A stretch of DNA of 64,000 nt from the IMG/VR virus record IMGVR_UViG_3300005613_000015, positions 1-64,000 of that record, one strand, 5' to 3'. Every line of letters begins with the position of its first letter. Position 1 is the stretch's first letter. The notes beneath the pieces were generated by a model that made no database searches, was not told the DNA's origin, and was given only the letters and a program-made list of their open reading frames with translations. Made by a program: the position numbers and the translations under genes. Shown piece after piece: positions 1 to 64,000 of this stretch. The stretch is from a virus.

Positions 1-4
1 CTTT

Positions 5-175
5 CTAAAACTCTCCTAGTTGTTTTCCAATCTTCCAAATCAGGTCTTGGATTCGGTCGTCGAGGAGCAGCCCCCAGCTGCGACGGCGCTCAAGAGTGTC
101 CCGAATCTCTTTCAGTTCCTCGAAAGCATACCGAAGTAGCTCAAGCGATTCTTCTAGTTCTTCTCGTTCATTCAT
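5..175 (-). CDS. small early protein, unknown (56 aa)
   Basis: Last gene of a three-gene minus-strand early unit (HAD protein, 52-aa protein, this one). The reading frame is open further upstream, to 217, but I choose the ATG at 175. It has AAAGGA six bases before it and overlaps the stop of the preceding gene by 8 bases, as expected for translational coupling. The protein is highly charged and predicted mostly helical (Glu/Leu/Arg-rich, starting MNEREELEESLELL), with a more hydrophobic C-terminus. I recognise no family. Its place in the early block suggests a host-interaction or regulatory role, which is inference only. Confidence 0.6.
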   Translation of the reverse strand: MNEREELEESLELLRYAFEELKEIRDTLERRRSWGLLLDDRIQDLIWKIGKQLGEF

Positions 176-326
176 CGTTATTCCTTTGCTCCTCAAAATA
201 AGCCGCTTTTTGTTCATCGGTCATCCAATAAACGACTTCCCCCTCATCATCGAGTCCACACTCGATTTTGCCTTCAGAAACAAGCATCCAGAGAGTTTTT
301 TCCAGTTCTTCGTTGATGTCTTCCAT
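168..326 (-). CDS. small early protein, unknown (52 aa)
   Basis: Acidic 52-residue protein beginning MEDINEELEKTLWMLV. Its ATG lies one base after the TAA of the upstream HAD gene and its stop overlaps the next start, so the three genes look like one translationally coupled transcript from the promoter at 778-813. The middle (residues 10-40) has a helix-helix-strand look, with the segment VSEGKIECGLDDEGEVVYW resembling the helix-wing part of small winged-helix folds. This is too short to assign. No close family recognised. Confidence 0.6.
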   Translation of the reverse strand: MEDINEELEKTLWMLVSEGKIECGLDDEGEVVYWMTDEQKAAYFEEQRNNDE

Positions 327-327
327 G

Positions 328-777
328 TTAGTTGAATCGGGTGCGGGTTTCGTCGTAAAGGAACACGCCGCAGTCTACGGCGGCTTCAAGGTTAGGCTCT
401 TCGTTATCGAAGAAGTAAGTGCGGAACTTGAGAGAAAGCTCTCGAAGAAGCTCTGCTTTGTAGGCGGAGACTTCCAACCCCTTATCTCCCACACAGTAAA
501 CTTGCTGAGCGGTTACACCGTATTGAGAGAGAAGGCTCATAATCGTCTGAGCAACAATCGACTGGCGAGCGGTCAGAATGTAGACTTCGTGACCCTCATT
601 AGCGACCGTGCGAGCGAAATCGAGAAGAGGAAGCGGCTTGCTCTCAAGAGCGAGCTTTTCGCAATCGTTGAACTCGATAAAGGCATCAAGCCCTTCCGCC
701 TCTTCGTGAATCACGGCAGAGGTTTCAAAGAGGGTTCCGTCAAGGTCGAACACGAATGCTTTAGCTTCTTCTTTCAT
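328..777 (-). CDS. HAD-superfamily hydrolase / phosphatase-like protein (149 aa)
   Basis: Motif I of the haloacid dehalogenase superfamily is clear near the N-terminus: FVFDLDGTLFET, residues about 8-19, with the nucleophile and acid-base Asp pair. Motif II fits YILTARQS (residues about 69-76) and a late acidic motif fits FFDNEE (about 119-124). HAD enzymes of this size usually dephosphorylate nucleotides or nucleic acid ends. The substrate here is not visible; in a phage, a 5'(3')-nucleotidase or polynucleotide 3'-phosphatase role is plausible. The frame is open upstream to 924 and contains an ATG at 786 inside the -10 box. I choose the ATG at 777, seven bases after TATAAT, which makes the mRNA leaderless. 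First gene of a coupled three-gene unit. Confidence 0.8.
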   Translation of the reverse strand: MKEEAKAFVFDLDGTLFETSAVIHEEAEGLDAFIEFNDCEKLALESKPLPLLDFARTVANEGHEVYILTARQSIVAQTIMSLLSQYGVTAQQVYCVGDKGLEVSAYKAELLRELSLKFRTYFFDNEEPNLEAAVDCGVFLYDETRTRFN

Positions 778-813
778 GTGGGTCATTATACCAGACTCAG
801 GCGGTCTGGTCAA
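778..813 (-). promoter_or_regulatory. leaderless early promoter for the HAD gene
   Basis: On the minus strand, TTGACC (813-808), a 17-base spacer, then extended -10 TGGTATAAT (TATAAT at 790-785). Seven bases later is the ATG at 777, so the expected transcription start coincides with the start codon. The -35 box lies inside the 3' end of the preceding gene. Confidence 0.85.
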
Positions 814-985
814 GAGATTTTTGGAGATTCTGGCGAATTTTCCGCCGAACATAGCGGGAGTCCTTCGGCTTCGCCTTGCGCGGGGACACGCGCCACAGGT
901 TGCAGCAGGTGCAGCCGAAGCCACCGATACCGTGACGGGTGCGGAGTGCCTTGTCGTTCGTAAGGTCGAATCCGTTGTTCTTCAT
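797..985 (-). CDS. small early Cys/Arg protein, unknown (62 aa)
   Basis: Starts MKNNGFDLTNDKALRTRHG and carries a Cys cluster CTCCNLW (residues about 25-31) followed by a strongly basic C-terminal half (many Arg/Lys), consistent with a small nucleic-acid-binding or metal-binding protein. The function is unknown. The frame extends upstream as MWYNTR, but those codons are the -10 box itself. The ATG at 985, six bases after TATAAT, is the supported start. Its end carries the -35 box of the next promoter. Confidence 0.65.
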   Translation of the reverse strand: MKNNGFDLTNDKALRTRHGIGGFGCTCCNLWRVSPRKAKPKDSRYVRRKIRQNLQKSLDQTA

Positions 986-1020
986 GCGTGTATTATACCA
1001 CACTATCAGGGGATTGCAAG
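986..1020 (-). promoter_or_regulatory. leaderless early promoter (62-aa gene)
   Basis: Minus strand TGGTATAAT with TATAAT at 997-992 and the ATG at 985, six bases downstream. The -35 is CTTGCA (1020-1015, spacer 17) or TTGCAA (1019-1014, spacer 16). An 80-base repeat lies directly upstream and includes this -35. Confidence 0.85.
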
Positions 1021-1089
1021 CCTTTCGAGGAGGAAATACAAAAGTTTTTTTGCGTGACCTCCTAAGTCCTTGCTATGCATGGGTTTACG
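1011..1089 (-). repeat. early-promoter upstream repeat, copy 1
   Basis: One of three roughly 80-base copies (others at 1730-1807 and 2690-2767), each ending at the -35 box of a leaderless promoter. The shared core on the plus strand includes GCAAGCCTTTC, AGGAGGAAATA, an A-run plus T7 tract, and TTTACG at the far end. The A/T tracts 20-40 bases upstream of the -35 look like an UP element or an activator site. Each copy also has a short minus-strand reading frame starting M(N/H)SK, so a tiny peptide cannot be excluded. Confidence 0.75.
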
Positions 1090-1100
1090 ACGGGACGGAG

Positions 1101-1118
1101 GCCCCCGCCAAAGGGGGT
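1101..1118 (-). other. GC-rich hairpin after the 90-aa gene
   Basis: CCCCC (1102-1106) pairs with GGGGG (1113-1117) around a six-base loop, 34 bases after the stop of the gene ending at 1152 and just before repeat copy 1. There is no T-run on either side, so it is not a standard intrinsic terminator. It could block 3' exonucleases or separate the transcription units. Confidence 0.45.
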
Positions 1119-1151
1119 GTAGACCCTCAAACTCGGGCGCTATTGGCCGAT

Positions 1152-1424
1152 TCAGTTCCAGTCGTCGTAGCTGTAGGAGTCGTCATCTCCCCAGCCAGCC
1201 GAGGTGAAAGCGGACTCGTCATCCCCATCGTTGCAATCGGGTTCTTGCGAGAAGGACACGCCCTTGTCGCAGGTGCAGGCGACTTTATCGCCGTAGTCGT
1301 CGTAATCGTACCCCGTATCGTTGCAGCGGTTGCACTCGAAAGGGGTCCAGTTCTGGGAAGCCTCGAAGGTTTCGAGGTAACGGAAATCGCCTTCGTACTG
1401 GCTAAAAGTGTTGTCGTTCATCAT
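1152..1424 (-). CDS. small early protein with DnaJ-type zinc-finger motif (90 aa)
   Basis: The centre (residues about 30-54) reads CNRCNDTGYD followed by CTCDKG: CxxC plus CxC with Gly residues in the pattern of DnaJ cysteine-rich or zinc-ribbon modules. The C-terminal third is extremely acidic and aromatic (Asp/Glu/Ser/Tyr/Trp), ending DDWN, which could mimic nucleic acid or bind a basic partner. The chosen ATG at 1424 gives a double Met (MMNDNTF); the ATG at 1421 is also possible. TATAAT lies six bases upstream of 1424. No specific family recognised; an early host-modifying role is inference. Confidence 0.7.
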   Translation of the reverse strand: MMNDNTFSQYEGDFRYLETFEASQNWTPFECNRCNDTGYDYDDYGDKVACTCDKGVSFSQEPDCNDGDDESAFTSAGWGDDDSYSYDDWN

Positions 1425-1459
1425 GCGTGTATTATACCAGAGGTTAGTGAGGTTGTCCA
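1425..1459 (-). promoter_or_regulatory. leaderless early promoter (90-aa zinc-motif gene)
   Basis: Minus strand TGGACA (1459-1454), spacer of exactly 17, TATAAT (1436-1431), then six bases to the ATG at 1424. The extended -10 TGG is present. No 80-base repeat precedes this promoter. Confidence 0.85.
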
Positions 1460-1461
1460 GT

Positions 1462-1704
1462 CTATTCTTCGGAATCTTCCGAAAAAATATCATCCTGGCA
1501 GGACTGGCACATCCCCGAAATCTTGTATTCGGCCAGGGAGAGCGCATCGCGCCAGTAGCCACCATCGCCAGGGTAGGCGTCATGGGCAGGGATGCCCTCT
1601 TGGTCACAGGTGACGCACCATCCCCGCTCGATGCACTCGACACGGTTGGAGCCAGTAAGGTTGAAGGAGACGTCGAGCACGGGCGCTTTGTCGGTTGCTT
1701 TCAT
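1462..1704 (-). CDS. small early protein with two CxxC pairs (80 aa)
   Basis: Two Cys pairs, CVTC (residues about 30-33) and CQSC (about 66-69), are arranged like a zinc ribbon with a long insert (DAYPGDGGYW). The C-terminus is acidic (EDSEE). The family is not recognised. The apparent longer frame (MWYNTP prefix) is the -10 box read as protein. The ATG at 1704 lies six bases after TATAAT and is the supported start. It stands alone between its own promoter and that of the next gene. Confidence 0.65.
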   Translation of the reverse strand: MKATDKAPVLDVSFNLTGSNRVECIERGWCVTCDQEGIPAHDAYPGDGGYWRDALSLAEYKISGMCQSCQDDIFSEDSEE

Positions 1705-1739
1705 GGGTGTATTATACCACATCCTCGCAGGATTGCAAG
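1705..1739 (-). promoter_or_regulatory. leaderless early promoter (80-aa gene)
   Basis: TGGTATAAT with TATAAT at 1716-1711, ATG at 1704 six bases on. The -35 is CTTGCA (1739-1734, spacer 17) or TTGCAA (spacer 16), and forms the edge of repeat copy 2. Confidence 0.85.
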
Positions 1740-1807
1740 CCTTTCGAGGAGGAAATAAAAAGTTTTTTTGCTTGACCTTGTAAGTTCTTGCTATTCATGG
1801 GTTTACG
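1730..1807 (-). repeat. early-promoter upstream repeat, copy 2
   Basis: Second copy of the 80-base promoter-upstream repeat, nearly identical to copy 1 through AGGAGGAAATA and the T7 tract, but one base shorter in the A-run. That breaks the frame of the short peptide that copies 1 and 3 could encode. This argues that the conserved unit is a DNA or RNA element rather than a gene. Confidence 0.75.
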
Positions 1808-1818
1808 GCGAGCGGGTG

Positions 1819-1835
1819 GCCCCCCGCAAGGGGGC
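1819..1835 (-). other. GC-rich hairpin after the 64-aa gene
   Basis: GCCCCC (1819-1824) pairs with GGGGGC (1830-1835) around CGCAA, starting four bases after the stop of the gene ending at 1839 on the minus strand. It has the same position relative to a repeat copy as the hairpin at 1101-1118. No T-run follows. Confidence 0.5.
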
Positions 1836-1838
1836 GCG

Positions 1839-2033
1839 TCAAGCAGAAAACCCCAATTCTTGAAGGTCTTTTTCAATTTCTTCGGCGCAAGGCTTACAGC
1901 AGTCCGTGTAGCCGTTACGGGCTTTCTCGGTCACGGAAAGGTTTTGTTCGCACACTTGGCAGGTGAACCACGTTTGCGCGAGCTTGGTTTGGTCTGCCAG
2001 CCACTCGGAGTAGTGTAGGTCGTTGTAACTCAT
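1839..2033 (-). CDS. small early zinc-ribbon-like protein (64 aa)
   Basis: Contains CQVC (residues about 25-28) and DCCKPC (about 44-49), i.e. two CxxC-type pairs roughly 18 residues apart: a plausible treble-clef or zinc-ribbon knuckle. The start overlaps the stop of the upstream 90-aa gene by one base (TAATG), so the two are translationally coupled and share one leaderless promoter. It resembles several short phage zinc-finger proteins in general form only. Confidence 0.7.
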   Translation of the reverse strand: MSYNDLHYSEWLADQTKLAQTWFTCQVCEQNLSVTEKARNGYTDCCKPCAEEIEKDLQELGFSA

Positions 2034-2305
2034 TATTCGTTAGAGGTATCCTCTTGCCGTTGAAGAATAGGGTGAAGTCGGTTAGAATACTCCAACTTAC
2101 CATAGTAGTAGTCGTAGTTATTCATAACTCGGATTCGAGCATCCGTAAGCGTACGAACGTCTTGAATGTTCAGGTAGATTCGATTAGGACCCATCGAGGG
2201 GATGGACACCTGATAAGCTCGCTCGCGGTCTTTGCGTTCCGCGATGACGATTTCGCCTACCATGTAAATGCTTTCGAGAGGAGCGGTATTCATGTCGTTT
2301 TTCAT
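2033..2305 (-). CDS. small early protein, unknown (90 aa)
   Basis: Starts MKNDMNTAPLESIYMVGE. The middle, with alternating hydrophobic residues (GEIVIAERKDRERAYQVSI and YLNIQDVRTL), looks like a small beta barrel followed by a helix, reminiscent of SH3- or OB-size folds; this is not a firm assignment. The frame is open to 2431, but the ATG at 2305 follows TATAAT by six bases. First gene of a two-gene coupled unit with the zinc-ribbon-like protein. Confidence 0.65.
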   Translation of the reverse strand: MKNDMNTAPLESIYMVGEIVIAERKDRERAYQVSIPSMGPNRIYLNIQDVRTLTDARIRVMNNYDYYYGKLEYSNRLHPILQRQEDTSNE

Positions 2306-2340
2306 GCGTGTATTATACCAGATGGGAGAGGGTTTGTCCA
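2306..2340 (-). promoter_or_regulatory. leaderless early promoter (90-aa / 64-aa pair)
   Basis: TGGACA (2340-2335), 17-base spacer, TATAAT (2317-2312), six bases, ATG at 2305. Same type as the promoters at 1425 and 2529. Confidence 0.85.
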
Positions 2341-2357
2341 GAGGAAACTTGAGAAAG

Positions 2358-2528
2358 TTAGAGGATGGGACGCTCTTCGACCTCAACCTCAGCGTTAGGC
2401 CATTCAGCCATAAGCTCAGCCTGACGGACAAGCGCGGTCGCCTTAGCGGCGTGGAGACTGTCCAGAACCTCCTCAGAGGAGCTAAGGGAGATGAGGACGA
2501 CGAACACGGTGAGAGGGGTGTCTTTCAT
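2358..2528 (-). CDS. small early acidic protein, unknown (56 aa)
   Basis: Found by reading down from the promoter. The ATG at 2528 lies six bases after TATAAT and the frame runs 56 codons (MKDTPLTVFVVLISLSSSEE at the N-terminus) to TAA at 2358. A hydrophobic N-terminal stretch (LTVFVVLISL) is followed by a predicted helix and an acidic tail (EVEVEERPIL). No family recognised. It is supported mainly by the promoter geometry and fits exactly between neighbouring units. Confidence 0.6.
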   Translation of the reverse strand: MKDTPLTVFVVLISLSSSEEVLDSLHAAKATALVRQAELMAEWPNAEVEVEERPIL

Positions 2529-2563
2529 GGGTGTATTATACCAGAGGGAAGAGGGTTTGTCCA
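2529..2563 (-). promoter_or_regulatory. leaderless early promoter (56-aa gene)
   Basis: TGGACA (2563-2558), 17-base spacer, TATAAT (2540-2535), then the ATG at 2528. The first part of this promoter (TGGACAAACCCTCT) is nearly identical to that at 2306-2340. Confidence 0.85.
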
Positions 2564-2570
2564 GAGAAAA

Positions 2571-2663
2571 CTACAGAAAAGCTGCGAGTTGGTACAGAAA
2601 CAGAATCGCCAAGCCAAGACCGATGAGTTCGAGGACTTCGAGGAGGAGCTTCGTTTTCTTCAT
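2571..2663 (-). CDS. 30-aa single-span membrane peptide
   Basis: The ATG at 2663 is six bases after TATAAT. The 30-residue frame begins MKKTKLLLEVLELIGLG and continues hydrophobic to the end, with a basic N-terminus and then one membrane span: a classic positive-inside peptide. Such peptides are often toxic or modulate host membrane complexes, but there is no direct evidence of function here. The strong promoter is the main support for a real gene. Confidence 0.5.
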   Translation of the reverse strand: MKKTKLLLEVLELIGLGLAILFLYQLAAFL

Positions 2664-2698
2664 GTGTGTATTATACCACACTTCCGAGAGAATGCAAG
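2664..2698 (-). promoter_or_regulatory. leaderless early promoter (30-aa gene)
   Basis: TGGTATAAT (TATAAT at 2675-2670), -35 CTTGCA (2698-2693) with 17-base spacing, ATG at 2663. Preceded by repeat copy 3. Confidence 0.8.
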
Positions 2699-2767
2699 CC
2701 TTTCAAGGAGGAAATAAAAAAGTTTTTTTGCATGACCTTGTAAGTTCTTGCTATTCATAGGTTTACG
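2690..2767 (-). repeat. early-promoter upstream repeat, copy 3
   Basis: Third copy of the 80-base repeat, very close to copy 2 in its distal half (GACCTTGTAAGTTCTTGCTA shared by both). Read on the minus strand from 2758, a 32-codon frame exists, but there is no ribosome site and copy 2 breaks it. A diverged partial copy (TTGCAAGC region) lies at 3351-3380 upstream of the outermost promoter. Confidence 0.75.
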
Positions 2768-2808
2768 GCTCGCCGGGGGCCGCCGTCAAGAAAATTTTGG
2801 ATTTTTTT

Positions 2809-2901
2809 CTAGCGGTCTTGCTCGCCTTGTGAGGCGGCTACGCACAAGGACCAAGCGACGAACGCTAGGCCAGCGCAGATGATTCCGAGAGCAACTAGCA
2901 T
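2809..2901 (-). CDS. 30-aa membrane peptide, coupled to the 75-aa gene
   Basis: The ATG at 2901 lies inside the last codons of the preceding gene (stop at 2895), giving a 7-base overlap typical of coupled translation. The product starts MLVALGIICAGLAFVAWSL, one hydrophobic span, and ends in a short polar tail (SQGEQDR). Length and composition fit a small membrane protein; no family is recognisable. Confidence 0.45.
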   Translation of the reverse strand: MLVALGIICAGLAFVAWSLCVAASQGEQDR

Positions 2902-3122
2902 CCTGCGTAGGCGCTCTGCGTAGCTCGCCAGGGCTTCATCAGGCTACCGTTGTGGTTGCCGTAGTGCTTGCCGCACTTCATGCGAGGAAGCGACTGGCGA
3001 AGGCTGATGTAATGCTCCAGCAGAGCCAGGACGAGCTTGTTCTCGCTCGGAAGCGCCTTGTAGGTGAGGGCGAAGAGGGAACCGATGAGGTGAGAGTAGA
3101 CGTTGATGATGTCGTTTTTCAT
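2895..3122 (-). CDS. small early protein, unknown (75 aa)
   Basis: Starts MKNDIINVYSHLIG. Mostly helical N-terminal two thirds (LIGSLFALTYKALP, then LVLALLEHYISLRQ), then a Cys/His-containing basic tail (MKCGKHYGNHNG). The frame runs upstream to 3296, through the next gene in another frame, but TATAAT six bases before the ATG at 3122 fixes the start. First gene of a two-gene unit with the 30-aa membrane peptide. Confidence 0.6.
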   Translation of the reverse strand: MKNDIINVYSHLIGSLFALTYKALPSENKLVLALLEHYISLRQSLPRMKCGKHYGNHNGSLMKPWRATQSAYAGC

Positions 3123-3157
3123 GTGTGTATTATACCACGGGTTAGAGAGTTTGTCCA
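3123..3157 (-). promoter_or_regulatory. leaderless early promoter (75-aa gene)
   Basis: TGGACA (3157-3152), 17-base spacer, TATAAT (3134-3129), six bases, ATG at 3122. The -10 is preceded by CGTGG rather than CTCTGG, but the TGG extension is kept. Confidence 0.85.
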
Positions 3158-3175
3158 GAGGAAACTTGGATTTTT

Positions 3176-3322
3176 TCAAAAAGAGGGGAGCATCCGAATA
3201 AGCTCCGCAGCGCGCAGCGCAATCGTAGCGCATACCGTCAGGGCGAGAGCGAGGACATCCGAGAACATAACCGTAAGAACGCCCAACAAGACCCATTTGA
3301 TGATTTTTCCGTTTTTCTTCAT
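3176..3322 (-). CDS. 48-aa small membrane protein
   Basis: The ATG at 3322 follows TATAAT by six bases. The 48-residue frame starts MKKNGKIIKWVLLGVLTVM, giving a basic N-terminus and a long hydrophobic stretch (residues about 8-37) that could form one long or two short spans, ending in MLPSF. Outermost gene of the early minus-strand block, facing the late plus-strand genes across a 200-base divergent spacer. Function unknown. Confidence 0.55.
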   Translation of the reverse strand: MKKNGKIIKWVLLGVLTVMFSDVLALALTVCATIALRAAELIRMLPSF

Positions 3323-3357
3323 GCGTACATTATACCACGTTCTTATAGGATTGCAAG
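3323..3357 (-). promoter_or_regulatory. leaderless early promoter (48-aa gene)
   Basis: TGGTATAAT (TATAAT at 3334-3329), ATG at 3322, -35 CTTGCA (3357-3352, spacer 17) or TTGCAA (spacer 16). First promoter of the early block on the minus strand. Confidence 0.85.
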
Positions 3358-3380
3358 CACTTTTTGAAGAAATATGTCCT

Positions 3381-3401
3381 CCTAACCCCCTGGGGGGTAG
3401 G
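3381..3401. other. GC-rich palindrome in the divergent spacer
   Basis: CCTAACCCCC / GGGGGGTAGG form a nearly perfect inverted repeat with almost no loop, in the spacer between the early minus genes and the late plus genes. The 3335-3530 spacer otherwise shows a diverged repeat fragment next to the outer promoter and no gene. A protein-binding site or transcription block are both possible. Confidence 0.4.
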
Positions 3402-3540
3402 CACTTACGTCACCGGAGAATTTCGCGTTTTTTGGTACCATAGACGCAGCGGTTTGCGTATTACTTCCCGAAGGTTCATCTTTGTAAGGGACTCCTAAAA
3501 ACAAACAAACTCTAAAATAAAAAAATAACTCATGGGACTC

Positions 3541-3547
3541 CTAAATA
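3541..3547 (+). promoter_or_regulatory. candidate T4-type late promoter
   Basis: CTAAATA, close to the T4 late core TATAAATA, five bases before the ATG at 3553. It sits inside GGGACTCCTAAATAAC, a motif seen in related form at 3488 and 3644. Confidence 0.5.
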
Positions 3548-3552
3548 ACTAC

Positions 3553-3684
3553 ATGGAATCTTCAGTAAAAGAGCTACTAGCTGAAAAAGCTAAAGGCAAA
3601 AAATGCGAAGAAGATGAAAAAGTCTTCGCACTGCCGGGAGTGGGACTGCTAAATAATATGAGGTTTTATTTATGTCAGATATAG
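3553..3684 (+). CDS. short late protein, unknown (43 aa)
   Basis: Charged 43-residue frame starting MESSVKELLAEKAKGKK. Its start resembles that of the basic protein at 4918 (MESTFKEALMEALKKK), which suggests a shared N-terminal signal such as a head-targeting peptide. The start at 3553 follows a late promoter core by five bases. An in-frame ATG at 3532 would add seven residues (MGLLNNY). The end overlaps the start of the next gene at 3672. Without a homologue this remains tentative. Confidence 0.4.
   Translation: MESSVKELLAEKAKGKKCEEDEKVFALPGVGLLNNMRFYLCQI
3649..3655 (+). promoter_or_regulatory. candidate T4-type late promoter
   Basis: CTAAATA 17 bases before the ATG at 3672, followed by ATGAGG as a ribosome site. 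This layout (late core, short leader, Shine-Dalgarno, start) is what T4-type late genes show. Confidence 0.55.
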
Positions 3685-4280
3685 GAAGAATATGGGATGG
3701 TTATTGCACACTAACCGTTCAAGCAATTATAAGCATTTATGAGAAAGAGATACCGGGCAATCCTGGAAGCCCTCCAGCTAAAACATGGAGAGTAAACATT
3801 AGGCTCATAGCTATAACAAGATGCGAAGAAAAAGAAGGCTGGAAAGGTAGTCGGGTTAGAATGGCGAATGAGGTGACAGACAAGACCGCGCAGGCGACTA
3901 TAGCGAAGCGTACAATATGCTCGATGTGCGATACCTCTTGTGGAGAGGAGACTATAGGAGTGTGGAACCTAAGTGATAAGGGAAGCGGCAATCTTCCAGC
4001 AAGATTTCGTAGGCTAAGAAATTCTTTAAACGGACAGTGTTTTGAGGAGGGCGGCGAGCCTTTAGGAAGTGAAAGTTTACGGAATAGAATTGGTCCCGAT
4101 AACCGCAGAGGAGAGGATGTTATTCAAGATATAGGTGGTGCGCTTGAAGAACTTATGGGAGATGCGACTATAGCGAGTGTAATACCTGACTGTGATTCTA
4201 GTTCTTGTGCCTGTGGTGATGAAGACCCCCCGCAAGTTTTTGGACTTGCAAACACAACATTCCCAAGCATAGTGGACTAA
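3672..4280 (+). CDS. unknown late protein, Cys-containing (202 aa)
   Basis: I do not recognise this protein. The N-terminal part alternates hydrophobic residues (beta-rich; WRVNIRLIAITRC near 39-51). The centre has CSMCDTSC (about 84-91) and the C-terminal end CDSSSCACGDE, two Cys clusters that could bind metal or form disulfides in the particle. The start has GAGG eight bases upstream and a late promoter core before it. It is followed by two more late genes of unknown function, suggesting a structural or packaged protein. Confidence 0.6.
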   Translation: MSDIGRIWDGYCTLTVQAIISIYEKEIPGNPGSPPAKTWRVNIRLIAITRCEEKEGWKGSRVRMANEVTDKTAQATIAKRTICSMCDTSCGEETIGVWNLSDKGSGNLPARFRRLRNSLNGQCFEEGGEPLGSESLRNRIGPDNRRGEDVIQDIGGALEELMGDATIASVIPDCDSSSCACGDEDPPQVFGLANTTFPSIVD

Positions 4281-4283
4281 ATA
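4277..4283 (+). promoter_or_regulatory. candidate T4-type late promoter
   Basis: CTAAATA overlapping the stop codon of the preceding gene, followed by AAGGAGAA as ribosome site and the ATG at 4303. Confidence 0.55.
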
Positions 4284-4302
4284 ATAATAAGGAGAAACCC
4301 CA

Positions 4303-4863
4303 ATGCCCATTCAACCTATTTCTGCCATCCCTGCAACCAACCCTTCCTTTCAGTATTCTGCTTCTTCAACAAGTGGAGCAGATTATATTGCACACTATCA
4401 GTACCTTAATGGTACTTGGCAACGCAAGTGGGTGTATGGCTCTGTACCCACTGGAACCTCTGGTCCTCCTACAATGTCTTACAGCTACATTGAGTTGTAC
4501 TTATCAGTATCCGTTGATACCTCTCTACTAGAAGATATTCAGTTGTCGGGTACGGGTCCATATATTATCAAACATAACGTCGATTATGATTCCGATAGCT
4601 CGGCAGGTGGGTTCGGTACGTCAGGAATATTTTACACTAGCCAAGCCGGGGTTGTATTAACCTTGGCTCCTTCGGGAACGACATCTGCTGATGTTAGTGG
4701 TAGCTGTACTAAAACATTCACATTGAGAACTGCCTTACAGCAAGGTGGTTATAATGAGTCGTTAGATACTAGTGGAAGCCTTGGCCCGTACTTCACGCAA
4801 GATGTTGTTGGAGCAGCAAAAAGGCTATGTAGAGACTTCAGAGTTGACCTACTTGACATTTAA
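4303..4863 (+). CDS. unknown late protein, probably structural (186 aa)
   Basis: Ser/Thr/Gly/Tyr-rich, beta-rich protein of the kind found among small virion decoration or fibre proteins, starting MPIQPISAIPATNPSF. It has no membrane span or signal peptide. A strong ribosome site (AAGGAGAAACCCCA) and a CTAAATA core precede it. The last 25 residues (VGAAKRLCRDFRVDLLDI) are charged and helical, unlike the body, and could be a docking tail. No family recognised. Confidence 0.6.
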   Translation: MPIQPISAIPATNPSFQYSASSTSGADYIAHYQYLNGTWQRKWVYGSVPTGTSGPPTMSYSYIELYLSVSVDTSLLEDIQLSGTGPYIIKHNVDYDSDSSAGGFGTSGIFYTSQAGVVLTLAPSGTTSADVSGSCTKTFTLRTALQQGGYNESLDTSGSLGPYFTQDVVGAAKRLCRDFRVDLLDI

Positions 4864-4917
4864 AAAGTAGGCGTAGTGTTAAAATGAGCTACCCCTCCTG
4901 CACCTGCGTTTATAAGA

Positions 4918-5340
4918 ATGGAATCTACATTTAAAGAAGCTCTTATGGAAGCTCTGAAGAAAAAGAGCAAGAAGAGAATGAAGAAGTCCTCTCGTTGTTG
5001 GGCGGGGTACAAGCCAACTCCAGGAAAGGAACCCTTCTCGAAAGGTTCCTGTATGCCCGAAGCGAAGACTCCTGCATGGCAGAGAAAGGCTGGAAAGAGT
5101 GAAGAAGGTGGATTAAATGATGCTGGTATTAAATCCTATCGTGCTGCCAACCCTGGTTCCAAGCTCAAGAAAGCAGTAACAACCAAACCAAGCAAACTCA
5201 AAAAAGGTTCAAAATCTGCTAAGCGCCGCAAATCATTTTGCTCGCGTATGGGCGGCATGAAGAAGCGTCTCACTTCCAAGAAAACTGCGAGCGACCCGAA
5301 CAGCCGTATCAATAAGGCACTCAGAAAGTGGAATTGTTAA
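4918..5340 (+). CDS. very basic Cys-containing protein, DUF6321-like (140 aa)
   Basis: Extremely Lys/Arg-rich. The order CWAGYKPTPGKEPFSKGSC, RKAGKSEEGGLN, KRRKSFCSRMGGM and a C-terminal SRINKALRKWNC matches a family I know from large phages of aquatic bacteria (annotated as a domain of unknown function, probably DUF6321). The N-terminus (MESTFKEALMEALKKK) looks like a detachable amphipathic head-targeting peptide. Composition suggests a DNA-binding protein packaged with the genome. There is no clear Shine-Dalgarno; TTTATAAGA directly before the ATG resembles a late -10 core. Confidence 0.65.
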   Translation: MESTFKEALMEALKKKSKKRMKKSSRCWAGYKPTPGKEPFSKGSCMPEAKTPAWQRKAGKSEEGGLNDAGIKSYRAANPGSKLKKAVTTKPSKLKKGSKSAKRRKSFCSRMGGMKKRLTSKKTASDPNSRINKALRKWNC

Positions 5341-5742
5341 ATGGTTTCCTATCCCCCGTCTTTTGTTGATGAATACTCCTATTCGATGCCAGCATACACC
5401 TCTGGCCTTTCTGCTACTTTTAATGTAGTAGGAACCTCAGCAATTTTTGACGGGTTGAGTGCTGTAGAAGGTCACTCATATGCCATTTTCGGATGGCAAG
5501 CAGTTTTCGATACAGCAAGCGATAATGACAAGGGGCATCTCATTCTTAAACTTACCTGTAATCTTGGAACTTGTGCGGGATTAATGCATTGTTCAGATGA
5601 CGATAATACGGTAGTGATGTTGCCTCAACCGTTGCGCCTGCCTTCTGGGTCTGGAGTATATCGAGTGACGGTTGCAAATAAACTAAAATCAGGAACTAGC
5701 ATTCATCTCAATGTTTTCTATGCTCTGGTTCCTGACCGCTAA
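5341..5742 (+). CDS. unknown small virion-type protein (133 aa)
   Basis: Begins on the base after the stop of the basic protein (TAAATG), so it is probably translated by re-initiation. The sequence is beta-rich, with alternating hydrophobics (YAIFGWQAVF, HLILKLTCNL, GVYRVTVANKL, IHLNVFYALV), like a jelly-roll or Ig-type decoration protein. Three Cys residues lie between 78 and 90. No family recognised. Last plus-strand gene before a block of convergent minus-strand genes. Confidence 0.6.
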   Translation: MVSYPPSFVDEYSYSMPAYTSGLSATFNVVGTSAIFDGLSAVEGHSYAIFGWQAVFDTASDNDKGHLILKLTCNLGTCAGLMHCSDDDNTVVMLPQPLRLPSGSGVYRVTVANKLKSGTSIHLNVFYALVPDR

Positions 5743-5764
5743 GCAGGGAGAAAGAGTTACGTAG

Positions 5765-5794
5765 AGCATACCTCAACGCTCGGCCATGTATGCT
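5765..5794. terminator. inverted repeat between convergent genes
   Basis: AGCATAC (5765-5771) and GTATGCT (5788-5794) form a 7-bp stem in the 64-base gap between the 133-aa gene (plus) and the mutase gene (minus). There is no T-run on either side, so it is at best a weak two-way terminator or an RNA-end stabiliser. Confidence 0.35.
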
Positions 5795-5806
5795 TCGTCG
5801 TAACGG

Positions 5807-6790
5807 TCAATCATAGCGTTTCAAAACTGTAAGTGCTTGTTTGATACAGTCGTCCATATCAAGATACTTATAAGTGCCTAAGCGTCCTAAGAAAAGAACA
5901 TTATTCTTTGGAAGCTCCTTATACTTGTTATAGACCTCCTGGGACTCAAAAGGCTTTGGATAAAACCTCTCAGTAGTTGGATTATTCAAGCTAAACTCCT
6001 CTGGAAATTCGCGTGTAAACACACTCTTCTTTACATCTTGGTCATACCAGTGAGAATGGTCTACGGTGCGGGTATGTTTAACGGATTTATTGCATTCGTT
6101 GAGTTGCACCCAATGAGTTCTCTGGTCTTCGAAGATTTCAAACCTGAGCGAACGGTATGTTAGAGGACCGTAACAATAATCGTAATACTGGTCAATGGAG
6201 CCCGTGTAAATCAGAAGGTCATAGGGATATTTCTTCCATTCATCTGGGTCGCAGCCGAGGTGTACCTCGCAACCGTCAAACATGTTTGTGATAAACTGCG
6301 TATAACCCCCAATAGGAACGCCTTGGAACTCATCGGTGTGATAGTAGGGGTTGCGGTCATTTCGCTTCTTCGGAACGCGACCGCTGATACTCTTAGGGAG
6401 TTTATCAAATGGGATGCCCCAATGTTTCTCACTGTAATCTACGAACAGTTGTTCTAGAATCTCCTCCGAAGACCAAGCCCCCACAATATCTTGACTGACA
6501 AGGTTGTAGGGGATTGGAATTACTTTATCATTACGAAGTCTGGCGATTGCGGTATGCTTGAAGTTGTTAAAGGCTGCATACTTGTTTACGAAGTCCCACA
6601 CATACTGTTGGTCGGTGTGGAATGCATGAGGTCCGTAGTTGTGAACCTGAATGCCTTTAATGCTCGAATCAAAGCAGTTACCTGCAATGTGAGGTCGGCA
6701 TTCAAATACTTGAATGTCGTGTCCTTTCTCCTTCAAGGTTGCTGCCGCCGTAGCAGCAGCCAACCCAGCCCCTACGATTGTAACTTTCAT
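5807..6790 (-). CDS. glf: UDP-galactopyranose mutase (327 aa)
   Basis: Flavoenzyme that converts UDP-galactopyranose to UDP-galactofuranose, the donor for galactofuranose in glycans. Seen here: N-terminal FAD-binding VGAGLAAATAAATL (third Gly of the usual pattern is Ala), FECRPHIAGNCFD, the conserved NYGPHAFHTD, WGIPFDKLP, PIGGYTQF and the C-terminal LGRLGTYKYLDMDDCI that closes the FAD site. It is somewhat shorter than typical bacterial enzymes (about 370-390 aa) but has all landmarks. Its ATG overlaps the TGA of the upstream DUF3431-like gene (ATGA), so the two are coupled. Probably supplies a sugar donor for modification of phage or host surface glycans. Confidence 0.93.
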   Translation of the reverse strand: MKVTIVGAGLAAATAAATLKEKGHDIQVFECRPHIAGNCFDSSIKGIQVHNYGPHAFHTDQQYVWDFVNKYAAFNNFKHTAIARLRNDKVIPIPYNLVSQDIVGAWSSEEILEQLFVDYSEKHWGIPFDKLPKSISGRVPKKRNDRNPYYHTDEFQGVPIGGYTQFITNMFDGCEVHLGCDPDEWKKYPYDLLIYTGSIDQYYDYCYGPLTYRSLRFEIFEDQRTHWVQLNECNKSVKHTRTVDHSHWYDQDVKKSVFTREFPEEFSLNNPTTERFYPKPFESQEVYNKYKELPKNNVLFLGRLGTYKYLDMDDCIKQALTVLKRYD

Positions 6791-7467
6791 AGCGTATACA
6801 TGAAAGAGCTGAAGTGTTCAAACAGAAAGTCTTCAACTAGTTCGTCCCTTCCATTGTGGTTATACATTCCTAGCGAGTTATCCCACATGTCTAGGATTTG
6901 TTTGTAAAAGCTTCGGGGATACTTATGCAGAACAGCCCTAGACGCGATGAACATCCCCCCTGCACCAAAGTAGTATTCAAAATCTTCGGGCAGGTTAGGG
7001 AATAGAATCTTACGCGCCTTCATGAGATGCTCAGTCATCTCAAAAGATTGCATGTGGTTTTTGCCGTGAACCGGAGCCCCAAGACTACAGTATTCGTGAG
7101 GTCTTAGATTGTTCTCCAACATCATCACGGCAGCGTATCCATTCTTAGGGTCGCTAAAATATCTCGCCCTGTTAGGGTTATACAGTACCTGTGTTAGATG
7201 TTCTAATGCACCAGCCTGAAGAAACGCAGTATGCTCGTCTAGGTTGTGATAATTATGGTAGATGTGGGAGTAGAACGTATACTGCTCTCTTCCGATGTTC
7301 GGGGTGTTTACAATCTCCACATTCTCGCCTTTTCGAGGCGGTTCTAGTTTTTCTCCTTTATTGTAGATAAGTACGGGGAAATGCGCGGAGGGCATCCAAC
7401 CCACCCAAGAAACATCCTCGTTATACCTAGCAATTACGAGTTTAAGGTCAAGCTTGTATTTTTGCAT
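6787..7467 (-). CDS. DUF3431-like putative glycosyltransferase-type protein (226 aa)
   Basis: The start LKLVIARYNEDVSWVGW and later VEIVNTPNIGREQYTFYSHIY match the layout of the DUF3431 family, found with polysaccharide genes and probably acting in sugar transfer. FLQAGALEHL, the aromatic/acidic stretch HEYCSLGAP and GAGGMFIASR resemble glycosyltransferase acceptor loops. No DxD motif is obvious. Coupled to UDP-galactopyranose mutase downstream (ATGA overlap) and 33 bases after the reductase gene, so all three may share a transcript. A galactofuranosyl transfer role is inference from neighbourhood. Confidence 0.65.
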   Translation of the reverse strand: MQKYKLDLKLVIARYNEDVSWVGWMPSAHFPVLIYNKGEKLEPPRKGENVEIVNTPNIGREQYTFYSHIYHNYHNLDEHTAFLQAGALEHLTQVLYNPNRARYFSDPKNGYAAVMMLENNLRPHEYCSLGAPVHGKNHMQSFEMTEHLMKARKILFPNLPEDFEYYFGAGGMFIASRAVLHKYPRSFYKQILDMWDNSLGMYNHNGRDELVEDFLFEHFSSFMYTL

Positions 7468-7500
7468 TACATATAATCGTCTTAAACAACTCTGAAAGGG

Positions 7501-9405
7501 TCATAGTTCACATACTCCTCCAACACAATCCTCAACGGCTCCCGCCTGTTCCTCGTAAACGCCTTCCCTCATCATCTTGTCGATGTTAATCGCCGTCCAA
7601 TCAACAGCCGTCAAAGGCTCGTTCCCGCGAGACCCTGCACGGTAGAAGGTAAAGCCCTTAAGTTCGCTCGCGTACTCTGCAAGCTGGTCTTTCACTTCTT
7701 GGGTTGCTTGATAGTCACTGGGAAGATTGCATGTCTTTGAGACAGCCGAGTCAATGTAAGATTGTACCACTGCTTGCACTTTGATGTGTTCTTCGGGGGT
7801 GACATCGTAGGCTCCGACGACATGGCTGATGTCTCGTCCTCGTTCGTAGAGGTCTTTGAAAAGGGAGTCCACGACAAAAGTTTCGTTCCATACCCCATCA
7901 GTACCAGTACGCCAACGCCGCTTATACACAGGAGCGAAAATAGGCTCAATACCAGTAGATGTGCCAAGGACCATACTAATCGTCCCGGTAGGAGCAACAG
8001 TGAGTAGCACAGCGTTACGAAGTCCTTTACTTCGAATTTCGTTTCGGATTCGGGAGGGGAGGGTTTTGAAGAACTTTTCATCTTTTAGCTTATCCCAATC
8101 ATAGGCAGGGAAGGAACCTTTTTCAGCAGCAATCGCACAGGAAGCCTTGTACGCTTCGTTTCTAAAAGTAGCGCAAACACGGTCAAGGAATTCCAGACAG
8201 CTTTCCGAGCCGTAGCGATACCCTGCTTTGATAAGGAAATAGTGAAGACCCGTCAGTCCAAGTCCAACACGACGAGAACGGAAACCAGCATCACGACACT
8301 CATTAATCGGGAAATGGTTTACTGTTAGAATATTATCTAGATAACGAACACCTGTACGAATTGTACGAGCAAACTTCTTCCAATCAATTTCTCCGTTATC
8401 ATCTACCATATTCGCAAGGTTTACATGTCCAAGGCAGCAGTTGCCGTAATTGGGAAGAACCTCTTCACCACAAGGGTTGGTGGATGGCATATACTCGAAG
8501 TACGATACATTGGTGTACTCGTTGGCAAAGTCGATGTTGAAGATTCCAGGCTCTCCCGATTCAATTGCGTTCTCAACTAGACGACCCCATAGTTCCTTGG
8601 CACGAATTTCAATCTTACGAGCGTTCTCGAACTTGTCTACCCAATGCTTCTTGTGGAACATATCCGCACGACCAAGAGCGTCTTCCTCATCAAGAGCAAC
8701 GACCTTTACAGTATCGTTACCCTCCTCAGAGATACGGTCTACTTCGTACTGATAATACTTCTGGTGACGCCCACCCCAAGTAAAATACCACTCCTCATCA
8801 TTTTCCACGGCGCGAAGGAATCGCTTTGTAATTGCTACCGAAACATTGAAATTGTTTAGCTCATGAAGGTCAAGCTTCACATCAAGGAACTCTAGAAGGT
8901 CAGGATGAGTGATATTGAGAATTGCCATCAGAGCAGTACGACGATTCTTGCCCGCACGTACATGATTGCCAATCTCGTTAATCATACGCATCACAGAAAT
9001 TGAACCGGGCGCGCTATTGCGAATATTTCCGATGTCGTTTCCTTTAGGACGAATGTTACTAAAATTGAACCCGATTCCCCCGCCACCGCAGGAAATCTTA
9101 TACATATCAGCAATCGTCTTACCAATACTCTCTACGGAATCTTCAGGGTCAAGAACATAGCAGTTCAGAAGATTTTGATGAGTTCTTCCAGAACCGAAAA
9201 GAATGCGACCTCCAGGACAGAAATCTCCAGAACGAATGGCATCGTAAAACTTCTTTTCTACGGCAACCCGTTTTTCATCACTTTCCGCGCCAGCAGCGTG
9301 AGAGGCTGCTCGCTTTGCACATTCTTTCCACGACTTCTCACCGGGGAAAGCATATTTTTCCATAAAGATTTGGTGTCCAAGACCAATAGGTTCAAAATTA
9401 TTCAT
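7501..9405 (-). CDS. nrdJ: class II (B12-dependent) ribonucleoside reductase (634 aa)
   Basis: Makes deoxyribonucleotides for phage DNA, using adenosylcobalamin as radical source; no small subunit gene is nearby. Seen: CPGGRILFGSG at 63-73, active-site Cys82 in LLNCY, GGGGIGFNFS (107-116), NPCGE at 310-314 with the radical Cys312, CCLGH (323-327), APTGTIS near 475-481 and a C-terminal redox pair Cys627/Cys632 (CVGGVC). There is no N-terminal ATP-cone and no intein. The glycine-rich GGGGIGFNFSNIRP signature is of the NrdJ type rather than NrdA. Transcribed from a promoter at 9513-9541 through a structured leader. Confidence 0.93.
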   Translation of the reverse strand: MNNFEPIGLGHQIFMEKYAFPGEKSWKECAKRAASHAAGAESDEKRVAVEKKFYDAIRSGDFCPGGRILFGSGRTHQNLLNCYVLDPEDSVESIGKTIADMYKISCGGGGIGFNFSNIRPKGNDIGNIRNSAPGSISVMRMINEIGNHVRAGKNRRTALMAILNITHPDLLEFLDVKLDLHELNNFNVSVAITKRFLRAVENDEEWYFTWGGRHQKYYQYEVDRISEEGNDTVKVVALDEEDALGRADMFHKKHWVDKFENARKIEIRAKELWGRLVENAIESGEPGIFNIDFANEYTNVSYFEYMPSTNPCGEEVLPNYGNCCLGHVNLANMVDDNGEIDWKKFARTIRTGVRYLDNILTVNHFPINECRDAGFRSRRVGLGLTGLHYFLIKAGYRYGSESCLEFLDRVCATFRNEAYKASCAIAAEKGSFPAYDWDKLKDEKFFKTLPSRIRNEIRSKGLRNAVLLTVAPTGTISMVLGTSTGIEPIFAPVYKRRWRTGTDGVWNETFVVDSLFKDLYERGRDISHVVGAYDVTPEEHIKVQAVVQSYIDSAVSKTCNLPSDYQATQEVKDQLAEYASELKGFTFYRAGSRGNEPLTAVDWTAINIDKMMREGVYEEQAGAVEDCVGGVCEL

Positions 9406-9433
9406 GAGATTATCTAGTTCGGATAGCGACTCG

Positions 9434-9458
9434 AAAAAATTAGGCGGTTGACCCGCCT
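9434..9458 (-). terminator. possible attenuator in the reductase leader
   Basis: On the minus strand AGGCGG, GTCAA loop, CCGCCT (9458-9442), then AA and six T residues (9439-9434): the shape of an intrinsic terminator, about 30 bases before the reductase ATG and downstream of its promoter. It would stop reductase transcription unless the hairpin is prevented. Confidence 0.55.
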
Positions 9459-9467
9459 GCTCTACAT

Positions 9468-9510
9468 AATAGTCGAGAAAGTGTCTACATTCGCATCCTT
9501 TCTCACTATT
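9468..9510 (-). other. long hairpin in the reductase leader
   Basis: Minus strand AATAGT-GAGAAAG pairs with CTTTCTC-(G)-ACTATT: 13 base pairs with one bulged G, around a 16-base loop (GATGCGAATGTAGACA). It lies between the promoter and the attenuator-like hairpin, so it could be the sensing part of a leader element or an operator. It does not look like a known cobalamin riboswitch, being far too short. Confidence 0.5.
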
Positions 9511-9512
9511 AT

Positions 9513-9541
9513 ATTATACCATGTGGAAAACAATTCTAGAA
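9513..9541 (-). promoter_or_regulatory. reductase promoter
   Basis: Extended -10 TGGTATAAT on the minus strand (TATAAT 9518-9513) with a weak -35 TTCTAG at 17 bases. The expected start is near 9506, giving a leader of about 100 bases before the reductase ATG at 9405. The 13-base string TATAATATAATAG here recurs exactly at 22407-22419 on the plus strand. Confidence 0.7.
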
Positions 9542-9688
9542 AAAATTCAAAGTGGTATCCTGGCTTACTGGAGTCAGGTTACTTGGTTCGTTCTTGGCGT
9601 TCTTCTTGGAACGATGCTTCTTGGCGGTCTTGTTTCGTGTACGTCCGCTGAGCAGAGTGGCTCTTCAGCACTTACCGCTGCTGAGTAG
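9521..9688 (+). CDS. small membrane / lipoprotein-like protein (55 aa)
   Basis: MWKTILEKIQSGILAYW, then a membrane span VTWFVLGVLLGTMLLGGLV (about 20-38) ending in SC, then a short polar tail. LGGLVSC resembles a lipobox but lies far from the N-terminus, so a plain one-span membrane protein is also possible. The ATG directly follows TATTATATTATACC, close to the sequence before the minus gene at 10816, so the mRNA may have little or no leader. An intrinsic terminator follows 21 bases after the stop, which supports a real one-gene transcript. Confidence 0.6.
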   Translation: MWKTILEKIQSGILAYWSQVTWFVLGVLLGTMLLGGLVSCTSAEQSGSSALTAAE

Positions 9689-9709
9689 TTTTATCTCAAT
9701 CTTTTTAAT

Positions 9710-9746
9710 AAGCCGTGATGGGATTTTTCCTGTCATGGCTTTTTTT
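9710..9746 (+). terminator. intrinsic terminator after the 55-aa gene
   Basis: AAGCCGTGATGGGA pairs along all 14 positions (including G-T pairs) with TCCTGTCATGGCTT around TTTT, followed by a T-run. Strong plus-strand terminator between the small membrane gene and the following late gene. Confidence 0.85.
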
Positions 9747-9755
9747 GTTTTTGTG

Positions 9756-9772
9756 GCTATATAAAATAGGAG
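9756..9772 (+). promoter_or_regulatory. candidate late promoter plus ribosome site
   Basis: GCTATATAAAATAGGAG, a 17-base string also present exactly at 63329-63345 before the tail tube gene. It contains TATAAAATA, near the T4 late core, and an AGGAG. Confidence 0.55.
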
Positions 9773-9801
9773 CGCGAGTGCAGGGCAGGAGCGCCGCCAG
9801 C

Positions 9802-10518
9802 ATGAACTTCGTAGAACAAAATAAGATAGTCGGGCATTTAACAATTGTTAAACGAGATAGCCGAACTAAAAAAGAAGAGGTCGTATACGACGATTCAAAC
9901 GTCATTTGCGGCGGCATGGGTAGAAGCATAGCTCAGTTCATGTCGCTTACAGGATGTGATTTAAACGAATGTGGTGTAGACATTCCTGGGGGTGAGGCGT
10001 GTGACCTCATACATTACCAGATTTCAAAATACCAAGTTGGTATTGGCGCTTCTGGAACAACAGCTACGTCCTCCGTGGTAGGTCTCGTTTCTCCTTTATC
10101 GTATGAGGATTATGGAGGCGGTTTAAAAAGCGTAAAGCTCTCTAAAGCCGATTTATACTCCGACTCAGATGTAAAAATTTCTGAGGACGAAACCTTCGGT
10201 GTCCTTGAAAGAGTAGGAAAAAGCACCTCATCTATTACGCATATATGGCTTATGGATGAGGAGACAGGGAACGGCCAGCGAATTGATGAGGCTGGTTTGT
10301 TTGTTGAAAATCCCTATCTAAAAAAGAAGCAGTCCTTTAGCGATTTATCGCGGGTTCGAATTTCGTTGTTAGGAGACCCTTATCAAGACCAGACGGTTAT
10401 TGAACTCAAAGAGGAGTTTAGTCCTGGGCATATTCTATGCGCTTATAAGCAGTTCACTCCTATCTATAAGGAAACCTACTTCAGTCTTCTCTTTCGTTGG
10501 AAGATTACATTTCTGTAA
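9802..10518 (+). CDS. tail fibre/baseplate-type protein, paralogue of 43714 (238 aa)
   Basis: Shares its start (GHLTIVKRDS... DDSNVICGGMG), middle (DEAGLFVENP) and end (LCAYKQFTPIYKE...LLFRWKITFL) with the 192-aa protein at 43714, and start and end with the 1204-aa protein at 40100. These are structural proteins of unknown exact place. The ATG at 9802 is chosen because it matches the paralogue start. A GTG at 9778 has a better-placed AGGAG and would add eight residues. The frame further upstream is inside the terminator. It lies outside the tail cluster, away from its relatives. Its 3' end overlaps the minus gene by 14 bases. Confidence 0.65.
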   Translation: MNFVEQNKIVGHLTIVKRDSRTKKEEVVYDDSNVICGGMGRSIAQFMSLTGCDLNECGVDIPGGEACDLIHYQISKYQVGIGASGTTATSSVVGLVSPLSYEDYGGGLKSVKLSKADLYSDSDVKISEDETFGVLERVGKSTSSITHIWLMDEETGNGQRIDEAGLFVENPYLKKKQSFSDLSRVRISLLGDPYQDQTVIELKEEFSPGHILCAYKQFTPIYKETYFSLLFRWKITFL

Positions 10519-10816
10519 AGTATTCTTTCGGTTTGCCTGTCCCGAACGCAAATCCCTTTGGGTTGGGAGGAGGCCAAGGAAGGTTTTTAGGGTCTTTCAC
10601 AAATAGATAACAACAACCTTCAATTTCAGTCTGTACAACTTCACAATCTTCGCGAAATGTAAGTGGAAGCCCTTCAAACGGAAATCCATTCCCCGGAACT
10701 ACACGCACAATCCAACTTCCTTTCTCCCAATGAACAGGAGCATACGAACGAATCAAATACGGAGCATCATACCAATCCCAGATAGTGTAGAAGTTTCGAT
10801 TAGAAGAGTCTTGCAT
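10505..10816 (-). CDS. unknown protein (103 aa)
   Basis: Aromatic- and Pro-rich protein starting MQDSSNRNFYTIWDWYDAP, ending in a segment rich in Pro/Gly (LPWPPPNPKGFAFGTG). Beta-rich in the middle (SWIVRVVPGNGF, CEVVQTEIEGCCYLFV). I recognise no family. The ATG at 10816 directly follows TATTATATACTACC on the minus strand, so it is probably read from the two-way promoter shared with 10837. Convergent overlap of 14 bases with the preceding plus gene. Confidence 0.55.
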   Translation of the reverse strand: MQDSSNRNFYTIWDWYDAPYLIRSYAPVHWEKGSWIVRVVPGNGFPFEGLPLTFREDCEVVQTEIEGCCYLFVKDPKNLPWPPPNPKGFAFGTGKPKEYFTEM

Positions 10817-10821
10817 GGTAG

Positions 10822-10830
10822 TATATAATA
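10822..10830. promoter_or_regulatory. two-way AT-box promoter
   Basis: TATATAATA in the 20-base gap between divergent starts at 10816 (minus) and 10837 (plus). On the plus strand TATAAT (10824-10829) is seven bases before the ATG at 10837, so the mRNA would be leaderless. The same 9-mer is at 12018 and 22405. Confidence 0.6.
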
Positions 10831-10836
10831 GTGCTT

Positions 10837-11343
10837 ATGCAGAAGAAAATATTGTCTGTTTTTGGAGATGAATCCTTTCCTCGTACAGGTCTTGGCGGCT
10901 TGCCTACAAAACGACAGGTTGCGACAGACAATATTATGATGTTCTTTAAGAGTCTTGCACCAGACTTAGTATACATTGTTCCAAGGAACGGAACTTGTGC
11001 TTATGCAGCCGCAGTGTGCAAGATGATGAATATCCCATACATCTTAGTCTGTCCGTATCCTGGATATTTTGAAAATCTAAAGATAACTGACGCAAAGCTT
11101 TTATCTCGGGTAATAGATTCTGCTAAAACTCTTATTATTCTAAACGAGACTCCGATTGATAAAAACCAAGCAATAAAGGAATCAAATCAGTTCCTATCAA
11201 ATGTCGGAGCGTTTATGGTCTTTTTATATGATTCAGAAGGAGACCCAATGTTTCAAGAGTTTATGGACAAACAATGTGAGAAGTATTTTGATTCAAGGGT
11301 TCTGATGGAGTTAGCGTACAACGAGCGGCAAGTGTTTAGATAG
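10837..11343 (+). CDS. SLOG/Rossmann-like protein, possible nucleotide-binding (168 aa)
   Basis: N-terminal MQKKILSVFGDESFPRTGLGG, then YIVPRNGTCAYAAAVCKMMNIPYILVCPYPGYFENL and later LLSRVIDSAKTLIIL. This order (beta strand-turn-helix, a Gly-containing loop, then a hydrophobic strand and an AD-like helix) resembles the SLOG/YpsA-type Rossmann fold that binds nucleotides or their derivatives. The catalytic-type residues are not clear, so the assignment is tentative. The ATG at 10837 is chosen (leaderless after TATAAT); a GTG at 10831 is in frame. It overlaps the convergent glycosyltransferase gene by 33 bases. Confidence 0.45.
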   Translation: MQKKILSVFGDESFPRTGLGGLPTKRQVATDNIMMFFKSLAPDLVYIVPRNGTCAYAAAVCKMMNIPYILVCPYPGYFENLKITDAKLLSRVIDSAKTLIILNETPIDKNQAIKESNQFLSNVGAFMVFLYDSEGDPMFQEFMDKQCEKYFDSRVLMELAYNERQVFR

Positions 11344-12015
11344 AATTTTTTGCCACGTTGGAATTGCATCGAAAAATTCTTTCGGGTAGCGCCCTGGGGA
11401 TTCATGCCGAATTGGTAACGCGATGGTGCGGTTTTTAAACTTCTTAATGTGGGCTTGTACTGTATAAAAGAAATCGTACCAATCCCAATTGCATCCAGGT
11501 TCAAGTGCTTTTGGTTTTGCAATCTTAATTGAGTTTAGAACTTTTCCCGTAGTTGCAAGGAATAATCCGTCGAGTGCAATTACTGGTCCTACATGTCCGA
11601 AATGACTGTAAAACATGTTGTGGGCTGAATCCCCATGATAGCAGCCTCCATGTCCGCTTTGATTGTTCACCGCACATTGAAACCAACCAATATGCTTGTC
11701 GATGATTGAAGACCCTGCAACTCCAAGGAATCCAGTTTCGGGGTCAGCGAGGTGTTTACCGATAAGCATATTGAAATCTTCTTTCTGTAGAAGAATCTCA
11801 ATATCATCATGGCATAGAATTACTGCGTCTTCGTCTTGAACATCAAACTCTTTAACTCCTTTTCTGTGAGCAGCCCAAATTGAACTCTCATTTTCCATGA
11901 ACTTTACCTGCCAACCAGCCTCGGTAAAATACTTTTCAAGTCGTGCTACAGTCAGCTTGGAATCGCGTCTATCTTTCTCGGTCGTGCGAGTTGCGATAAT
12001 TACGTAGTAGTTCAT
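11311..12015 (-). CDS. glycosyltransferase-like protein (GT-A fold type, 234 aa)
   Basis: Looks like the small glycosyltransferase family that includes StrF-like proteins: N-terminal MNYYVIIATRTTEK, VILCHDDIEIL with Asp70-Asp71 in the place of the metal/nucleotide-binding acidic motif, FLGVAGSSIID, VIALDGLFLATTG, a DWYDFFYT acceptor-side motif and IRHESPG near the end. No signal peptide or membrane span, so it is cytoplasmic. Together with the mutase and DUF3431 genes it forms a sugar-modification set. The start codon overlaps the terminase start on the other strand (CATG). Confidence 0.75.
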   Translation of the reverse strand: MNYYVIIATRTTEKDRRDSKLTVARLEKYFTEAGWQVKFMENESSIWAAHRKGVKEFDVQDEDAVILCHDDIEILLQKEDFNMLIGKHLADPETGFLGVAGSSIIDKHIGWFQCAVNNQSGHGGCYHGDSAHNMFYSHFGHVGPVIALDGLFLATTGKVLNSIKIAKPKALEPGCNWDWYDFFYTVQAHIKKFKNRTIALPIRHESPGRYPKEFFDAIPTWQKILSKHLPLVVR

Positions 12016-13501
12016 GCTATATAATAGCGTGGACAGACAAGAAATTTTATCAGAGTTGGATAAATGTTCTAAAGACCCAGCTCATTTTATCAAAACTTAC
12101 GTAAAGGTAATTCATCCTGTAAAGGGAGTTATGCCGTTCGATTTGTTTCCTTTTCAGGAACGAATGATTGGCGAGATTCACGGTAACAGATTTACCCTTG
12201 TAAAAAAATTCCGACAGGCGGGAATTACAACTCTTGCAGCAGCGTATTCATTGTGGACTGTTATTTTCAACGACCATAAGAACGTCATGGTAGTATCTAT
12301 TGGCGACCGCGAATCAAGAGCCTTTCTAGCGCGTGTAGTAGCCATGTACGAGGACTTACCTGCATGGATGAAGCCCAAGGTCTTGGAACAGAACAAGCAC
12401 GTTCTGAGGCTTTCTACGGGCTCTCAGGTGAAGTCTCAGCCCGCAGGTGCTGGTCGTGGTGAATCGGTATCTCTGCTTATTGTAGATGAGGCTGCTTTCG
12501 TAGAGAAGATGCGTGAGTTCTGGATGGCAATCTACCCTACGATTTCGACTGGTGGTGCTGCGTGTATCATCTCCACAGTGAATGGTATGAGTAATCTGTA
12601 CTACGAGCTGTATCAAGGCGCGTTAAAAGGAGAAAATAAATTCCATATCGTAGATATTGAATGGCAAGAACATCCGTGGTATACTCCTGAGTGGTATGAA
12701 GAAACTCGTCCGAACATGAGCGACAAAGCGTGGCTTCAGGAATACGAATGTGAGTTCCTTGGAACGGGAGATACTTTCATTGACCGAAACACGCTTGGAA
12801 TTATGCGAGAAACAACTTCCGACGATTGGGATTCCAGATACACTCACAGAATGCGTGTGTGGGAGGAGCCTATGCCGTATTACAATTATCTAATTGCGGT
12901 TGATGCTTCGTACGGTCGTGAGCGAGACCATTCTGCATTCCATATTATAAATCTATATAATGGTCAACAGGTAGCAGAGTTTTACTCAAACGTAACTCCT
13001 TTAAGTAAGTTTGCTGAGATTATATGTAAAGAAGGCTATGCGTACAACACCGCTTATGTACAAGTTGAGCGTAATGGTTTGGGTCTGGCATTGATTGAGC
13101 AGTTATGGGAAACTCTAGAATACGATAACTTAGTAATGGACGAGAAAGGCGAGTTTGGTCTTATGCTCACCACAAAGACTCGGGAAGTCGTGTTGGCAGA
13201 TTTAGAGGATTGTCTGCGTAAAGGACGAATCAAAATTAATTCTGAGCGAACTGTAAATGAATTACTAACTTTTGTTATTGACGAAAAAACTGGTAAAGTT
13301 CAAGCAGACGAAGGCTATAATGATGATTTAGTAATGAGTCTTGCTCTTGCTGCTCATACTATGGATGATTTGTATAGAGGAAGTCCTGAACCTCTATCCT
13401 CTGAGGATATCAATAACAATTCAGCACCAATGCCTGTTATTAGTACTAAATACTCACAGGACGAAGATATTAGAGATTACCACAAATGGCTGAACAAATA
13501 A
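12014..13501 (+). CDS. terL: large terminase subunit, gp17-like (495 aa)
   Basis: Packaging motor and headful nuclease. ATPase part: deviant Walker A KKFRQAGITT (64-73; the usual P-loop Lys before Thr is Ile, and Lys64/65 may serve instead), Walker B LLIVDEA (Asp158, Glu159) and coupling motif STVNG (187-191). Nuclease part: IAVDASYG with Asp297, QVERNG with Glu352, and YNDDLV with Asp437/438. Shorter than T4 gp17 (610 aa). The start at 12014 overlaps the divergent gene and has no Shine-Dalgarno; an in-frame GTG at 12029 is possible. The end overlaps the portal start by 16 bases. Confidence 0.95.
   Translation: MLYNSVDRQEILSELDKCSKDPAHFIKTYVKVIHPVKGVMPFDLFPFQERMIGEIHGNRFTLVKKFRQAGITTLAAAYSLWTVIFNDHKNVMVVSIGDRESRAFLARVVAMYEDLPAWMKPKVLEQNKHVLRLSTGSQVKSQPAGAGRGESVSLLIVDEAAFVEKMREFWMAIYPTISTGGAACIISTVNGMSNLYYELYQGALKGENKFHIVDIEWQEHPWYTPEWYEETRPNMSDKAWLQEYECEFLGTGDTFIDRNTLGIMRETTSDDWDSRYTHRMRVWEEPMPYYNYLIAVDASYGRERDHSAFHIINLYNGQQVAEFYSNVTPLSKFAEIICKEGYAYNTAYVQVERNGLGLALIEQLWETLEYDNLVMDEKGEFGLMLTTKTREVVLADLEDCLRKGRIKINSERTVNELLTFVIDEKTGKVQADEGYNDDLVMSLALAAHTMDDLYRGSPEPLSSEDINNNSAPMPVISTKYSQDEDIRDYHKWLNK
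12018..12026. promoter_or_regulatory. AT-box at overlapping divergent starts
   Basis: TATATAATA directly at the terminase/glycosyltransferase divergent start (12014/12015). Same 9-mer as at 10822 and 22405. Minus-strand reading gives TATTAT five bases before the glycosyltransferase ATG. Confidence 0.5.
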
Positions 13502-15117
13502 ATGAAGATATGGGCTCGACAGAGTTCCCGTCCACAAATACCTACGGAGATGATACCCCTGGTTATCGCGGTAGATTCTCTGCGTTTTTCCAAAAGTTTT
13601 TTGGAGAAAAACGCAGAGGTCGTCCGTTACAACAACAACCATTAGCGGGAGATGCGAAGTCGGCTGCAATAGAAACACCGGAAGATTATTCAGGGGGGTA
13701 TGGTAAATCTCAAGGTGCTCATGCTATGCCTCGCGTTGAAAGCGAGCGAAGACGGCGCTATGCTGATTATGAGCGAATGGACCAGGAATCCGAGGTCGGC
13801 GCTGCATTGGATATTTATGCTGATGACGCTACTCAGGAAAATACCCGCGAAGAACTCTTTGAACTGAACACCGACAACAGCCTGGTGAAAGACGAAGTAA
13901 ATCGTTTCATCAAGCAATCGCGATTGGACAAGTGCATTTGGGATATTGTTCGAAATGTTGCAAAGTACGGGGATTGTTTTGTTGAAAATGTTGTAGACCT
14001 TAATAACATTGGAAAAGGAATTCAACGCCTTAAGGTACTTAATCCAAACTTTATTTACCGCGTTGAAGATAAGTATGGATACCTGAAAGAGTTCTTACAA
14101 GAGATTCCAGACAAGAGAGCTTCGGGCACAGACTACTCTCAGTCCTTCCTTCCTGATAAAAAGAAGAAGAACATTATAAAACTCAACAAGGACCAAATTG
14201 TCCACTTCCGTAGAATGACCTCGGATGCAAATTTCTACCCCTACGGAAAAGGTGTTCTTGCTTATGGTGTTCGTGTTTTCAAATCATTGATGCTAATGGA
14301 AGATGCGATGCTTGTGTACCGCATCCAACGCGCTCCTGAAAGACGCGCTTTCTATCTGGAAACAGGAAACCTTCCACAATCAAAGGTAGAAGCCTTCGTT
14401 GAACGAATCAAAGCTAAATTTAAGAAGCAGCCTATGTGGAATCCAGGGTCGAATACAATCGACCATCAGTACAACCCCCTTGCCGTAGATGAGGATTTCT
14501 TCATTCCTATTCGAAACGGTCAAGGTACAAGAGTTGAAGTTCTTCCTGGTGCTCAAAACCTTGGCGAGACTGAGGATGTTAAGTATTTCCGTGATAAGCT
14601 TCTTGCCGCTCTAAAAGTTCCGAAAGACTTTATTGTTGAAAAAGATAAGTCTCCCGAGAGAAAGGCTAATCTATCTCAACTAGACGTTAAGTTTGCAAAA
14701 GCTGTTCAGCGCTTGCAGCGCGATGTCGAGGCTGGACTAAATGTACTTCTACGTCGGCACCTTACCTTAGTTGGTCTTCCAAAAAGCTTGATTGATTCGG
14801 TTGACATAAAACTCACTTCACCGTCCGATATGTTTATGAAGCGGCGTTTGGAAGTGGATGAGCAGAAAGTTCGAATCGTACAAGCCGTAAAAGGTTTAAT
14901 GCTTTTCGATGATGAGTACCTCTACAAGGAGTACTTCTCAATGACTGATGCCGAGATTGACGATATGAAGTCGCGGGTCGAGAAGCAAAAAGAAAAGGAT
15001 GGCCAGGCGGGCGGAATGCCGGGAATGCCAGGAATGCCAGCGCCTCCAGGAGCGCCTGGAGAACCCCCTCCAGAGGGTGAAGGTCCACCAGAGGGCGAAG
15101 GTCCTCCTCCAGAATAA
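13486..15117 (+). CDS. 20: portal protein, gp20-like (543 aa)
   Basis: Dodecameric head vertex ring through which DNA is packaged. Typical T4-type portal features: SERRRRYADYERMDQESEVGAALDIYADDA (about 85-114), the phrase GDCFVENVVD (165-174), KIVHFRR-type DQIVHFRRM (about 238-246), and NPGSNTIDHQYNPL. The length is close to T4 gp20 (524 aa). The C-terminal tail is Pro/Gly/Met/Glu-rich (GMPGMPGMP then PPPEGEGPP), a flexible low-complexity extension not present in T4. Overlaps the terminase stop by 16 bases, so coupled. Confidence 0.93.
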   Translation: MAEQINEDMGSTEFPSTNTYGDDTPGYRGRFSAFFQKFFGEKRRGRPLQQQPLAGDAKSAAIETPEDYSGGYGKSQGAHAMPRVESERRRRYADYERMDQESEVGAALDIYADDATQENTREELFELNTDNSLVKDEVNRFIKQSRLDKCIWDIVRNVAKYGDCFVENVVDLNNIGKGIQRLKVLNPNFIYRVEDKYGYLKEFLQEIPDKRASGTDYSQSFLPDKKKKNIIKLNKDQIVHFRRMTSDANFYPYGKGVLAYGVRVFKSLMLMEDAMLVYRIQRAPERRAFYLETGNLPQSKVEAFVERIKAKFKKQPMWNPGSNTIDHQYNPLAVDEDFFIPIRNGQGTRVEVLPGAQNLGETEDVKYFRDKLLAALKVPKDFIVEKDKSPERKANLSQLDVKFAKAVQRLQRDVEAGLNVLLRRHLTLVGLPKSLIDSVDIKLTSPSDMFMKRRLEVDEQKVRIVQAVKGLMLFDDEYLYKEYFSMTDAEIDDMKSRVEKQKEKDGQAGGMPGMPGMPAPPGAPGEPPPEGEGPPEGEGPPPE

Positions 15118-15153
15118 CCGAAATAATTTTTTAATTTTTTAAAAACTGCCAAA

Positions 15154-15178
15154 TAGGTATCCTACATAAAGATACCTA
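15154..15178 (+). terminator. hairpin after the portal gene
   Basis: TAGGTATC (15154-15161) pairs perfectly with GATACCTA (15171-15178) around nine bases, followed by GGCTTATTATATATT. It may end portal transcripts or act as a processing site. TATTAT in the tail lies five bases before the next ATG, so promoter and hairpin are adjacent. Confidence 0.5.
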
Positions 15179-15193
15179 GGCTTATTATATATT

Positions 15194-16813
15194 ATGATTA
15201 CATCTACATTTTTTGGTCGTGACCAGTCCATTGCAAAAGTAAACCTATCCATGAACTATCTTAGTCGAATTGTTCGTGAGAATATGGTTCTTTTTGATTT
15301 CGATGCGAAGAACGATAAAGCATCTTTTCTTACAGAGAGCAATCTTATTGTAGACTGCACGATTATAGAGACCGCAGTCGGTGTCTGCTTACAGAATATT
15401 CAGGTAAACGAGGCAAATAACCTGTACTCGAATCAAAGTGTAGATACTAGAGTAAATGAGTCCATTCATTCATTTATTGGAAGTCTTCGTGATGATGAGT
15501 ATTCGGACGCAGAAAATAATTTTTCTACTATTCTTAAATCATTTCAAAGCCGTAGTCGAATTAGTGAGGTTCGTGCTAAACTAGAAAGACGCGCCTTATC
15601 ATTTACCGATAACCAGAATATTTTAGAGACGGCTGAGTATACAAAGCTTGGCGAGATTCGTGAGAAAGCAGTAGAGTATCTTAAAGAAAATAAAGATACT
15701 CTTCTTTCTTTTGAAGAGATTTCAAACTCACTAAAGCTTGCCAACGCTCTTGGTAAGGCATTTAATGTTCCTCGTAAAACTTGGGAAGAAGTTGTTTCTG
15801 AAGGCGAACTTAAAGTTCCTTTTGATACCCAAAAAACAGTATTCGAAATGGTTTGCTCTCAAGAGTTAATTCGTTCCGAGCTTAGCGAATCAAAAGAAAA
15901 CTTCTCTCGGTCTTGGATAAAGAACGAAAAGATTGCTGCTCTTGCTTCGTGCATTTACAATGACGATGATACTGTTTTAGAGGCTCTTCGGTCGGCTATC
16001 ACGGCTGTACCCTATCTAGCTCTCGCTTCTAAGTCCGACATTAAAACAGTTTTCGCCTCGATTTACGAAGCCTCAGATGTTGCCAATATTTCTCAGAAAG
16101 ATATTCGTGAGTATGTTGCCCGTATCTTTGAATTTAAGAAGCCTATTAAACAAGAGATTCTTGGCGAGTTAAACGAGTCGTACGGTATTAACGTTCAGAA
16201 TATGAAGTTTGTTCCGACCTTCTCAAATCTTGCCAAAGCACAGTCTGTTCTCTTCGAGGCATTGGCATCGACTTGTGAAAAAGAAAGCGTTGTTCGTGAT
16301 GTGTTTGAGGCTTTCTCCAAGTGTCTGCGAAAGAAAGGCGGCATTCAAGCACTAGATGTTAATGATTTCATCTTCGGTCTCTTTGATGATGCGGAAGTAA
16401 TGTCGGAAGGTGTTCTTTTCCGCGAAATAGACTTAGATAGTCTGGTCGAGTCGCTCTTTGAAGCAAAGGAAATGCCAAAGAAAGATATGAAGAAAGAGGA
16501 AGAGCCGATGGAAGACGAGGAGCCTGAGATGGAGAAAGGGGGTAAAAAAGCCTCGAAGCCTATGGGCAAGAAGAAAAAGAAGGTTGAGAAAGGTGAGGAG
16601 GATATGAATGCCCGCGCCGACGAGAGTGCCGAAGAAGAGGAAGACCTTGATAGCCCTGAAGGAGGGCTTGGTTTAGGTGCCGACGAAATGACTGACCTTA
16701 TGCAAGAGCTTGAGACCCTTTTCAAGGATATTGATTGGGATGCCCTTGCCGAAGAAGAGGAAGAGGAAGGTGAAGAGGAGTTCGAAACTGCCCCTCAACC
16801 TGAGCAGGCTTAG
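15194..16813 (+). CDS. unknown head-region protein with acidic tail (539 aa)
   Basis: Residues 1-430 are mainly helical with regularly spaced hydrophobics (for example SIHSFIGSLRDDEYS, RSRISEVRAKLERRAL). From about 430 the chain turns into Lys/Glu/Met-rich low complexity (KKDMKKEEEP, GKKKKKVEKGEED) and ends with a very acidic helix (WDALAEEEEEE). Such acidic, charged tails are typical of prohead core or scaffold proteins in T4-like phages, and the gene follows portal; that role is inferred. No Shine-Dalgarno; TATTAT is five bases before the ATG. Confidence 0.55.
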   Translation: MITSTFFGRDQSIAKVNLSMNYLSRIVRENMVLFDFDAKNDKASFLTESNLIVDCTIIETAVGVCLQNIQVNEANNLYSNQSVDTRVNESIHSFIGSLRDDEYSDAENNFSTILKSFQSRSRISEVRAKLERRALSFTDNQNILETAEYTKLGEIREKAVEYLKENKDTLLSFEEISNSLKLANALGKAFNVPRKTWEEVVSEGELKVPFDTQKTVFEMVCSQELIRSELSESKENFSRSWIKNEKIAALASCIYNDDDTVLEALRSAITAVPYLALASKSDIKTVFASIYEASDVANISQKDIREYVARIFEFKKPIKQEILGELNESYGINVQNMKFVPTFSNLAKAQSVLFEALASTCEKESVVRDVFEAFSKCLRKKGGIQALDVNDFIFGLFDDAEVMSEGVLFREIDLDSLVESLFEAKEMPKKDMKKEEEPMEDEEPEMEKGGKKASKPMGKKKKKVEKGEEDMNARADESAEEEEDLDSPEGGLGLGADEMTDLMQELETLFKDIDWDALAEEEEEEGEEEFETAPQPEQA

Positions 16814-17040
16814 TCCTCCATGTAACCCTGCTTTAGCCAAGTAATGTTGTAAAATACAAACCTACCATAAATTGTAAATAGAAGACTAATAATCTGATAT
16901 AAATCTTTAATCGACTCTTCTGAGATATTGGAAGAGTCGATTATTTTTTGAATTCTGTCTCGTACAAATCTAAGGTCTTCAGCATCTTCGGGTCTAAGTT
17001 TACTTAATGCCTTTATATATTCTTCTTTATTCTTAATCAT
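16810..17040 (-). CDS. unknown small helical protein (76 aa)
   Basis: Charged, helical protein starting MIKNKEEYIKALSKLRPEDAE, with a hydrophobic C-terminal part (YQIISLLFTIYGRFVFYNITW) that may touch a membrane. Its ATG overlaps the stop of the UvsW-type helicase (ATGA, 17037-17040), so they form a coupled minus-strand pair. It overlaps the convergent plus gene by four bases. In T4, uvsW is followed by a small gene (uvsW.1) in the same way; homology was not shown. Confidence 0.55.
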   Translation of the reverse strand: MIKNKEEYIKALSKLRPEDAEDLRFVRDRIQKIIDSSNISEESIKDLYQIISLLFTIYGRFVFYNITWLKQGYMED

Positions 17041-18371
17041 TGTATTGTAATCTTTAAGGATTTATAGGCTCTGCGTCTCGCCGCAGCATGTTCTTTTAGG
17101 TACGGTACTTGGTCCGCGAAATCGTATATATATACTTTGCTTTTGCTTTCGTGAATACGCAGCGCTCTTCCAAGTGCTTGGAGCGTAGCAATCTCAGACT
17201 TAAGGCCGCGTGCATTGATAAGATGCGTAATCTCTGGGATGTCTACACCAGTCTGTAGAATCTTAGTGCCAATCAATACTGAGCGTTGCTCATTCTTAAA
17301 GGCTTTAATCACTCCTTTTCGGTGTGTTAAATCATCTTTCCCTTCTAAAGTGTATGCTTCTGGAATCATCGCTTTTAGAATTTCCAGATGCTTCAGATTC
17401 TTCACTAGAATCAATATTCTACCAGTCTCGATACTATCGCATACTTTTTTGATTTTCCCATTTCTAATGTCGCTATGAACGACGTGTTTCTCATATATGT
17501 CGCTATAACTGGAATCTAGTAACGAATGGTCTCTGTACTCTGGAAGTTCGAGGAAGGTTACTGTAGGCGGTGTGAGAAACCCGTCATCAACTAACTGAGC
17601 GACATCAACCTCCGAGATAATATCCCCCAGATACGCTACTAAATTTAGCTTTGCCATACGGTCTTTCGGCATCGTAGCAGACATTCCAAAGCGGTATACG
17701 GCGTTCGGAAATGACTTCACAACCTTTGTAGAGAGTTTTCCTTTGGAGAATTCATGAACCTCATCAAAGATGATAAACTCAGACTGGTCGAGATGAGTGT
17801 CTAATACCTTGTGAATCGACTGTACTGTACAGAGAGTGATAGGCTTTAACTCTACCCCATCACCGAAAGCAACTCCTACATCAAACCCTAAATTAGTAAG
17901 AAAATCGTAAGTTTGCAGTAGCAGCGTTTTCTGCGTAAAGAATATTAAACCTGTTTTATTTTCTAACGCTTTCAGTATCCCTGCCAAAATGACAGTCTTG
18001 CCCGCGCCCGTAGGAGCTTTAATAAGCGCCATTCGCTTTTTTAGCGCAAGATTAATCAGCGATTCTTGATAGTCACGATACTGAATTTTCTCTATATCTA
18101 TATCATGCCTATCTACTACTGCATCTCGGTGGTCCTCAAGTTCGTAAGAAATCTCTGCTAATTCAAGGTCTTTAAGGATGAATGGAAGTAGTCCTGTCCC
18201 GAAACTGCCTTTCTCTGTAATAAAGTATTTTGCACCATCCCAACCACGACGATAAGCTTTACTATATCTCGCGCCAGGAATCTTTGCACTATACTTCTTT
18301 CGTAGAATACTTAGAAGTTCTTTATTGTGGGTTTGTAATAAAGAATTTACATTTTTTACGATAATCTTCAA
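17037..18371 (-). CDS. uvsW: UvsW-type DNA/RNA helicase (444 aa)
   Basis: Superfamily 2 helicase used in T4 for recombination-dependent replication, branch migration and removing R-loops. Seen: N-terminal small domain, Q-type YRDYQESLI (98-106), Walker A APTGAGKT (119-126), DEVH box (203-206), SAT (231-233), and motif VI QALGRALRIHE. Shorter than T4 UvsW (587 aa). It starts with TTG at 18371; the next in-frame Met is residue 114, after the Q motif, so TTG is needed. TATAGT lies six bases upstream, so this mRNA too may be leaderless. Confidence 0.88.
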   Translation of the reverse strand: MKIIVKNVNSLLQTHNKELLSILRKKYSAKIPGARYSKAYRRGWDGAKYFITEKGSFGTGLLPFILKDLELAEISYELEDHRDAVVDRHDIDIEKIQYRDYQESLINLALKKRMALIKAPTGAGKTVILAGILKALENKTGLIFFTQKTLLLQTYDFLTNLGFDVGVAFGDGVELKPITLCTVQSIHKVLDTHLDQSEFIIFDEVHEFSKGKLSTKVVKSFPNAVYRFGMSATMPKDRMAKLNLVAYLGDIISEVDVAQLVDDGFLTPPTVTFLELPEYRDHSLLDSSYSDIYEKHVVHSDIRNGKIKKVCDSIETGRILILVKNLKHLEILKAMIPEAYTLEGKDDLTHRKGVIKAFKNEQRSVLIGTKILQTGVDIPEITHLINARGLKSEIATLQALGRALRIHESKSKVYIYDFADQVPYLKEHAAARRRAYKSLKITIQ

Positions 18372-18376
18372 ACCGT

Positions 18377-18386
18377 AACTATAATA
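18377..18386. promoter_or_regulatory. two-way promoter between helicase and hub-assembly gene
   Basis: ACTATAATAG in the 38-base gap between divergent starts. Minus reading: TATAGT six bases before the TTG of the helicase. Plus reading: TATAATAG followed by CTAAAATATT, near the T4 late core, before the ATG at 18410. Confidence 0.5.
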
Positions 18387-18409
18387 GTCTAAAATATTAA
18401 ATTTTTATC

Positions 18410-19285
18410 ATGAGTAACGAATCTATTGTTGACCTTGTACAAAAACACCAAGCCCAGATGGGAGCTTCTGCACCTGCACCTACACCGACCGAAGGTTTAG
18501 AAAAGGTTGATAGTGCAGCCGTTCAGCACAAATCTGCTATGATGGCTGGGAATATGCCGGAAGATAGAATGTCTTCTGATGCGTTAGATAGGCTACTAGC
18601 TAACGTCAAGACAAAAATGGCCTGGATAACTGTTGAACTGCCATCTCAAGGTCTTCTTTATCAAAATGGGGAGCGGGTCGCAGAAATTCGCCCATTCACT
18701 TTTGATGATGAGCGAATTCTAAAGTCTGCGCGCTCAGTATCGAAACCAAACGAAACAGTCGAGAGACTTCTACGTAACTGTGTCCGTGGTGTAGAGGTTT
18801 CTGACCTTACTCCATATGACCGTTTATATCTTCTCTTCAGAATTCGTGGTATTTCTTACGGAGATGATTATCCCATTCAACACGATTGTAGTAACTGTGC
18901 AAGAACAAGCAAGCTAACTCTACAAATCTCTACCCTACAAACAACACCGCTTACTGAAGACCATATGCGGTTTATGCTTCCTGACTCGCAGCAAGAAGCA
19001 GTTATCAAGCTGCCTAGGGCTCAAGATGAGCACCTTTATAGCAGCGCCGAACGCCTCATGGAGAACCTGTACCAGTTTGTCTACAGCGTTGGTGGCATTA
19101 CTGACAAGACCATTCTAGAGGCGTTTATCCAAAAAACAACTGTTCGTGATATTGATACGTTGCGTAGAAAAATCTTTACTCCTGATTATGGAATGGAGGA
19201 CCATTTCTTCTACACCTGTAATGAGTGTGGTTATAAGAACCGAGTGAACATTGGTCTCAACGAAGATTTTTTTACCGCGAGCTAA
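18410..19285 (+). CDS. baseplate hub assembly protein, gp26-like (291 aa)
   Basis: Middle and C-terminal part match the T4-type hub-assembly/gp26-like family: WITVELPSQGLLY (72-84), EIRPFTFDDE, a zinc-type knuckle from CSNC (about 163-166) and CNECGY (about 274-279), and NIGLNEDFF at the end. In T4 such proteins help build the hub and are not all kept in the particle. The N-terminal 65 residues (Met/Ala/Pro-rich) look disordered. The gene ends at a T7 run, and the -1 frame continues 63 codons without an ATG, so a longer -1 frameshift product (351 aa) is likely. Confidence 0.7.
   Translation: MSNESIVDLVQKHQAQMGASAPAPTPTEGLEKVDSAAVQHKSAMMAGNMPEDRMSSDALDRLLANVKTKMAWITVELPSQGLLYQNGERVAEIRPFTFDDERILKSARSVSKPNETVERLLRNCVRGVEVSDLTPYDRLYLLFRIRGISYGDDYPIQHDCSNCARTSKLTLQISTLQTTPLTEDHMRFMLPDSQQEAVIKLPRAQDEHLYSSAERLMENLYQFVYSVGGITDKTILEAFIQKTTVRDIDTLRRKIFTPDYGMEDHFFYTCNECGYKNRVNIGLNEDFFTAS
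19267..19273 (+). other. candidate -1 ribosomal frameshift site
   Basis: T TTT TTT in the reading frame of the hub-assembly gene (GAT TTT TTT ACC), a perfect X XXY YYZ slippery heptamer, four codons before the stop. Slipping one base back gives TAC CGC GAG and an open frame to 19464. Confidence 0.65.
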
Positions 19286-19464
19286 CTAGTTTTTGGAGAG
19301 AAGATGACTTGGAATCTCAAGCATATCTTCTAGTTAAGCACGCAAATATCAGTCTCTCCGATGTAGGTGATTTAACATTCATCGAAAGGCAAACCTATAT
19401 ACAATTACTTAAGGATGAATGGGAGCGTGAGCGTCAAGAATTTGAGAAGCTCCGTAAGAGATAA
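19273..19464 (+). CDS. frameshift extension of the hub-assembly protein (63 codons)
   Basis: Open in the -1 frame from the slippery site to TAA at 19462-19464. It has no ATG or GTG start; a TTG near 19309 is the only candidate. The product starts YRELTSFWREDDLESQ and continues with helical, charged sequence (LLKDEWERERQEFEK). That resembles the C-terminal parts of tail-assembly chaperones made by frameshift in many tailed phages, and the gp51-like genes next to 26 in T4. Without it there would be a 197-base gap in an otherwise packed region. Independent translation cannot be excluded. Confidence 0.6.
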   Translation, partial: YRELTSFWREDDLESQAYLLVKHANISLSDVGDLTFIERQTYIQLLKDEWERERQEFEKLRKR

Positions 19465-19467
19465 ATC

Positions 19468-19474
19468 CTAAATA
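19468..19474 (+). promoter_or_regulatory. candidate T4-type late promoter
   Basis: CTAAATA eight bases before the ATG at 19483, with no Shine-Dalgarno between, so the late transcript would have almost no leader. Confidence 0.5.
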
Positions 19475-19482
19475 ATATTATC

Positions 19483-20388
19483 ATGGCTTCTTTCAACGGA
19501 TACACAGTAATTAAACGATATAACCGCCCAAGCATTCTAACTCGCACGCAGCTAGACATGATGTTTACGAATAACGGGTCGTACTTTAACCCGTATTCAA
19601 TTAGCGCGGTTTATATCCTGCCTGATACGACAACTACGAACGGCAGTCCTGATATTTACATTAACCGTACAGTTAGTGATTTAGGAACACCTGAATACGG
19701 TATGCTTAATGCTACAGGTCTCTCTGCTGTCGCCGCGTACTATGATGTAAGTAACGGAGCGGAGGTACAGGTTCCAGGGGTGTATGACCCCGATACATCA
19801 GCGGCAAGTGCAATTTACAGTCTAACCACCGGACAATTTGCAGTTATTGCCGATGGTGCAGCCCATCCATCATTTTCTTCTTTAGGGTTATCTGATGGAA
19901 AGTGGTTTGATGTGTGGCTTGTCAAAGACTTCGAAACAGTAGATGCCTCAGCAGGCTGGAAGCTGTACTGGAATAAATTTGAAACATACAATGACAGAGT
20001 AGTTACGTTCACAGAACCTCTTCAAATTACTACTCATAACAAACTGCAAAATAAGTATATTCAACTAAGCTCTATTGAGACTTTGAGAATTACAACTGAT
20101 ATGTTTGTTGCTAACAAGGAGATGGGGCAAGACCTTAAAAATATCTGGCGTCAAACTGTAATTGATAATGCTGAAATTAGAATCCGTAAAAGAAATCCGC
20201 GAACTACAGGTCTTTTAACAGATATTGTTGCTTGGACTTCTACGGGAGTTAATGTGAGTTCTGAAAGTACGATTCTGTATACCTGGGATACTTCGGCGCT
20301 AGAGAAGGGCGATTACATTGTAGAAGTTAAGTATACTCTTCTTGAGCAGACCTTCTACAGTGAAGAGTTTAGTTTAGTGCTTCGGTAA
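19483..20388 (+). CDS. unknown virion-type protein (301 aa)
   Basis: Soluble, beta-rich protein starting MASFNGYTVIKRYNRPSILT, with a C-terminal part (TILYTWDTSALEKGDYIVE, then VKYTLLEQTFYSEEF) that reads like an Ig-like/FN3-like strand pattern. No Cys, no membrane span. It follows the hub-assembly gene and a late promoter core, suggesting a tail or neck structural role. I do not recognise a family. The end overlaps the convergent primase gene by 20 bases. Confidence 0.6.
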   Translation: MASFNGYTVIKRYNRPSILTRTQLDMMFTNNGSYFNPYSISAVYILPDTTTTNGSPDIYINRTVSDLGTPEYGMLNATGLSAVAAYYDVSNGAEVQVPGVYDPDTSAASAIYSLTTGQFAVIADGAAHPSFSSLGLSDGKWFDVWLVKDFETVDASAGWKLYWNKFETYNDRVVTFTEPLQITTHNKLQNKYIQLSSIETLRITTDMFVANKEMGQDLKNIWRQTVIDNAEIRIRKRNPRTTGLLTDIVAWTSTGVNVSSESTILYTWDTSALEKGDYIVEVKYTLLEQTFYSEEFSLVLR

Positions 20389-21361
20389 TCTCGTACTCAA
20401 AGTCTACGGGCTTTAGTCCTGCAACAAGAAAATCTCTGAACTGAGCTTTAGAGTCGCAGTCAATGTGAAGCTCATTCCAGTCTTTGTAAGTCTTGTTTAG
20501 ATTCTGTGGAAGTCTTGCAATACAGAACTCATTTTTATTTTTGCTTAGCATCATACGACGGGCTTGCCGTACCCCCTCAGCCCCAGCCTCGTCGTTATCA
20601 TAAGCAAAAATAATCTGCTTGGTCTTAAGCATTTCTGCCTGCGCGTGGGATAGTCGGCTACCTTGTGTACAAGTAGCGTTAATGCCGTTTATCTGTAGTG
20701 TGATAGCATCTAGGGGTCCCTCTGTGATAAACACATAATCACAATCCTCTTTGAATGGGTACAGAATATCAGAAGCTTTTACTCCTGTAACGCCGCGAGA
20801 GGGGTTGAGATATTTCATACCGACAATGCTAAGATTACGTGCCTGAAAGTAGTAGGGCTTTTCATCTTTCATGTACGGAATGATTAGCCTGTTTGCGTAC
20901 CTTCCGCTGGTGCTTACATAAAAGCTACCTTTTTGTAATTTTCTAGACAGGATAAACTTTCGCGCCAACCTTTCCGTGAGGTTGCTTTCGTTAATAGCGC
21001 GGGGGTCAAACTTCTTAAATGAGTTGAAGATGTCTTGGATGTTACTGTTTGTAACTGGTTCTTGTTCGAGACGAATAGAGGATACTTCAAACAGAAGTTC
21101 TGGAGTATCAAACAGCTTACTACGTAGATAAGATAGTGCAGATTCATATGGAATTTCTTCAACAGCAGCGATTAATTGTGCGAAGTTACCCTTTTCCTGT
21201 GATTTGAAATCTTGCCATAACCCTGTATCCATATTGATAGACATATGGAGTTTTTCGTCCTCGGCAAAGATGGAATTGGTCGTAAATTCTTGACCAAATA
21301 CCTTATTTGTCGGGAACTTCGAGTGCAAATACTCTTTAATAAGGTTGGACGGTAACATCAT
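20369..21361 (-). CDS. DNA primase, TOPRIM type (330 aa)
   Basis: Makes RNA primers for lagging-strand synthesis, like T4 gp61. C-terminal TOPRIM: VFITEGPLDAITL (about 210-222; catalytic Glu and Asp) and IIFAYDNDEAG (about 250-260). N-terminal part has the second half of a CHC2-type zinc module in outline (SINMDTGLWQDF, KGNFAQLI), but the usual Cys residues are missing. I choose the ATG at 21361 (MMLPSN); the frame extends to 21397 across the divergent gene. Starts overlap with the nuclease gene on the other strand. Confidence 0.85.
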   Translation of the reverse strand: MMLPSNLIKEYLHSKFPTNKVFGQEFTTNSIFAEDEKLHMSINMDTGLWQDFKSQEKGNFAQLIAAVEEIPYESALSYLRSKLFDTPELLFEVSSIRLEQEPVTNSNIQDIFNSFKKFDPRAINESNLTERLARKFILSRKLQKGSFYVSTSGRYANRLIIPYMKDEKPYYFQARNLSIVGMKYLNPSRGVTGVKASDILYPFKEDCDYVFITEGPLDAITLQINGINATCTQGSRLSHAQAEMLKTKQIIFAYDNDEAGAEGVRQARRMMLSKNKNEFCIARLPQNLNKTYKDWNELHIDCDSKAQFRDFLVAGLKPVDFEYEITEALN

Positions 21362-22148
21362 GTATATTAAAGGCTTCTCCCCCTCAAAATTGAACACTTT
21401 CGACGAATGCGAGCAAAAATATCGCTACAAGTACATCCACTATCTCCCAGAGGAGTATAATGAAGGGCTTTCAACGGACGCTTTGCAGTTCGGCTCATAT
21501 ATTCACAAAATCTTTGAAGACGGCGTGGAAGCCTCGACCATCGAGGAGCTTCAGGAACACGCCACGCTACTACGTGATAGTTATCAGTTCGCGGGTCGTG
21601 GCGAAGATATTCAAAAATGTATTCGTAACTTCCATTCCTTTAACAGCAAGCTAACTGAAAACGTCTCTACAGAGATGAGGTTTGCCGTAGAGGTTATTCC
21701 AGACCTCGAAGTGAACGGTATCATTGACCGCGTGGTGAAGGGTAGTAACGGCGGCTATCTTGTAATCGACTACAAGACGAGCAAGAGGGAAAAAACCAAG
21801 CGAGAGCTTTACAACGACCCTCAGCTTATGATTTATACTGCCGCTATCTCAAAGATGTACAAGTGTGATATTCGTAATATCACGGTCGCACACTACTACC
21901 CGCTAACTGGGAATCTGGTCACAATCAAGTACCTTCCGAGTCATGTTGCGGCTTTTTTGCGGAAACTAGACGAAAAAAAGTGGCGAATCCGAAAAAAGAA
22001 GGCGGATGAATTTAAACCAAGAGTAAACCAGTTCTGTGACTGGTGTGGCTACAAGAACCTCTGTCCTAAATTTGGCGGAACTCCAAAAATGCTGGAAGAA
22101 GCTATTGAGAAGAAGAGCAGCGGTAAATCATCGGGTAGTAAAGACTGA
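21360..22148 (+). CDS. Cas4/RecB-like PD-(D/E)XK nuclease with Fe-S Cys (262 aa)
   Basis: Starts MYIKGFSPSKLNTFDECEQKY, the Ser-x-x-x-Leu and first Cys of RecB/AddB/Cas4-type nucleases. Catalytic core: GIIDRV, YLVIDYKTSK (Asp and Lys of the motif) and a Q-type NDPQLMIYTAA. C-terminal CDWCGYKNLC supplies three more Cys, so a 4Fe-4S cluster as in Cas4 and AddB is likely. Probably a DNA end-processing exonuclease for recombination, beside primase. A TTG at 21345 is in frame, but the ATG at 21360 fits alignment with such proteins. Overlaps the convergent gene by 47 bases. Confidence 0.85.
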   Translation: MYIKGFSPSKLNTFDECEQKYRYKYIHYLPEEYNEGLSTDALQFGSYIHKIFEDGVEASTIEELQEHATLLRDSYQFAGRGEDIQKCIRNFHSFNSKLTENVSTEMRFAVEVIPDLEVNGIIDRVVKGSNGGYLVIDYKTSKREKTKRELYNDPQLMIYTAAISKMYKCDIRNITVAHYYPLTGNLVTIKYLPSHVAAFLRKLDEKKWRIRKKKADEFKPRVNQFCDWCGYKNLCPKFGGTPKMLEEAIEKKSSGKSSGSKD

Positions 22149-22401
22149 TATCTATCATGTAGAGAAAATCTCTTACTTGTAGTAAATCATATCCATGTTT
22201 TTTTATGAAATGATTTTCTAGGTAAGAGATTTTTATAGGCTTTTGTTGTTGAAAAGCATCAATCAATAACCCTTGAAAGATATTAATAAAAGCTTCAGAA
22301 TATCTATGTCTCCATTTTTCCTTAAACTCTAAAGATAAAGCATAGTTTATTTGTTCAAGGAACTCTTCAAGCTCCATCTTGTCGTCTAGGTTCAAACTCA
22401 T
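22102..22401 (-). CDS. unknown helical protein (99 aa)
   Basis: Starts MSLNLDDKMELEEFLEQ, charged and helical throughout, with YLENHFIKKHGYDL in the second half; no family recognised. The frame continues upstream 13 codons, but these are the AT-rich two-way promoter, so the ATG at 22401 is preferred. Its last 47 bases overlap the convergent nuclease gene. Confidence 0.5.
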   Translation of the reverse strand: MSLNLDDKMELEEFLEQINYALSLEFKEKWRHRYSEAFINIFQGLLIDAFQQQKPIKISYLENHFIKKHGYDLLQVRDFLYMIDISLYYPMIYRCSSSQ

Positions 22402-22404
22402 ATC

Positions 22405-22419
22405 TATATAATATAATAG
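22405..22419. promoter_or_regulatory. two-way AT-box promoter
   Basis: TATATAATATAATAG between divergent starts 22401 (minus) and 22444 (plus). It holds the 9-mer TATATAATA of the other two-way promoters and the 13-mer TATAATATAATAG of the reductase promoter. Confidence 0.55.
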
Positions 22420-22443
22420 ATTATAGTCTGAGTAATTCAAAAA

Positions 22444-22938
22444 ATGCCGAGAAAAATTCAGTCAAGTTTACAGCTTCGAAAAGGAACTCCCGGAAAAAGC
22501 TTAGGTTCTATCCGTAACATGGCTAGGTATGCTGGCCAGCTATACACTTTTGGGTATAACAGTTATGGTCCTAGCGAATCTAGGCGTCGTCCAAATTTGG
22601 ACAAACAGCCTTTGTTATTGTTAGCGTATAAAGGTGGTTCTAAGGTATGGAAAGCGAAGAACGGCAAAAGCTATATCTATGGATTTAATTTAAATTACTT
22701 AGAAGGTCATCGACGTTTAGAGGTTATTAGAAATTTAATAGATGCTTTCTCAGAAAAACCAGGAAGAACGTTGTCCTATCAAGAACTTAAAAATGAACTG
22801 AATCTTCCAGAAGGTAAAGAGGACTCTATATTCCGTAAGTATGATGTACGTGGGAGCAAGTTACGGTCATTAAAACAGGTTGACCTAAATACCTATGAGT
22901 CTTATCTAGACGAAGCATTAAAAGAACAGGACGAGTAA
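22444..22938 (+). CDS. unknown tail-region protein (164 aa)
   Basis: Basic N-terminus (MPRKIQSSLQLRKGTPGK), then QPLLLLAYKGGSKVWKAKNG and IYGFNLNYLEGHRRLEVI, a pattern (hydrophobic strand, turn, then a GxNLxYL motif) that I associate with small tail-assembly or minor structural proteins of T4-like marine phages. The exact role is not known to me. Three bases before the tape measure gene, so likely in the same unit. Confidence 0.5.
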   Translation: MPRKIQSSLQLRKGTPGKSLGSIRNMARYAGQLYTFGYNSYGPSESRRRPNLDKQPLLLLAYKGGSKVWKAKNGKSYIYGFNLNYLEGHRRLEVIRNLIDAFSEKPGRTLSYQELKNELNLPEGKEDSIFRKYDVRGSKLRSLKQVDLNTYESYLDEALKEQDE

Positions 22939-22941
22939 TAA

Positions 22942-25281
22942 ATGGCATCCTCAGAAGATAGGCAGTTTTTCGAAGACCTAAACAAAGACCTTGCTAATTC
23001 CCTTAACGACGCTATTTCGAGCGCATTCTCGGACTTTGGGAAAGCTTTTGGCGATAGTGCTTCTCAAAGTATTTCCTCTGCTATATCCAAAGGATTTGAA
23101 GAGTCTGGCTCTGGAAAGTCTGGTGATAAAAAAGAAAAGGACAGAGGAGGTTTCGATAAGCTTTCTTCAGCTTTAGGTAGGTTTGGAAAAGCGTTTGGTA
23201 CGTTAAAAGCTATTGCCAGACCTTTAGACGGCGCAAGCTCTCAAATTAAACAGTTCGGCAATACAATGGCCAGGACTGTTGCTCAAACAGGCAATCACGC
23301 TCTTGTAAACGCTAGGTTACAAAAAGGCGCCATGACTGAGCTAAACAAACTCAATGTAGGTAGTTTAGCACAGACTATCAGTGGCGAGTTCGCAGATTTT
23401 GGAATTGGACTAGGGCAGACTGGTCAGATTTTAGATACCGCCCTAAGAACTAATGCTAAAGTAAATGATAAGGGAACTCAAGAGTTCTTAGCGAGAGCCG
23501 TTGGACTTGGTAATAATTTAGGGCTTGCAACTCAGGCAATTGCAACAAATACAAACTACTTAGGACTATCTACAGACGCTTCGGATAATTTTAATCAAGG
23601 CTTAATCCAAACTGCAAAAGCGAATGGCCGTTTAGCAGACACAATTTTTCAAGCAGTAGAAGCCTTCAAAGAGAATACACGTTCTCAGAATATTGTATTT
23701 GGAACTCAGTTTGCAGGAACTATGCGAAGCGTGGTAGCTGGATTACAGGCCGCTATGCCGGATACAGGAATTATTGATGCTGTTGGTAAAATCACTGGAA
23801 CAGATTTTAAACAGCAACAAGCAACTGCCGCCCTCCTCGCTCGTCTAAATGTCGGAGCTACAACACAAGAACTTTCACAAGACCCAGCCGCGGTTCTCGC
23901 GAAAATGTTCAAAGCTATTGAAGCAGATTTAGGAAGATTCCAAAATGACCCACGGGCTATGGCTTCTCAAATGGAGCTTATGGCTTCTCAAGCAGGGTTA
24001 AGTAAATCTGATATCGAAGCCATTCTAACTCAAAGTGCAGGCAAAAGCACGGGCGAGCTAGAAAAGATTATGCGTAACCAGGCTGGGCAAAAACTTCCAA
24101 CCAGAGAAGAACTTAAGGGGGAGCAGACTGTTGTAGGTGGTTTGAGCGTAGATGCTGCCGAGGCGATGAAAGATGCTAAAATAGCAATTCAGGGTGCCGA
24201 CGTAGCGTTTAACATGCTTTCAACTACAACAGAGGTAGTACGAACAAGTCTTGATGCTTTTGATGGGGCTCTTGCAAAAGTTATGGGAACTATGGCAGGA
24301 ATGTCAACAGGCGTTCAAATGGGCGCGCAAGCCACGGGTGTTATGGGTATGGTCTCAAGTCTTGCCGACATTACCAGTATCGCCGCTGATATTTCTAGAT
24401 TTCGTAGAGGGGGAGGTTTTGGAAAGATTGGCAAAAGTGCGAAAAATATGTTTAGTCGAGTTCGCGGCGCACCTCGTGCAGGAGTACAAGGATTTAAAGG
24501 ACTCCTACGGGGTGCAGGTGAGGCGGTTGGAACTAGCCCTGCTATGGCGGGAGCAGGAGGGTCACGCTTCTTAGGCGTAGCAACCCCCTTCACCAAGACA
24601 GGCCGTGAAATTATGAAAGCACGTTCACTTACGTCTGGAGGTCTTAAAGGAGGGCTTAAAGGCATTTCTAAAAAGATTCCGCTACTTGGCGCTGCTATTG
24701 CAGGCGGTCTTGAGTTGGCTGAGTCTGGCGATAAAAGTAGAGCAGCCGCTACTGCCATAGGTTCAGGTGGCGGCGCAGCCGCAGGGGCGGGTATAGGAGC
24801 CGCTATCGGAACTATGATTTTCCCTGGAGTCGGAACCGCAATTGGTGGGTTGTTGGGCGGTGCCCTCGGCGCTTGGGGAGGTGAAAGCGGCGCTAAAGCT
24901 ATTCACGATAAGTTCGACCCTGAATTTGTTGCAGACCAACAACGAAAAGAACAAGAAGCTGCTGAAGCTGAAAGAGATGCTAAAACTTTCAAAGGAACTC
25001 CTGAAGAGCTTCGGGCAGAGGCAGAGGCTATGGCGATTCAGCAGATGCAGCTAGACGAACAAACCCGACTCAATACAAATATCGAGAAAATGATTGATAT
25101 TCTAAATCAGCCTGGGTACTATGAAGGGGAGAGGGTTAGTGGTATAGGTACTGGCACCTTCCATACTAAAGAGGCATCTTCGCGGTTTGATGAAAGGTAT
25201 GACGATGCGTGGGAGCAAAAAGCGTTCTTAAATGCTTACCACGGAAAGTATATGGAGATTAAGCACGGAGGGGGTAACTGA
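22942..25281 (+). CDS. tail tape measure protein (779 aa)
   Basis: Long, helical, Ala/Gly-rich chain that sets tail length and enters the tube lumen. It starts with an amphipathic N-terminus (ASSEDRQFFEDLNKDLANSL), then long helical repeats, a hydrophobic Gly-rich region from about residue 575 (IAGGLELAES, GGGAAAGAGIGAAIGTMIF, GGLLGGALGAWGG) that could insert in the host membrane at injection, and a charged C-terminus. Placed, as in T4 gene 29, before tube-cap and hub genes. Its stop overlaps the next ATG. Confidence 0.8.
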   Translation: MASSEDRQFFEDLNKDLANSLNDAISSAFSDFGKAFGDSASQSISSAISKGFEESGSGKSGDKKEKDRGGFDKLSSALGRFGKAFGTLKAIARPLDGASSQIKQFGNTMARTVAQTGNHALVNARLQKGAMTELNKLNVGSLAQTISGEFADFGIGLGQTGQILDTALRTNAKVNDKGTQEFLARAVGLGNNLGLATQAIATNTNYLGLSTDASDNFNQGLIQTAKANGRLADTIFQAVEAFKENTRSQNIVFGTQFAGTMRSVVAGLQAAMPDTGIIDAVGKITGTDFKQQQATAALLARLNVGATTQELSQDPAAVLAKMFKAIEADLGRFQNDPRAMASQMELMASQAGLSKSDIEAILTQSAGKSTGELEKIMRNQAGQKLPTREELKGEQTVVGGLSVDAAEAMKDAKIAIQGADVAFNMLSTTTEVVRTSLDAFDGALAKVMGTMAGMSTGVQMGAQATGVMGMVSSLADITSIAADISRFRRGGGFGKIGKSAKNMFSRVRGAPRAGVQGFKGLLRGAGEAVGTSPAMAGAGGSRFLGVATPFTKTGREIMKARSLTSGGLKGGLKGISKKIPLLGAAIAGGLELAESGDKSRAAATAIGSGGGAAAGAGIGAAIGTMIFPGVGTAIGGLLGGALGAWGGESGAKAIHDKFDPEFVADQQRKEQEAAEAERDAKTFKGTPEELRAEAEAMAIQQMQLDEQTRLNTNIEKMIDILNQPGYYEGERVSGIGTGTFHTKEASSRFDERYDDAWEQKAFLNAYHGKYMEIKHGGGN

Positions 25282-26690
25282 TGGGACTTCTAGACGGAAT
25301 TACAAATAAAATAGATGAGATTTTAGATAAAACTATAAATAAACTTCCTACCCTAGGAGCGTCCAAACCAATGTACCAACCAATTCCCAAAGGTACTATG
25401 GAAATCAGGGATATCAGCCCAGGGAGTGCTCCACAGTTAGGAAGCGATGTATTGAGTCCTCTTCCGAGCGCTCAAAATAACGTTGATGAAGTTTCAGATT
25501 TCACCAACCTACCGCCTAAAGGGTCGTTGGTTAAAAGTCCTGTAAAAACAATTTATAACGGTACGGAAGCTCAAGTCCCTCCTCGAACGCCTAATCAACC
25601 CGAGACAGGAGCAGGAGCAAAGCCTGGTTCAATGCTCCGTCCAATTCCAAGAAGAGTTTCTTCAAACGATGCAAATGGAACAATTCTAGGGGTTAATGAG
25701 ATTGGTATTGTTGATGATACTATCAAACGGCGATACCAAGAAGCTGAATGGAACGGTATTATTAAAGAGAACACTGCAAGAATTAATACTGTATTAGAAG
25801 AGCGGTCGTATTTAGATTTCTACTTTCCAAACCAAGCACTAGGTACAAGGCGGGTTGCATTCTTTGAAAACCCTTCGATTCAAGAACAGCGTTCTGCCCG
25901 ATACGCACAGCAGAATATTCTTTCTCGTAATGAGCCCGTACGTTTATACGTTGGTTCTGATGCAAGACGAGTAACTTTACGCTTTAACTATACGCTCCCT
26001 CATGTCGCAGCATTTTGGGCTGAGGTTGGAAGACCCCCTATTGGAAAGTTTAATAAAGAGGTGCTAAACCAATATAAAATGGCTACAAAGCTTGCCATTG
26101 AGAAATTTTTTATTGGAGTAAATGTTAAGCTTAATGACGGGGGTAAAACAACGTTTACTAACTACGGCTCAACAGGCCCTAGACTTACAGATTCAGATGG
26201 AAAGGGTAGTGGAAATTCAAGTACTGGATATTTAAACGTTCCGTTTGTTGTTGGTCTTTTTTCTAATTGGTCTACAGACGCTAACTCGATGGATACTCCT
26301 ATTATGGCAGCAGCCCACTATACGCAGTACGCTATTGATACTATCCGTGCATCTGTTGTAGGCGACCTAACTAAAATTGGCCCTCAAGGACCTCCTATTG
26401 TACGGCTACGTCACGGCACGGTGTTTGATGAAGCGCCTTTTATTGTTAAAACCTTTTCGATAAGCTACCCCCAAGATAAAGGTTATGAAGTGAAAACTCT
26501 ATACCCACGGGTAATTTCATTTGATTTACAGTTAGAGGAGTTCAGACAAACTCATGGCAGTCATCACGGCGATACTTTAGAGCAATTACCGGGAGCTTCA
26601 GACATTATTGATTTAGGGCTTAAGTTCCCTCCTGTTGACCCTGGTGATGGGTACAACACAGATAGAGCAACATACAACAGACAGGTATAG
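25281..26690 (+). CDS. baseplate / tail tube cap protein, gp48/gp54-like (469 aa)
   Basis: The first 155 residues are Pro-rich and look disordered. The C-terminal 310 residues carry YLDFYFPN, FFENPSIQEQRSARYAQQN and EPVRLYVGSDARRVTLRFNYTLPH in pieces that fit the tube-initiator/cap family between baseplate and tail tube, which nucleates the tail tube on the hub. Whether it corresponds to gp48 or gp54 is not decidable from sequence alone. The ATG overlaps the tape measure stop (TGATG). Confidence 0.65.
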   Translation: MGLLDGITNKIDEILDKTINKLPTLGASKPMYQPIPKGTMEIRDISPGSAPQLGSDVLSPLPSAQNNVDEVSDFTNLPPKGSLVKSPVKTIYNGTEAQVPPRTPNQPETGAGAKPGSMLRPIPRRVSSNDANGTILGVNEIGIVDDTIKRRYQEAEWNGIIKENTARINTVLEERSYLDFYFPNQALGTRRVAFFENPSIQEQRSARYAQQNILSRNEPVRLYVGSDARRVTLRFNYTLPHVAAFWAEVGRPPIGKFNKEVLNQYKMATKLAIEKFFIGVNVKLNDGGKTTFTNYGSTGPRLTDSDGKGSGNSSTGYLNVPFVVGLFSNWSTDANSMDTPIMAAAHYTQYAIDTIRASVVGDLTKIGPQGPPIVRLRHGTVFDEAPFIVKTFSISYPQDKGYEVKTLYPRVISFDLQLEEFRQTHGSHHGDTLEQLPGASDIIDLGLKFPPVDPGDGYNTDRATYNRQV

Positions 26691-26692
26691 TT

Positions 26693-26995
26693 ATGGTAAA
26701 GGTAAAAACATCTCGCTACGTATCGTACTCTCCGCTCAATCGTCAACACCGGGGTAAACCTTTTTTAGATTTAGTTAATTCTGAATCATGGAAAACGTTT
26801 ATTACAGAAAATTTAGATAAGTATCAGTATAAGATTGCAGTGATTCCGGCTACGATGGAATATCGCCCTGATGTTATCTCTTTTTCAATTTACGGCACGG
26901 AAAAATTATGGTGGCTTATTTGTGCGGCAAATGGAATTATTGACCCGAATACAGAATTAGTTGCTGGAAAGCAGATTAGAATTCCTATAATATAA
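26693..26995 (+). CDS. 53: baseplate wedge protein, gp53-like (100 aa)
   Basis: Short gp53-type wedge subunit. The LysM-like end is clear: KLWWLICAANGIIDPN followed by LVAGKQIRIP, the standard pattern by which gp53 and LysM-like tail proteins end. The N-terminal part (RYVSYSPLNRQHRGKPFLDL) is the usual clamp region. Much shorter than T4 gp53 (196 aa), as in many distant T4-type phages. Two bases after the previous stop, three before the next gene. Confidence 0.82.
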   Translation: MVKVKTSRYVSYSPLNRQHRGKPFLDLVNSESWKTFITENLDKYQYKIAVIPATMEYRPDVISFSIYGTEKLWWLICAANGIIDPNTELVAGKQIRIPII

Positions 26996-26998
26996 CAC

Positions 26999-29830
26999 AT
27001 GTCTAGGATTGGTTACAGAACGACTGCGCCCGCACAGGTATTTTTATCCTTTAACTATGAAGCGTTATTGGACACGGGTGCGGGTATAAGTAATTATGAT
27101 GACCCTCTGAACCTGAAGGATACTTTTTTATCCTTTGAGTACACCCCCGCAAACACTCCGAATGCACAGGGTAGTCACATTAAGATTGTTCTGATTAACC
27201 CGAATACAAATATTGAAAAGCTTCTATTCTCAAAGTATGCCGCATTTACTCCAAGAGCTTGGAAGTCGCAAGATGAGGTGTTTCAAGAGCTTCGCGAGAA
27301 TAGCCGAAAACTAGACACAGCGTACATTCGCTGGGGTTACGTATCTGACGACCCAGATGACGCTACAAAAGATAAAACAGCTTTATCGCATATCCATAGA
27401 ATTCATCTCATTGAGATTGATTACGATATTAACAGCAATCAAGATAGACTTGTTACTCTACGCTTCTCGGACTCCTTTGATACTTTCCTGAGAGGTTATA
27501 TAAAATCTAACATAGAATTACCTCCATTCTCGGTTACTTTAACTGACAACGACAATAAGCTGCGTAAGATTAGTGATGTGGTAGGTGAAAGGCTTCTAAA
27601 TGTGCTTGGCATGGCGGACGGGTATGAGTTTGTAAACAACATGTCCAGCGCGCACAGAGATTCTTTAGACGAAGCTTTACGAGGAGCTTTAGCGACTCTT
27701 ACAAATAAAGAGCTTGATTCGGTTCCATCACTTGCAGGTAAGCAAATGCCCTCACTGGTTGATATGCCGCTTGTTCTTGCCCCCCAAGAAAATGTTAATG
27801 ATGACGACGTAAAAAATACATTATCCGCATATCAGAAGTTTTTGCACTTTTTAGGAGGGTCTTTACGAGTTCCTACAGAAGATGGTGATGCGATTGCAAC
27901 TGTTGATGGGGAGTCTGTTGAGCTTACAAAGATTCCAGAACCGCAGCCTTCTTTAAATTCTGAGGGAGTAGAAAATGCAGGAACTTTAGATAACCCGAAC
28001 ACAAAAGCAGCCAGCCAGGCTAAGGTCGCGGCAACTGCTGACCCAGACGAAAAACATCATGTATATTTTGAATCAATAGGATTTCATCATATTGACAAGA
28101 ATCCATATTCTCGATATCCAGGAGGAAACCCTGATGAAACCCCCTACTCCGCGCCTTTTAAATACTTGTATTTTTTATGTACGTATGATTCTGAAACAGG
28201 TATTAAAACCAAGTTTACTTTAGACGAGCTTAGACAAATGTACGGGGATATGGTTAGCCCGTACGGACCAGCAGGGCAGACCAACAATCAGAATTATAAA
28301 TACATGTTCATTAATCAGCCAGCCTACAACGCTTCAAAAAAAGAGGAGGGCGGCTTCTGGTGGTGGTCGGATAGTGCAGAGAAGGCTCAAGAAAAGTTTA
28401 TTGCATATAATGCAGACGGTGATAAGATGATATCATATGGTGCAGCCCGTGCCCAGCTTTGGACGACGATTCAATTGCTTGAAGCAAGATACGCTGAAGC
28501 TGCCGCCCCTGTTGAAGATGTCGAACATGCAGCCGCAGTACAAGATACGTCCGAAGCGTATGAAGAATCAGGAGGGCAAAAAGAAAAATCCCCAGTCCCT
28601 GCGGCTGAAAAAAAATACACCGCTCTTTTTGAGAATCAAGGAAATCCCATTCAGATTCTGGGTTCGCTCGTCGGAATGTTAAATGAGTCTATTCTCAGGT
28701 ATGGCTCTTCTAAACTTCTCACCTACGCAAGATTTGAGTATGCGAATATACCTCCTGACCGACGAGAGGATTTTACTAAGGCTATCGGGCATTCCCTGAA
28801 CTTTGAGAGTTATGATGGCGTATTCGTTCTTGGCGATTCGGATGAGCTTGAAAAGTTGACCGAGGCTTTCTCTGAACCTATTAAATCTTTCGCAATTCAG
28901 GTTGCAGAGGACCAGAAAAGGTTGTCTCTGGCTAGTGGGTTCTCAAAGAGAAAGGATAATATTATTACAGGGCTTTCGTTTCGGCAAGATAATGCCAAGA
29001 TGTATACTGCCTTAAGAATGGCACCTTCCTTCAAACAAAAACTGTATGTAGTAGGAAAACGGTTTGAGAGTAAGGAGTACCGAGATACTATTGCACAAGC
29101 AGTTTATTTTGATTGGGGCGCGTTGAATGGTGCTAACAACCAACCGAGCGACTCCTCAAAATCAGATGTAGATGCACGTTCAGTCCCTCCCGACGCCTTC
29201 GCTGATGATGTTATTGAACACAATCTAAAGGCCGCGCTAAGCTATTCTGATACGAATAATGGAGATAGCCAGAACCCAGACATCCCGAAACTTACAAAAG
29301 AAATAAAAGAGGATTTAAAGTTCATTCTTGATAATAGCTTTATGGATATATTCTTTCCTTTAAAGGACGGTAGCCAAAGCCAAGTAAGCGTTAAATCAAA
29401 TAGTGGAGAAGACGAGTTAGTTTCTACAAAAAAAATTCCATTTTATCGCACGATAGGAGCCTCCCCCCTAGCTGCACTTACTTCCAAAACAAAAAGCGAA
29501 GATGAAGAGAAAGCACTTCTTTATGCAGCAAAAATGCAAGCTTTAAGTCAGTTACAAAATACTATAACTGATGTAGAAATAACAACTTTAGGAGTGCCTG
29601 AGCTAGACCTATTACCACAAGAAATGGCAACTAGAAAAGTTGCTTTGTGGGTAGCAGAACCAAGGTCTCCTGGAGAGTATAATTGGATTACTGGAACATA
29701 TACAATACAAAATCTTTCCCATAAAATTGACGAGTCTGGATACACAAGTAGTTTTACCATGTACCCGTGGAGACCTCAAATTTCTGAGGATTTAGTAAAA
29801 CACCAAACAGCATTTTTGAGCGATGATTAG
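26999..29830 (+). CDS. baseplate hub protein, gp27-like, with large insert (943 aa)
   Basis: N-terminal 220 residues read like a tail hub domain (SFEYTPANTPN, DRLVTLRFSDSFDTFLRGYIKS) and the C-terminal 130 carry GEYNWITGTYTIQNLSHKI and SSFTMYPWRPQIS, typical closing strands of gp27/gpD-type hubs. Between them lie about 550 residues with acidic and Pro/Glu-rich stretches, a clear insertion compared with T4 gp27 (391 aa). It lies directly before, and overlaps by eight bases, the gp5-like spike gene, as expected for the hub-spike pair. No catalytic domain recognised in the insert. Confidence 0.65.
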   Translation: MSRIGYRTTAPAQVFLSFNYEALLDTGAGISNYDDPLNLKDTFLSFEYTPANTPNAQGSHIKIVLINPNTNIEKLLFSKYAAFTPRAWKSQDEVFQELRENSRKLDTAYIRWGYVSDDPDDATKDKTALSHIHRIHLIEIDYDINSNQDRLVTLRFSDSFDTFLRGYIKSNIELPPFSVTLTDNDNKLRKISDVVGERLLNVLGMADGYEFVNNMSSAHRDSLDEALRGALATLTNKELDSVPSLAGKQMPSLVDMPLVLAPQENVNDDDVKNTLSAYQKFLHFLGGSLRVPTEDGDAIATVDGESVELTKIPEPQPSLNSEGVENAGTLDNPNTKAASQAKVAATADPDEKHHVYFESIGFHHIDKNPYSRYPGGNPDETPYSAPFKYLYFLCTYDSETGIKTKFTLDELRQMYGDMVSPYGPAGQTNNQNYKYMFINQPAYNASKKEEGGFWWWSDSAEKAQEKFIAYNADGDKMISYGAARAQLWTTIQLLEARYAEAAAPVEDVEHAAAVQDTSEAYEESGGQKEKSPVPAAEKKYTALFENQGNPIQILGSLVGMLNESILRYGSSKLLTYARFEYANIPPDRREDFTKAIGHSLNFESYDGVFVLGDSDELEKLTEAFSEPIKSFAIQVAEDQKRLSLASGFSKRKDNIITGLSFRQDNAKMYTALRMAPSFKQKLYVVGKRFESKEYRDTIAQAVYFDWGALNGANNQPSDSSKSDVDARSVPPDAFADDVIEHNLKAALSYSDTNNGDSQNPDIPKLTKEIKEDLKFILDNSFMDIFFPLKDGSQSQVSVKSNSGEDELVSTKKIPFYRTIGASPLAALTSKTKSEDEEKALLYAAKMQALSQLQNTITDVEITTLGVPELDLLPQEMATRKVALWVAEPRSPGEYNWITGTYTIQNLSHKIDESGYTSSFTMYPWRPQISEDLVKHQTAFLSDD

Positions 29831-31001
29831 AGTTGGACGAGTAGTAGAATCTAAAGACCCTCTTGCTGCGGGATGTATCAGAGTAATTCCCTTGGATGCT
29901 CAAGGGACTACGGCTGATTTTGTATGCGCACCCTGCACGCCGAATCTTGGTGGTGGTACAGGATTCCTATCCGTTCCAGGTCCAGGCACCGCTGTACTAT
30001 TCGTACACCTAAAGGAGTTCTCGTACACGCTTGCAGGGGGCGATAACCATAGCTACAATTATGTGTGGCTAGGTGCTCTTGGAGAACAGATTGTTAGCGA
30101 GAAAGGAAGACACCCGCACGGTGCGGATAAGAACGCGGCTGAAAATTGGGATACCTCACAAAGAACAGCCCAGCAAGGAGTCGTTTTAGATACAGGAATA
30201 CCTGAGCCTGATAGAGTTTATGGAAGTAATTTCTATCCCGAGGTTGATATTTGGAAACATCGAAACGGACATAAAATTCTTTTAGCCCATAAAGTAGCCC
30301 TTGATGGAGTAAACGATGATTGCATTTTAGTGCAAGCTCGCTCAGGAAAGAGAATTCACATTGATGACCAAGCCCCTGTTTCTACGGGGGGTGGGGATAG
30401 AATTACAATATGTGACGAAAAAGCCGATAGTACGAGAAATGCAAATCGCATCGAGTTGATTACTTCGAATGATAAACTTGAAGTAGAAACGTTTAGGGAC
30501 CAAGAATACATTTCTAACAAAGGACATCAAAACCATACAATCCTTCATCAGAGTTCAGGACATCAACGTCGCGATAATATGGGAAGCGGCGATATTCTTG
30601 ATACTGTACACCAAGGAAATTATCAGGTTATTGCGAAAAAGAATGTAACTGATATTGCTGAGGAGGAGGATATTCTATACCAAGCCAAGAAAGGCGATAT
30701 TACGATTACGGCAACCCAGGGGAGCATCCTGGAAAATGCCATGACGGAGATTAAAATTCAGGTCATGGGCACTACGATTACCGTCACCCCTACAAGCGTA
30801 TCAGTAGATGCGACCGCAGACATTACTTTGAATGCTCCTTCGATTACATTAAATTCGTCGGAATTTACTGTAAACTCTCCTGCAATGTCGTTTAATGGAG
30901 TCGCATCTCTTTCGCCAACACCATATGGCACTAGTGTTCTTAACACTCACACGCACATCTCCGCGGGCTCCGGCAATTCTACGTCAGAACCTAATACCTG
31001 A
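29823..31001 (+). CDS. 5: baseplate central spike, gp5-like without lysozyme (392 aa)
   Basis: Membrane-piercing tip of the tail. The N-terminal OB-fold is clear (IRVGRVVESKDPLAAGCIRV, FLSVPGPGTAVLFV, YVWLGALG). The C-terminal beta-helix prism has the usual short-period repeats (ITLNAPSITLNSSEFTVNSP). The end LNTHTHISAG has HxH residues like those binding iron at the tip of P2-type spikes. Compared with T4 gp5 (575 aa) the lysozyme domain is absent. Overlaps the hub stop by eight bases. Confidence 0.88.
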   Translation: MIRVGRVVESKDPLAAGCIRVIPLDAQGTTADFVCAPCTPNLGGGTGFLSVPGPGTAVLFVHLKEFSYTLAGGDNHSYNYVWLGALGEQIVSEKGRHPHGADKNAAENWDTSQRTAQQGVVLDTGIPEPDRVYGSNFYPEVDIWKHRNGHKILLAHKVALDGVNDDCILVQARSGKRIHIDDQAPVSTGGGDRITICDEKADSTRNANRIELITSNDKLEVETFRDQEYISNKGHQNHTILHQSSGHQRRDNMGSGDILDTVHQGNYQVIAKKNVTDIAEEEDILYQAKKGDITITATQGSILENAMTEIKIQVMGTTITVTPTSVSVDATADITLNAPSITLNSSEFTVNSPAMSFNGVASLSPTPYGTSVLNTHTHISAGSGNSTSEPNT

Positions 31002-31035
31002 TATATATTATTATGAAAGATAGGAGTTTGATGGC

Positions 31036-34000
31036 GTGATTTCTCTTGATACTTTAAAAATGTTACCTTCGACTGCATTAGCGTCGATATCTGACCATTT
31101 CACGGCAGTAGCTCAAGATGCGGCGGCTGAACTGTCTTCGGCTAAAGCACGGGTAGACCGTCTTCTAGGCTACGTTGAAGTTGCAACTACAGAAGGCGGT
31201 ATTGTTGTTACCAAACTGAAAAACTTTGCGGCTGGCGCTGCTAAATACGGGGCTTTTGCGGCAGCAGCTTACTCTGCCGTAAACACTGCCAAAACTCTTC
31301 TAGATGGCGGGCAAGACCCCTATGAGCCTGGTTCTTTACCAGACGACACCATAGCCGATGCAGAAACCTTAGACACCGCTTCAGCCGAAATCAGTACGGA
31401 GCTTCCAAAACCAAACCCTGCTCAATCCGCCATAACGCAGTTAGAATTAGACGCAGCCTCGAATAAAATTACGGCGGCCCAAAACGCGCTTGCTGAGGCG
31501 CTTCAACAGCGTGACCAAGTGAATTCAGTTCTAGCAAAAAGAGCCAGCGGAGAATTGCCAGAACCAAAAGTTAATGTTTCTAAGTTGGCTGAGGCTGTTG
31601 AAAATATTATCAATGGACTTACAGGATACTCTGAAGAAGATAAGAATGTTATTCGCCAGGCAATTGAAAATGCAGCCGCAGTAAACTTAGATAACTTTGA
31701 AAAATATGTACAGGATAGATTAGCTATTCCTTACGCTAGAAACAAAGCGGCTTTAAATATTATTAAAGCCCAGCTTCGTGGAGAAGAGGAGGAAGTAGAG
31801 CCGGACGCTATATTTGATACGGTATACGGACCTCCTATCTCGCAGTCGGGTCGCTTTATTTTATCTGAGGATGGTATTTATTATGATTCCCGTACAGGAA
31901 GTATTCCTTATATTACTGCGCAAAAAATAGATGCACGTTCTTGGGAACTTCGATACGCTGCGAACCGAGGAGGTAAGGGTCAGCTATATTCATCAGGCCG
32001 TATAAATCGCTTTGCCGATACAATTCTATCTGATGATTATAAAAATGAAACGGGAGATGTGCATTTGTTTTATGAACACGATGATGTTCTACAAAACATG
32101 GTTAGCGATAGAGACCTTCAGATTCAGGACGTTTCTGCCAAGATTCAAACCCTGATAGATGAAGGGTACGCTGCATCCTCTGCTATTATAAGAAACTATG
32201 AAGAGAGCTACGCAGCAGTCGCACATACGTATGATAGGAAAATCAAGAAAAGAAAAAAGCAGCTACAGATTGCTGCGCTTTTTGGTCCTTTCGGAATTAC
32301 AAAAGAGGATGCTTTAGTAGGGCCACATAAATTCTACCGAGAGATATCTGTACAGCAAATCAATGTGCCCGATTCTTTATGTGGTTTTGAAGATAAGGTA
32401 ATTGAGATTGATTTTTCAAAAGCCGAACATTTATCTTCAGTTGAATATATCCCGAGAATTCCTGTAAATGATTTTTCATATCTAAAGGACATTGGTTTAA
32501 TCCCAGAGCTTGAACTTCAAAAAGAGATAACTCTAAATTCTTCGGATTTAGACGACACTACAGCACCTCTTGTTCCAACGTATATTACGGCAGGAACTCA
32601 ACCTACTTATGATGCATTCCCCGAGCTTGCAGTCTCTCCTTACGGAACGGCAGACTGGATTACTACCTCTGGAGATACCGACACCTCCACGGTTGTTTCT
32701 AGTACGGTGTCTGGAATTGTACCTTACTTACGCACTCTTGATGATTCGATTGCTACAGATGGGTTAGTTGTTTGTTATAACTTTTTAGAAGCGTCAGCAG
32801 CAGTTGAGCCGAGTTCAAATATTTTTGGTATTAGGAATTATGCCGATACTGGAACTGCGCTTAATGCGAAACTCGTAGGCGCTGCTAGTGCTATTTTTAT
32901 ATCGGGAATTAGTATTCCTTATCTTGGAGGTACTCTCTATAAGCCAGGGCTTAAGTACGGAGCAAAATATGCTTATTTACCGCAAGGGTCTTATGTAAGG
33001 CTGCCGAATAATTATAAGAATGGCAAGGCATATCCTTCAACACAACCGTTAGATGATTTGATGTATAATCCTAACGGATGGTCTATGGAATTTTGGGCGC
33101 ATGTCCCTAACTTATCAGCCAATCTGAACACCGCTCACAGGTATCGTATTGTAGCTGCAAATGAGAATTGTGGAGAGGCTTTAGACCCAACACAAACACC
33201 AGGTATTTTTGCAGACCCGGTTGCAAACAACCCTTCAATAGGTTCTCAAAAGAGGACAAAAGGAATGATTATAGGCTGGCGCGATAGAGGCGACCCAGGG
33301 ACTGCGAATGCAAGCGGGTTAGAGTTTGTTGTCCTTCCAACTCTAGCACAGAATGACCAAGTATGGGGAAAGAGTATTGTGATTGCTGAGTCAGTCTCAG
33401 GGCAAGGTGCTGATGCTGGTTGTAGGCAAGAATTAGGGTTTAAAGTAGATGTAAGCCTCTCTACTAACTCTGGATTTACTATCTCGGCTGCCGATAGCAG
33501 TTTTGCTTATTATAGTATTGTATGCGACCATACATTAAATTCCATTACATTATTTGTAAACGGAGAGTTTTTAACATCCTCGGTTTGTAGTGATGCCTTT
33601 AAAGTAAAGGAAGGCAAGCCGCTACGAATTCCTTCTAAGATAGGTCCTGGGCATTACCATTCATCTTCTATTAATGGTTTATTTGAAAGTCTTTATACAG
33701 GAAATTTACCTGATACTCCTATCTTTACCCCGTGGGTTCTAGGGGGAGGGTTTTCCGATGGTATTACGGATTCTCCCTTCACATCCACTGCAAGTCTTAA
33801 CACTACGCTACCTGGATTCTTAGGTACTAACACCAACACCTCCTATTATCAAGAAGGTCTTGACGCTGGGTTAGGTCCTTACGGACAGCATACTAACGGA
33901 GCCGTGCCAGGATTAGGCGGTTATGATAAAACAGGAGTTTCATACGACATCGCAAGGTCTAGTCTAGAAGGGTATATCGGAAGTTTTAAGATGTATTCAA

Positions 34001-34089
34001 AACCCCTATCTATAGATGAGATTACTAGAAATTATAACGCACAAAGACCATATTTTTCTGGTATCCAAGTTCCTAAAGTATTACTCTAA
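31036..34089 (+). CDS. large baseplate/tail protein with LamG-like domain (1017 aa)
   Basis: Residues 1-420 are helical with many Ala (a coiled rod-like region; ENAAAVNLDNFEKYVQ, AALNIIKAQLRG). From about 575 the chain has the phrase DGLVVCYNFLE, WSMEFWAHVPN and YSIVCDHTLNSITLFVNGEF, the order of a concanavalin A/LamG-type carbohydrate-binding domain, ending with GSFKMYSKPLSIDEITRNYNAQ, the usual closing segment of such domains. Host-glycan binding is a reasonable guess. Start GTG at 31036, nine bases after AGGAG; the ATG at 31031 is out of frame. One-base overlap with the next gene. Confidence 0.6.
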   Translation: MISLDTLKMLPSTALASISDHFTAVAQDAAAELSSAKARVDRLLGYVEVATTEGGIVVTKLKNFAAGAAKYGAFAAAAYSAVNTAKTLLDGGQDPYEPGSLPDDTIADAETLDTASAEISTELPKPNPAQSAITQLELDAASNKITAAQNALAEALQQRDQVNSVLAKRASGELPEPKVNVSKLAEAVENIINGLTGYSEEDKNVIRQAIENAAAVNLDNFEKYVQDRLAIPYARNKAALNIIKAQLRGEEEEVEPDAIFDTVYGPPISQSGRFILSEDGIYYDSRTGSIPYITAQKIDARSWELRYAANRGGKGQLYSSGRINRFADTILSDDYKNETGDVHLFYEHDDVLQNMVSDRDLQIQDVSAKIQTLIDEGYAASSAIIRNYEESYAAVAHTYDRKIKKRKKQLQIAALFGPFGITKEDALVGPHKFYREISVQQINVPDSLCGFEDKVIEIDFSKAEHLSSVEYIPRIPVNDFSYLKDIGLIPELELQKEITLNSSDLDDTTAPLVPTYITAGTQPTYDAFPELAVSPYGTADWITTSGDTDTSTVVSSTVSGIVPYLRTLDDSIATDGLVVCYNFLEASAAVEPSSNIFGIRNYADTGTALNAKLVGAASAIFISGISIPYLGGTLYKPGLKYGAKYAYLPQGSYVRLPNNYKNGKAYPSTQPLDDLMYNPNGWSMEFWAHVPNLSANLNTAHRYRIVAANENCGEALDPTQTPGIFADPVANNPSIGSQKRTKGMIIGWRDRGDPGTANASGLEFVVLPTLAQNDQVWGKSIVIAESVSGQGADAGCRQELGFKVDVSLSTNSGFTISAADSSFAYYSIVCDHTLNSITLFVNGEFLTSSVCSDAFKVKEGKPLRIPSKIGPGHYHSSSINGLFESLYTGNLPDTPIFTPWVLGGGFSDGITDSPFTSTASLNTTLPGFLGTNTNTSYYQEGLDAGLGPYGQHTNGAVPGLGGYDKTGVSYDIARSSLEGYIGSFKMYSKPLSIDEITRNYNAQRPYFSGIQVPKVLL

Positions 34090-34529
34090 TGTCTACCTAC
34101 GGCGACCTAACCTTCGATACAATTTCTAAAACAAGTACTGTAAAAGGATTACAGTACCCTGTAGACACAGCGAATACAGGAGGAATGTTCTCTAGAAGCT
34201 TTAATGAGCGTGCAATTCGAGACGGCTTATTACAACTGCTTTTAACCCAAAGAGGAGAGAGGCCGATGCGTCTGGATTATGGAACTACCTTAAGAACAGC
34301 TTGTTTTGAGCCATTGGACGGTGCATTACTAGACTCTTTACGAAAATCAATTTTAGCTGCAATTGCAAAGTACGAGCCTAGGATTGTAGTGCGGGATTTT
34401 CAAATTAAGTCGGATGATACAAACTCGCGCATTTTTCTCAAGATGGTTTTTTCAATCAAGAATAATGTCTTCTACACAGACCAAATCGCACTTACAGTAG
34501 ATTCAAAAGGAGTACAATTAAATGGTTAA
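34089..34529 (+). CDS. 25: baseplate wedge protein gp25 (146 aa)
   Basis: The gp25 signature is unmistakable: RDGLLQLLLTQRGERPMRLDYGT (in parts), RLDYGTTLRTACFEP and the following SLRKSILAAIAKYEPRI then a VRDFQIK strand. In T4, gp25 joins gp6 and gp53 at the wedge core and starts the sheath; the EPR core motif is present as EPR in KYEPRIVV. Slightly longer than T4 gp25 (132 aa). One-base overlap with the previous gene; eight-base overlap with gp6. Confidence 0.95.
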   Translation: MSTYGDLTFDTISKTSTVKGLQYPVDTANTGGMFSRSFNERAIRDGLLQLLLTQRGERPMRLDYGTTLRTACFEPLDGALLDSLRKSILAAIAKYEPRIVVRDFQIKSDDTNSRIFLKMVFSIKNNVFYTDQIALTVDSKGVQLNG

Positions 34530-36174
34530 TAATGTTCCTGGATATAACCCCGCGTTTGATGCCATTTACAATACAAGTGGTTTTAACGGGCAAGTAACGA
34601 CAGATTTTCTTCGTCTTGGTGGAATACCTGCGGCTCTGAGGAAGGACTTAATTGATTTTTCTACCGCAGACTTCGATGATTTTAAAGAAAGTTTTAATAA
34701 TTATGTAAAATCAGTTTACCCTGCGGATTACACTAATTTTATTGAATCTGATTTAGGGCAAATGCTTTCCGAGTTATTTGCTTATCTGGCTGCTGTACTG
34801 TCTTATAAGGCAGACGCCCTTGCACAAGAAAATTATTTAGCAACTGCTAAAACAAGCCAAGGTCTGATTAAATTGTTAGAATTAATCGGAATTGAAATTC
34901 GAGGTCCAATCCCTTCAAAAGCAACTGCTCAACTTACCCTACCTGCGGCAAACCCCGTATCAACTGGAGATACGGTAGAAATTCTTTTTGCTGATAGAAC
35001 TGTACAGACAGTCAGTACAAAAGACAATCTTCCTTTAACATACACGTTATACAAAGTTGATTCAAATGGTAATATAGACCAGACCAATTTACAAGCGTTA
35101 GAATTAACGGAGGACAATTTTACGGACGACCCTGCTAATTTAAAAAGCAATCTAGGAGACCTCGTTTTACTAGAAGGGCAGTTACAGCAAGTAACAGGAA
35201 CTTTCCAAACCGGAGTTGCTAACCAGACTATCGAACTTTCATTCCCCTCGGTAGTCGAAGGTAGTATAGTTGTTTCTGGCTCAGACGGATTATATACAGA
35301 AATTGAAAATATATGGTTTGCCTCTTCTACGGCAAAGGTATTCCAAAAAAAGTACAACGATGATTATTCCTGCCGCCTGATTTTTGGTGATGGGCAAGTA
35401 GGAAAATCCCCAGTCCCAGGAACCCCTTATACCGTATATTTTAGAACAGGAGGTGGCTTGAGAGGTAATGTCGTTTCTAACACATTATCAAAAACGGTTA
35501 CATGTAGATATACTCCTAGCGGTGGTTCCCTGACAGGCATTACTGCACAGTACGAGAATGTAAAAGCGGGAACTGGAGGGCAGGATGCTCAGTCATTAGA
35601 GGAGGCTCGCAGGTTTGGTCCGATGTGGTTTGCTACTCAGTACCGTGCTGTTACGGGACAAGACTATACGGCGTTTATCAATAAGTTTAGAAGCACGCTA
35701 GGGAAGACTGGTAAAGGTTTAGCGGTATTACGAGATAACGGTGCCGCAGGTAATATGATTGATTTGTATGTTCTACAAAAAGCTACAGATGCCCATTTAG
35801 AGCGAGCATCCTACGAATTCAAAAAAGAGCTTTTGGAGTATATGAATCAATATAAAATGCTTACTGATGAGCTTACCGTTGTGGATGGAATCGTGCGCAC
35901 AATGGATATCGTCTCTACTTTGTATATTGACCGTACACAAAGACTGTCTTCCGAAGACATCAAGCAGCGTATTGCAGAAAAAATCGTACAATTCTTTTCA
36001 CCGGATACGAGAGATTTTGGTAGCCCATTAATTCTATCCGAATTAATTAACTTTGTACTACAGGACCCGGGTGCGAGGTTCTTCTCGATTGATAACTATC
36101 CAAATGATGTTTATGTTGATTTTAATGAAATCATTCAGTTAAACAACATAGAGATTAACATTCAGTTTGTATAA
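34522..36174 (+). CDS. 6: baseplate wedge protein gp6 (550 aa)
   Basis: Forms the ring of heterodimers in the baseplate. Matches gp6/BaseJ layout: YPADYTNFIESDLGQMLSELFAYL (in parts: DLGQMLSELFAYLAAVLSYKAD, about 75-95), QENYLATAKTSQGL, LIFGDGQVGKSP, VYFRTGGGLRGNVV, GTGGQDAQSLEEARRFGP and TQYRAVTGQDYTAFI. T4 gp6 is 660 aa. Overlaps gp25 by eight bases and the next gene by one base; this is the standard 25-6-7 order. Confidence 0.93.
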   Translation: MVNNVPGYNPAFDAIYNTSGFNGQVTTDFLRLGGIPAALRKDLIDFSTADFDDFKESFNNYVKSVYPADYTNFIESDLGQMLSELFAYLAAVLSYKADALAQENYLATAKTSQGLIKLLELIGIEIRGPIPSKATAQLTLPAANPVSTGDTVEILFADRTVQTVSTKDNLPLTYTLYKVDSNGNIDQTNLQALELTEDNFTDDPANLKSNLGDLVLLEGQLQQVTGTFQTGVANQTIELSFPSVVEGSIVVSGSDGLYTEIENIWFASSTAKVFQKKYNDDYSCRLIFGDGQVGKSPVPGTPYTVYFRTGGGLRGNVVSNTLSKTVTCRYTPSGGSLTGITAQYENVKAGTGGQDAQSLEEARRFGPMWFATQYRAVTGQDYTAFINKFRSTLGKTGKGLAVLRDNGAAGNMIDLYVLQKATDAHLERASYEFKKELLEYMNQYKMLTDELTVVDGIVRTMDIVSTLYIDRTQRLSSEDIKQRIAEKIVQFFSPDTRDFGSPLILSELINFVLQDPGARFFSIDNYPNDVYVDFNEIIQLNNIEINIQFV

Positions 36175-39100
36175 TGGCTTTTTCATCTACAACAAAATAC
36201 GATTACATTGAAGTTATAAATCGCTTTGTTCCTGAATTTTATCGGGAACTCGATTATACAAAATATGGTTCGGAAGAGGATATCAACCTTACGTTTTTAG
36301 GGAAGCTTCTTAAAGCAGCAACCTTAAACGACCTCATTTTTAATGTAAATGACTATACAAAACAGGAGATTGCCGAGTTCTTCTTACCCGAGGGACGTAC
36401 CTCCATTAATCCTAATACCTTCCAATCAAAAATTCTAGTTCTCTATGGAAAAAAGTGGAGTTCCTTTTTATCAAAAACTGATTTCAAAACTTGGCTCTCT
36501 GGAACTTTATTCCCAGACATTACTGTTAATAATCCTGTAGGGTTTCACGCATACCTTTCATCGCTTGCCTTTGGAGAGTTTTCCTCACTTAGTTCAACGC
36601 ATTTATACCTAGCCGACCAACTGGGTATGTTTTATTTTATGAATGCTTCTAGCTTGAGTGGGGCTTCTTCTAATGCCTCTGCCGTAGCTATAGATTATCT
36701 CGCTGATAGAATTTACATCGGGGAAGAGGCAACAGATAAAGATGCCATTAATGCATTGTTTAGGTTCTTTTGGGATAACCGAGAATCAAGTACGTTCTAT
36801 AAAAGTTTTTTCCCACCATCACATTCTAGCGGTACTGCGGATATCTCTGGTAATGAATATTTATCAGGAACGCAGATGTATGATGCTATTCGATTACAAC
36901 TAGAAACGTGGACAGACCCACGACTTAAAGATAGTAGTTTTTATAAAGCTTCTTTAAATGCTCTGCTTACTGATGGTTCCGCTGAATTTCCTTCGCAGTT
37001 AAGGGATGCTGGTCCATTTCAGAGATTTTTAAAGGCTGTCAGTCTTGGTATTGCAGACATAAACTTAATTCTAGAAGAGATAGGGGATTTACTAAGTATA
37101 GATGAATGTCCTGAAAAGTTTTTAGAGCTGTTAGCTAATAATATTGGGTGGAGGTTTCTTACAGGTGATTTTGATAAATGGCGTAATCAACTACGTAATG
37201 CCGTGATGTTATATAAAACAAAAGGTAGTGTAGTTGGTTTAGAAGCCGCTTTGAAACTTGTATTCCCTGACGGTTTATTCTCAACCTCAGATATAATAGA
37301 ATCGTGGGAATCTTATCTTCCAAAGTTACTTTATTACCTTATCAAGACAGATTCCTTTATCGCTAGAGAGGGTTTGCAGTTTGCTGCAAAAGAAGAAATG
37401 TTTGAGGGGGGTTGGCCTGTTGGTGTTAGGTTTAACCAAGCTCTCTCAACGTATCAAGATGCAAAAGATAGAAATTATCGGTTTTTAGTTGATGCTATTC
37501 TAGAACACTATCACAATACTTTTAAAGGGATTATTATTTCTGGGCAAGATTTCAGACAGCTACCTATGTGGACTTGCTTACCTGAAAAACCTTTATCAGA
37601 TGGGGAAGGTAGAGGGAAAGGGTTTTATCATCGTAACTATCCAAATGACCCGGCAGCAGAAAGCGGCTTTTTTGTCGCTGTTCCTCCGTGGGAAAAGTAC
37701 GGCTTTTATAAAGAGTGTGAGTTAGATTACGAGTCACTAGACTTCTTTTGTGATATATTATCTGGTAGCAGGGATAGCTTCGGGTTTGAGGTGTCAGAAA
37801 GCGCCGTCTCTGAATTTAAATCCCTACTCACCAGCGCTTTTGAAAGTGTATACGTCATCGAAGGTATTCCTAAATTTTCCCAAAACAATAGATTTAGATT
37901 TTTTACTGAAGGGCATCACTTACCTCCAAACTATTCGAGTTTCGTAGTTCCTGGAAGTACCGATTCCTTACAGGATTTTGATGTTTGGAGTACTAAAGCA
38001 TCTTTTATGTTTGCATCTTTTGCAGCGTCTTCTATGGACTACACTTTAGATGCATACGATACGTATCGTAACCGTGCCGCCTTACAAACGTTTGTAGATG
38101 TTTTAAAAGAGACGATTCCGCTGCACGTTGCACTTAGAGTTATTTTATATAATGACTTGGAAGATGACTATGAGCCAACGCAGTCACTAGCTGTAATTTC
38201 AGACCAGTGTTTAGATTTATTTAATGTTGAATATTTAAATTCTAAACATGCGGATTTCTGGGCTGGTGCTAGTGGCACGGGGTCTTTAGGGACAACCTAT
38301 GTAAACGGAGATGGTCGAGTACTTCCAAGCTATGTTTCAAGTGATAGCGGCTGGTGGCAGGTTAGTGCGACTCTAGACCGAAATACGTCTCGGAGAAGAG
38401 ATTATAGGTATGCGTTAGAGTGTTATCCGTATGTTAGGTCAGGAAAAGGAATGCCTGTCGCTCTTACGCATTATAAAATTGCTACTTCGTCGGCTACGGT
38501 AGATGATAACCCGTACATTAATACGTGGGAATATATTCTTAAAGGGTTCGAATATGATAAGCAGGAGTTCCTACCAACATCTTCTACGGTATGGGATTCA
38601 AGTGGATTTTATGTCGCTACAGAAGGGTGCTACGTTTCAGGAACGTCCAACGAGTTTGACCTGTCTACCTTATATCCAGTCAGGGCAGTTCCAGAGACCG
38701 ACTACGCAGCTAGTTCCGTTCTTGTGTATAGAGATACGATGAAAGGAATTCTAGAAGTAATTACTTCTAAGAAGATTCGGGAGGATAAGTTTGCGCCTTT
38801 ATCAGATGATGATTATAAATCATTTGAATTTGGAAATAGTGTACATGAAGCATACACGATTTACAAAAATGAGTTTTCGGGGCTTTTAAAAAATACGTTA
38901 GGCCCCAACACGCCTTATTACGGTGGATACAACTTTATTTCTTATGCTTTTGGACCGACTATTTGGAATAGCGATTTCCGACACTTAGGAGAAATTACTA
39001 ACGCCTCAATCCCAACCACGCTTCCAGGGCTTACGTTATCGAAGTATGGATATGACACTCAGTGGTCTTCTGTCGTGGGAGGCACGAACGCAGGCGGTCA

Positions 39101-40097
39101 GTTATATCAAAATCAGAATGGTAGAAAAGTTACTGTTGCGGAGAGAACATATTTTGGAGAAGCCCCTGATGTAATTTCAAACGAAGATATCGGCGTGACA
39201 AGAACACGGGCATTCTTGTCTACTAGAGAAATTTTATCCGGGCTAGAGCTTCGCCAAACGACATCGGACTCACAAAGCTTTATAGTGGTTAACAACCAAT
39301 CGGTTACTAAAAATGAAAATACCGATTCAAAATATAGTATTACATTATTTAATCCTGACGGGAATCCGCTGTCTATCGTAGTTCCTTTTAGACCTTCAGA
39401 TAGCGCCACAACACATTATAATAAGTTACGCCCACAATCACAGTTTAGTCTTGATATATTTGCTAAGACAAGCGGAGTTAAATCTCAAGAAATTAAAATT
39501 GAACTGGTAACTTCAGGGCTAACGGATGATGCAGGTAGTGATAAAGAGTGGACGTTTGATTGGTTTGAAAGAAAATGGCGTCCTACAGAAAATATTCTAG
39601 AAGATTATAGATTTACTACGCTTACTGTTTCAAAAGATGAGAACTGTATTAAACCTTATCGAGTAGATTTCCATACTGAGGATATTTTTACAGAAAAAGT
39701 GTTGCCGTGTACAACTCCTTTTAAAACGGGAGATGTACACACTTCTTCCACAAACTACCTGTTAAAGATTACCTGCCCAACAATCTCCCCCTCAAAAAGA
39801 GATGTACTTGTTGATGGGTTAACAGTTTATGAAATTTCTATTACAGATAGATTGTTAAATCAAAGTATGAATGACTTTAATGCTTCTGAAATGGATATTG
39901 TATATAATTTTTGGGATGAACTTTCAGAGGGTAAGCATTCCAGAGACGCAACCAACTCAGCAAGTTTCTTTGAGACTAACGGAGGTAGTAGGGCTGAATA
40001 TGTTGAACTTTTGGGCGGCGGTCTGTATAGCGTTTCTTCTACTATAGGGGTGGGAGCCCCGTCAGGAAACGCATATATTTATAACCTAGAGGACTAA
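36174..40097 (+). CDS. baseplate wedge protein, gp7-like, tail protein I-type core (1307 aa)
   Basis: Very large wedge protein after gp6, in the position of T4 gp7 (1032 aa). The core that I recognise (about 300-365) reads LEEIGDLLSIDECPEKFL, LLANNIGWRFLTGDFDKW, LRNAVMLYKTKGSVVGLEAA, the pattern of phage tail protein I (P2 gpI-type) that links wedge to fibres. The rest is a mixture of helical and beta sequence with many aromatic residues. No enzymatic motif. The next gene starts two bases after the stop. Confidence 0.6.
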   Translation: MAFSSTTKYDYIEVINRFVPEFYRELDYTKYGSEEDINLTFLGKLLKAATLNDLIFNVNDYTKQEIAEFFLPEGRTSINPNTFQSKILVLYGKKWSSFLSKTDFKTWLSGTLFPDITVNNPVGFHAYLSSLAFGEFSSLSSTHLYLADQLGMFYFMNASSLSGASSNASAVAIDYLADRIYIGEEATDKDAINALFRFFWDNRESSTFYKSFFPPSHSSGTADISGNEYLSGTQMYDAIRLQLETWTDPRLKDSSFYKASLNALLTDGSAEFPSQLRDAGPFQRFLKAVSLGIADINLILEEIGDLLSIDECPEKFLELLANNIGWRFLTGDFDKWRNQLRNAVMLYKTKGSVVGLEAALKLVFPDGLFSTSDIIESWESYLPKLLYYLIKTDSFIAREGLQFAAKEEMFEGGWPVGVRFNQALSTYQDAKDRNYRFLVDAILEHYHNTFKGIIISGQDFRQLPMWTCLPEKPLSDGEGRGKGFYHRNYPNDPAAESGFFVAVPPWEKYGFYKECELDYESLDFFCDILSGSRDSFGFEVSESAVSEFKSLLTSAFESVYVIEGIPKFSQNNRFRFFTEGHHLPPNYSSFVVPGSTDSLQDFDVWSTKASFMFASFAASSMDYTLDAYDTYRNRAALQTFVDVLKETIPLHVALRVILYNDLEDDYEPTQSLAVISDQCLDLFNVEYLNSKHADFWAGASGTGSLGTTYVNGDGRVLPSYVSSDSGWWQVSATLDRNTSRRRDYRYALECYPYVRSGKGMPVALTHYKIATSSATVDDNPYINTWEYILKGFEYDKQEFLPTSSTVWDSSGFYVATEGCYVSGTSNEFDLSTLYPVRAVPETDYAASSVLVYRDTMKGILEVITSKKIREDKFAPLSDDDYKSFEFGNSVHEAYTIYKNEFSGLLKNTLGPNTPYYGGYNFISYAFGPTIWNSDFRHLGEITNASIPTTLPGLTLSKYGYDTQWSSVVGGTNAGGQLYQNQNGRKVTVAERTYFGEAPDVISNEDIGVTRTRAFLSTREILSGLELRQTTSDSQSFIVVNNQSVTKNENTDSKYSITLFNPDGNPLSIVVPFRPSDSATTHYNKLRPQSQFSLDIFAKTSGVKSQEIKIELVTSGLTDDAGSDKEWTFDWFERKWRPTENILEDYRFTTLTVSKDENCIKPYRVDFHTEDIFTEKVLPCTTPFKTGDVHTSSTNYLLKITCPTISPSKRDVLVDGLTVYEISITDRLLNQSMNDFNASEMDIVYNFWDELSEGKHSRDATNSASFFETNGGSRAEYVELLGGGLYSVSSTIGVGAPSGNAYIYNLED

Positions 40098-40099
40098 GA

Positions 40100-43000
40100 A
40101 TGCACGGAACTGTTCGTATTTACAAAAACTTCGAAGAAAGCCCTGTTATAGAAGAACCCAACATGATTGTTGATGGGTTCAAGGAGCATATTGTAGATAT
40201 GATGACTTGGATTCCTGCTCCTTCAGAAGGATATTCTTCAGTCTCGGCGGGTTATAACGTTTCAAATTTTACGATTCAGGCGATGGCTTTAGCTCCTTGC
40301 CAAGCCGCAGCGCAACGCGCAGACGCTCTTCTAGCGGTTTCTGGGTATACGGTTACTGGAGCGCCTTCAGGAATAGGGCTCTCCTCATTAAAACGTTCTG
40401 GAGAAAGTTGGACGTATATGGAGGATATACCAAATAACTTTTTCAGTTCTGTTAACTCCCGCAGCGCAAGTAGTTTTCCGAACTCCATACTAAAAAATCC
40501 GACACTTTCAGCCTATACTTCATACTTAAAAAACGGAAAATTTAAAAATTACAGCATCAATCACTTTCTATCAGGCTCTTTCATAAATGAGCTTTTAGAT
40601 TTATATGAACTTCCTAATTGGTCTATTCAAAGCTACCTTAGATATGACCCAAATTCAACAGAGTATGATGATACTTATGTTGCTGGCTCCTGCGCTAGAT
40701 ATGCTTTAAGTTCTGTATCTGCACTATACTCGACACTATCCTCCGTTTACGCCGAAGAAGATGAAGGCGTGTTGTATATTCGTTCTTTTGCAACTAGTTC
40801 TGAAGGAGATACCTCTGGAGCCGTAAAACTCTCGCAGCAATTTTTATTTCCTACTACGGAGTTTGAGCCTTTAGAAACTGTAGCTTCTGCAACTAGTATT
40901 GCAGAGATTACGGCTCAGTTCAGTTCTGTTAGTGGGACTACTAGCCAAGCAGCGATTCACGTTAGTCTGCGAGATGTTACAACAGGTGAGTCGTATAATT
41001 TTGCTTCTGGAAGTTACACAAGACACTCTTGGCAAGGGTCTGGAACTCCATTAATTATTCCGGCTAGTGCAAGTACATCTGGAACAATCTCTACGTTTTT
41101 CAATATTCCAAACGATAAGCTTAAAAATAAGTTTGAGGTTGAGTTCGCGTTCTACTGTGATGCTTCCAGTAATCCTCTAGGAACATACTTTTGGAATGCT
41201 AACGTACAACAATGTGAGGGTTGGAAGTTCGGGAACATTTACGAAAATGCTGATATTCATAGGGTCGTTAACAATGATTTTGCTAATCCAGGAATGTACT
41301 TCTATGCGTCCAGCATAGGTAGTTCCGTTAGTGCAACGGATTTAAGCAACGTAACATATGTATCCCAGGGGGTGAGGCTTAATCCTTTAAAGAAATACTC
41401 TTTTAACCCTATGCCTTATGGTTCCTGGGCTACTAGCTCCGATAATATGAGTTATGGGCTTATTAAATGGGCAAGCTCTAATGTGCAAGAACAGTACAGA
41501 TATAATTTGCTTGCTACTATCGGAGCAGAAAATCTATTAGAAACACGCTTAAATTCGGTGAGTTATGTCGTAACTCCCAACCTATCTCGTACTTCAACCT
41601 ATAACGATACTACTGTTTATAAGGAAAAGATTTTACCAGAGGACTTGTTTTTAGAGATTTCCTCCCAGCAACAAAAGACAGGGACATTTAATGTTGTGGA
41701 TGGAGATTCTTTTGACCTTCAATTCTCATTCCTTAACGAGTATGACAGTACTTTAAGCGCTGGAGTTTCAAAAATTAATCTCTTAACCTCTCGTTACGGT
41801 ACAGACGGAAATCAGAGATTTTATGATTTCGCAAATAATGAGTGGGCAATATCCTCAACTAACTCTGATTTATATACTTCATCATTAATAGTTTCAGGTC
41901 CTGTAGGTCATTACGACGGTGCAGCAATTATAACCGATGGCCTAAACGGTATTATCGACGTTGAAAGTGATAATACTTATGAACTAATTTTAACTGTTGA
42001 AAGTGTAGGCGATACCCCCTCCTACATAAAAAATATTCGATGCAACTCGAAACCTGTTTCGGAAACTCCAACATCCTACGGATTTAAGTCTAATCTTTCT
42101 GGTGCGGGATATCTTGATGTAGCTTGGCTATCTACTAATGATAATAGGAACACGTTATTCAGCAGTCTCGGGTCTTTGTTCACTCCTGATGCTCCATTAA
42201 ATTACGGTAGTCAGGCGGGGTCAATACTTATCGAAGGTATGTTTGATGACCCAAGGTATGTTCACACGGAGGAGTCTGAATATGAAATATTCCTTATGAA
42301 TTCGAATGTAGATTCGGCTTCAAACTATATCAAACTTCGGGCTACTCTAACAGATGCGGCTTTAAGTCTTTGTACAGAAGAGATAGACAGTAACATTTTA
42401 ACGTCTGAGGATTATATCAACAAACCACGTTTCGATATTATCGGACAACCGTTCTTTGAATATAACGGATTGAGTGGATTGTACGGACAAGGAGGATTGT
42501 TTGATATCTTTTTTAGAGCCCCTGGAGGTTCGGTAAATTATATTCCTGATACTTCGTATGAGTATTTTTCAGGGACAGGTGGATTGAATATTCACTATCC
42601 TTTCGATGCAAGTGTAGGTAGTCTTTATGGAGGTTTTGAAACGTCCCCAAAGACAAAGCTTGGGTATACTTATGCATTAAGTGATATTAGCTTGCCTGTA
42701 AGTGCAACTGAAATGGCTTTTGGGTTTGAATATAACAGTAGAGAAACCTCCTCCTACCCGTCTGTAAATTGGCAAGCCGCTGCCACTACGAAGGATGGTA
42801 ATGTTTTATGGTGGGATAGCGCGGTAAATAAATGGGAGCATTACGATATTAGCGCACAACCTCTTAATGCTTTTGACCATACTCTACAACCAGGAGATTT
42901 AAGCGCGGTTGTAAAAACGGCACTTAGTACGAAAGTAGATATCACTTCTGAACGCTTTGATAGCACTACAAAAATTACCTTCTATATTGTTTGTACTGAC

Positions 43001-43714
43001 TGGGCTTCAAATAGCGCAGCACAGCCTGTAGACGCTGTATTTATTACAAACTGGCGATTTTACATCGTCAACCAAGAACCGCCCGACCATTTACCAGGGT
43101 TTCCCAGTCCTTTAGATAGAACTTTAATACCTATCAATTATGAAACGACCCCTTACGGACACTATGGAAATGAGTTGAATTATTGGAGTAGTATATCTGG
43201 GGTTTCTTACGAGAGAATAACAGGTCGTATTAATGCAGCCCCTCATGTAAAGACAGACCCGAATGGAAATTCAATTGCTGTTAATGGTGTACAGTCTAGA
43301 AGCTTTTTGAATCAGTATAGTGGTATAAATTCAGAAGGGTATATTCTTCCTGGTAATCTGCTCGCAGGGCTGGCCGTAAAGGGTTTTGTGACAAGCGCGA
43401 CGACTTCATCAATTGTACTGACCTTAGACCTTGCAAATGATTATGTCTCGAACTTTTACGACCTTGATGTACTTGAGGCTCAGGGAGGTATCGGAGCTAT
43501 TGGACTGTACGTTCTTGATGTAAAAGCAACTTATAAAAAGCTTTTAGAAGGTGGTTATGATTTATCTGCTATGAATGATGATTTATTTAATACCGATACA
43601 AATCCAGTATATAAGTTAGTTGCTAAGAAAGTATTTAGACAAGCGTTAACAAATCCTAACGACGCTCTTAGTAATGACTACATTCGTATTCAGTGGGAGA
43701 TTAACTTCTTATAA
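40100..43714 (+). CDS. large fibre/baseplate protein, expanded member of a three-member family (1204 aa)
   Basis: Its N-terminus (HGTVRIYKNFEES, then EPNMIVDGFKEHIVDMM) and C-terminus (VAKKVFRQALTN, then YIRIQWEINFL) match the start and end of the small proteins at 9802 and 43714. About 1000 residues of Ser/Tyr/Asn-rich beta sequence are inserted between them. This looks like a structural platform domain opened by a large adhesin-like insert. The role in the particle is inferred from neighbours. Overlaps the next gene by one base. No enzyme motif. Confidence 0.55.
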   Translation: MHGTVRIYKNFEESPVIEEPNMIVDGFKEHIVDMMTWIPAPSEGYSSVSAGYNVSNFTIQAMALAPCQAAAQRADALLAVSGYTVTGAPSGIGLSSLKRSGESWTYMEDIPNNFFSSVNSRSASSFPNSILKNPTLSAYTSYLKNGKFKNYSINHFLSGSFINELLDLYELPNWSIQSYLRYDPNSTEYDDTYVAGSCARYALSSVSALYSTLSSVYAEEDEGVLYIRSFATSSEGDTSGAVKLSQQFLFPTTEFEPLETVASATSIAEITAQFSSVSGTTSQAAIHVSLRDVTTGESYNFASGSYTRHSWQGSGTPLIIPASASTSGTISTFFNIPNDKLKNKFEVEFAFYCDASSNPLGTYFWNANVQQCEGWKFGNIYENADIHRVVNNDFANPGMYFYASSIGSSVSATDLSNVTYVSQGVRLNPLKKYSFNPMPYGSWATSSDNMSYGLIKWASSNVQEQYRYNLLATIGAENLLETRLNSVSYVVTPNLSRTSTYNDTTVYKEKILPEDLFLEISSQQQKTGTFNVVDGDSFDLQFSFLNEYDSTLSAGVSKINLLTSRYGTDGNQRFYDFANNEWAISSTNSDLYTSSLIVSGPVGHYDGAAIITDGLNGIIDVESDNTYELILTVESVGDTPSYIKNIRCNSKPVSETPTSYGFKSNLSGAGYLDVAWLSTNDNRNTLFSSLGSLFTPDAPLNYGSQAGSILIEGMFDDPRYVHTEESEYEIFLMNSNVDSASNYIKLRATLTDAALSLCTEEIDSNILTSEDYINKPRFDIIGQPFFEYNGLSGLYGQGGLFDIFFRAPGGSVNYIPDTSYEYFSGTGGLNIHYPFDASVGSLYGGFETSPKTKLGYTYALSDISLPVSATEMAFGFEYNSRETSSYPSVNWQAAATTKDGNVLWWDSAVNKWEHYDISAQPLNAFDHTLQPGDLSAVVKTALSTKVDITSERFDSTTKITFYIVCTDWASNSAAQPVDAVFITNWRFYIVNQEPPDHLPGFPSPLDRTLIPINYETTPYGHYGNELNYWSSISGVSYERITGRINAAPHVKTDPNGNSIAVNGVQSRSFLNQYSGINSEGYILPGNLLAGLAVKGFVTSATTSSIVLTLDLANDYVSNFYDLDVLEAQGGIGAIGLYVLDVKATYKKLLEGGYDLSAMNDDLFNTDTNPVYKLVAKKVFRQALTNPNDALSNDYIRIQWEINFL

Positions 43715-44292
43715 TGACTCAAATTTTAAATTACAATAATACTGATATTCGAGGGCACTTAGAAGTTGTTAAAGTGTTTTCTGACGGTACAGAAGAAGTT
43801 CATTTTTCTGATTCAAATGTTATTACCTCTGGAATGGGCCATACCCTATTAAAAGCTTTTTCAAACCCTAGTACATACAATATCTCAAGTTATCAAATTG
43901 TATACTTTCAGTTAGGCGTCTCAGGAGATGCGAGCCTTCAAGTGTCTAGTACAGGAGAACTTTCTTCTGCGCTGGCTATTGGTGATTATGGCACAGCCAA
44001 TTTTGAGATTTCAACTCATGATTTATCCTCTGGCGCAGGCGCAAGTAGCGTTCCTTTTGGTATCATCCCATTCTCCTATATAAAGAAGATTAGCCCTGCG
44101 AGGGTTATGTATCAAATATTTGTGGGGGAAAATGCTTGTAATAGCCAAACGCTCAATGAAGTGGGATTATTCAGCCGTAACCCCGATAATGCTGCAACCG
44201 AGGGTAGTTACTTATGCGCTTACCGATATTTTACTCCTTTGGAGAAGAATGACAGTTTTTCTGTTTTGTTTAGATGGGTAATTGAATTCTAA
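43714..44292 (+). CDS. tail fibre/baseplate-type protein, short family member (192 aa)
   Basis: Compact member of the family: RGHLEVVKVFSDGTEE, SNVITSGMGHTLLKAF, YFQLGVSGD, LNEVGLFSRNP, YLCAYRYFTPLEK and SVLFRWVIEF. The same elements in the same order are in the gene at 9802, about 34 kb away, and at the two ends of the gene at 40100. Soluble, beta-rich, no signal or membrane span. It lies between wedge-type and fibre genes; likely a connector. One-base overlaps on both sides. Confidence 0.6.
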   Translation: MTQILNYNNTDIRGHLEVVKVFSDGTEEVHFSDSNVITSGMGHTLLKAFSNPSTYNISSYQIVYFQLGVSGDASLQVSSTGELSSALAIGDYGTANFEISTHDLSSGAGASSVPFGIIPFSYIKKISPARVMYQIFVGENACNSQTLNEVGLFSRNPDNAATEGSYLCAYRYFTPLEKNDSFSVLFRWVIEF

Positions 44293-47200
44293 TGGTTTCC
44301 TTTAGTTCAACACTGTACGAATACTTCGACGTTACAGGAGGTGATAATAACCTCTCAGGATACGCCTTCCCAGAAGTGCATAAGCATGACGCTAGTTCAT
44401 TCTACAACTGGGAGCAGGATAACCTGCCGATACTTGACCTTGAAACGCGCTCAGATGTCCTGAAACAGCACTTGGGCTTAGACACGACCCTTACGGGGGT
44501 AACGCTTACAGTCTCAGCAGACGCGCTTAGAAGCGCCTCCAGCGTGGGGGTATACCAGACTGTTCAGGAAGCATTGGAAGTAGTTCCTCGTAGGTTGAGG
44601 TTTCCGGTACTGATTGAGATTTGTAGCTTTGGTGATTTAGGAGAGTTACATTTAAAAGATATTCAGTGTGAGGGTGACGGGGCTTTACAAATTAGTTGTC
44701 GTCAGTATGCAAACTCCTTTTTAATGAAGGCAGCATCGGTTAGTGCCACTCCTAAATATGGACCTTCAGCCACGCAAACTGTTGCCTTGGAGATGTCTGG
44801 CCCGTCGAACCAAATTACGACAGCCATTGGGAATGCCTCTTCTACAAAGCTAGGCATAACCTGCTCATCTGTTGATAAATGGGATAGACACGCAAGGGCC
44901 TTTTTTTCTAAGTGGCCAAATTCTCAGGATGAAGCACAGAACATAGCATTTTCTGTATTCCCTTCCCCCGATAATGGAAGTTTTAGTTCGACAACTGCGA
45001 ACTTTTTCAATCTTCCTGCGTACGATACTCGTTATGATAGTACGGTTTTACAAGACGTAAATCCAAGAGAGGCAAACGGCTCAGGCGCTTCACTTATTTC
45101 GAGTCGAGAAGCCTTAGAAGTAGGTGACTATGGTACTGTTACTCTATATGGTTCTTATTTTAGTAAGGTTACTATCCATAACTGTTCTAAAATTAAATTA
45201 CAAGGGGTATGTATAGATTCTGGTCGTGGTGCGGATTTCTCTTTCCCTAATAACCTTGTTCATTACTGCGATACAGGACTTGAGGTAGTTAATTCAAATA
45301 TTCTGCTCGAAGATGTCGCAGTCTGTCGCATGAAAAAGACAGGAATTTCAGCGCAAAACTCTGTTATTAGCGCAAGCAAGGGCTTGGTTGTTTATCGTAT
45401 TTATGATAGAACTGCTACACAAGCTCGCTCTTCAAACGGTACAGGAATTTTGCTTGTTGATTCCACTCTTGCATACAGTACAAGTTCCGTAAACGGAGAT
45501 GGGCTCGAATTAAGAAATATTTCAAAATGTAAAACAGGTCTTCACGCAATAAACTCTACCGTTGAGGGTGGTTTTAATAACCAGACTAGTAATAATTTCG
45601 TTACAAAACTTGTGTTTCATGGTAACGAAATTGGTATTAAGTTAGAGCATTCTAAATACACGCCAAATGCTAGAACAGAAGTATTCTGTAATCTTGAAGG
45701 TATTCAAGCAGAGCAATCTATTATTGAGGCTGACACATTCTCAATTGATTCTAATCAAGGCGTAGGGATTTATCTTGATAAATCTACGTATACATATGGA
45801 AAACTGATAGGAACTTACTACACTGACGCTTCGAATTTTTCGGGAGGACCTGCCGCAGCTTCACCAAAACCCGCTTATACATGTGACTACAACGGTGTTA
45901 ATTTATTCGTAAATAACGGTTCAACGGTTAAATATGCTGATGGTTGTACGACCGTAAGCAGTTTAGGTTTGTGGGGAGGTTCTGTACTTGAGCAGGGAGC
46001 AACTAACGAGCGTCCAATGTCTAATCACGGACAGGTGAATGGAAAAGCCCAACCTTGCATTATCGTATCCAAGAATTCAAGTGCTGAGTTTGCGCATTTA
46101 TCCGTAGGTGCTTCTCAAACTAGACAAGGTGTAGCTGGCGCGTGCGTACTGGCCGAAAAAGATTCTACAGTAATCTTCCGAGGAAGTGGACAATCAAACA
46201 CATGTCTTGGAGGTACTGGAGGTGTTACAACAACAACTTTAAAAAGTCTTTGGACTAATGCGGGCGTCGCAGCGGTTGATAATTCAAAAGTTATTTTCAC
46301 TGGACCCACTAAAATCGCTGGGTTTGGGGTAGGCGTTCTTGCTCAAGGACGTTCAAAAATGTCTTTCGGTCCTCCTACGACTGACTACACAACATGGCTT
46401 CCTGATTCAACGAAGTTCTCTTTAGACGCATCCTCTAACCACTCTTTCTTAGATATTCATTCTGCGAGAGCTTGTTTGGTTGCAACCGATAAATCAACAA
46501 TTGAATTAATGGCACTCGGAGGGTCTGCCCTAGACGCCGATAATTCAGTTGATATGAATCAGAATTATAATTCCTCCGCAATATTCGCCAGCGCTACGTC
46601 TGGAAGTTATGTAAGATTTTCTCCTAATGGTTTTACGGAGCGAGTTAATACTACCAAAGCCGCTGGAGGAGCGTTCGATGTTTTTTCACGAACTGCGGCG
46701 GCCTTTGCGGATGATGCTCAATCAGATGTAACTACAGGAGGGATGTGCGTAAGGGCAATTGGCTCTAGCCAAGTAAATGCAAATCTCGTAAATTTTAAAA
46801 TAGATAACGCTCTTTCAAATTCATTATCAGGCGTTTGTTATAATTATGACGGAAATGGTTGTGAGTTTGATGATACGATAACATCTGGAATTGTTACCTC
46901 TCTAACCTCTAATGTTTGTGATTTAGTTTCTAGTTGCTGTACTGTTGTAACTACTATTGCTAGTACAACTACAACCACAACTACAACCACAACTACAACC
47001 ACAACTACAACCGGCATTACAACCATAACACTTCCAAGCACCATAACATTTCCACCCCCTCCAACTGAATACAATATAAACGCAGCTATTACTTATAATG
47101 TGGACGGCGCGAGCGGCGGCGTAGATGATTTTTATACAACGCAGGGGGGTATCGAGTTCTCTTGTGTTGGTACGCAGATTCATCTATGGAATATTGCTGA

Positions 47201-48011
47201 CACTTCCCGTCTACATGCAGCTAACTTGCTTATAAACGGTACGAATCCGAAGACTGAGTGTGTAAATAATAACCTTCATGGACCTACTGGTCGTTGGTAC
47301 AATGGTGCTGCATGTGATTATTATGGGAAGTATGGATATGCTGCGTCTGCATTAAGTGCGGCAGGAATCGACACTGGTGGAGAGACTGGTGATGGTTTTA
47401 GAAACTTAGGGATTTTCCGACTAGTTGGCTCTCACCGTGGTTTCCTTAAAACTTACTCCGAAGTTGACTATGGCGGGATAGGCATTTTCTCTCAAACATT
47501 TGGAGGAGGCTCTCCTTTAGACCAGATTAACTGCCAAGGATATCAAACTATGTTTGATGCTGCGATTTACACATTTGGAGCAGAAGATGAAGTTTCTTAT
47601 CACTTAGGTCTTGAGCCTGGACTTACGCCAGGAACCGAGCCTGTATTTGGTCGTGGACTAGCAGGGTCTCCTAACATGCCAGGAAAAATGAATGGAGTGG
47701 TTACTCACGCTATGATGACAGAAGGTATTGGAATGCTTTGGGATGCAGGACAACTACACCCCTCATTCCCAGTCCCTCCATTACACTTGGATTGGCAGGG
47801 TTATATAAGAAATTGGGTTGATGAATCTGCGGCTAGTGTATTTGCAAATGCGCGTCATGGGGCAAATAAAAAAGTTAACTTACTTTCGATTTACCGCGCA
47901 ACTACAGACGCCTCTCAAGGTGGCGAAGGCAGAGATATGACCACAGGCTCGCCTACCTTTGGCGTTGGAGTTCGCTCATTAAATATGTTTGATTTAGATA
48001 GGCTTTTATAA
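44292..48011 (+). CDS. large tail fibre/adhesin, beta-helix type with poly-Thr linker (1239 aa)
   Basis: Paralogue of the next gene. N-terminal anchor: FYNWEQDNLPILDLETR (about 37-53), shared with the next two genes. Then LPVLIEICSFGDL-like and a long series of strand-turn repeats (NSNILLEDVAVCRM, NSVISASKGLVVYRI) typical of right-handed parallel beta-helices. A poly-Thr run (TTTTTTTT over about 18 residues, around 895-912) leads to a C-terminal domain with HGPTGRWYNGAACDYYGKYG and the closing GVGVRSLNMF. Probably a receptor-binding or polysaccharide-active spike; no catalytic residues assigned. One-base overlaps both sides. Confidence 0.65.
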   Translation: MVSFSSTLYEYFDVTGGDNNLSGYAFPEVHKHDASSFYNWEQDNLPILDLETRSDVLKQHLGLDTTLTGVTLTVSADALRSASSVGVYQTVQEALEVVPRRLRFPVLIEICSFGDLGELHLKDIQCEGDGALQISCRQYANSFLMKAASVSATPKYGPSATQTVALEMSGPSNQITTAIGNASSTKLGITCSSVDKWDRHARAFFSKWPNSQDEAQNIAFSVFPSPDNGSFSSTTANFFNLPAYDTRYDSTVLQDVNPREANGSGASLISSREALEVGDYGTVTLYGSYFSKVTIHNCSKIKLQGVCIDSGRGADFSFPNNLVHYCDTGLEVVNSNILLEDVAVCRMKKTGISAQNSVISASKGLVVYRIYDRTATQARSSNGTGILLVDSTLAYSTSSVNGDGLELRNISKCKTGLHAINSTVEGGFNNQTSNNFVTKLVFHGNEIGIKLEHSKYTPNARTEVFCNLEGIQAEQSIIEADTFSIDSNQGVGIYLDKSTYTYGKLIGTYYTDASNFSGGPAAASPKPAYTCDYNGVNLFVNNGSTVKYADGCTTVSSLGLWGGSVLEQGATNERPMSNHGQVNGKAQPCIIVSKNSSAEFAHLSVGASQTRQGVAGACVLAEKDSTVIFRGSGQSNTCLGGTGGVTTTTLKSLWTNAGVAAVDNSKVIFTGPTKIAGFGVGVLAQGRSKMSFGPPTTDYTTWLPDSTKFSLDASSNHSFLDIHSARACLVATDKSTIELMALGGSALDADNSVDMNQNYNSSAIFASATSGSYVRFSPNGFTERVNTTKAAGGAFDVFSRTAAAFADDAQSDVTTGGMCVRAIGSSQVNANLVNFKIDNALSNSLSGVCYNYDGNGCEFDDTITSGIVTSLTSNVCDLVSSCCTVVTTIASTTTTTTTTTTTTTTTTGITTITLPSTITFPPPPTEYNINAAITYNVDGASGGVDDFYTTQGGIEFSCVGTQIHLWNIADTSRLHAANLLINGTNPKTECVNNNLHGPTGRWYNGAACDYYGKYGYAASALSAAGIDTGGETGDGFRNLGIFRLVGSHRGFLKTYSEVDYGGIGIFSQTFGGGSPLDQINCQGYQTMFDAAIYTFGAEDEVSYHLGLEPGLTPGTEPVFGRGLAGSPNMPGKMNGVVTHAMMTEGIGMLWDAGQLHPSFPVPPLHLDWQGYIRNWVDESAASVFANARHGANKKVNLLSIYRATTDASQGGEGRDMTTGSPTFGVGVRSLNMFDLDRLL
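46964..47012 (+). repeat. Thr-coding tandem repeat (first fibre paralogue)
   Basis: About four copies of the 12-base unit ACAACCACAACT encoding Thr only, between the beta-helix and C-terminal domain. It forms a flexible linker and a possible recombination point with the longer array at 50668. Confidence 0.8.
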
Positions 48012-51000
48012 TGAACCGTCTGTTTGAGTATTATGAGGTTTCTGGAGGGTCAGATGTTATTACTTCTGGCTATCCTGACGTATTTCATTTTGACCCAAGT
48101 ACCTATTACAATTATACTACAGATAATTACTCTACAACAAGCCTTGAAGAGCGCTTTGATTATTTAGCGCAAGGGTTAGGGTTTCCCGGTACTTCTACAT
48201 ATTCAGGCATTACATACCTTATATCCTCGACAGCCACTCCCGATTCTGATTCTGGTATCTTTTCTAGCGTTCAAGATGCCGTCGATTTTCTACCTAGAAT
48301 ATTAGACTATCCTGTCAATATTGAAATTGCAGATTACGGTGCGTTAGGAGCGTTAAACCTTCAAGGGCTTCGCTGTGAAGGAGACGGTGCTATTCAAATT
48401 CATTGTCTTAACTATGCCTCCGATAACCAAGCAGTCGTCAGCGGTATCAGCGTGTATGGCGATATTAGCGCAGTAAGCTCCGTTAAATCTGATGTTATTC
48501 TTGATTCCCTTACAGGGATTACCGACTTCCGAACATCCACTTCGCTTTTTGATGCTACAAGCTGGAAGGATAATGGCAGGGCATTTGGGCAAGTAAGTCC
48601 CGATTCGCAGCACGAAACGCAGGTATTATCATTTGCTTCACAAGCGTCAGCCACTCAGTACGCATTTAGTTCCGCCTCTAACGTGTTTATTGTTGAGCAA
48701 TATACTCAATACTCGGCAACCTATGATAAGAGTCTGTCAATCGACGTAGACCCAGAGAATACTTCAGATAGTACAAAACTTCTTACAAACAGACGGGCTC
48801 CCGAAACTAGCGGTATTGCAACTGCTGTACTTTATGGCGCTTATTTCTCTTCAATTAATATTCAGGACTGTAACAAAGTTAAGTTAAAAGGGGTTTTAAT
48901 TGATGGGGTTGGAACAGATACGTTTGCAACATACGACGCTTCTGTTGGGCTGTTATTACGTAATTCAAATGTACTATTAGAAGATGTTGCCATAACACGA
49001 TGCAGCGATTACGGTCTTAAATCTCTCAACAGTAAAATTAGCGTTACGAAATCATTTATCGTTAATCGTGTTTTTGAGAAATCTTCCGATACCGTTACAG
49101 AGGTATATGGAACAAGGGGATACGGCGTTTATCTTAAAAACTCAAATTTAATTTTCGATACGAGTTCAATAGATTACTCAGGCCGTTATATCCGTATAAT
49201 TACCGGAGGGTGTAGGTACGGTATTTATGCGGATAATTCCTACATTTTAGGAGGGTCACGTTCTACACAGACTGGACTCACTATTATTAAGAATGCAGGA
49301 GGCTCTGACACAAGAACTACCCACTTGCAGTCTAGCCGTAATTTGGTAGGATTTGAGCTTATTAATAGCTTCTTTGATTTCGAAGGTCGGCTTGATTCCT
49401 TTCTGAATATTCAAGGGTTTAATGCAGCAAACTCTCATATTTCTATTCCACAGTTTAGTATAGATGATAATGAAGAACATGGAATTAATTTAGACCATTC
49501 AGTTTTATACTACGGAAAGTATTCTGATTTCGTCTACGACAACGGGGGTGTGAGCAGTAATACATATGGAATCCCTTTCTTTCATAACGATTTTAATGGG
49601 ATAAACCTCATCGCCCGAAATAATTCTGTTGTCGATGTTCACCCATCTGTTAAATCATATCCTAAAGTAGGTGCTTGGGGAGGCAATACCGCTCTAAGCG
49701 CTGGAGAGACCGAGGTATCTGCAAATAGTATAGGTAGAAACTTTGGTGTTCGCGTTGGGGGTGTAATGGAGCCTTCTATAATTATTGATAATAACTCTTC
49801 TGCAAAACTCACTAGATTAGGGTATACCGGAGATGTTGGCGATTATGTTCGCCGTGGCGCGTGTGCTTTGGTAACAAAAAACTCTTCTTTACAGTTGTAC
49901 GGGTTTGGAGAGCAAAGAACTGTCATAACCTCCAACGGTAGTTTTGCATCTGATGACGCAAAACGTAAGAAAGCTTGGTCCTCGACGGCATTTTTAGTTT
50001 CTGATAATTCTCGCCTTTCTTTTCACGGTCCTGTGAAAATTTCTAGGTATGGAGTGAACGCAGTATGTGATAACGGCTCCGAAGTATATTTTGGTATTCC
50101 AGAAGACGAAGGGCGGGCTTCTATTGCAACCATAAAATATGGTTTAGAAACAAGTTCAAACCATACTCAAGCAGACCTACATTCAGTTCGAGCATGTCTT
50201 GTTGCAAACGATAGCTCAAGAATTAGATTCTATGGAATGGGTGCATCAAGCCTAGATGACACTTCTATCCACACTGAGGGAGATGTTCTCGATAAATATT
50301 CAAAAGGCGGGTATCTACAGTTCTACCCAAATGGATTTACTAGTGAACTTTCAACGGTTGTCGCGATTGCTCAAGGTACTGATATTGATAGATGGACGCG
50401 CACGACGAGTTTGGATGGAGGTAATTTAGAGCTGCACCCTTCTGGAAGTACGGGAGGTATGTGTGTTCGGGCGGCAAACAACAGTGATGTTATCGTAGAT
50501 TCTGTCAACTTTAGATTCGGGATGGATGCTTCCAGCGTATCCGGAACTTTCTACAACTGGCACGGTACTGGCTCAGAGTTTATTGATAGTTTAGATTATT
50601 ATTCTGAGCTATCGCAAACGACAGAAACTTGTTGGATTGCGAAGCTTTGTTGTGAGTGCGCCGCGCCCACTACTTCAACCACAACTACAACCACAACTAC
50701 AACCACAACTACAACCACAACTACAACCACTACTTCAACCACTACTTCAACCACAACTACAACCACTACTTCAACCACAACTACAACCACTACTTCAACC
50801 ACTACTTCAACCACAACTACAACCACTACTTCAACCACTACTTCAACCACAACTACAACCACTACTTCAACCACAACTACAACCACTACTTCAACCACTA
50901 CTCCAAGCACCATCAGTACAGCCCCGCCGCCTAGCACTATTACTATTAACCCTCCTTTCGACCCTTGGGAAGACCAACGTGCGGCTATTCCTGGAAATGC

Positions 51001-51922
51001 TTTTGATGGCGGTGGAGAGGCAATAGTCTTGAATGATGAGTTCACTTTTAGTTCTTTTGGAACAAAAATTCATATATGGAATATTTGTGATACCTCTCGG
51101 ATACGAGTTAGTAATGTACTATTAAACTCACAAGACCCTTTTAGAAACTCGGTAAATAACGACTATCACGGCCCGACAGGTCGATGGTATAATGGCGCAG
51201 CCTGTGATTATTACGGAAAATACGGATATGCCGCGCATAATAAGTATGAAGTACCTGGATTTCAAAACCAGGGTGTTTTCCGATTAATTGTTGGGGGTGA
51301 CGGACATCTAAAAACTTTAGAGGAGGCTGAGTATATTGATTTTGATACGTACGGCACTTCTGTTAGTTCAGTTGCACAGCTTACTGCTGGGTATGGCTCT
51401 CCTTATGACCAAGTAAATGGTCAAGGATATCAAATGCCTTCTGATATTGCTTATACAGTAAGTGACCTTACCTATGAAGCCTCTATCGGTGAAAATGATA
51501 TTGTAGACACTACAGGGGGTCCTCAATGGGCAAACCAAGCTGTTACAGGCGTTGTCCACGCATACGGACGAGGACTTGCAGGGTACTATACGCTTCCAGG
51601 GCAAAATAATGGAATGTGGACTGGGGCTATTATGTCCGAAGGAAATCTTCTTAGATTTCAACACGGACAACTCCACCCTTCGTTTACACCGCCCCCACTG
51701 CGAATGAAGTGGTTTGGATTTTTGGATAATCACTTTGATGAATCCGCTGCATCACTATTTGCAAACGCACGACACGCAGCAAATAAAAAGGTTAACTTAG
51801 TTTCAATTTATAAACCAGTAACATCTGTTGGGGGTGCTGGTCGAGATGTAAATATTGCTGGCGCGTCTTTCGGAGTAGGCGTTAGGTCCCTAGATATATT
51901 TGAACTTACTCAGTTAGTATAA
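48011..51922 (+). CDS. large tail fibre/adhesin, second paralogue, long Thr/Ser linker (1303 aa)
   Basis: Same plan as the preceding gene: N-terminal anchor (YYNYTTDNYSTTSLEER), a beta-helix body (KLKGVLIDG, NSNVLLEDVAITRC), a Thr/Ser-only linker, and the C-terminal HGPTGRWYNGAACDYYGKYGY domain ending FGVGVRSLDIFELTQLV. The linker is about 80 residues, mostly TTTT with single Ser, far longer than in the paralogue. Bacteria and phages often glycosylate such mucin-like stretches. Probably arose by duplication next to its relative, then diverged in the beta-helix. Overlaps neighbours by one base. Confidence 0.65.
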   Translation: MNRLFEYYEVSGGSDVITSGYPDVFHFDPSTYYNYTTDNYSTTSLEERFDYLAQGLGFPGTSTYSGITYLISSTATPDSDSGIFSSVQDAVDFLPRILDYPVNIEIADYGALGALNLQGLRCEGDGAIQIHCLNYASDNQAVVSGISVYGDISAVSSVKSDVILDSLTGITDFRTSTSLFDATSWKDNGRAFGQVSPDSQHETQVLSFASQASATQYAFSSASNVFIVEQYTQYSATYDKSLSIDVDPENTSDSTKLLTNRRAPETSGIATAVLYGAYFSSINIQDCNKVKLKGVLIDGVGTDTFATYDASVGLLLRNSNVLLEDVAITRCSDYGLKSLNSKISVTKSFIVNRVFEKSSDTVTEVYGTRGYGVYLKNSNLIFDTSSIDYSGRYIRIITGGCRYGIYADNSYILGGSRSTQTGLTIIKNAGGSDTRTTHLQSSRNLVGFELINSFFDFEGRLDSFLNIQGFNAANSHISIPQFSIDDNEEHGINLDHSVLYYGKYSDFVYDNGGVSSNTYGIPFFHNDFNGINLIARNNSVVDVHPSVKSYPKVGAWGGNTALSAGETEVSANSIGRNFGVRVGGVMEPSIIIDNNSSAKLTRLGYTGDVGDYVRRGACALVTKNSSLQLYGFGEQRTVITSNGSFASDDAKRKKAWSSTAFLVSDNSRLSFHGPVKISRYGVNAVCDNGSEVYFGIPEDEGRASIATIKYGLETSSNHTQADLHSVRACLVANDSSRIRFYGMGASSLDDTSIHTEGDVLDKYSKGGYLQFYPNGFTSELSTVVAIAQGTDIDRWTRTTSLDGGNLELHPSGSTGGMCVRAANNSDVIVDSVNFRFGMDASSVSGTFYNWHGTGSEFIDSLDYYSELSQTTETCWIAKLCCECAAPTTSTTTTTTTTTTTTTTTTTTTSTTTSTTTTTTTSTTTTTTTSTTTSTTTTTTTSTTTSTTTTTTTSTTTTTTTSTTTPSTISTAPPPSTITINPPFDPWEDQRAAIPGNAFDGGGEAIVLNDEFTFSSFGTKIHIWNICDTSRIRVSNVLLNSQDPFRNSVNNDYHGPTGRWYNGAACDYYGKYGYAAHNKYEVPGFQNQGVFRLIVGGDGHLKTLEEAEYIDFDTYGTSVSSVAQLTAGYGSPYDQVNGQGYQMPSDIAYTVSDLTYEASIGENDIVDTTGGPQWANQAVTGVVHAYGRGLAGYYTLPGQNNGMWTGAIMSEGNLLRFQHGQLHPSFTPPPLRMKWFGFLDNHFDESAASLFANARHAANKKVNLVSIYKPVTSVGGAGRDVNIAGASFGVGVRSLDIFELTQLV
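50668..50910 (+). repeat. Thr/Ser-coding tandem repeat (second fibre paralogue)
   Basis: About 240 bases built from the 12-mers ACAACCACAACT and ACAACCACTACT plus TTCAACC units, in frame throughout. The order of units shows blocks repeated within blocks, a sign of slippage or unequal exchange. It encodes the Thr/Ser linker. Confidence 0.88.
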
Positions 51923-53610
51923 TGACGAACATTAATAAGAACATACGGTTTTATCAACCAAACGACCCTTACTATTATCAGGTCGATAATTTACCGTTGG
52001 TAGACTTACTCAATAACGATATCACACTAGAAAATAGGCTTTCAGAACTTGAGCAGTCTGTTAATGCGGTTATTACTGGAGGGACTCAAGGAACAATTAC
52101 TTTAGGTTCTATAAGCGATTTAAAAGCTTATGTGGAGCCTTTGGATGGAGACATTGATAACTTTGGACGTATTTACGTTCGGCCAGGTAAGTTTAATTGT
52201 CGTATGCAGTTACCCGCAACCAGAGAAAGCGGTTGGCGAATGATGCGTGATGACGATAACTTTTTTAATAACACAAACTTCAACGGTACTGGAGGTTTGA
52301 TTTCTACTAACACCGAAGCGGATTTTGTTAGAGAAACGAAAGGTTTAGCACGTACAGCAATTGTTGAGTTCTACCAAACATCTACAGGAACCGACAAATT
52401 TATTGAAGTTCCTAGTTTTGATGCTTCCGAATTTAATAGTGCATCACCTCCCGCAGAGCGCTTAGACCTTATTTATATTAAGGGTTCTAAATCCCTAGAC
52501 ACTCGGTATGAATCCACAAATATCCCAGAGGCTTCTCTCGGTATTATTAGAGGCGCTTATTTCAGAACCGATGCTGCTGCGGGCTTGAAAGGTAACGGTC
52601 CTAGATTCGATAACCCTGTAGCTCGTCTATCGGGAAAAGTGACAGGAATGTCGAATGCTCAAATCCCAGCGGGAACTAACCTGCCTAACTTTGGCTCGGT
52701 GCCGTTGCCTGACGACTTAGTAAATTTTGCCTGGCACAAAACTACGCTAGACACGCTTGATAGTACGTTGATGAATCAGCAGGTAGAAACACAAGCTGCT
52801 TTCTGTCTGCCTGTAGCCTATGTTCGTGTACCCGCAGGGTATACCCAAGGACAGTCTATTGACCCTTCCAATGTAGTTGATATCCGTCCTTTCTTTCGTA
52901 CAGCGGAGCTTACATATAATGAACGGGCTGCTATTGCGAGCGCGGTTAGGCCAAACGGTAGTAATCCGTTTGTTACTCGAACTGCTCTCGATGCTGAGTT
53001 AGCTGCCTTAACAAACGGCTCAAGCGAGAATTCAAACCGAATTGAAATTTTAACAGGACAAGTGGAAGTTGTTCAGGTAGAGGTTAATGATATTAAAAAC
53101 GACCTTTATGGGACTGGAACTTTAGAAACCCCCACTAGCAAAAATTTTGAAGGTCGGATTATAAACCTTGAGGCGGGGTCTACAGGCGGCGGAGGTTCGG
53201 GGGCAGGGCATAAAGTTCACATGTTTTCATTTCCTGTTGCGATTGCAGGAGGTTCAACAGCTATTTTCGGAACAAATTTTCCGGCTTATCATAGTATTGG
53301 GCCACTAGTTTTACCCTCTCACCAAAATAAAGTAGTTGCTGGATTATTTACAGTAAGGTCGGAGCCTTTAGCTGGTTTAGCACAATCTCTTGCGTTACGT
53401 ATTGGAGCAACCTCTACAGATTTTCTAATATCCGAAGCTATAGCTATCCCAAACATGTCTTTCCAACCAAAACACTACCACTCCTTTCAGTGTGCGGTGG
53501 ATGAAGGTGGTTCAGGCTCTTCTTATTATGCTGTTTTCCGCACAACAACGGCAGGCGTAGACGGGCATGTGTTTACATTGTGGTGTACTGGGTATATTTA
53601 TGAAGGCTAA
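51922..53610 (+). CDS. tail/baseplate protein with shared fibre anchor (562 aa)
   Basis: N-terminal DPYYYQVDNLPLVDLLNND, the same anchor phrase (xYYxxxxDNLPLxDL) as the two adhesins upstream, so it probably sits at the same site or connects to them. The middle contains a bacterial/phage fold with RIYVRPGKFNCRM and DASEFNSASPPAERLDLIYI. The C-terminal 110 residues after a Gly-rich hinge (GSTGGGGSGAG) form a beta-rich head-like domain (FPVAIAGGSTAIFGTNF, YAVFRTTTAG). Baseplate wedge or short-fibre role inferred; it may correspond to a gp10/gp12-type protein. The next gene starts inside its last codons. Confidence 0.5.
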   Translation: MTNINKNIRFYQPNDPYYYQVDNLPLVDLLNNDITLENRLSELEQSVNAVITGGTQGTITLGSISDLKAYVEPLDGDIDNFGRIYVRPGKFNCRMQLPATRESGWRMMRDDDNFFNNTNFNGTGGLISTNTEADFVRETKGLARTAIVEFYQTSTGTDKFIEVPSFDASEFNSASPPAERLDLIYIKGSKSLDTRYESTNIPEASLGIIRGAYFRTDAAAGLKGNGPRFDNPVARLSGKVTGMSNAQIPAGTNLPNFGSVPLPDDLVNFAWHKTTLDTLDSTLMNQQVETQAAFCLPVAYVRVPAGYTQGQSIDPSNVVDIRPFFRTAELTYNERAAIASAVRPNGSNPFVTRTALDAELAALTNGSSENSNRIEILTGQVEVVQVEVNDIKNDLYGTGTLETPTSKNFEGRIINLEAGSTGGGGSGAGHKVHMFSFPVAIAGGSTAIFGTNFPAYHSIGPLVLPSHQNKVVAGLFTVRSEPLAGLAQSLALRIGATSTDFLISEAIAIPNMSFQPKHYHSFQCAVDEGGSGSSYYAVFRTTTAGVDGHVFTLWCTGYIYEG

Positions 53611-54046
53611 GTTTCTGCTACTTTCTTTTCTGCTTTTATCAAGCTGTTCATCTCTTAGAACTATAGGGTTCGCAGCGGGAGGCGCGGCTGGAGGAGCATT
53701 ACTTGGTCCTGGGGGTGCTGCTGCTGGTGCTGCTGTTGGCGTGGCGGGGTCTGAACTTCTTGAAAAGGATAGCGTAGAAAAGGAACTTCAAGAAGCTAGA
53801 GCCACTGTTCCTAAATCAACAGGCGAATCTTTTATTGATAGCACTACTGATTTATTACATACCGTGGGTTGGTGGTATTTGATTATCTTTATCCTCATAC
53901 CTCTACTTACAAAGAAAGGTAGGAGTTGGATTGCTAATTTAGCTACTCTTCATAATACAGCAACTAAAAAAGACGTTGATGAATATTCTTCACGACTAAA
54001 TAAACTAGAGGGAATGATTTCCTCGTTACAGGATATAAAAAAATGA
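53600..54046 (+). CDS. lipoprotein with glycine zipper and membrane span (148 aa)
   Basis: N-terminal signal MKAKFLLLSFLLLSSC with a lipobox (LSSC, Cys about 16), then a glycine-zipper stretch (GFAAGGAAGGALLGPGG) and a second hydrophobic span (WWYLIIFILIPLL, about 86-98), ending in a short coiled coil (DEYSSRLNKLEGMISSLQDI). It could be a spanin-type or holin-like lysis protein or a membrane anchor. A longer frame begins at 53567, but the ATG at 53600 inside the preceding stop codons gives a proper signal. Next gene overlaps by four bases (ATGA). Confidence 0.6.
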   Translation: MKAKFLLLSFLLLSSCSSLRTIGFAAGGAAGGALLGPGGAAAGAAVGVAGSELLEKDSVEKELQEARATVPKSTGESFIDSTTDLLHTVGWWYLIIFILIPLLTKKGRSWIANLATLHNTATKKDVDEYSSRLNKLEGMISSLQDIKK

Positions 54047-54582
54047 AGTACTTAAACAATGAGTCGCAGTTCACTCGTATTTCTGATGACCATGCTCGCG
54101 CTATGATGGAGAGCCTTGGTTACACCATTCCCTCGCAAGAAGAACAAAAGCCTGAGCAGGTTCACGTTGATGTTTATGCTTTCGGGGACCACCGCTTTGC
54201 TCTTAGCGAAGAAGTTGTCGAAGCTACGGATGGGCACTACATTCGTCTTGATGAACTTGATGAGAACTTTACTGTTCAGCTTGACGAGAGCGGTGAAGAA
54301 ATTCTTATCGAAGCTGTCATGTTCGATGACGGTGATTACATTCTAGAAGGCGTTTATGAGGACGAAGAAGGTAATCTCTTTGCTCGAATGATTTCTGAGG
54401 CTGACCTTGTTGACGAAGACGAAGACGATACTGACGACGAAGAAGTTGACGAGGCGATGGATAAAGAAGAGATGATGGCTAAGATGAAAGACAAGGCCAA
54501 AAAAACTAAGAAGAAAAAGTCTGCCGCTAAAAAGTCCGATATGGAAGACGAGTCCTGCGAGGACGAAGAAGAAATGGAGTGA
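54043..54582 (+). CDS. prohead core-type acidic protein (179 aa)
   Basis: Acidic throughout, with two strand-rich segments (HVDVYAFGDHRFAL, HYIRLDELDENFTV) and then a very acidic Asp/Glu run followed by a Lys-rich helix (KDKAKKTKKKKSAAKK) and an acidic end. Such charge patterns are usual for internal prohead core proteins of T4-like phages (the gp67/gp68 class), and the gene lies just upstream of the protease and scaffold. Assignment is by composition and place, not by homology. Confidence 0.5.
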   Translation: MKYLNNESQFTRISDDHARAMMESLGYTIPSQEEQKPEQVHVDVYAFGDHRFALSEEVVEATDGHYIRLDELDENFTVQLDESGEEILIEAVMFDDGDYILEGVYEDEEGNLFARMISEADLVDEDEDDTDDEEVDEAMDKEEMMAKMKDKAKKTKKKKSAAKKSDMEDESCEDEEEME

Positions 54583-54586
54583 AGTG

Positions 54587-55426
54587 ATGGAAAAGAGTAT
54601 CATGTCTTTAGCTGATGATATTCTTGGAGGCGCTCTTACTAGCCCTGCCAAGGCCAAATCAGCGGTTTCAAACCCTTACAACGAGCCTGAACTTCCTGAA
54701 GTTTTGGACGAGCAACGCGAGAGTATAATTATGGAATCTATAAACGAAAAACTTGGTCCTGAGCTTAAGAAGTTTGCAAAAAAAACTTCGCGAGACCATT
54801 ACCCTGGTGATAAAGGTGTGGAGACTAGAATTGACCCGAGCGCAAGGAAGGCCAGCCTGTCTGCGAAGGCAAAGTCAAAGTTAAGTCGCCATGACGTACG
54901 CAAAACATCCAGAGATGATGAAGCAACTTCGTGGGCAGTTGACCGTAGAACGGATAGACAAAAAGCTAATTGGCAAGCTACCCGCGACAGTCAGAAGGCG
55001 CACCGTCAAGCTCGCGGTGTACAAACTCGCGGTGCCAAACCCTCCGCAACGGGTGTTGATAAAGAGGCTTTGCTGAAGAAGAAGCGTGAGGCTGAAGAAA
55101 AACGTAGGCGCTCTCAAGGTATTCAGGCACGTAAGCCTGGAATGGAAAACTCTAACCTTCAAATCTTACTTCAAGCCCGTGACATTCTTCGTGAAATGAC
55201 TTCCGTAGGTGCTATCGGTACTGGCCCTCAAATGACAGCTTCCCGTGCATACAGCACTCATGGAGCGAACATGGGCAAAGATACAGTACCCGTAAAGCCC
55301 GTAGATAAGTCCATGCGCAAGGTTGAGAAGGGTAAGGCATCAAAGAAAAAAGCTAAGAAGGTAAAGAAGGAGTCCTTTGAGCTATTCTTAGACCGTATTC
55401 TTAATGAACACTTAGGAGACAAGTAA
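54587..55426 (+). CDS. unknown basic prohead-region protein (279 aa)
   Basis: Basic, mostly helical/disordered: starts MEKSIMSLADDILGGALTS, then a Lys/Arg/Ala-rich centre (RKASLSAKAKSKLSRHDVRKT, RQKANWQATRDSQKAHRQA) and a Lys-rich C-terminus (KVEKGKASKKKAKKVKK) ending in a helix (SFELFLDRILNEHL). It may be an internal head protein or scaffold partner that binds DNA; inference. An ATG at 54602 is an alternative start. One-base overlap with the protease gene. Confidence 0.5.
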   Translation: MEKSIMSLADDILGGALTSPAKAKSAVSNPYNEPELPEVLDEQRESIIMESINEKLGPELKKFAKKTSRDHYPGDKGVETRIDPSARKASLSAKAKSKLSRHDVRKTSRDDEATSWAVDRRTDRQKANWQATRDSQKAHRQARGVQTRGAKPSATGVDKEALLKKKREAEEKRRRSQGIQARKPGMENSNLQILLQARDILREMTSVGAIGTGPQMTASRAYSTHGANMGKDTVPVKPVDKSMRKVEKGKASKKKAKKVKKESFELFLDRILNEHLGDK

Positions 55427-56034
55427 TGCTTATTCGAGATATCTTTTCTTTCGGTGAAGTTTCCCTGATTTCTGAAGGACGTTCTGGTGGACCTATTCGA
55501 TTTAAAGGTATCTTCTCTGAAGCCGAACGTCCAAACGGTAATAAAAGGGTTTACAGTAAAAGACTTTTAGAGCGTGAAGTAAAGAAGCTTCAAGGCCAGA
55601 TTAATGACCGTAGACTTCTTGGGGAGCTAGACCACCCTTCGGATGAAATTGTTCACCTTGGTAATGTATCCCATGTTATTACGAATCTTTCTATACAAGG
55701 TAATCATGTTATGGGAGAGGGCGAGGTTCTTAACACTCCCGCTGGCAAAGTTCTTGCAGAGCTTCTTCGTGCTGGCGTAAAACTAGGAATCTCCTCTCGC
55801 GGTACAGGCTCAGTTGATTTAGATGAGTCAGGGGCACACTATGTCGTAGGAGAGAACTACAACATGATTACCTTTGATATGGTTTCTGAGCCCTCTAGCC
55901 AGGATGCCTTTCCTGCTCTTGCGGAGCACAAACAACTAAATGAAGTACGTGGGCCGATTATTGAGGAACTTCAACACTTTCACAATGACCGGATTTATCT
56001 TACGGCGTTAAAGAGACGTTTAAGCAAACTTTAA
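55426..56034 (+). CDS. 21: prohead protease, gp21-like (202 aa)
   Basis: Serine protease that matures the head by cutting after Leu/Ile-x-Glu sites. The gp21 landmarks are present: LLGELDHPS with catalytic His70, then GISSRGTGS with the nucleophile Ser (123 or 124), and SEPSSQDAFPAL in the tail. Size is close to T4 gp21 (212 aa). It starts with the usual N-terminal IFSFGEVSLISEG and RFKGIFSEAERPN. Position between core proteins and scaffold is as in T4. Confidence 0.95.
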   Translation: MLIRDIFSFGEVSLISEGRSGGPIRFKGIFSEAERPNGNKRVYSKRLLEREVKKLQGQINDRRLLGELDHPSDEIVHLGNVSHVITNLSIQGNHVMGEGEVLNTPAGKVLAELLRAGVKLGISSRGTGSVDLDESGAHYVVGENYNMITFDMVSEPSSQDAFPALAEHKQLNEVRGPIIEELQHFHNDRIYLTALKRRLSKL

Positions 56035-56092
56035 AAATAAAACGCTTTTTCTTTCGCCGTATAATACATAATCATAGCAACCGAAATTTATT

Positions 56093-56698
56093 ATGGAAAC
56101 AAATCTCGATAAGTTAGTAGAAGCTCTTCCCAAAGGTCTTACCGAGGCTGGGATTGAAGAAGTGGCTTCTCTAATTGATGAAGTCGTTGAAGAGCGCGTT
56201 GCAGACGAAGTTAAGATTATCGAAACTAAGGTTAAGGCTTTTCTTCGTACTAAGCTTGACGAGCTAAAAGAGTCCGCACGTGAGGAGCTTGCTGCTGAGG
56301 ATAACTTGGTACGAGCCTTCAAAGCGTTTGAAGCGGTAAAGATGATTGTTGCTTCTGAACTTGATAGTGTTGATTTTGATAACGCTATTTCTGTGCATGA
56401 AGCTGCAAACACTAAACTACAAGAACAGCTTGACGCTACTCGACAGCAACTCAACGAATCCCTTAAAACAGTTAATCTCCTTGAATCCAAGCTGGACCAC
56501 CAGGAGGTTGAACTTAGCCAACTCTCAGAGGCGCTAATTGACGAACGGGAAAAGGCTGAAATTCCCTTCAAGTCCTCAGAGTCGGCGGTCATGATAACCA
56601 ATGAAAATCATGAAACCCAAGGTCTGCCCGATTCAGCCCGGGAGAATTACTTCCTGAATGAGGACGTTATTCGTTTGTCCCAAACTTATAGGAGCTAA
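56093..56698 (+). CDS. 22: prohead scaffold protein, gp22-like (201 aa)
   Basis: Acidic, all-helical coiled-coil protein (ADEVKIIETKVKAFL, NTKLQEQLDATRQQLNES, LLESKLDHQEVEL) that forms the inner core on which the capsid assembles and is degraded by gp21. The ATG is preceded by AATTTATT with no strong Shine-Dalgarno, and a promoter-like TATAATACATAAT lies 30 bases upstream. T4 gp22 is 269 aa. Only three bases before the capsid gene. Confidence 0.82.
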   Translation: METNLDKLVEALPKGLTEAGIEEVASLIDEVVEERVADEVKIIETKVKAFLRTKLDELKESAREELAAEDNLVRAFKAFEAVKMIVASELDSVDFDNAISVHEAANTKLQEQLDATRQQLNESLKTVNLLESKLDHQEVELSQLSEALIDEREKAEIPFKSSESAVMITNENHETQGLPDSARENYFLNEDVIRLSQTYRS

Positions 56699-56701
56699 AA
56701 A

Positions 56702-58282
56702 ATGCTAAATAAACAAACATCGAAAACTCTAGTTGATAAGTGGAGTCCGATTCTTGAAGGTGTTAATGACTCGTACACTCGCGAGACAACTGCCGTCCTC
56801 CTTGAGAACCAAGCTCGTCATATCTTGAACGAGGCTCAAAAGGATGGTATGCTCTCCGAGGCTACTCCCGGTCAGGGTCCAACCACAGTTGGTTCCATTG
56901 GTACTTTCCAGAAGTTCGCCTTCCCTCTCGTTCGTCGGGTTTTTCCCGAATTAATTGCTAACAGGGTTGTTGGCGTTCAGCCCATGCAAGGGCCTGTCTC
57001 GCAAATCTTCTACCTAGGCTACGACCGTCTTACCGACTCGCGCCGTGAGACCGTCTACGGTAAGTATGACCTTACCTACGGCCAGAATGCTTATGGAGAC
57101 GCCTCTGCTCAGTGGGCTGGTGCTTCTAGCCTCGACACAATGGTTGCTAACTCAAGCCTTTCTACCGTAACTGTTGATGCTCCCAGCGCAACTCTCGGTG
57201 GTGAGATTGCTGGGTTCCCGACTTCTGGTATCCACGTTGGCTTTGATGTCTCCACTGGTGAGGTTCTTGGTAAGGTTGTCAGTCCAAATTTCTCTGACGC
57301 TACTGCTATCGGTGACATTACTGGGTTTGATGCTACTCCAAACGGCGTCATTCCTGAGATTAACTTCCACATCGAGCAGCAGCCCGTAACCGCACAGACT
57401 CGTAAGTTCCGTGCCCTTTGGACTCTTGAAGCTGCTCAAGACCTTCGTGCTTATCACAACCTTGACCTTGAGCGTGAACTTACTGACCTTCTTGGTAAGG
57501 AAGTTGCTCTTGAGATTGACCGTGAGCTTATCGAAGATATGCGCGGCATCGCTTATGATTCCTCTGGTGCGGTTTGGCAGCGCAAGATGATGGACATGCC
57601 TAACAGCAACAACTTTACTGGTGCTGGTCGCAACGGTGCTTTTGACCCAGGCCAATTCCTGTATGATGTAACTGGTTCCACGTCTGTAACCGGACAAGGC
57701 GGCGGTCAATGGGGTACTCGTAGTAACGTTTACTTCGTAGACTTCGCTTCGACTGCTCTTAACCTTGCTCCTCGCCACGTTGGTCAGGCTTACGCAAACC
57801 TCCTTGCTACCCTGAACTTCGCTTCGCAGGATATCTACAAGACGACCTACCGTGGTGCTGGTAACTACCTTATCACCTCGCCCTTCATGGCCGCTATTCT
57901 TAACTCGGCTTCGAAGCTCGAAGGCGGTGTGAAGGCTGGTAACTGGGAAGGTCAGCTTGGCGCTAACATCAACTACGCTGGTAAACTCCAGGGCATGTTC
58001 GATGTTTACGTTGACCCGCTCTATCCTGACGATGAGATTCTCATGGGTTACAAGGGCAGCTCGCCTATGGACGCTGGCTTCGTGTACGCCCCGTACATCC
58101 CGCTCCAGATGCTTCCCACTGTTACCGACCCTGAGACCTTCCAGCCCCGTAAGGGTCTGCTTACCCGCTACGGCAAGGCTGCTGTGTCTCCCGAGTCCCG
58201 CTTCTTCCGTGTCATCCGAGTTGTCGGTGCTGGTAGCAACTTCCTCTTCCGTCCTGGTGCTGTTGGGCGAGCTAACGCCTGA
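56702..58282 (+). CDS. 23: major capsid protein, gp23-like (526 aa)
   Basis: HK97-fold shell protein. Clear T4-type phrases: TVGSIGTFQKFAFPLVRRVFP (in parts), VGVQPMQGPVSQIFYL, RKFRALWTLEAAQDL, and MGYKGSSPMDAGFVYAPYIPL near the end. A gp21 cleavage site fits LSE at 51-53 (MLSE|ATPG), removing a 53-residue propeptide. Nearly T4 length (521 aa). Strong ribosome site (TAGGAG). Codons end in C or T much more selectively than in neighbours (AAC, GAC, CTT, GGT), as expected for the most expressed gene. A terminator follows. Confidence 0.97.
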   Translation: MLNKQTSKTLVDKWSPILEGVNDSYTRETTAVLLENQARHILNEAQKDGMLSEATPGQGPTTVGSIGTFQKFAFPLVRRVFPELIANRVVGVQPMQGPVSQIFYLGYDRLTDSRRETVYGKYDLTYGQNAYGDASAQWAGASSLDTMVANSSLSTVTVDAPSATLGGEIAGFPTSGIHVGFDVSTGEVLGKVVSPNFSDATAIGDITGFDATPNGVIPEINFHIEQQPVTAQTRKFRALWTLEAAQDLRAYHNLDLERELTDLLGKEVALEIDRELIEDMRGIAYDSSGAVWQRKMMDMPNSNNFTGAGRNGAFDPGQFLYDVTGSTSVTGQGGGQWGTRSNVYFVDFASTALNLAPRHVGQAYANLLATLNFASQDIYKTTYRGAGNYLITSPFMAAILNSASKLEGGVKAGNWEGQLGANINYAGKLQGMFDVYVDPLYPDDEILMGYKGSSPMDAGFVYAPYIPLQMLPTVTDPETFQPRKGLLTRYGKAAVSPESRFFRVIRVVGAGSNFLFRPGAVGRANA

Positions 58283-58302
58283 TAAATAACCTAAATTAAA
58301 TA

Positions 58303-58340
58303 AGAGAGCCGTGCTTTTTCGAGTGCGGCTCTCTTTGTTT
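58303..58340 (+). terminator. intrinsic terminator after the capsid gene
   Basis: AGAGAGCCG (58303-58311) pairs with CGGCTCTCT (58326-58334), 9 bp with a 14-base loop, then TTTGTTT. It should end the capsid transcript. Confidence 0.88.
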
Positions 58341-58365
58341 GTCTATATACATTAGAGGTGATATT

Positions 58366-58629
58366 ATGCTTTTAAAGAATACAGGACATAGTTCCGTTTT
58401 TGTTCAATTTACTGGTAGTCGAATTATTTTAGGTCCCGGCCAAACTGCCGAGGTAGACGCTAAGGCGATTGTAGGTCTTCCTCCTGGAGTTGTGGAGGTA
58501 GTTGAATCTGTTGAAGTTACTACTACTACCATTATGTGTAGTACAGAGGCCGAAACAACCGTCACAGAAGAACAAGAAGTTACAACTACAAAAAAACGAC
58601 ACATAAAAAAAACTACTTCAGAGGAGTAA
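58366..58629 (+). CDS. unknown small protein (87 aa)
   Basis: First half is beta-rich (NTGHSSVFVQFTGSRI, ILGPGQTAEV), second half is Thr/Val/Glu-rich and ends with Lys-rich KKRHIKKTTSEE. It resembles in outline the small protein at 60923 (both start with a basic/hydrophobic strand and include a GPGQT/PADS turn), so both may be of one small-domain type. ATG at 58366 with GAGG 8 bases before; the frame further upstream lies in the terminator. Function unknown; between capsid and neck genes. Confidence 0.55.
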   Translation: MLLKNTGHSSVFVQFTGSRIILGPGQTAEVDAKAIVGLPPGVVEVVESVEVTTTTIMCSTEAETTVTEEQEVTTTKKRHIKKTTSEE

Positions 58630-58634
58630 GTTAA

Positions 58635-59510
58635 ATGTCATTCAGGGCAGTAAAACCTCAAACACGGTACGGTAACACTTTCGGCTCTGTCAGCGGAAGT
58701 TATGCAGTATTAGAGGACTGGGATTATCCCGGCGATATAGAATACGGCCAACTTAATCGACGTAGATTCCGAAATCAAACTTACTTTACTGAGTTTTATG
58801 AGATTGTAAAAGATTTTGTTCTTGCTCGTCTTGGATTTCCTGTTGTTCGTGTAGAGCTTACAGACTTTCAAATTCAGACTGCTATTGATGAGGCAGTATC
58901 AAAGTTAGATTATCATGCTCCTGACTGGTGCTCTCAGTTCTGCACCTTTGCAACATCTGCTGGAATTTCTCTTTATGAGTTACCTCAAGTTGTCGCAAAT
59001 AACTTTAGGGGTGCTGTGTATCGTAAAAACCTTCTTAGTGTTGCGCAGTCAAACGGAACACTAGAATTTGATTTCTTCATCAAATACTTTCAAGATAACT
59101 TCTTGTTTAGAGACTTTTCTATTGGAGATTATTACCTTACTATCTCTCATTTAGAAATGGTACGAAAGATACTTGGAAATGACGGAACCTTTAATTTAAT
59201 TAACGGCAACTTACTTAATATTTCCCCTACACCAACTGCTGTTTATGATGAAGTTGTTGTTGAGTTCAAAGCAATTGACACAAATACGCTTCATCCTTAC
59301 TTTGTAAGCTGGATTCAAAAATATAGCCTTGCCATATGTAAAGTTATTCTAGGACAAATTCGCGGGAAGTATCAGACACTCCCCTCCCCTGGAGGCGGCG
59401 CTCAACTAAACGGAGAGGCTCTGATTACACAAGGAACTGATGAACAAGAAAAACTTGTTGAAGCCTTGTTAACCGAAATTGAAGAGCCGCCTGCATTTAG
59501 TACCTTCTAA
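58635..59510 (+). CDS. 13: neck protein, gp13-like (291 aa)
   Basis: Head-completion neck protein. The phrase YGQLNRRRFRNQTYFTEFYEIVK, in parts, and VRVELTDFQIQTAIDEAVSKL fit T4-type gp13, which links the portal to the tail. Ends with the Glu-rich VEALLTEIEEP. T4 gp13 is 309 aa. Overlaps the next gene by one base, as 13-14 do in T4. Confidence 0.85.
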   Translation: MSFRAVKPQTRYGNTFGSVSGSYAVLEDWDYPGDIEYGQLNRRRFRNQTYFTEFYEIVKDFVLARLGFPVVRVELTDFQIQTAIDEAVSKLDYHAPDWCSQFCTFATSAGISLYELPQVVANNFRGAVYRKNLLSVAQSNGTLEFDFFIKYFQDNFLFRDFSIGDYYLTISHLEMVRKILGNDGTFNLINGNLLNISPTPTAVYDEVVVEFKAIDTNTLHPYFVSWIQKYSLAICKVILGQIRGKYQTLPSPGGGAQLNGEALITQGTDEQEKLVEALLTEIEEPPAFSTF

Positions 59511-60064
59511 TGGCTGACCGTAAACAGTTCAGAACTTCTCATAAGATTGTAGGCGATACGGCTGAGCAGTTTAATGATTTGCTAAATCTTTATGATTTAG
59601 ATAATCCTGATATTGAACTGTTTAATTTGGTTGACGATGAACTTATTCGCTTAGGCGGCTCTAAAATTTTACTATACAAATTTTTTCGTACAGACGGTAT
59701 GGCTGATGATTTGTATGGAGAGGCGTCTCAAAAAGTTATATCGAATGAGCCGATTGTTCTTCAAGGCCACTACGAGCCTCAAGCCCTCGAAGAAAATTTA
59801 ACTGAATTTGGTATTGAAATTACCAGCGAGCAGATATTTACATTCAATAAGAGTTATTTAGAAAAGCTCGTTGGCCGTCCTCTTATTCCTGGAGATATTC
59901 TTCAACCAGACTTTCAAAATCTAAAGTACGAGGTTTTTGAGGTTCAAGAAGACCAGTTCGATGTATACGGTGTTTACCACCTAACCTGTGCCGCCAGAGT
60001 CCTTCGCGATGATGAGGATATTACAAGAGCAGAGGAGTCCTTTCCTCAAGATGAGGTGTTCTGA
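59510..60064 (+). CDS. 14: neck protein, gp14-like (184 aa)
   Basis: Second neck protein; the partner of gp13. DNPDIELFNLVDDELIRLGGSK, in parts, then ADDLYGEASQKV, and GDILQPDFQNLKYEVFEVQE match the gp14 pattern; the C-terminal strand-rich end includes VYHLTCAARVL. Shorter than T4 gp14 (256 aa). One-base overlaps on both sides. Confidence 0.8.
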   Translation: MADRKQFRTSHKIVGDTAEQFNDLLNLYDLDNPDIELFNLVDDELIRLGGSKILLYKFFRTDGMADDLYGEASQKVISNEPIVLQGHYEPQALEENLTEFGIEITSEQIFTFNKSYLEKLVGRPLIPGDILQPDFQNLKYEVFEVQEDQFDVYGVYHLTCAARVLRDDEDITRAEESFPQDEVF

Positions 60065-60852
60065 TGGCTGGGGCATTATGGACAATTGATGATATTCGAC
60101 GCGAGATTGAAAAGCTCGAATCATCCGCAAGTTTTCAAAAACCTGATTTCTATCGTATCTTTACTAGACGACTGAAAGAAATATTTAGTAGCTTTAAAGT
60201 TCTAAAGGGAGATGATACAGTACGGGAGGTAGAGATTATCTACGCTAATCCAGAGCGAGCAGTTGCTAAAATTGTCGAGGGTAAAACGCAGAATCTACCG
60301 TTGCTGTCGTTGCAGCTAGATGGAGTTTCTATTGATACTGCTAGACAGAAACCGATGGAGGCTCTTGTAGAGCGCAAGTTTTGGATACCTGAAAAACAAC
60401 GAGCTATTCGATACATGGCTCTTGCACCTGTAGCAGCAAATCTAGGGTTTGTTTTAAACGTTTGGGGTAAGTACGTAGAGGAGGTTAACCAGCTTACAGA
60501 GCAGATTATACTTCAGTTCCGCCCTAATCTAAGAGTTGATATTCGTGAGGATGAAGTTTATCAAGCTTACCTTAAAGATGTTTCAGACTCCTCTAACATG
60601 TCTGTAGGCGACCGTCAGGACAGGATTATTAAACGACAACTCAGATTTGAAGTTCAATCGTATATTCCCAGTAAAGTATTTAGATTTACTAATACTGGTG
60701 AGATACAGCTTATGAATTTTGAAGTGTACTTAGATGAAACTGCCGGTCTTGTACCTTTGGAAAGCTATCTTGCTGGGGGTGGCAGAGATTTTCAGTTAAA
60801 TCAGATACCAAATAGGGGTTCGGGTATTACAACGATTACTGAAGAATCTTAA
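60064..60852 (+). CDS. 15: tail terminator / tail completion protein, gp15-like (262 aa)
   Basis: Caps the tail tube and sheath, joining it to the neck. It starts with a helix (GALWTIDDIRREIEKLESSAS) and has DFYRIFTRRLKEIF and DTVREVEIIYANPERAV. Position 13-14-15 and length close to T4 gp15 (272 aa) support the call; gp3 is the alternative. No motif is diagnostic on its own. Confidence 0.62.
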   Translation: MAGALWTIDDIRREIEKLESSASFQKPDFYRIFTRRLKEIFSSFKVLKGDDTVREVEIIYANPERAVAKIVEGKTQNLPLLSLQLDGVSIDTARQKPMEALVERKFWIPEKQRAIRYMALAPVAANLGFVLNVWGKYVEEVNQLTEQIILQFRPNLRVDIREDEVYQAYLKDVSDSSNMSVGDRQDRIIKRQLRFEVQSYIPSKVFRFTNTGEIQLMNFEVYLDETAGLVPLESYLAGGGRDFQLNQIPNRGSGITTITEES

Positions 60853-60895
60853 CAAACAACTTCAAAAAAACTAATGGTTTTACGCTGCACCCTGT

Positions 60896-60902
60896 CTAAA
60901 TA
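60896..60902 (+). promoter_or_regulatory. candidate T4-type late promoter
   Basis: CTAAATA in the 71-base gap after the gp15-like gene, followed by AGAGAGG and the TTG start at 60923. It would drive the small protein, sheath and tube genes. Confidence 0.6.
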
Positions 60903-60922
60903 CAATAGAGAGGATTAATCCA

Positions 60923-61111
60923 TTGACCGCTTATAAAAGAATTAAAAATCTGACCCACCAAGGTCTTGAAATTATCACGAAACTTCCTTCGGGGCAATAT
61001 GACCATATTTGGTTGGCCTCAAAGAAATCGGTTATTGTACCTGCTGACTCGATTACCGACCTTATTCGCGTTGCCGAGCAGCGACAAATGGTAAAAATCT
61101 CGAACGCCTAA
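60923..61111 (+). CDS. unknown small protein (62 aa), TTG start
   Basis: Basic, compact beta-type domain starting (TTG) TAYKRIKNLTHQGLEI, then SVIVPADSITDLIRVA. There is no ATG in the frame near the start; GAGG lies nine bases before TTG and a late promoter precedes it, so a TTG start seems right. Possibly a small adaptor or decoration protein. It lies just before the sheath gene. Function unknown. Confidence 0.5.
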   Translation: MTAYKRIKNLTHQGLEIITKLPSGQYDHIWLASKKSVIVPADSITDLIRVAEQRQMVKISNA

Positions 61112-61125
61112 TAGGAGAATAAAAC

Positions 61126-63327
61126 ATGCCCGCATATGTAAGCCCCGGAGTATATGTAATTGAAAAGGACTGGTCTGATTATACGCCGTCCCTCAACGCA
61201 ACCAACGTTGGTATTATGGGATTCGCATCTCAAGGACCAGCAGGGGTAGCTACTCTAATCACAAACGCCGACCAACTTATTCAAACCTTTGGCCGTCCTG
61301 AAGATGCTGAAGGTGGTCAAGGTTTAATCGGCGCTTATCACATTCTTGACCGTACAAATACGGTATACTTTACGAGAGTTGTTACCTCTAGTGCAACGGT
61401 AGCTGATGCTGCGGTTAAGATTGGTACATGTCCCGATGTGTCCCCATCCGCAGGACTTAGCGAGAATAATCACTATCTTTTCATGGCAACTGTTAAAAAT
61501 TCGGCTGGTGTTACGGTCACAACCGACCCGCTGATTTTTAACGTAACTCCCGCTTCTGCTAACGCCTTATGGATTGGTGGTGCGGATGCCGTGCTGGCTA
61601 CTGTCAACTCAAGGACAACTCCAAGCTCACCAATCTCTTTCCTTCGCGATACCTCGTCTACAGGGCGGTTTATAGGTTCTTACGCAGGTTCGGGTGCGGA
61701 ACTTACCATGTACGCATGGTCTTCGACATCAAGCTTCCCGACTCTTCCTATAGGAACCACGAATGTAGATGTTACTGCTTTTTCTGGCTCTAATGCAGCT
61801 TTATCGGCTACTGGGGGTAATGTTACTTTAAAGCCGTCTACTGGTAGTGGTTATGGTACTCCGGGGTCTGGTGTTACTGCCTCTGCCGTAACTATGGACT
61901 CGACAAGTCTAAGCGGCGGGGCTTATGTAACACGAACACTTTATCCCGGCGCTGGATACAATTACTCTGCAAGTATAGAAACTTACGGATTAAAGACTAC
62001 AGGGCTTCAAGATGTTGTTACGGCGAATCAAGCAGATAGGACTGAGTTTGTACTGAATAAAGGTGGCGGTGCCGAAGAAAGCTATGTTGTAAACTTAGTT
62101 AGCCCCGCCGCAGGTACGGACATTAGCCCTTCAAGCGTTATCAATAGTACGACTGACGCAACAAACAAAACTTCTGATTACATTGTGGGTGAGTTTGCTA
62201 TTGACAACGCCGATAGAGATGATGTTGCCTGGACTCTACCTCCTAGATGGGGTAATGCTATGGCCGGTGATACTCTAAGTGCTGGAACCTTTATCGACTC
62301 GGCTGGAGCCTCTGCTAGTCTCGACTTTTCCGCTGTTAAGCTTATTAAACTTGTTGATGGTACTTACAACTTTGCAGGTGGTGTAAATGGAGACCTTGGA
62401 GATGGCTCTAAAACTTTCTCTGATGCCGAAGTAAAAGCTGCATTCATCGGTAATGCTGCTGACGGAAACGGTGTCTACTCCTACCTGAAAGAAGATGTTG
62501 ATATCTCTCTACTTGCTATTCCTGGAGTTACAGAACAAAATATTGTGAACAATGCAATCTCGATTGCAGCAGATTCACAAGAGTTCTTGGTTGTAACTAA
62601 CCCTCCAATTGGTATTACCAACCCTCAAACTGCTATCGCCTGGTCGAATGGTACTGCCGAAGGTAGAACAGCCGCCCTCAACAACTCATACGCTTGTGTG
62701 TACTGGCCTTGGGTAAAGCTCTTCAACCCTTTCACTCAGATTGACGAGTACGTCTCACCAGACATCTTCGCTATTCGCCAGATGGCTTTTACAGACGCTA
62801 CTTTCGACGCTTGGTTTGCTCCTGCTGGCCTTGTGCGAGGTAGACTTACCAAGCCTGTCGATGTTGAAGTTGTCCTTACCAAAGGTGATAGAGACGCTCT
62901 CTATGGCCCAGGAAACGTAATCAACCCCGTTCAAAAATTCCTCACGGACGGTATCGTCCTGTGGGGCCAGCGAACTACTCAAAGAACCGCCACGGCTCTT
63001 GATAGAATCAACGTTCGCCGTCTTATGATTGTAATTCGCAAGATGCTTCTGGCTTCTACTCGCCAGTTCGTCTTCGAGCCCAACGACGCTGCAACCTGGA
63101 AGCGAATCACGAACGCTGTCGAGCCTCTCATGGCTGACATCAAGAGTCGTAGAGGGGTTGTGGATTTCAAGGTTATCTGTGATTCGAGTACCAACACACC
63201 AATTCGTATCGACCGAAACGAGCTTTGGTGCAAGGTAATTCTTCAGCCTACAAAGGCTGCGGAAGTTATCGTCTTCGAACTTAACCTAACAAGCGCAACC
63301 TTGGGAACTGACCTACCCACTGCTTAA
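61126..63327 (+). CDS. 18: tail sheath protein, gp18-like (733 aa)
   Basis: Contractile sheath subunit. N-terminal SPGVYVIEKDWSDYTPSL and VGIMGFASQGPAG are standard, as is TNADQLIQTFGRPED. The C-terminal conserved domain reads YSPDIFAIRQMAF-like (VSPDIFAIRQMAF), APAGLVRGRLTKPV, TQRTATALDRINVRRL and VKVILQPTKAAEVIVFEL in parts. The middle (about 130-400) is an inserted, variable, surface-exposed domain rich in Ser/Thr/Gly. T4 gp18 is 659 aa. Ribosome site TAGGAG. The tube gene follows after 30 bases. Confidence 0.95.
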   Translation: MPAYVSPGVYVIEKDWSDYTPSLNATNVGIMGFASQGPAGVATLITNADQLIQTFGRPEDAEGGQGLIGAYHILDRTNTVYFTRVVTSSATVADAAVKIGTCPDVSPSAGLSENNHYLFMATVKNSAGVTVTTDPLIFNVTPASANALWIGGADAVLATVNSRTTPSSPISFLRDTSSTGRFIGSYAGSGAELTMYAWSSTSSFPTLPIGTTNVDVTAFSGSNAALSATGGNVTLKPSTGSGYGTPGSGVTASAVTMDSTSLSGGAYVTRTLYPGAGYNYSASIETYGLKTTGLQDVVTANQADRTEFVLNKGGGAEESYVVNLVSPAAGTDISPSSVINSTTDATNKTSDYIVGEFAIDNADRDDVAWTLPPRWGNAMAGDTLSAGTFIDSAGASASLDFSAVKLIKLVDGTYNFAGGVNGDLGDGSKTFSDAEVKAAFIGNAADGNGVYSYLKEDVDISLLAIPGVTEQNIVNNAISIAADSQEFLVVTNPPIGITNPQTAIAWSNGTAEGRTAALNNSYACVYWPWVKLFNPFTQIDEYVSPDIFAIRQMAFTDATFDAWFAPAGLVRGRLTKPVDVEVVLTKGDRDALYGPGNVINPVQKFLTDGIVLWGQRTTQRTATALDRINVRRLMIVIRKMLLASTRQFVFEPNDAATWKRITNAVEPLMADIKSRRGVVDFKVICDSSTNTPIRIDRNELWCKVILQPTKAAEVIVFELNLTSATLGTDLPTA

Positions 63328-63328
63328 T

Positions 63329-63345
63329 GCTATATAAAATAGGAG
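63329..63345 (+). promoter_or_regulatory. candidate late promoter before the tail tube gene
   Basis: GCTATATAAAATAGGAG, identical over 17 bases to 9756-9772. Includes TATAAAATA and the ribosome site AGGAG, 12 bases before the ATG at 63358. Confidence 0.6.
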
Positions 63346-63357
63346 AACATAAAACCA

Positions 63358-64000
63358 ATGGTTAATGTAGACTTACAAGACTTCTTTGGCGAAACAGGGC
63401 GTGTCCTTGATGTCGCTGGCGTTACCGGGGGTACGGAACTGTTTCACAGATACGACTCCTACCGAGCTTACAGTTGGCTCATTCGTATCAACGGTCTCGG
63501 CGGTGTTGTAGGCAGTATCTTATCGAATACTGGTCTTACAAGCCCTGATAACGTGCTAACTCTCGCGGCCAAACAAGTTGGTCAGATTGGTTACAACGTT
63601 GAAGATATCATGGTAGACCGTGTGAACGATAAGTTTTACTACCCAGGTAGACCTTCAACTGAGGAGACAGTAATTACGTTCGACAACCTTCTTAAAGGTG
63701 ATGCTGCTAAGGCTCTTTTTAACTGGATGCGAACCACTTACGACCCGATTACTGGTACTCACTCTTCTTCGGTTCAATCTAATATCGCTGGGCAGATTAT
63801 CTCTGGTGGTGGCGGTTTCAAGCGTACAATTGATGTTGTTCTTCTAGACAACAACCGCAAGCCACAGTTTGTCGCTCGAATGTACGGCGCTTACTGTAAG
63901 AACTGGCGACTTGCAGAATTCAACTACTCGGCTAACGAATTCCACTCTATCGAGTGTACGGTTCGTTACGACATGGTTGGTTACTTCCGCAACGGTGATA
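63358..64000 (+). CDS. 19: tail tube protein, gp19-like (partial, 214 codons seen)
   Basis: The tail tube subunit, cut by the window end. It begins MVNVDLQDFFGETGRVLDV, has YSWLIRINGLGGV and ends in the window at VGYFRNGD. Strands DVVLLDNNRKPQ and ARMYGAYCKNWRLAEFNYS fit the tube fold. The part seen is already longer than T4 gp19 (163 aa), so there is an insertion or a longer version. It follows the sheath gene directly, the standard 18-19 order, and has its own late promoter-like element. Confidence 0.88.
   Translation, partial: MVNVDLQDFFGETGRVLDVAGVTGGTELFHRYDSYRAYSWLIRINGLGGVVGSILSNTGLTSPDNVLTLAAKQVGQIGYNVEDIMVDRVNDKFYYPGRPSTEETVITFDNLLKGDAAKALFNWMRTTYDPITGTHSSSVQSNIAGQIISGGGGFKRTIDVVLLDNNRKPQFVARMYGAYCKNWRLAEFNYSANEFHSIECTVRYDMVGYFRNGD

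Follow-up and report, generated by a model that had tools for sequence, protein, structure and literature searches.

Nine genes of an uncultured T4-like myovirus are each preceded by a sigma-70-type promoter predicted to initiate transcription right at the A of the start codon; the sequence argues that they very probably yield leaderless mRNAs. The analyzed window (64,000 nucleotides) is part of a 101,674-nt record, referred to as G000, which harbors the markers of T4-like myoviruses (gp17-type terminase, gp20 portal, gp23 capsid, and contractile sheath). No near-identical cultured phage was found for G000. The viruses with this promoter–ATG array constitute an uncultured phage clade, distant relatives of phage T4.

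The nine sites span window positions 777–3356 on the minus strand, opposite to the strand of the structural genes of G000. Each consists of a −35 box, 16–17 nt, the −10 element TGGTATAAT, 6 nt (once 7), and ATG. The ATG coordinates of the original prediction hold for all nine; their shared location on the minus strand was not stated there. Positions are given below.

785..813, minus strand: promoter 1, TTGACC, 17 nt, TATAAT; 7 nt to the ATG at 777
992..1019, minus strand: promoter 2, TTGCAA, 16 nt, TATAAT; 6 nt to the ATG at 985
1431..1459, minus strand: promoter 3, TGGACA, 17 nt, TATAAT; 6 nt to the ATG at 1424
1711..1738, minus strand: promoter 4, TTGCAA, 16 nt, TATAAT; 6 nt to the ATG at 1704
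2312..2340, minus strand: promoter 5, TGGACA, 17 nt, TATAAT; 6 nt to the ATG at 2305
2535..2563, minus strand: promoter 6, TGGACA, 17 nt, TATAAT; 6 nt to the ATG at 2528
2670..2697, minus strand: promoter 7, TTGCAT, 16 nt, TATAAT; 6 nt to the ATG at 2663
3129..3157, minus strand: promoter 8, TGGACA, 17 nt, TATAAT; 6 nt to the ATG at 3122
3329..3356, minus strand: promoter 9, TTGCAA, 16 nt, TATAAT; 6 nt to the ATG at 3322

The spacer is 16 nt at the four sites with TTGCAA or TTGCAT, and 17 nt at the four with TGGACA and the one with TTGACC. These hexamers thus lie within the 16–18 nt separation of sigma-70 promoters and occur above chance. Nine promoters do serve the block, but the earlier statement that they precede nearly all of its genes is somewhat overstated, as minus-strand ORFs such as 168–326 and 1839–2033 have no promoter of their own. 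Repeated 134-nt intergenic stretches gave no match in an Rfam search, and their folding z-scores (+0.25 to −1.1) indicate no significant RNA structure.

The distance between promoter and start codon is narrowly constrained. Among the strong promoter matches in G000 (at least 5/6 in the −35 box and an exact TATAAT), 10/12 have an ATG 6 or 7 nt past TATAAT, while Markov shuffles of the record contain on average 0.07 ATG-adjacent promoters, with a maximum of 1. In clade contigs, an ATG follows at exactly 6 or 7 nt in 127/153 strong promoters, a count that includes sites chosen by the pattern. The contigs L101–L153 and L279–L358 were selected by the pattern, including its spacing; this selection is offset by two further counts, namely, 60/82 in pattern-found contigs with the pattern sites excluded and 22/31 in contigs found only via ribonucleotide reductase. 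A reversed pattern gave 0 matches in all eight of the clade records scanned, and a scan with the ATG placed 22–23 nt away revealed no array.

The start codons themselves carry a similar signature. The 153 strong promoters of the clade contigs have no GTG, TTG, or CTG at 5–8 nt; GUG and UUG are poorly used at mRNA 5′ ends in enterobacteria. The base preceding ATG is C at 80/96 promoter-adjacent sites versus 2/27 genes led by a Shine-Dalgarno sequence. Transcription start points prefer a pyrimidine at −1 and an A at +1, and the C fits this initiator, as expected if the RNA begins at the A. No Shine-Dalgarno sequence precedes the ATG at any of the nine sites or at position 99122 of G000.

The ORFs behind the array promoters are real genes, as judged from their conservation. 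Coding potential was scored with a codon-usage model; a fifth-order coding model was dropped as overfitted. The ORFs and their relatives in other contigs of the clade (L numbers) are as follows.

328..777, minus strand: 149 aa, HAD-like phosphatase (MKEEAKAFVFDLDGTLF...); the L307 and L325 orthologues start at a promoter-adjacent ATG
797..985, minus strand: 62 aa; L132 orthologue 84% identical, dN/dS 0.21
1152..1424, minus strand: 90 aa, small cysteine-rich protein; its start reads ATGATG
1462..1704, minus strand: 80 aa, cysteine-rich; promoter-adjacent ATG also in the L105/L084, L147, L325, and L345 orthologues
2033..2305, minus strand: 90 aa; L132 orthologue 97% identical, dN/dS 0.13; no match among cultured phages
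2358..2528, minus strand: 56 aa; L140 orthologue with identical start architecture
2571..2663, minus strand: 30 aa, hydrophobic microprotein; L132 orthologue 67% identical, dN/dS 0.25
2895..3122, minus strand: 75 aa; relatives in L132, L153, L311, L339, and L084
3176..3322, minus strand: 48 aa, hydrophobic; a search for a diverged relative found none

Across the closest orthologue pairs, dN/dS is 0.13–0.36, the three comparisons with L132 included; it is weaker (0.55–0.70) or saturated in more diverged pairs. For 6/9 genes, diverged orthologues likewise start at an ATG adjoining a −10 box. Spacing, the C before ATG, the exclusive use of ATG, orthologous starts, and coding conservation together lend strong support to a leaderless start. 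The original prediction of leaderless transcripts is thus well supported for a start at or within about 1–2 nt of the ATG; the early timing it assigned to them, its candidate hosts (Deinococcota or Actinomycetota), and its idea of an altered host initiation system are presumptive.

In the proposed mechanism, the promoter would comprise TTGACA, TTGCAA, or TGGACA, a 16–17 nt spacer, and usually the extended −10 TGGTATAAT, with the predicted +1, the A of ATG, 7 or 8 nt downstream of TATAAT. Each of the small and probably early genes would need only about 40 bp for its promoter and start together. Host RNA polymerase would produce a series of short mRNAs, each initiated on its own and beginning with 5′-AUG, to which ribosomes, probably 70S, would bind directly with neither leader nor Shine-Dalgarno sequence. 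The polymerase could also start 1–2 nt upstream, where ACACGC has a G at −2, so that a leader of 1–2 nt would result, and read-through from upstream could add longer transcripts.

The arrangement is not confined to a single early block. A search of related phages for TATAAT 6–7 nt before ATG, which the original prediction proposed, recovered the array in eight or more further lineages of the clade, in contigs whose terminases are 44–83% identical and whose arrays adjoin the terminase block. Ten cultured phages, T4 included, lack the array, with 0–1 match each. Judged by this distribution, the promoter-adjacent ATG is an inherited trait and a hallmark of the clade. Within G000, TATAAT also lies 5–7 nt before the ATG of several other genes, including the following.

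99119–99136 of G000, plus strand: tenth copy, outside the window
10824..10839, plus strand: ORF extending to 11343, its ATG 7 nt past TATAAT; no clear −35; outside the block
26986..27001, plus strand: 943-aa ORF, its ATG 7 nt past TATAAT; lacks both a clear −35 and a Shine-Dalgarno sequence

A host was sought in two ways. A capsid homology query found 0 relatives among 84,980 bacterial and archaeal genomes, and the promoter pattern in bacterial and archaeal contigs indicated no host, the matches listed being mostly from AT-rich Clostridia.

Leaderless expression appears, from gene layout, to be one of two modes in these phages. The capsid and sheath genes of G000 carry Shine-Dalgarno sequences, and at position 93717 the same strong promoter type precedes a gene whose leader contains a canonical Shine-Dalgarno sequence. 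Similarly, some clade promoters are followed by a leader of about 25–70 nt and a Shine-Dalgarno-led ATG. Promoters lacking an adjacent ATG were considered as sources of small structured RNAs, a reading rejected because several drive such ordinary genes. In the QRTPAEIIAETEAKL family, orthologues switch between leaderless and Shine-Dalgarno-led layouts.

Other readings of this architecture have been weighed against leaderless initiation. The promoters may be real, yet translation may proceed mostly from read-through mRNAs, by coupling or by Shine-Dalgarno-independent initiation on long transcripts, such that ATG adjacency reflects only a compact layout. Tandem genes on one strand with short gaps make read-through possible, and many genes of the G000 phage have neither a Shine-Dalgarno nor a −10-like sequence before ATG, so another form of Shine-Dalgarno-independent initiation must exist. 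However, every gene retains a strong promoter of its own at a constant 6–7 nt, spacers of about 80–150 nt precede several of the nine genes, and read-through leaves the C before ATG and the exclusive ATG unexplained, making this reading quite unlikely. More improbable still is that ATG is merely part of a promoter initiator motif, with true starts downstream or with non-coding transcripts. The near invariance of ATG beside the promoter and the promoters with leaders would agree with such a motif, but the ORFs are under purifying selection from the ATG onward and orthologous N-termini align there. The FVFDLDGT motif, the catalytic motif of the HAD gene, starts 4–7 residues past the promoter-adjacent ATG, and both L122 and L136 retain the MNIF N-terminus of the gene at 99134 of G000, closely preceded by a −10-like box.

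It is also unlikely that the phage alters host initiation, through the balance of initiation factors or damage to Shine-Dalgarno pairing, and that leaderless mRNAs suit the altered state. The precedent is the Thermus phage phiYS40, for which, according to PMC3594737, leaderless middle and late mRNAs accompany a rise in IF2 and a fall in IF3, and for which this explanation has been proposed. The present block, however, looks early rather than middle or late, and a non-exhaustive scan of the proteins revealed no gene for an initiation factor or for ribosome modification. The presence in these phages of genes with ordinary leaders and canonical Shine-Dalgarno sequences, including the structural genes and that at 93717, speaks against a need for altered initiation.

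Leaderless initiation has parallels in phages and bacteria. Most middle and late transcripts of phiYS40 are reported as leaderless (Sevostyanova et al. 2007, as reviewed in PMC3594737). Both cases represent a leaderless gene program in a lytic phage, beyond a single gene, although the phiYS40 class is middle/late in a Thermus host, whereas the present one has a sigma-70 −35 and extended −10 and is probably early in a T4-like clade. A scan of phiYS40 for GGTATAATN(6,7)ATG gave no match. In Deinococcus-Thermus, a −10 element a few bp upstream of an ORF acts as a promoter and gives leaderless mRNA in a spacing-dependent manner, and an added −35 raises expression (PMC12340547). The geometry and its spacing constraint resemble those of the phage arrays; however, the bacterial form is genome-wide and often lacks a −35, in contrast to the strong −35, TGGTATAAT, and small-gene arrays of the phages. 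In Actinobacteria and other bacteria, leaderless (TA-led) genes are marked by a TATAAT-like signal located roughly 10 bp upstream of their start codons (PMC3160421), and in Caulobacter translation is equally efficient for leaderless and led mRNAs (PMC4117421). Both are cellular, whereas the present array belongs to a phage.

The lambda cI mRNA, transcribed from the sigma-70 promoter PRM, is the classical single leaderless phage mRNA. It is likewise named as leaderless in PMC9031893 but represents one maintenance gene rather than an array of lytic genes.

T4 early promoters are recognized by the host sigma-70 holoenzyme and, as in the present clade, many promoters serve small genes. T4 differs in that its leaders are ordinary: where a strong promoter in 50 kb of its genome has an ATG within reach, the distance is 40–49 nt and never 5–8 nt, and the full T4 record has 0 matches to the promoter–ATG pattern.

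Leaderless phage transcripts and −10-adjacent genes are already known, the former mostly from individual genes such as lambda cI or from the middle/late genes of a Thermus phage; what is new here is clade-wide arrays in T4-like phages. It is unlikely that leaderless arrays are the clade's main mode of takeover, advantageous when the phage or a host defence disables Shine-Dalgarno-dependent initiation (by shifting initiation factors, removing the anti-Shine-Dalgarno sequence, or cleaving Shine-Dalgarno sequences with RNases). For annotation, the arrays provide a gene-calling rule for clade genomes, in which the start codon is placed at TATAAT plus 6 or 7, rescuing microproteins, among them the 30-aa product of the ORF at 2663. 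The arrays predict a host able to translate leaderless mRNA well. The layout switches of the QRTPAEIIAETEAKL family allow both initiation modes to be compared on one gene, and the near-identical promoter–AUG modules of the clade would constitute a natural library for ribosome loading at a 5′-AUG and for start choice by RNA polymerase.

Nine copies of a promoter–start codon module lie on the minus strand at window positions 777–3356, each ordered as a −35 box, 16 or 17 nt, TATAAT, and ATG, with TGG directly 5′ of TATAAT. The TATAAT-to-ATG gap is 6 nt at eight sites and 7 nt at the 777 site (sites are named by the A of the ATG: 777, 985, 1424, 1704, 2305, 2528, 2663, 3122, and 3322). One subtype combines a TTGCAA/TTGCAT −35 box with a 16-nt spacer, and the other combines TGGACA/TTGACC with a 17-nt spacer. 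The ATGs open ORFs of 30–149 codons, and none of the nine is preceded by a Shine–Dalgarno sequence. The minus-strand sequence confirms the original prediction in its nine coordinates and its geometry (9/9 sites). A 134-nt element, which comprises the promoter and the ~90 nt preceding it and contains an A7-C-T5-like stretch, occurs three times in the window, and its predicted folding is no better than that of shuffles:
978–1111, first copy
1697–1830, second copy
2656–2789, third copy

The whole record contains 12 strong promoters, defined by an exact TATAAT and a −35 box matching at 5/6 positions or better. Ten of them are followed by an ATG after 6 or 7 nt, compared with 0.07 in shuffled sequence. 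When TATAAT is scored by itself, its distance to the ATG of an ORF of at least 40 aa peaks sharply at 5, 6, and 7 nt (5, 10, and 4 cases), with 0–2 cases at each other distance. The reversed pattern is absent from this record and from eight other pattern-bearing records (3–15 real matches each), and scanning with the ATG moved to 22–23 nt as a control found no array-bearing locus.

By sequence comparison, the downstream ORFs are genes that start at the promoter-adjacent ATG. Three of the nine, including the 30-codon ORF, have dN/dS values of 0.13, 0.21, and 0.25 against contig L132. Diverged orthologues of six (777-, 985-, 1704-, 2305-, 2528-, and 2663-type) have their ATG 6–7 nt past the −10 box, as do most relatives of the 3122-type ORF. 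In the HAD-like phosphatase (328–777), the catalytic motif FVFDLDGT lies 4–7 residues past this ATG in all three phages; therefore, the start cannot be much further downstream. For the MNIF... gene at 99134 of the record, contig L122 preserves the geometry at ~35% protein identity. A near-identical early block in L099/L138 (IMGVR 3300005346_000137) carries a frameshift in the 3122-type gene and one 18-nt spacer, perhaps through sequencing error.

Bacterial RNA polymerase usually starts at the seventh or eighth base after the −10 box, and the preferred initiator has a pyrimidine at −1 and A at +1. At the module sites, the A of the ATG is the seventh or eighth base. The preceding base is C in 80 of 96 non-redundant sites (T in 13 of the remainder) and in 11/11 sites of this phage, but in only 2/27 Shine–Dalgarno-led ATG genes; a C lying outside the RNA would have no role in translation. 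Strong promoters number 153 in the clade and related contigs; an ATG follows at 6 or 7 nt in 127 of them, and in no case does GTG, TTG, or CTG follow at 5–8 nt. For some of these contigs, the spacing was part of the selection pattern; once the pattern sites are removed, 60/82 still have the ATG at 6–7 nt. Because of the −10 distance, the pyrimidine/A initiator, and the exclusive use of ATG at 6–7 nt, transcription should start at the A of the ATG.

The same phages also use leaders. AGGAG-type sequences precede the capsid, sheath, and other structural genes of this phage, and some clade promoters of the same kind serve leaders of ~25–70 nt with a Shine–Dalgarno sequence, one of them in this phage (record position 93717). 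The family QRTPAEIIAETEAKL is leaderless in contigs L132 and L153; its L312 member follows an AGGAG-containing leader, and in L325 the ORF has an in-frame ATG next to the promoter as well as a second, internal one. The leaderless layout is thus a per-gene choice, for which the altered host initiation system suggested in the original prediction need not be invoked.

Outside the block, TATAAT stands 5–7 nt before the ATG in 10/96 other genes of this phage, against an expectation of 1.3 for the hexamer at such positions; most of these genes lack a −35 box. DnaB-like helicase, UvsX, and dCMP deaminase are among genes so arranged, which may be of a middle or late class. Sites with TATAAT exactly 5 nt before the ATG and no −35 box may form a second leaderless promoter class, of middle/late type; they serve replication and nucleotide genes among others (record coordinates, in stretches L008/L009):
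74455
76071
81636
84909
92122

The window belongs to a 101,674-nt virus record with genes for a T4-type terminase, gp20 portal, gp23 capsid protein, contractile sheath, and baseplate proteins. Its replication set is likewise T4-like (split DNA polymerase, DnaB-like helicase, UvsX, SbcCD, and SSB). The capsid and terminase are only ~31% and 31–35% identical to their best cultured relatives, and at the DNA level the region has no match among cultured phages; its sequence places the phage in an uncultured T4-like clade. The two polymerase ORFs are separated by a 161-aa ORF and match successive parts of a single profile. The weakly sigma-70-region-2-like protein is a candidate late sigma factor, whose L122 orthologue is served by a leaderless strong promoter. 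Tubulin/TubZ-like GTPase genes lie near the leaderless block in clade members L325 and L307.
Record 67959–68933 (L008:3959–4933), DNA polymerase part 1, phrog_17 positions 528–785
Record 69384–70925 (L008:5384–6925), DNA polymerase part 2, phrog_17 positions 796–1238
Record 97720–98304 (L010:2720–3304), sigma-70-region-2-like protein, Pfam 7e-4 (below its cut-off), phrog_351 5e-4
Window 7501–9405, minus strand, ribonucleotide reductase large chain, ~31–34% identical to other phages' enzymes, some annotated class II/nrdJ
Window 5807–6790, minus strand, UDP-galactopyranose mutase-like ORF, resemblance by eye
L325:7827–9041, plus strand, tubulin/TubZ-like GTPase, Pfam Tubulin 1.7e-8, TubZ-like_C 1.8e-8
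L307:6637–7851, plus strand, ORF similar to that of L325 by eye

The search of related phages proposed originally for TATAAT 6–7 bases before ATG does recover arrays in clade contigs. L082–L085, recovered solely via ribonucleotide reductase, carry them, and scans of IMG/VR for two promoter versions (TTGCAAT and TTGACA) added L109, L112, L119, L122, L132, L140, L147, L149, L153, L307, L312, and L325. In L119, L132, L140, L149, L307, L312, and L325, a terminase 44–51% identical to the window's shares the contig stretch with the array; in the contigs nearest to the window, identity is 79–85%. In a terminase tree with thin sampling and long branches, a branch with support 86/84 separates the clade from five other phages, T4-like or huge. 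L080 and L100 fall within the clade and have no array in the stretch examined. Ten cultured or reference phages (cyanophages, Pseudomonas, Xanthomonas, and Pseudoalteromonas phages, pelagiphage HTVC008M, T4, RM378, phiYS40, and one huge phage) give 0 or 1 pattern match each, and the distance-histogram peak is absent from T4, HTVC008M, and RM378 (50 kb each). On this distribution, the array is a clade trait.

The principle of leaderless, −10-adjacent genes is already known. ORF-adjacent −10 boxes have experimental support in Deinococcus (PMC12340547), and Thermus phage phiYS40 reportedly makes leaderless mRNAs (PMC3594737), although its leaderless class is middle/late, whereas the present block is proposed to be early. 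Searches of the openly licensed literature turned up no description of such arrays for T4-like phages; as far as searched, arrays of strong promoters that bear a −35 box and abut start codons, shared across a clade of T4-like phages, are undescribed.

Leaderless genes abound in Deinococcota and Actinomycetota, among other bacteria (PMC3160421), and also in alphaproteobacteria such as Caulobacter, which translates leaderless mRNAs as efficiently as its other messages (PMC4117421); the data favor none of these groups over the rest. We infer early timing, 70S use, and the host preference of the leaderless genes. The promoters would most likely be read soon after infection by host RNA polymerase with the housekeeping sigma, yielding separate short mRNAs that begin 5′-AUG. 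Ribosomes, probably 70S, would bind the 5′ AUG directly, a mechanism that has been reviewed (PMC9031893), and the design would cost the phage ~40 bp per gene.
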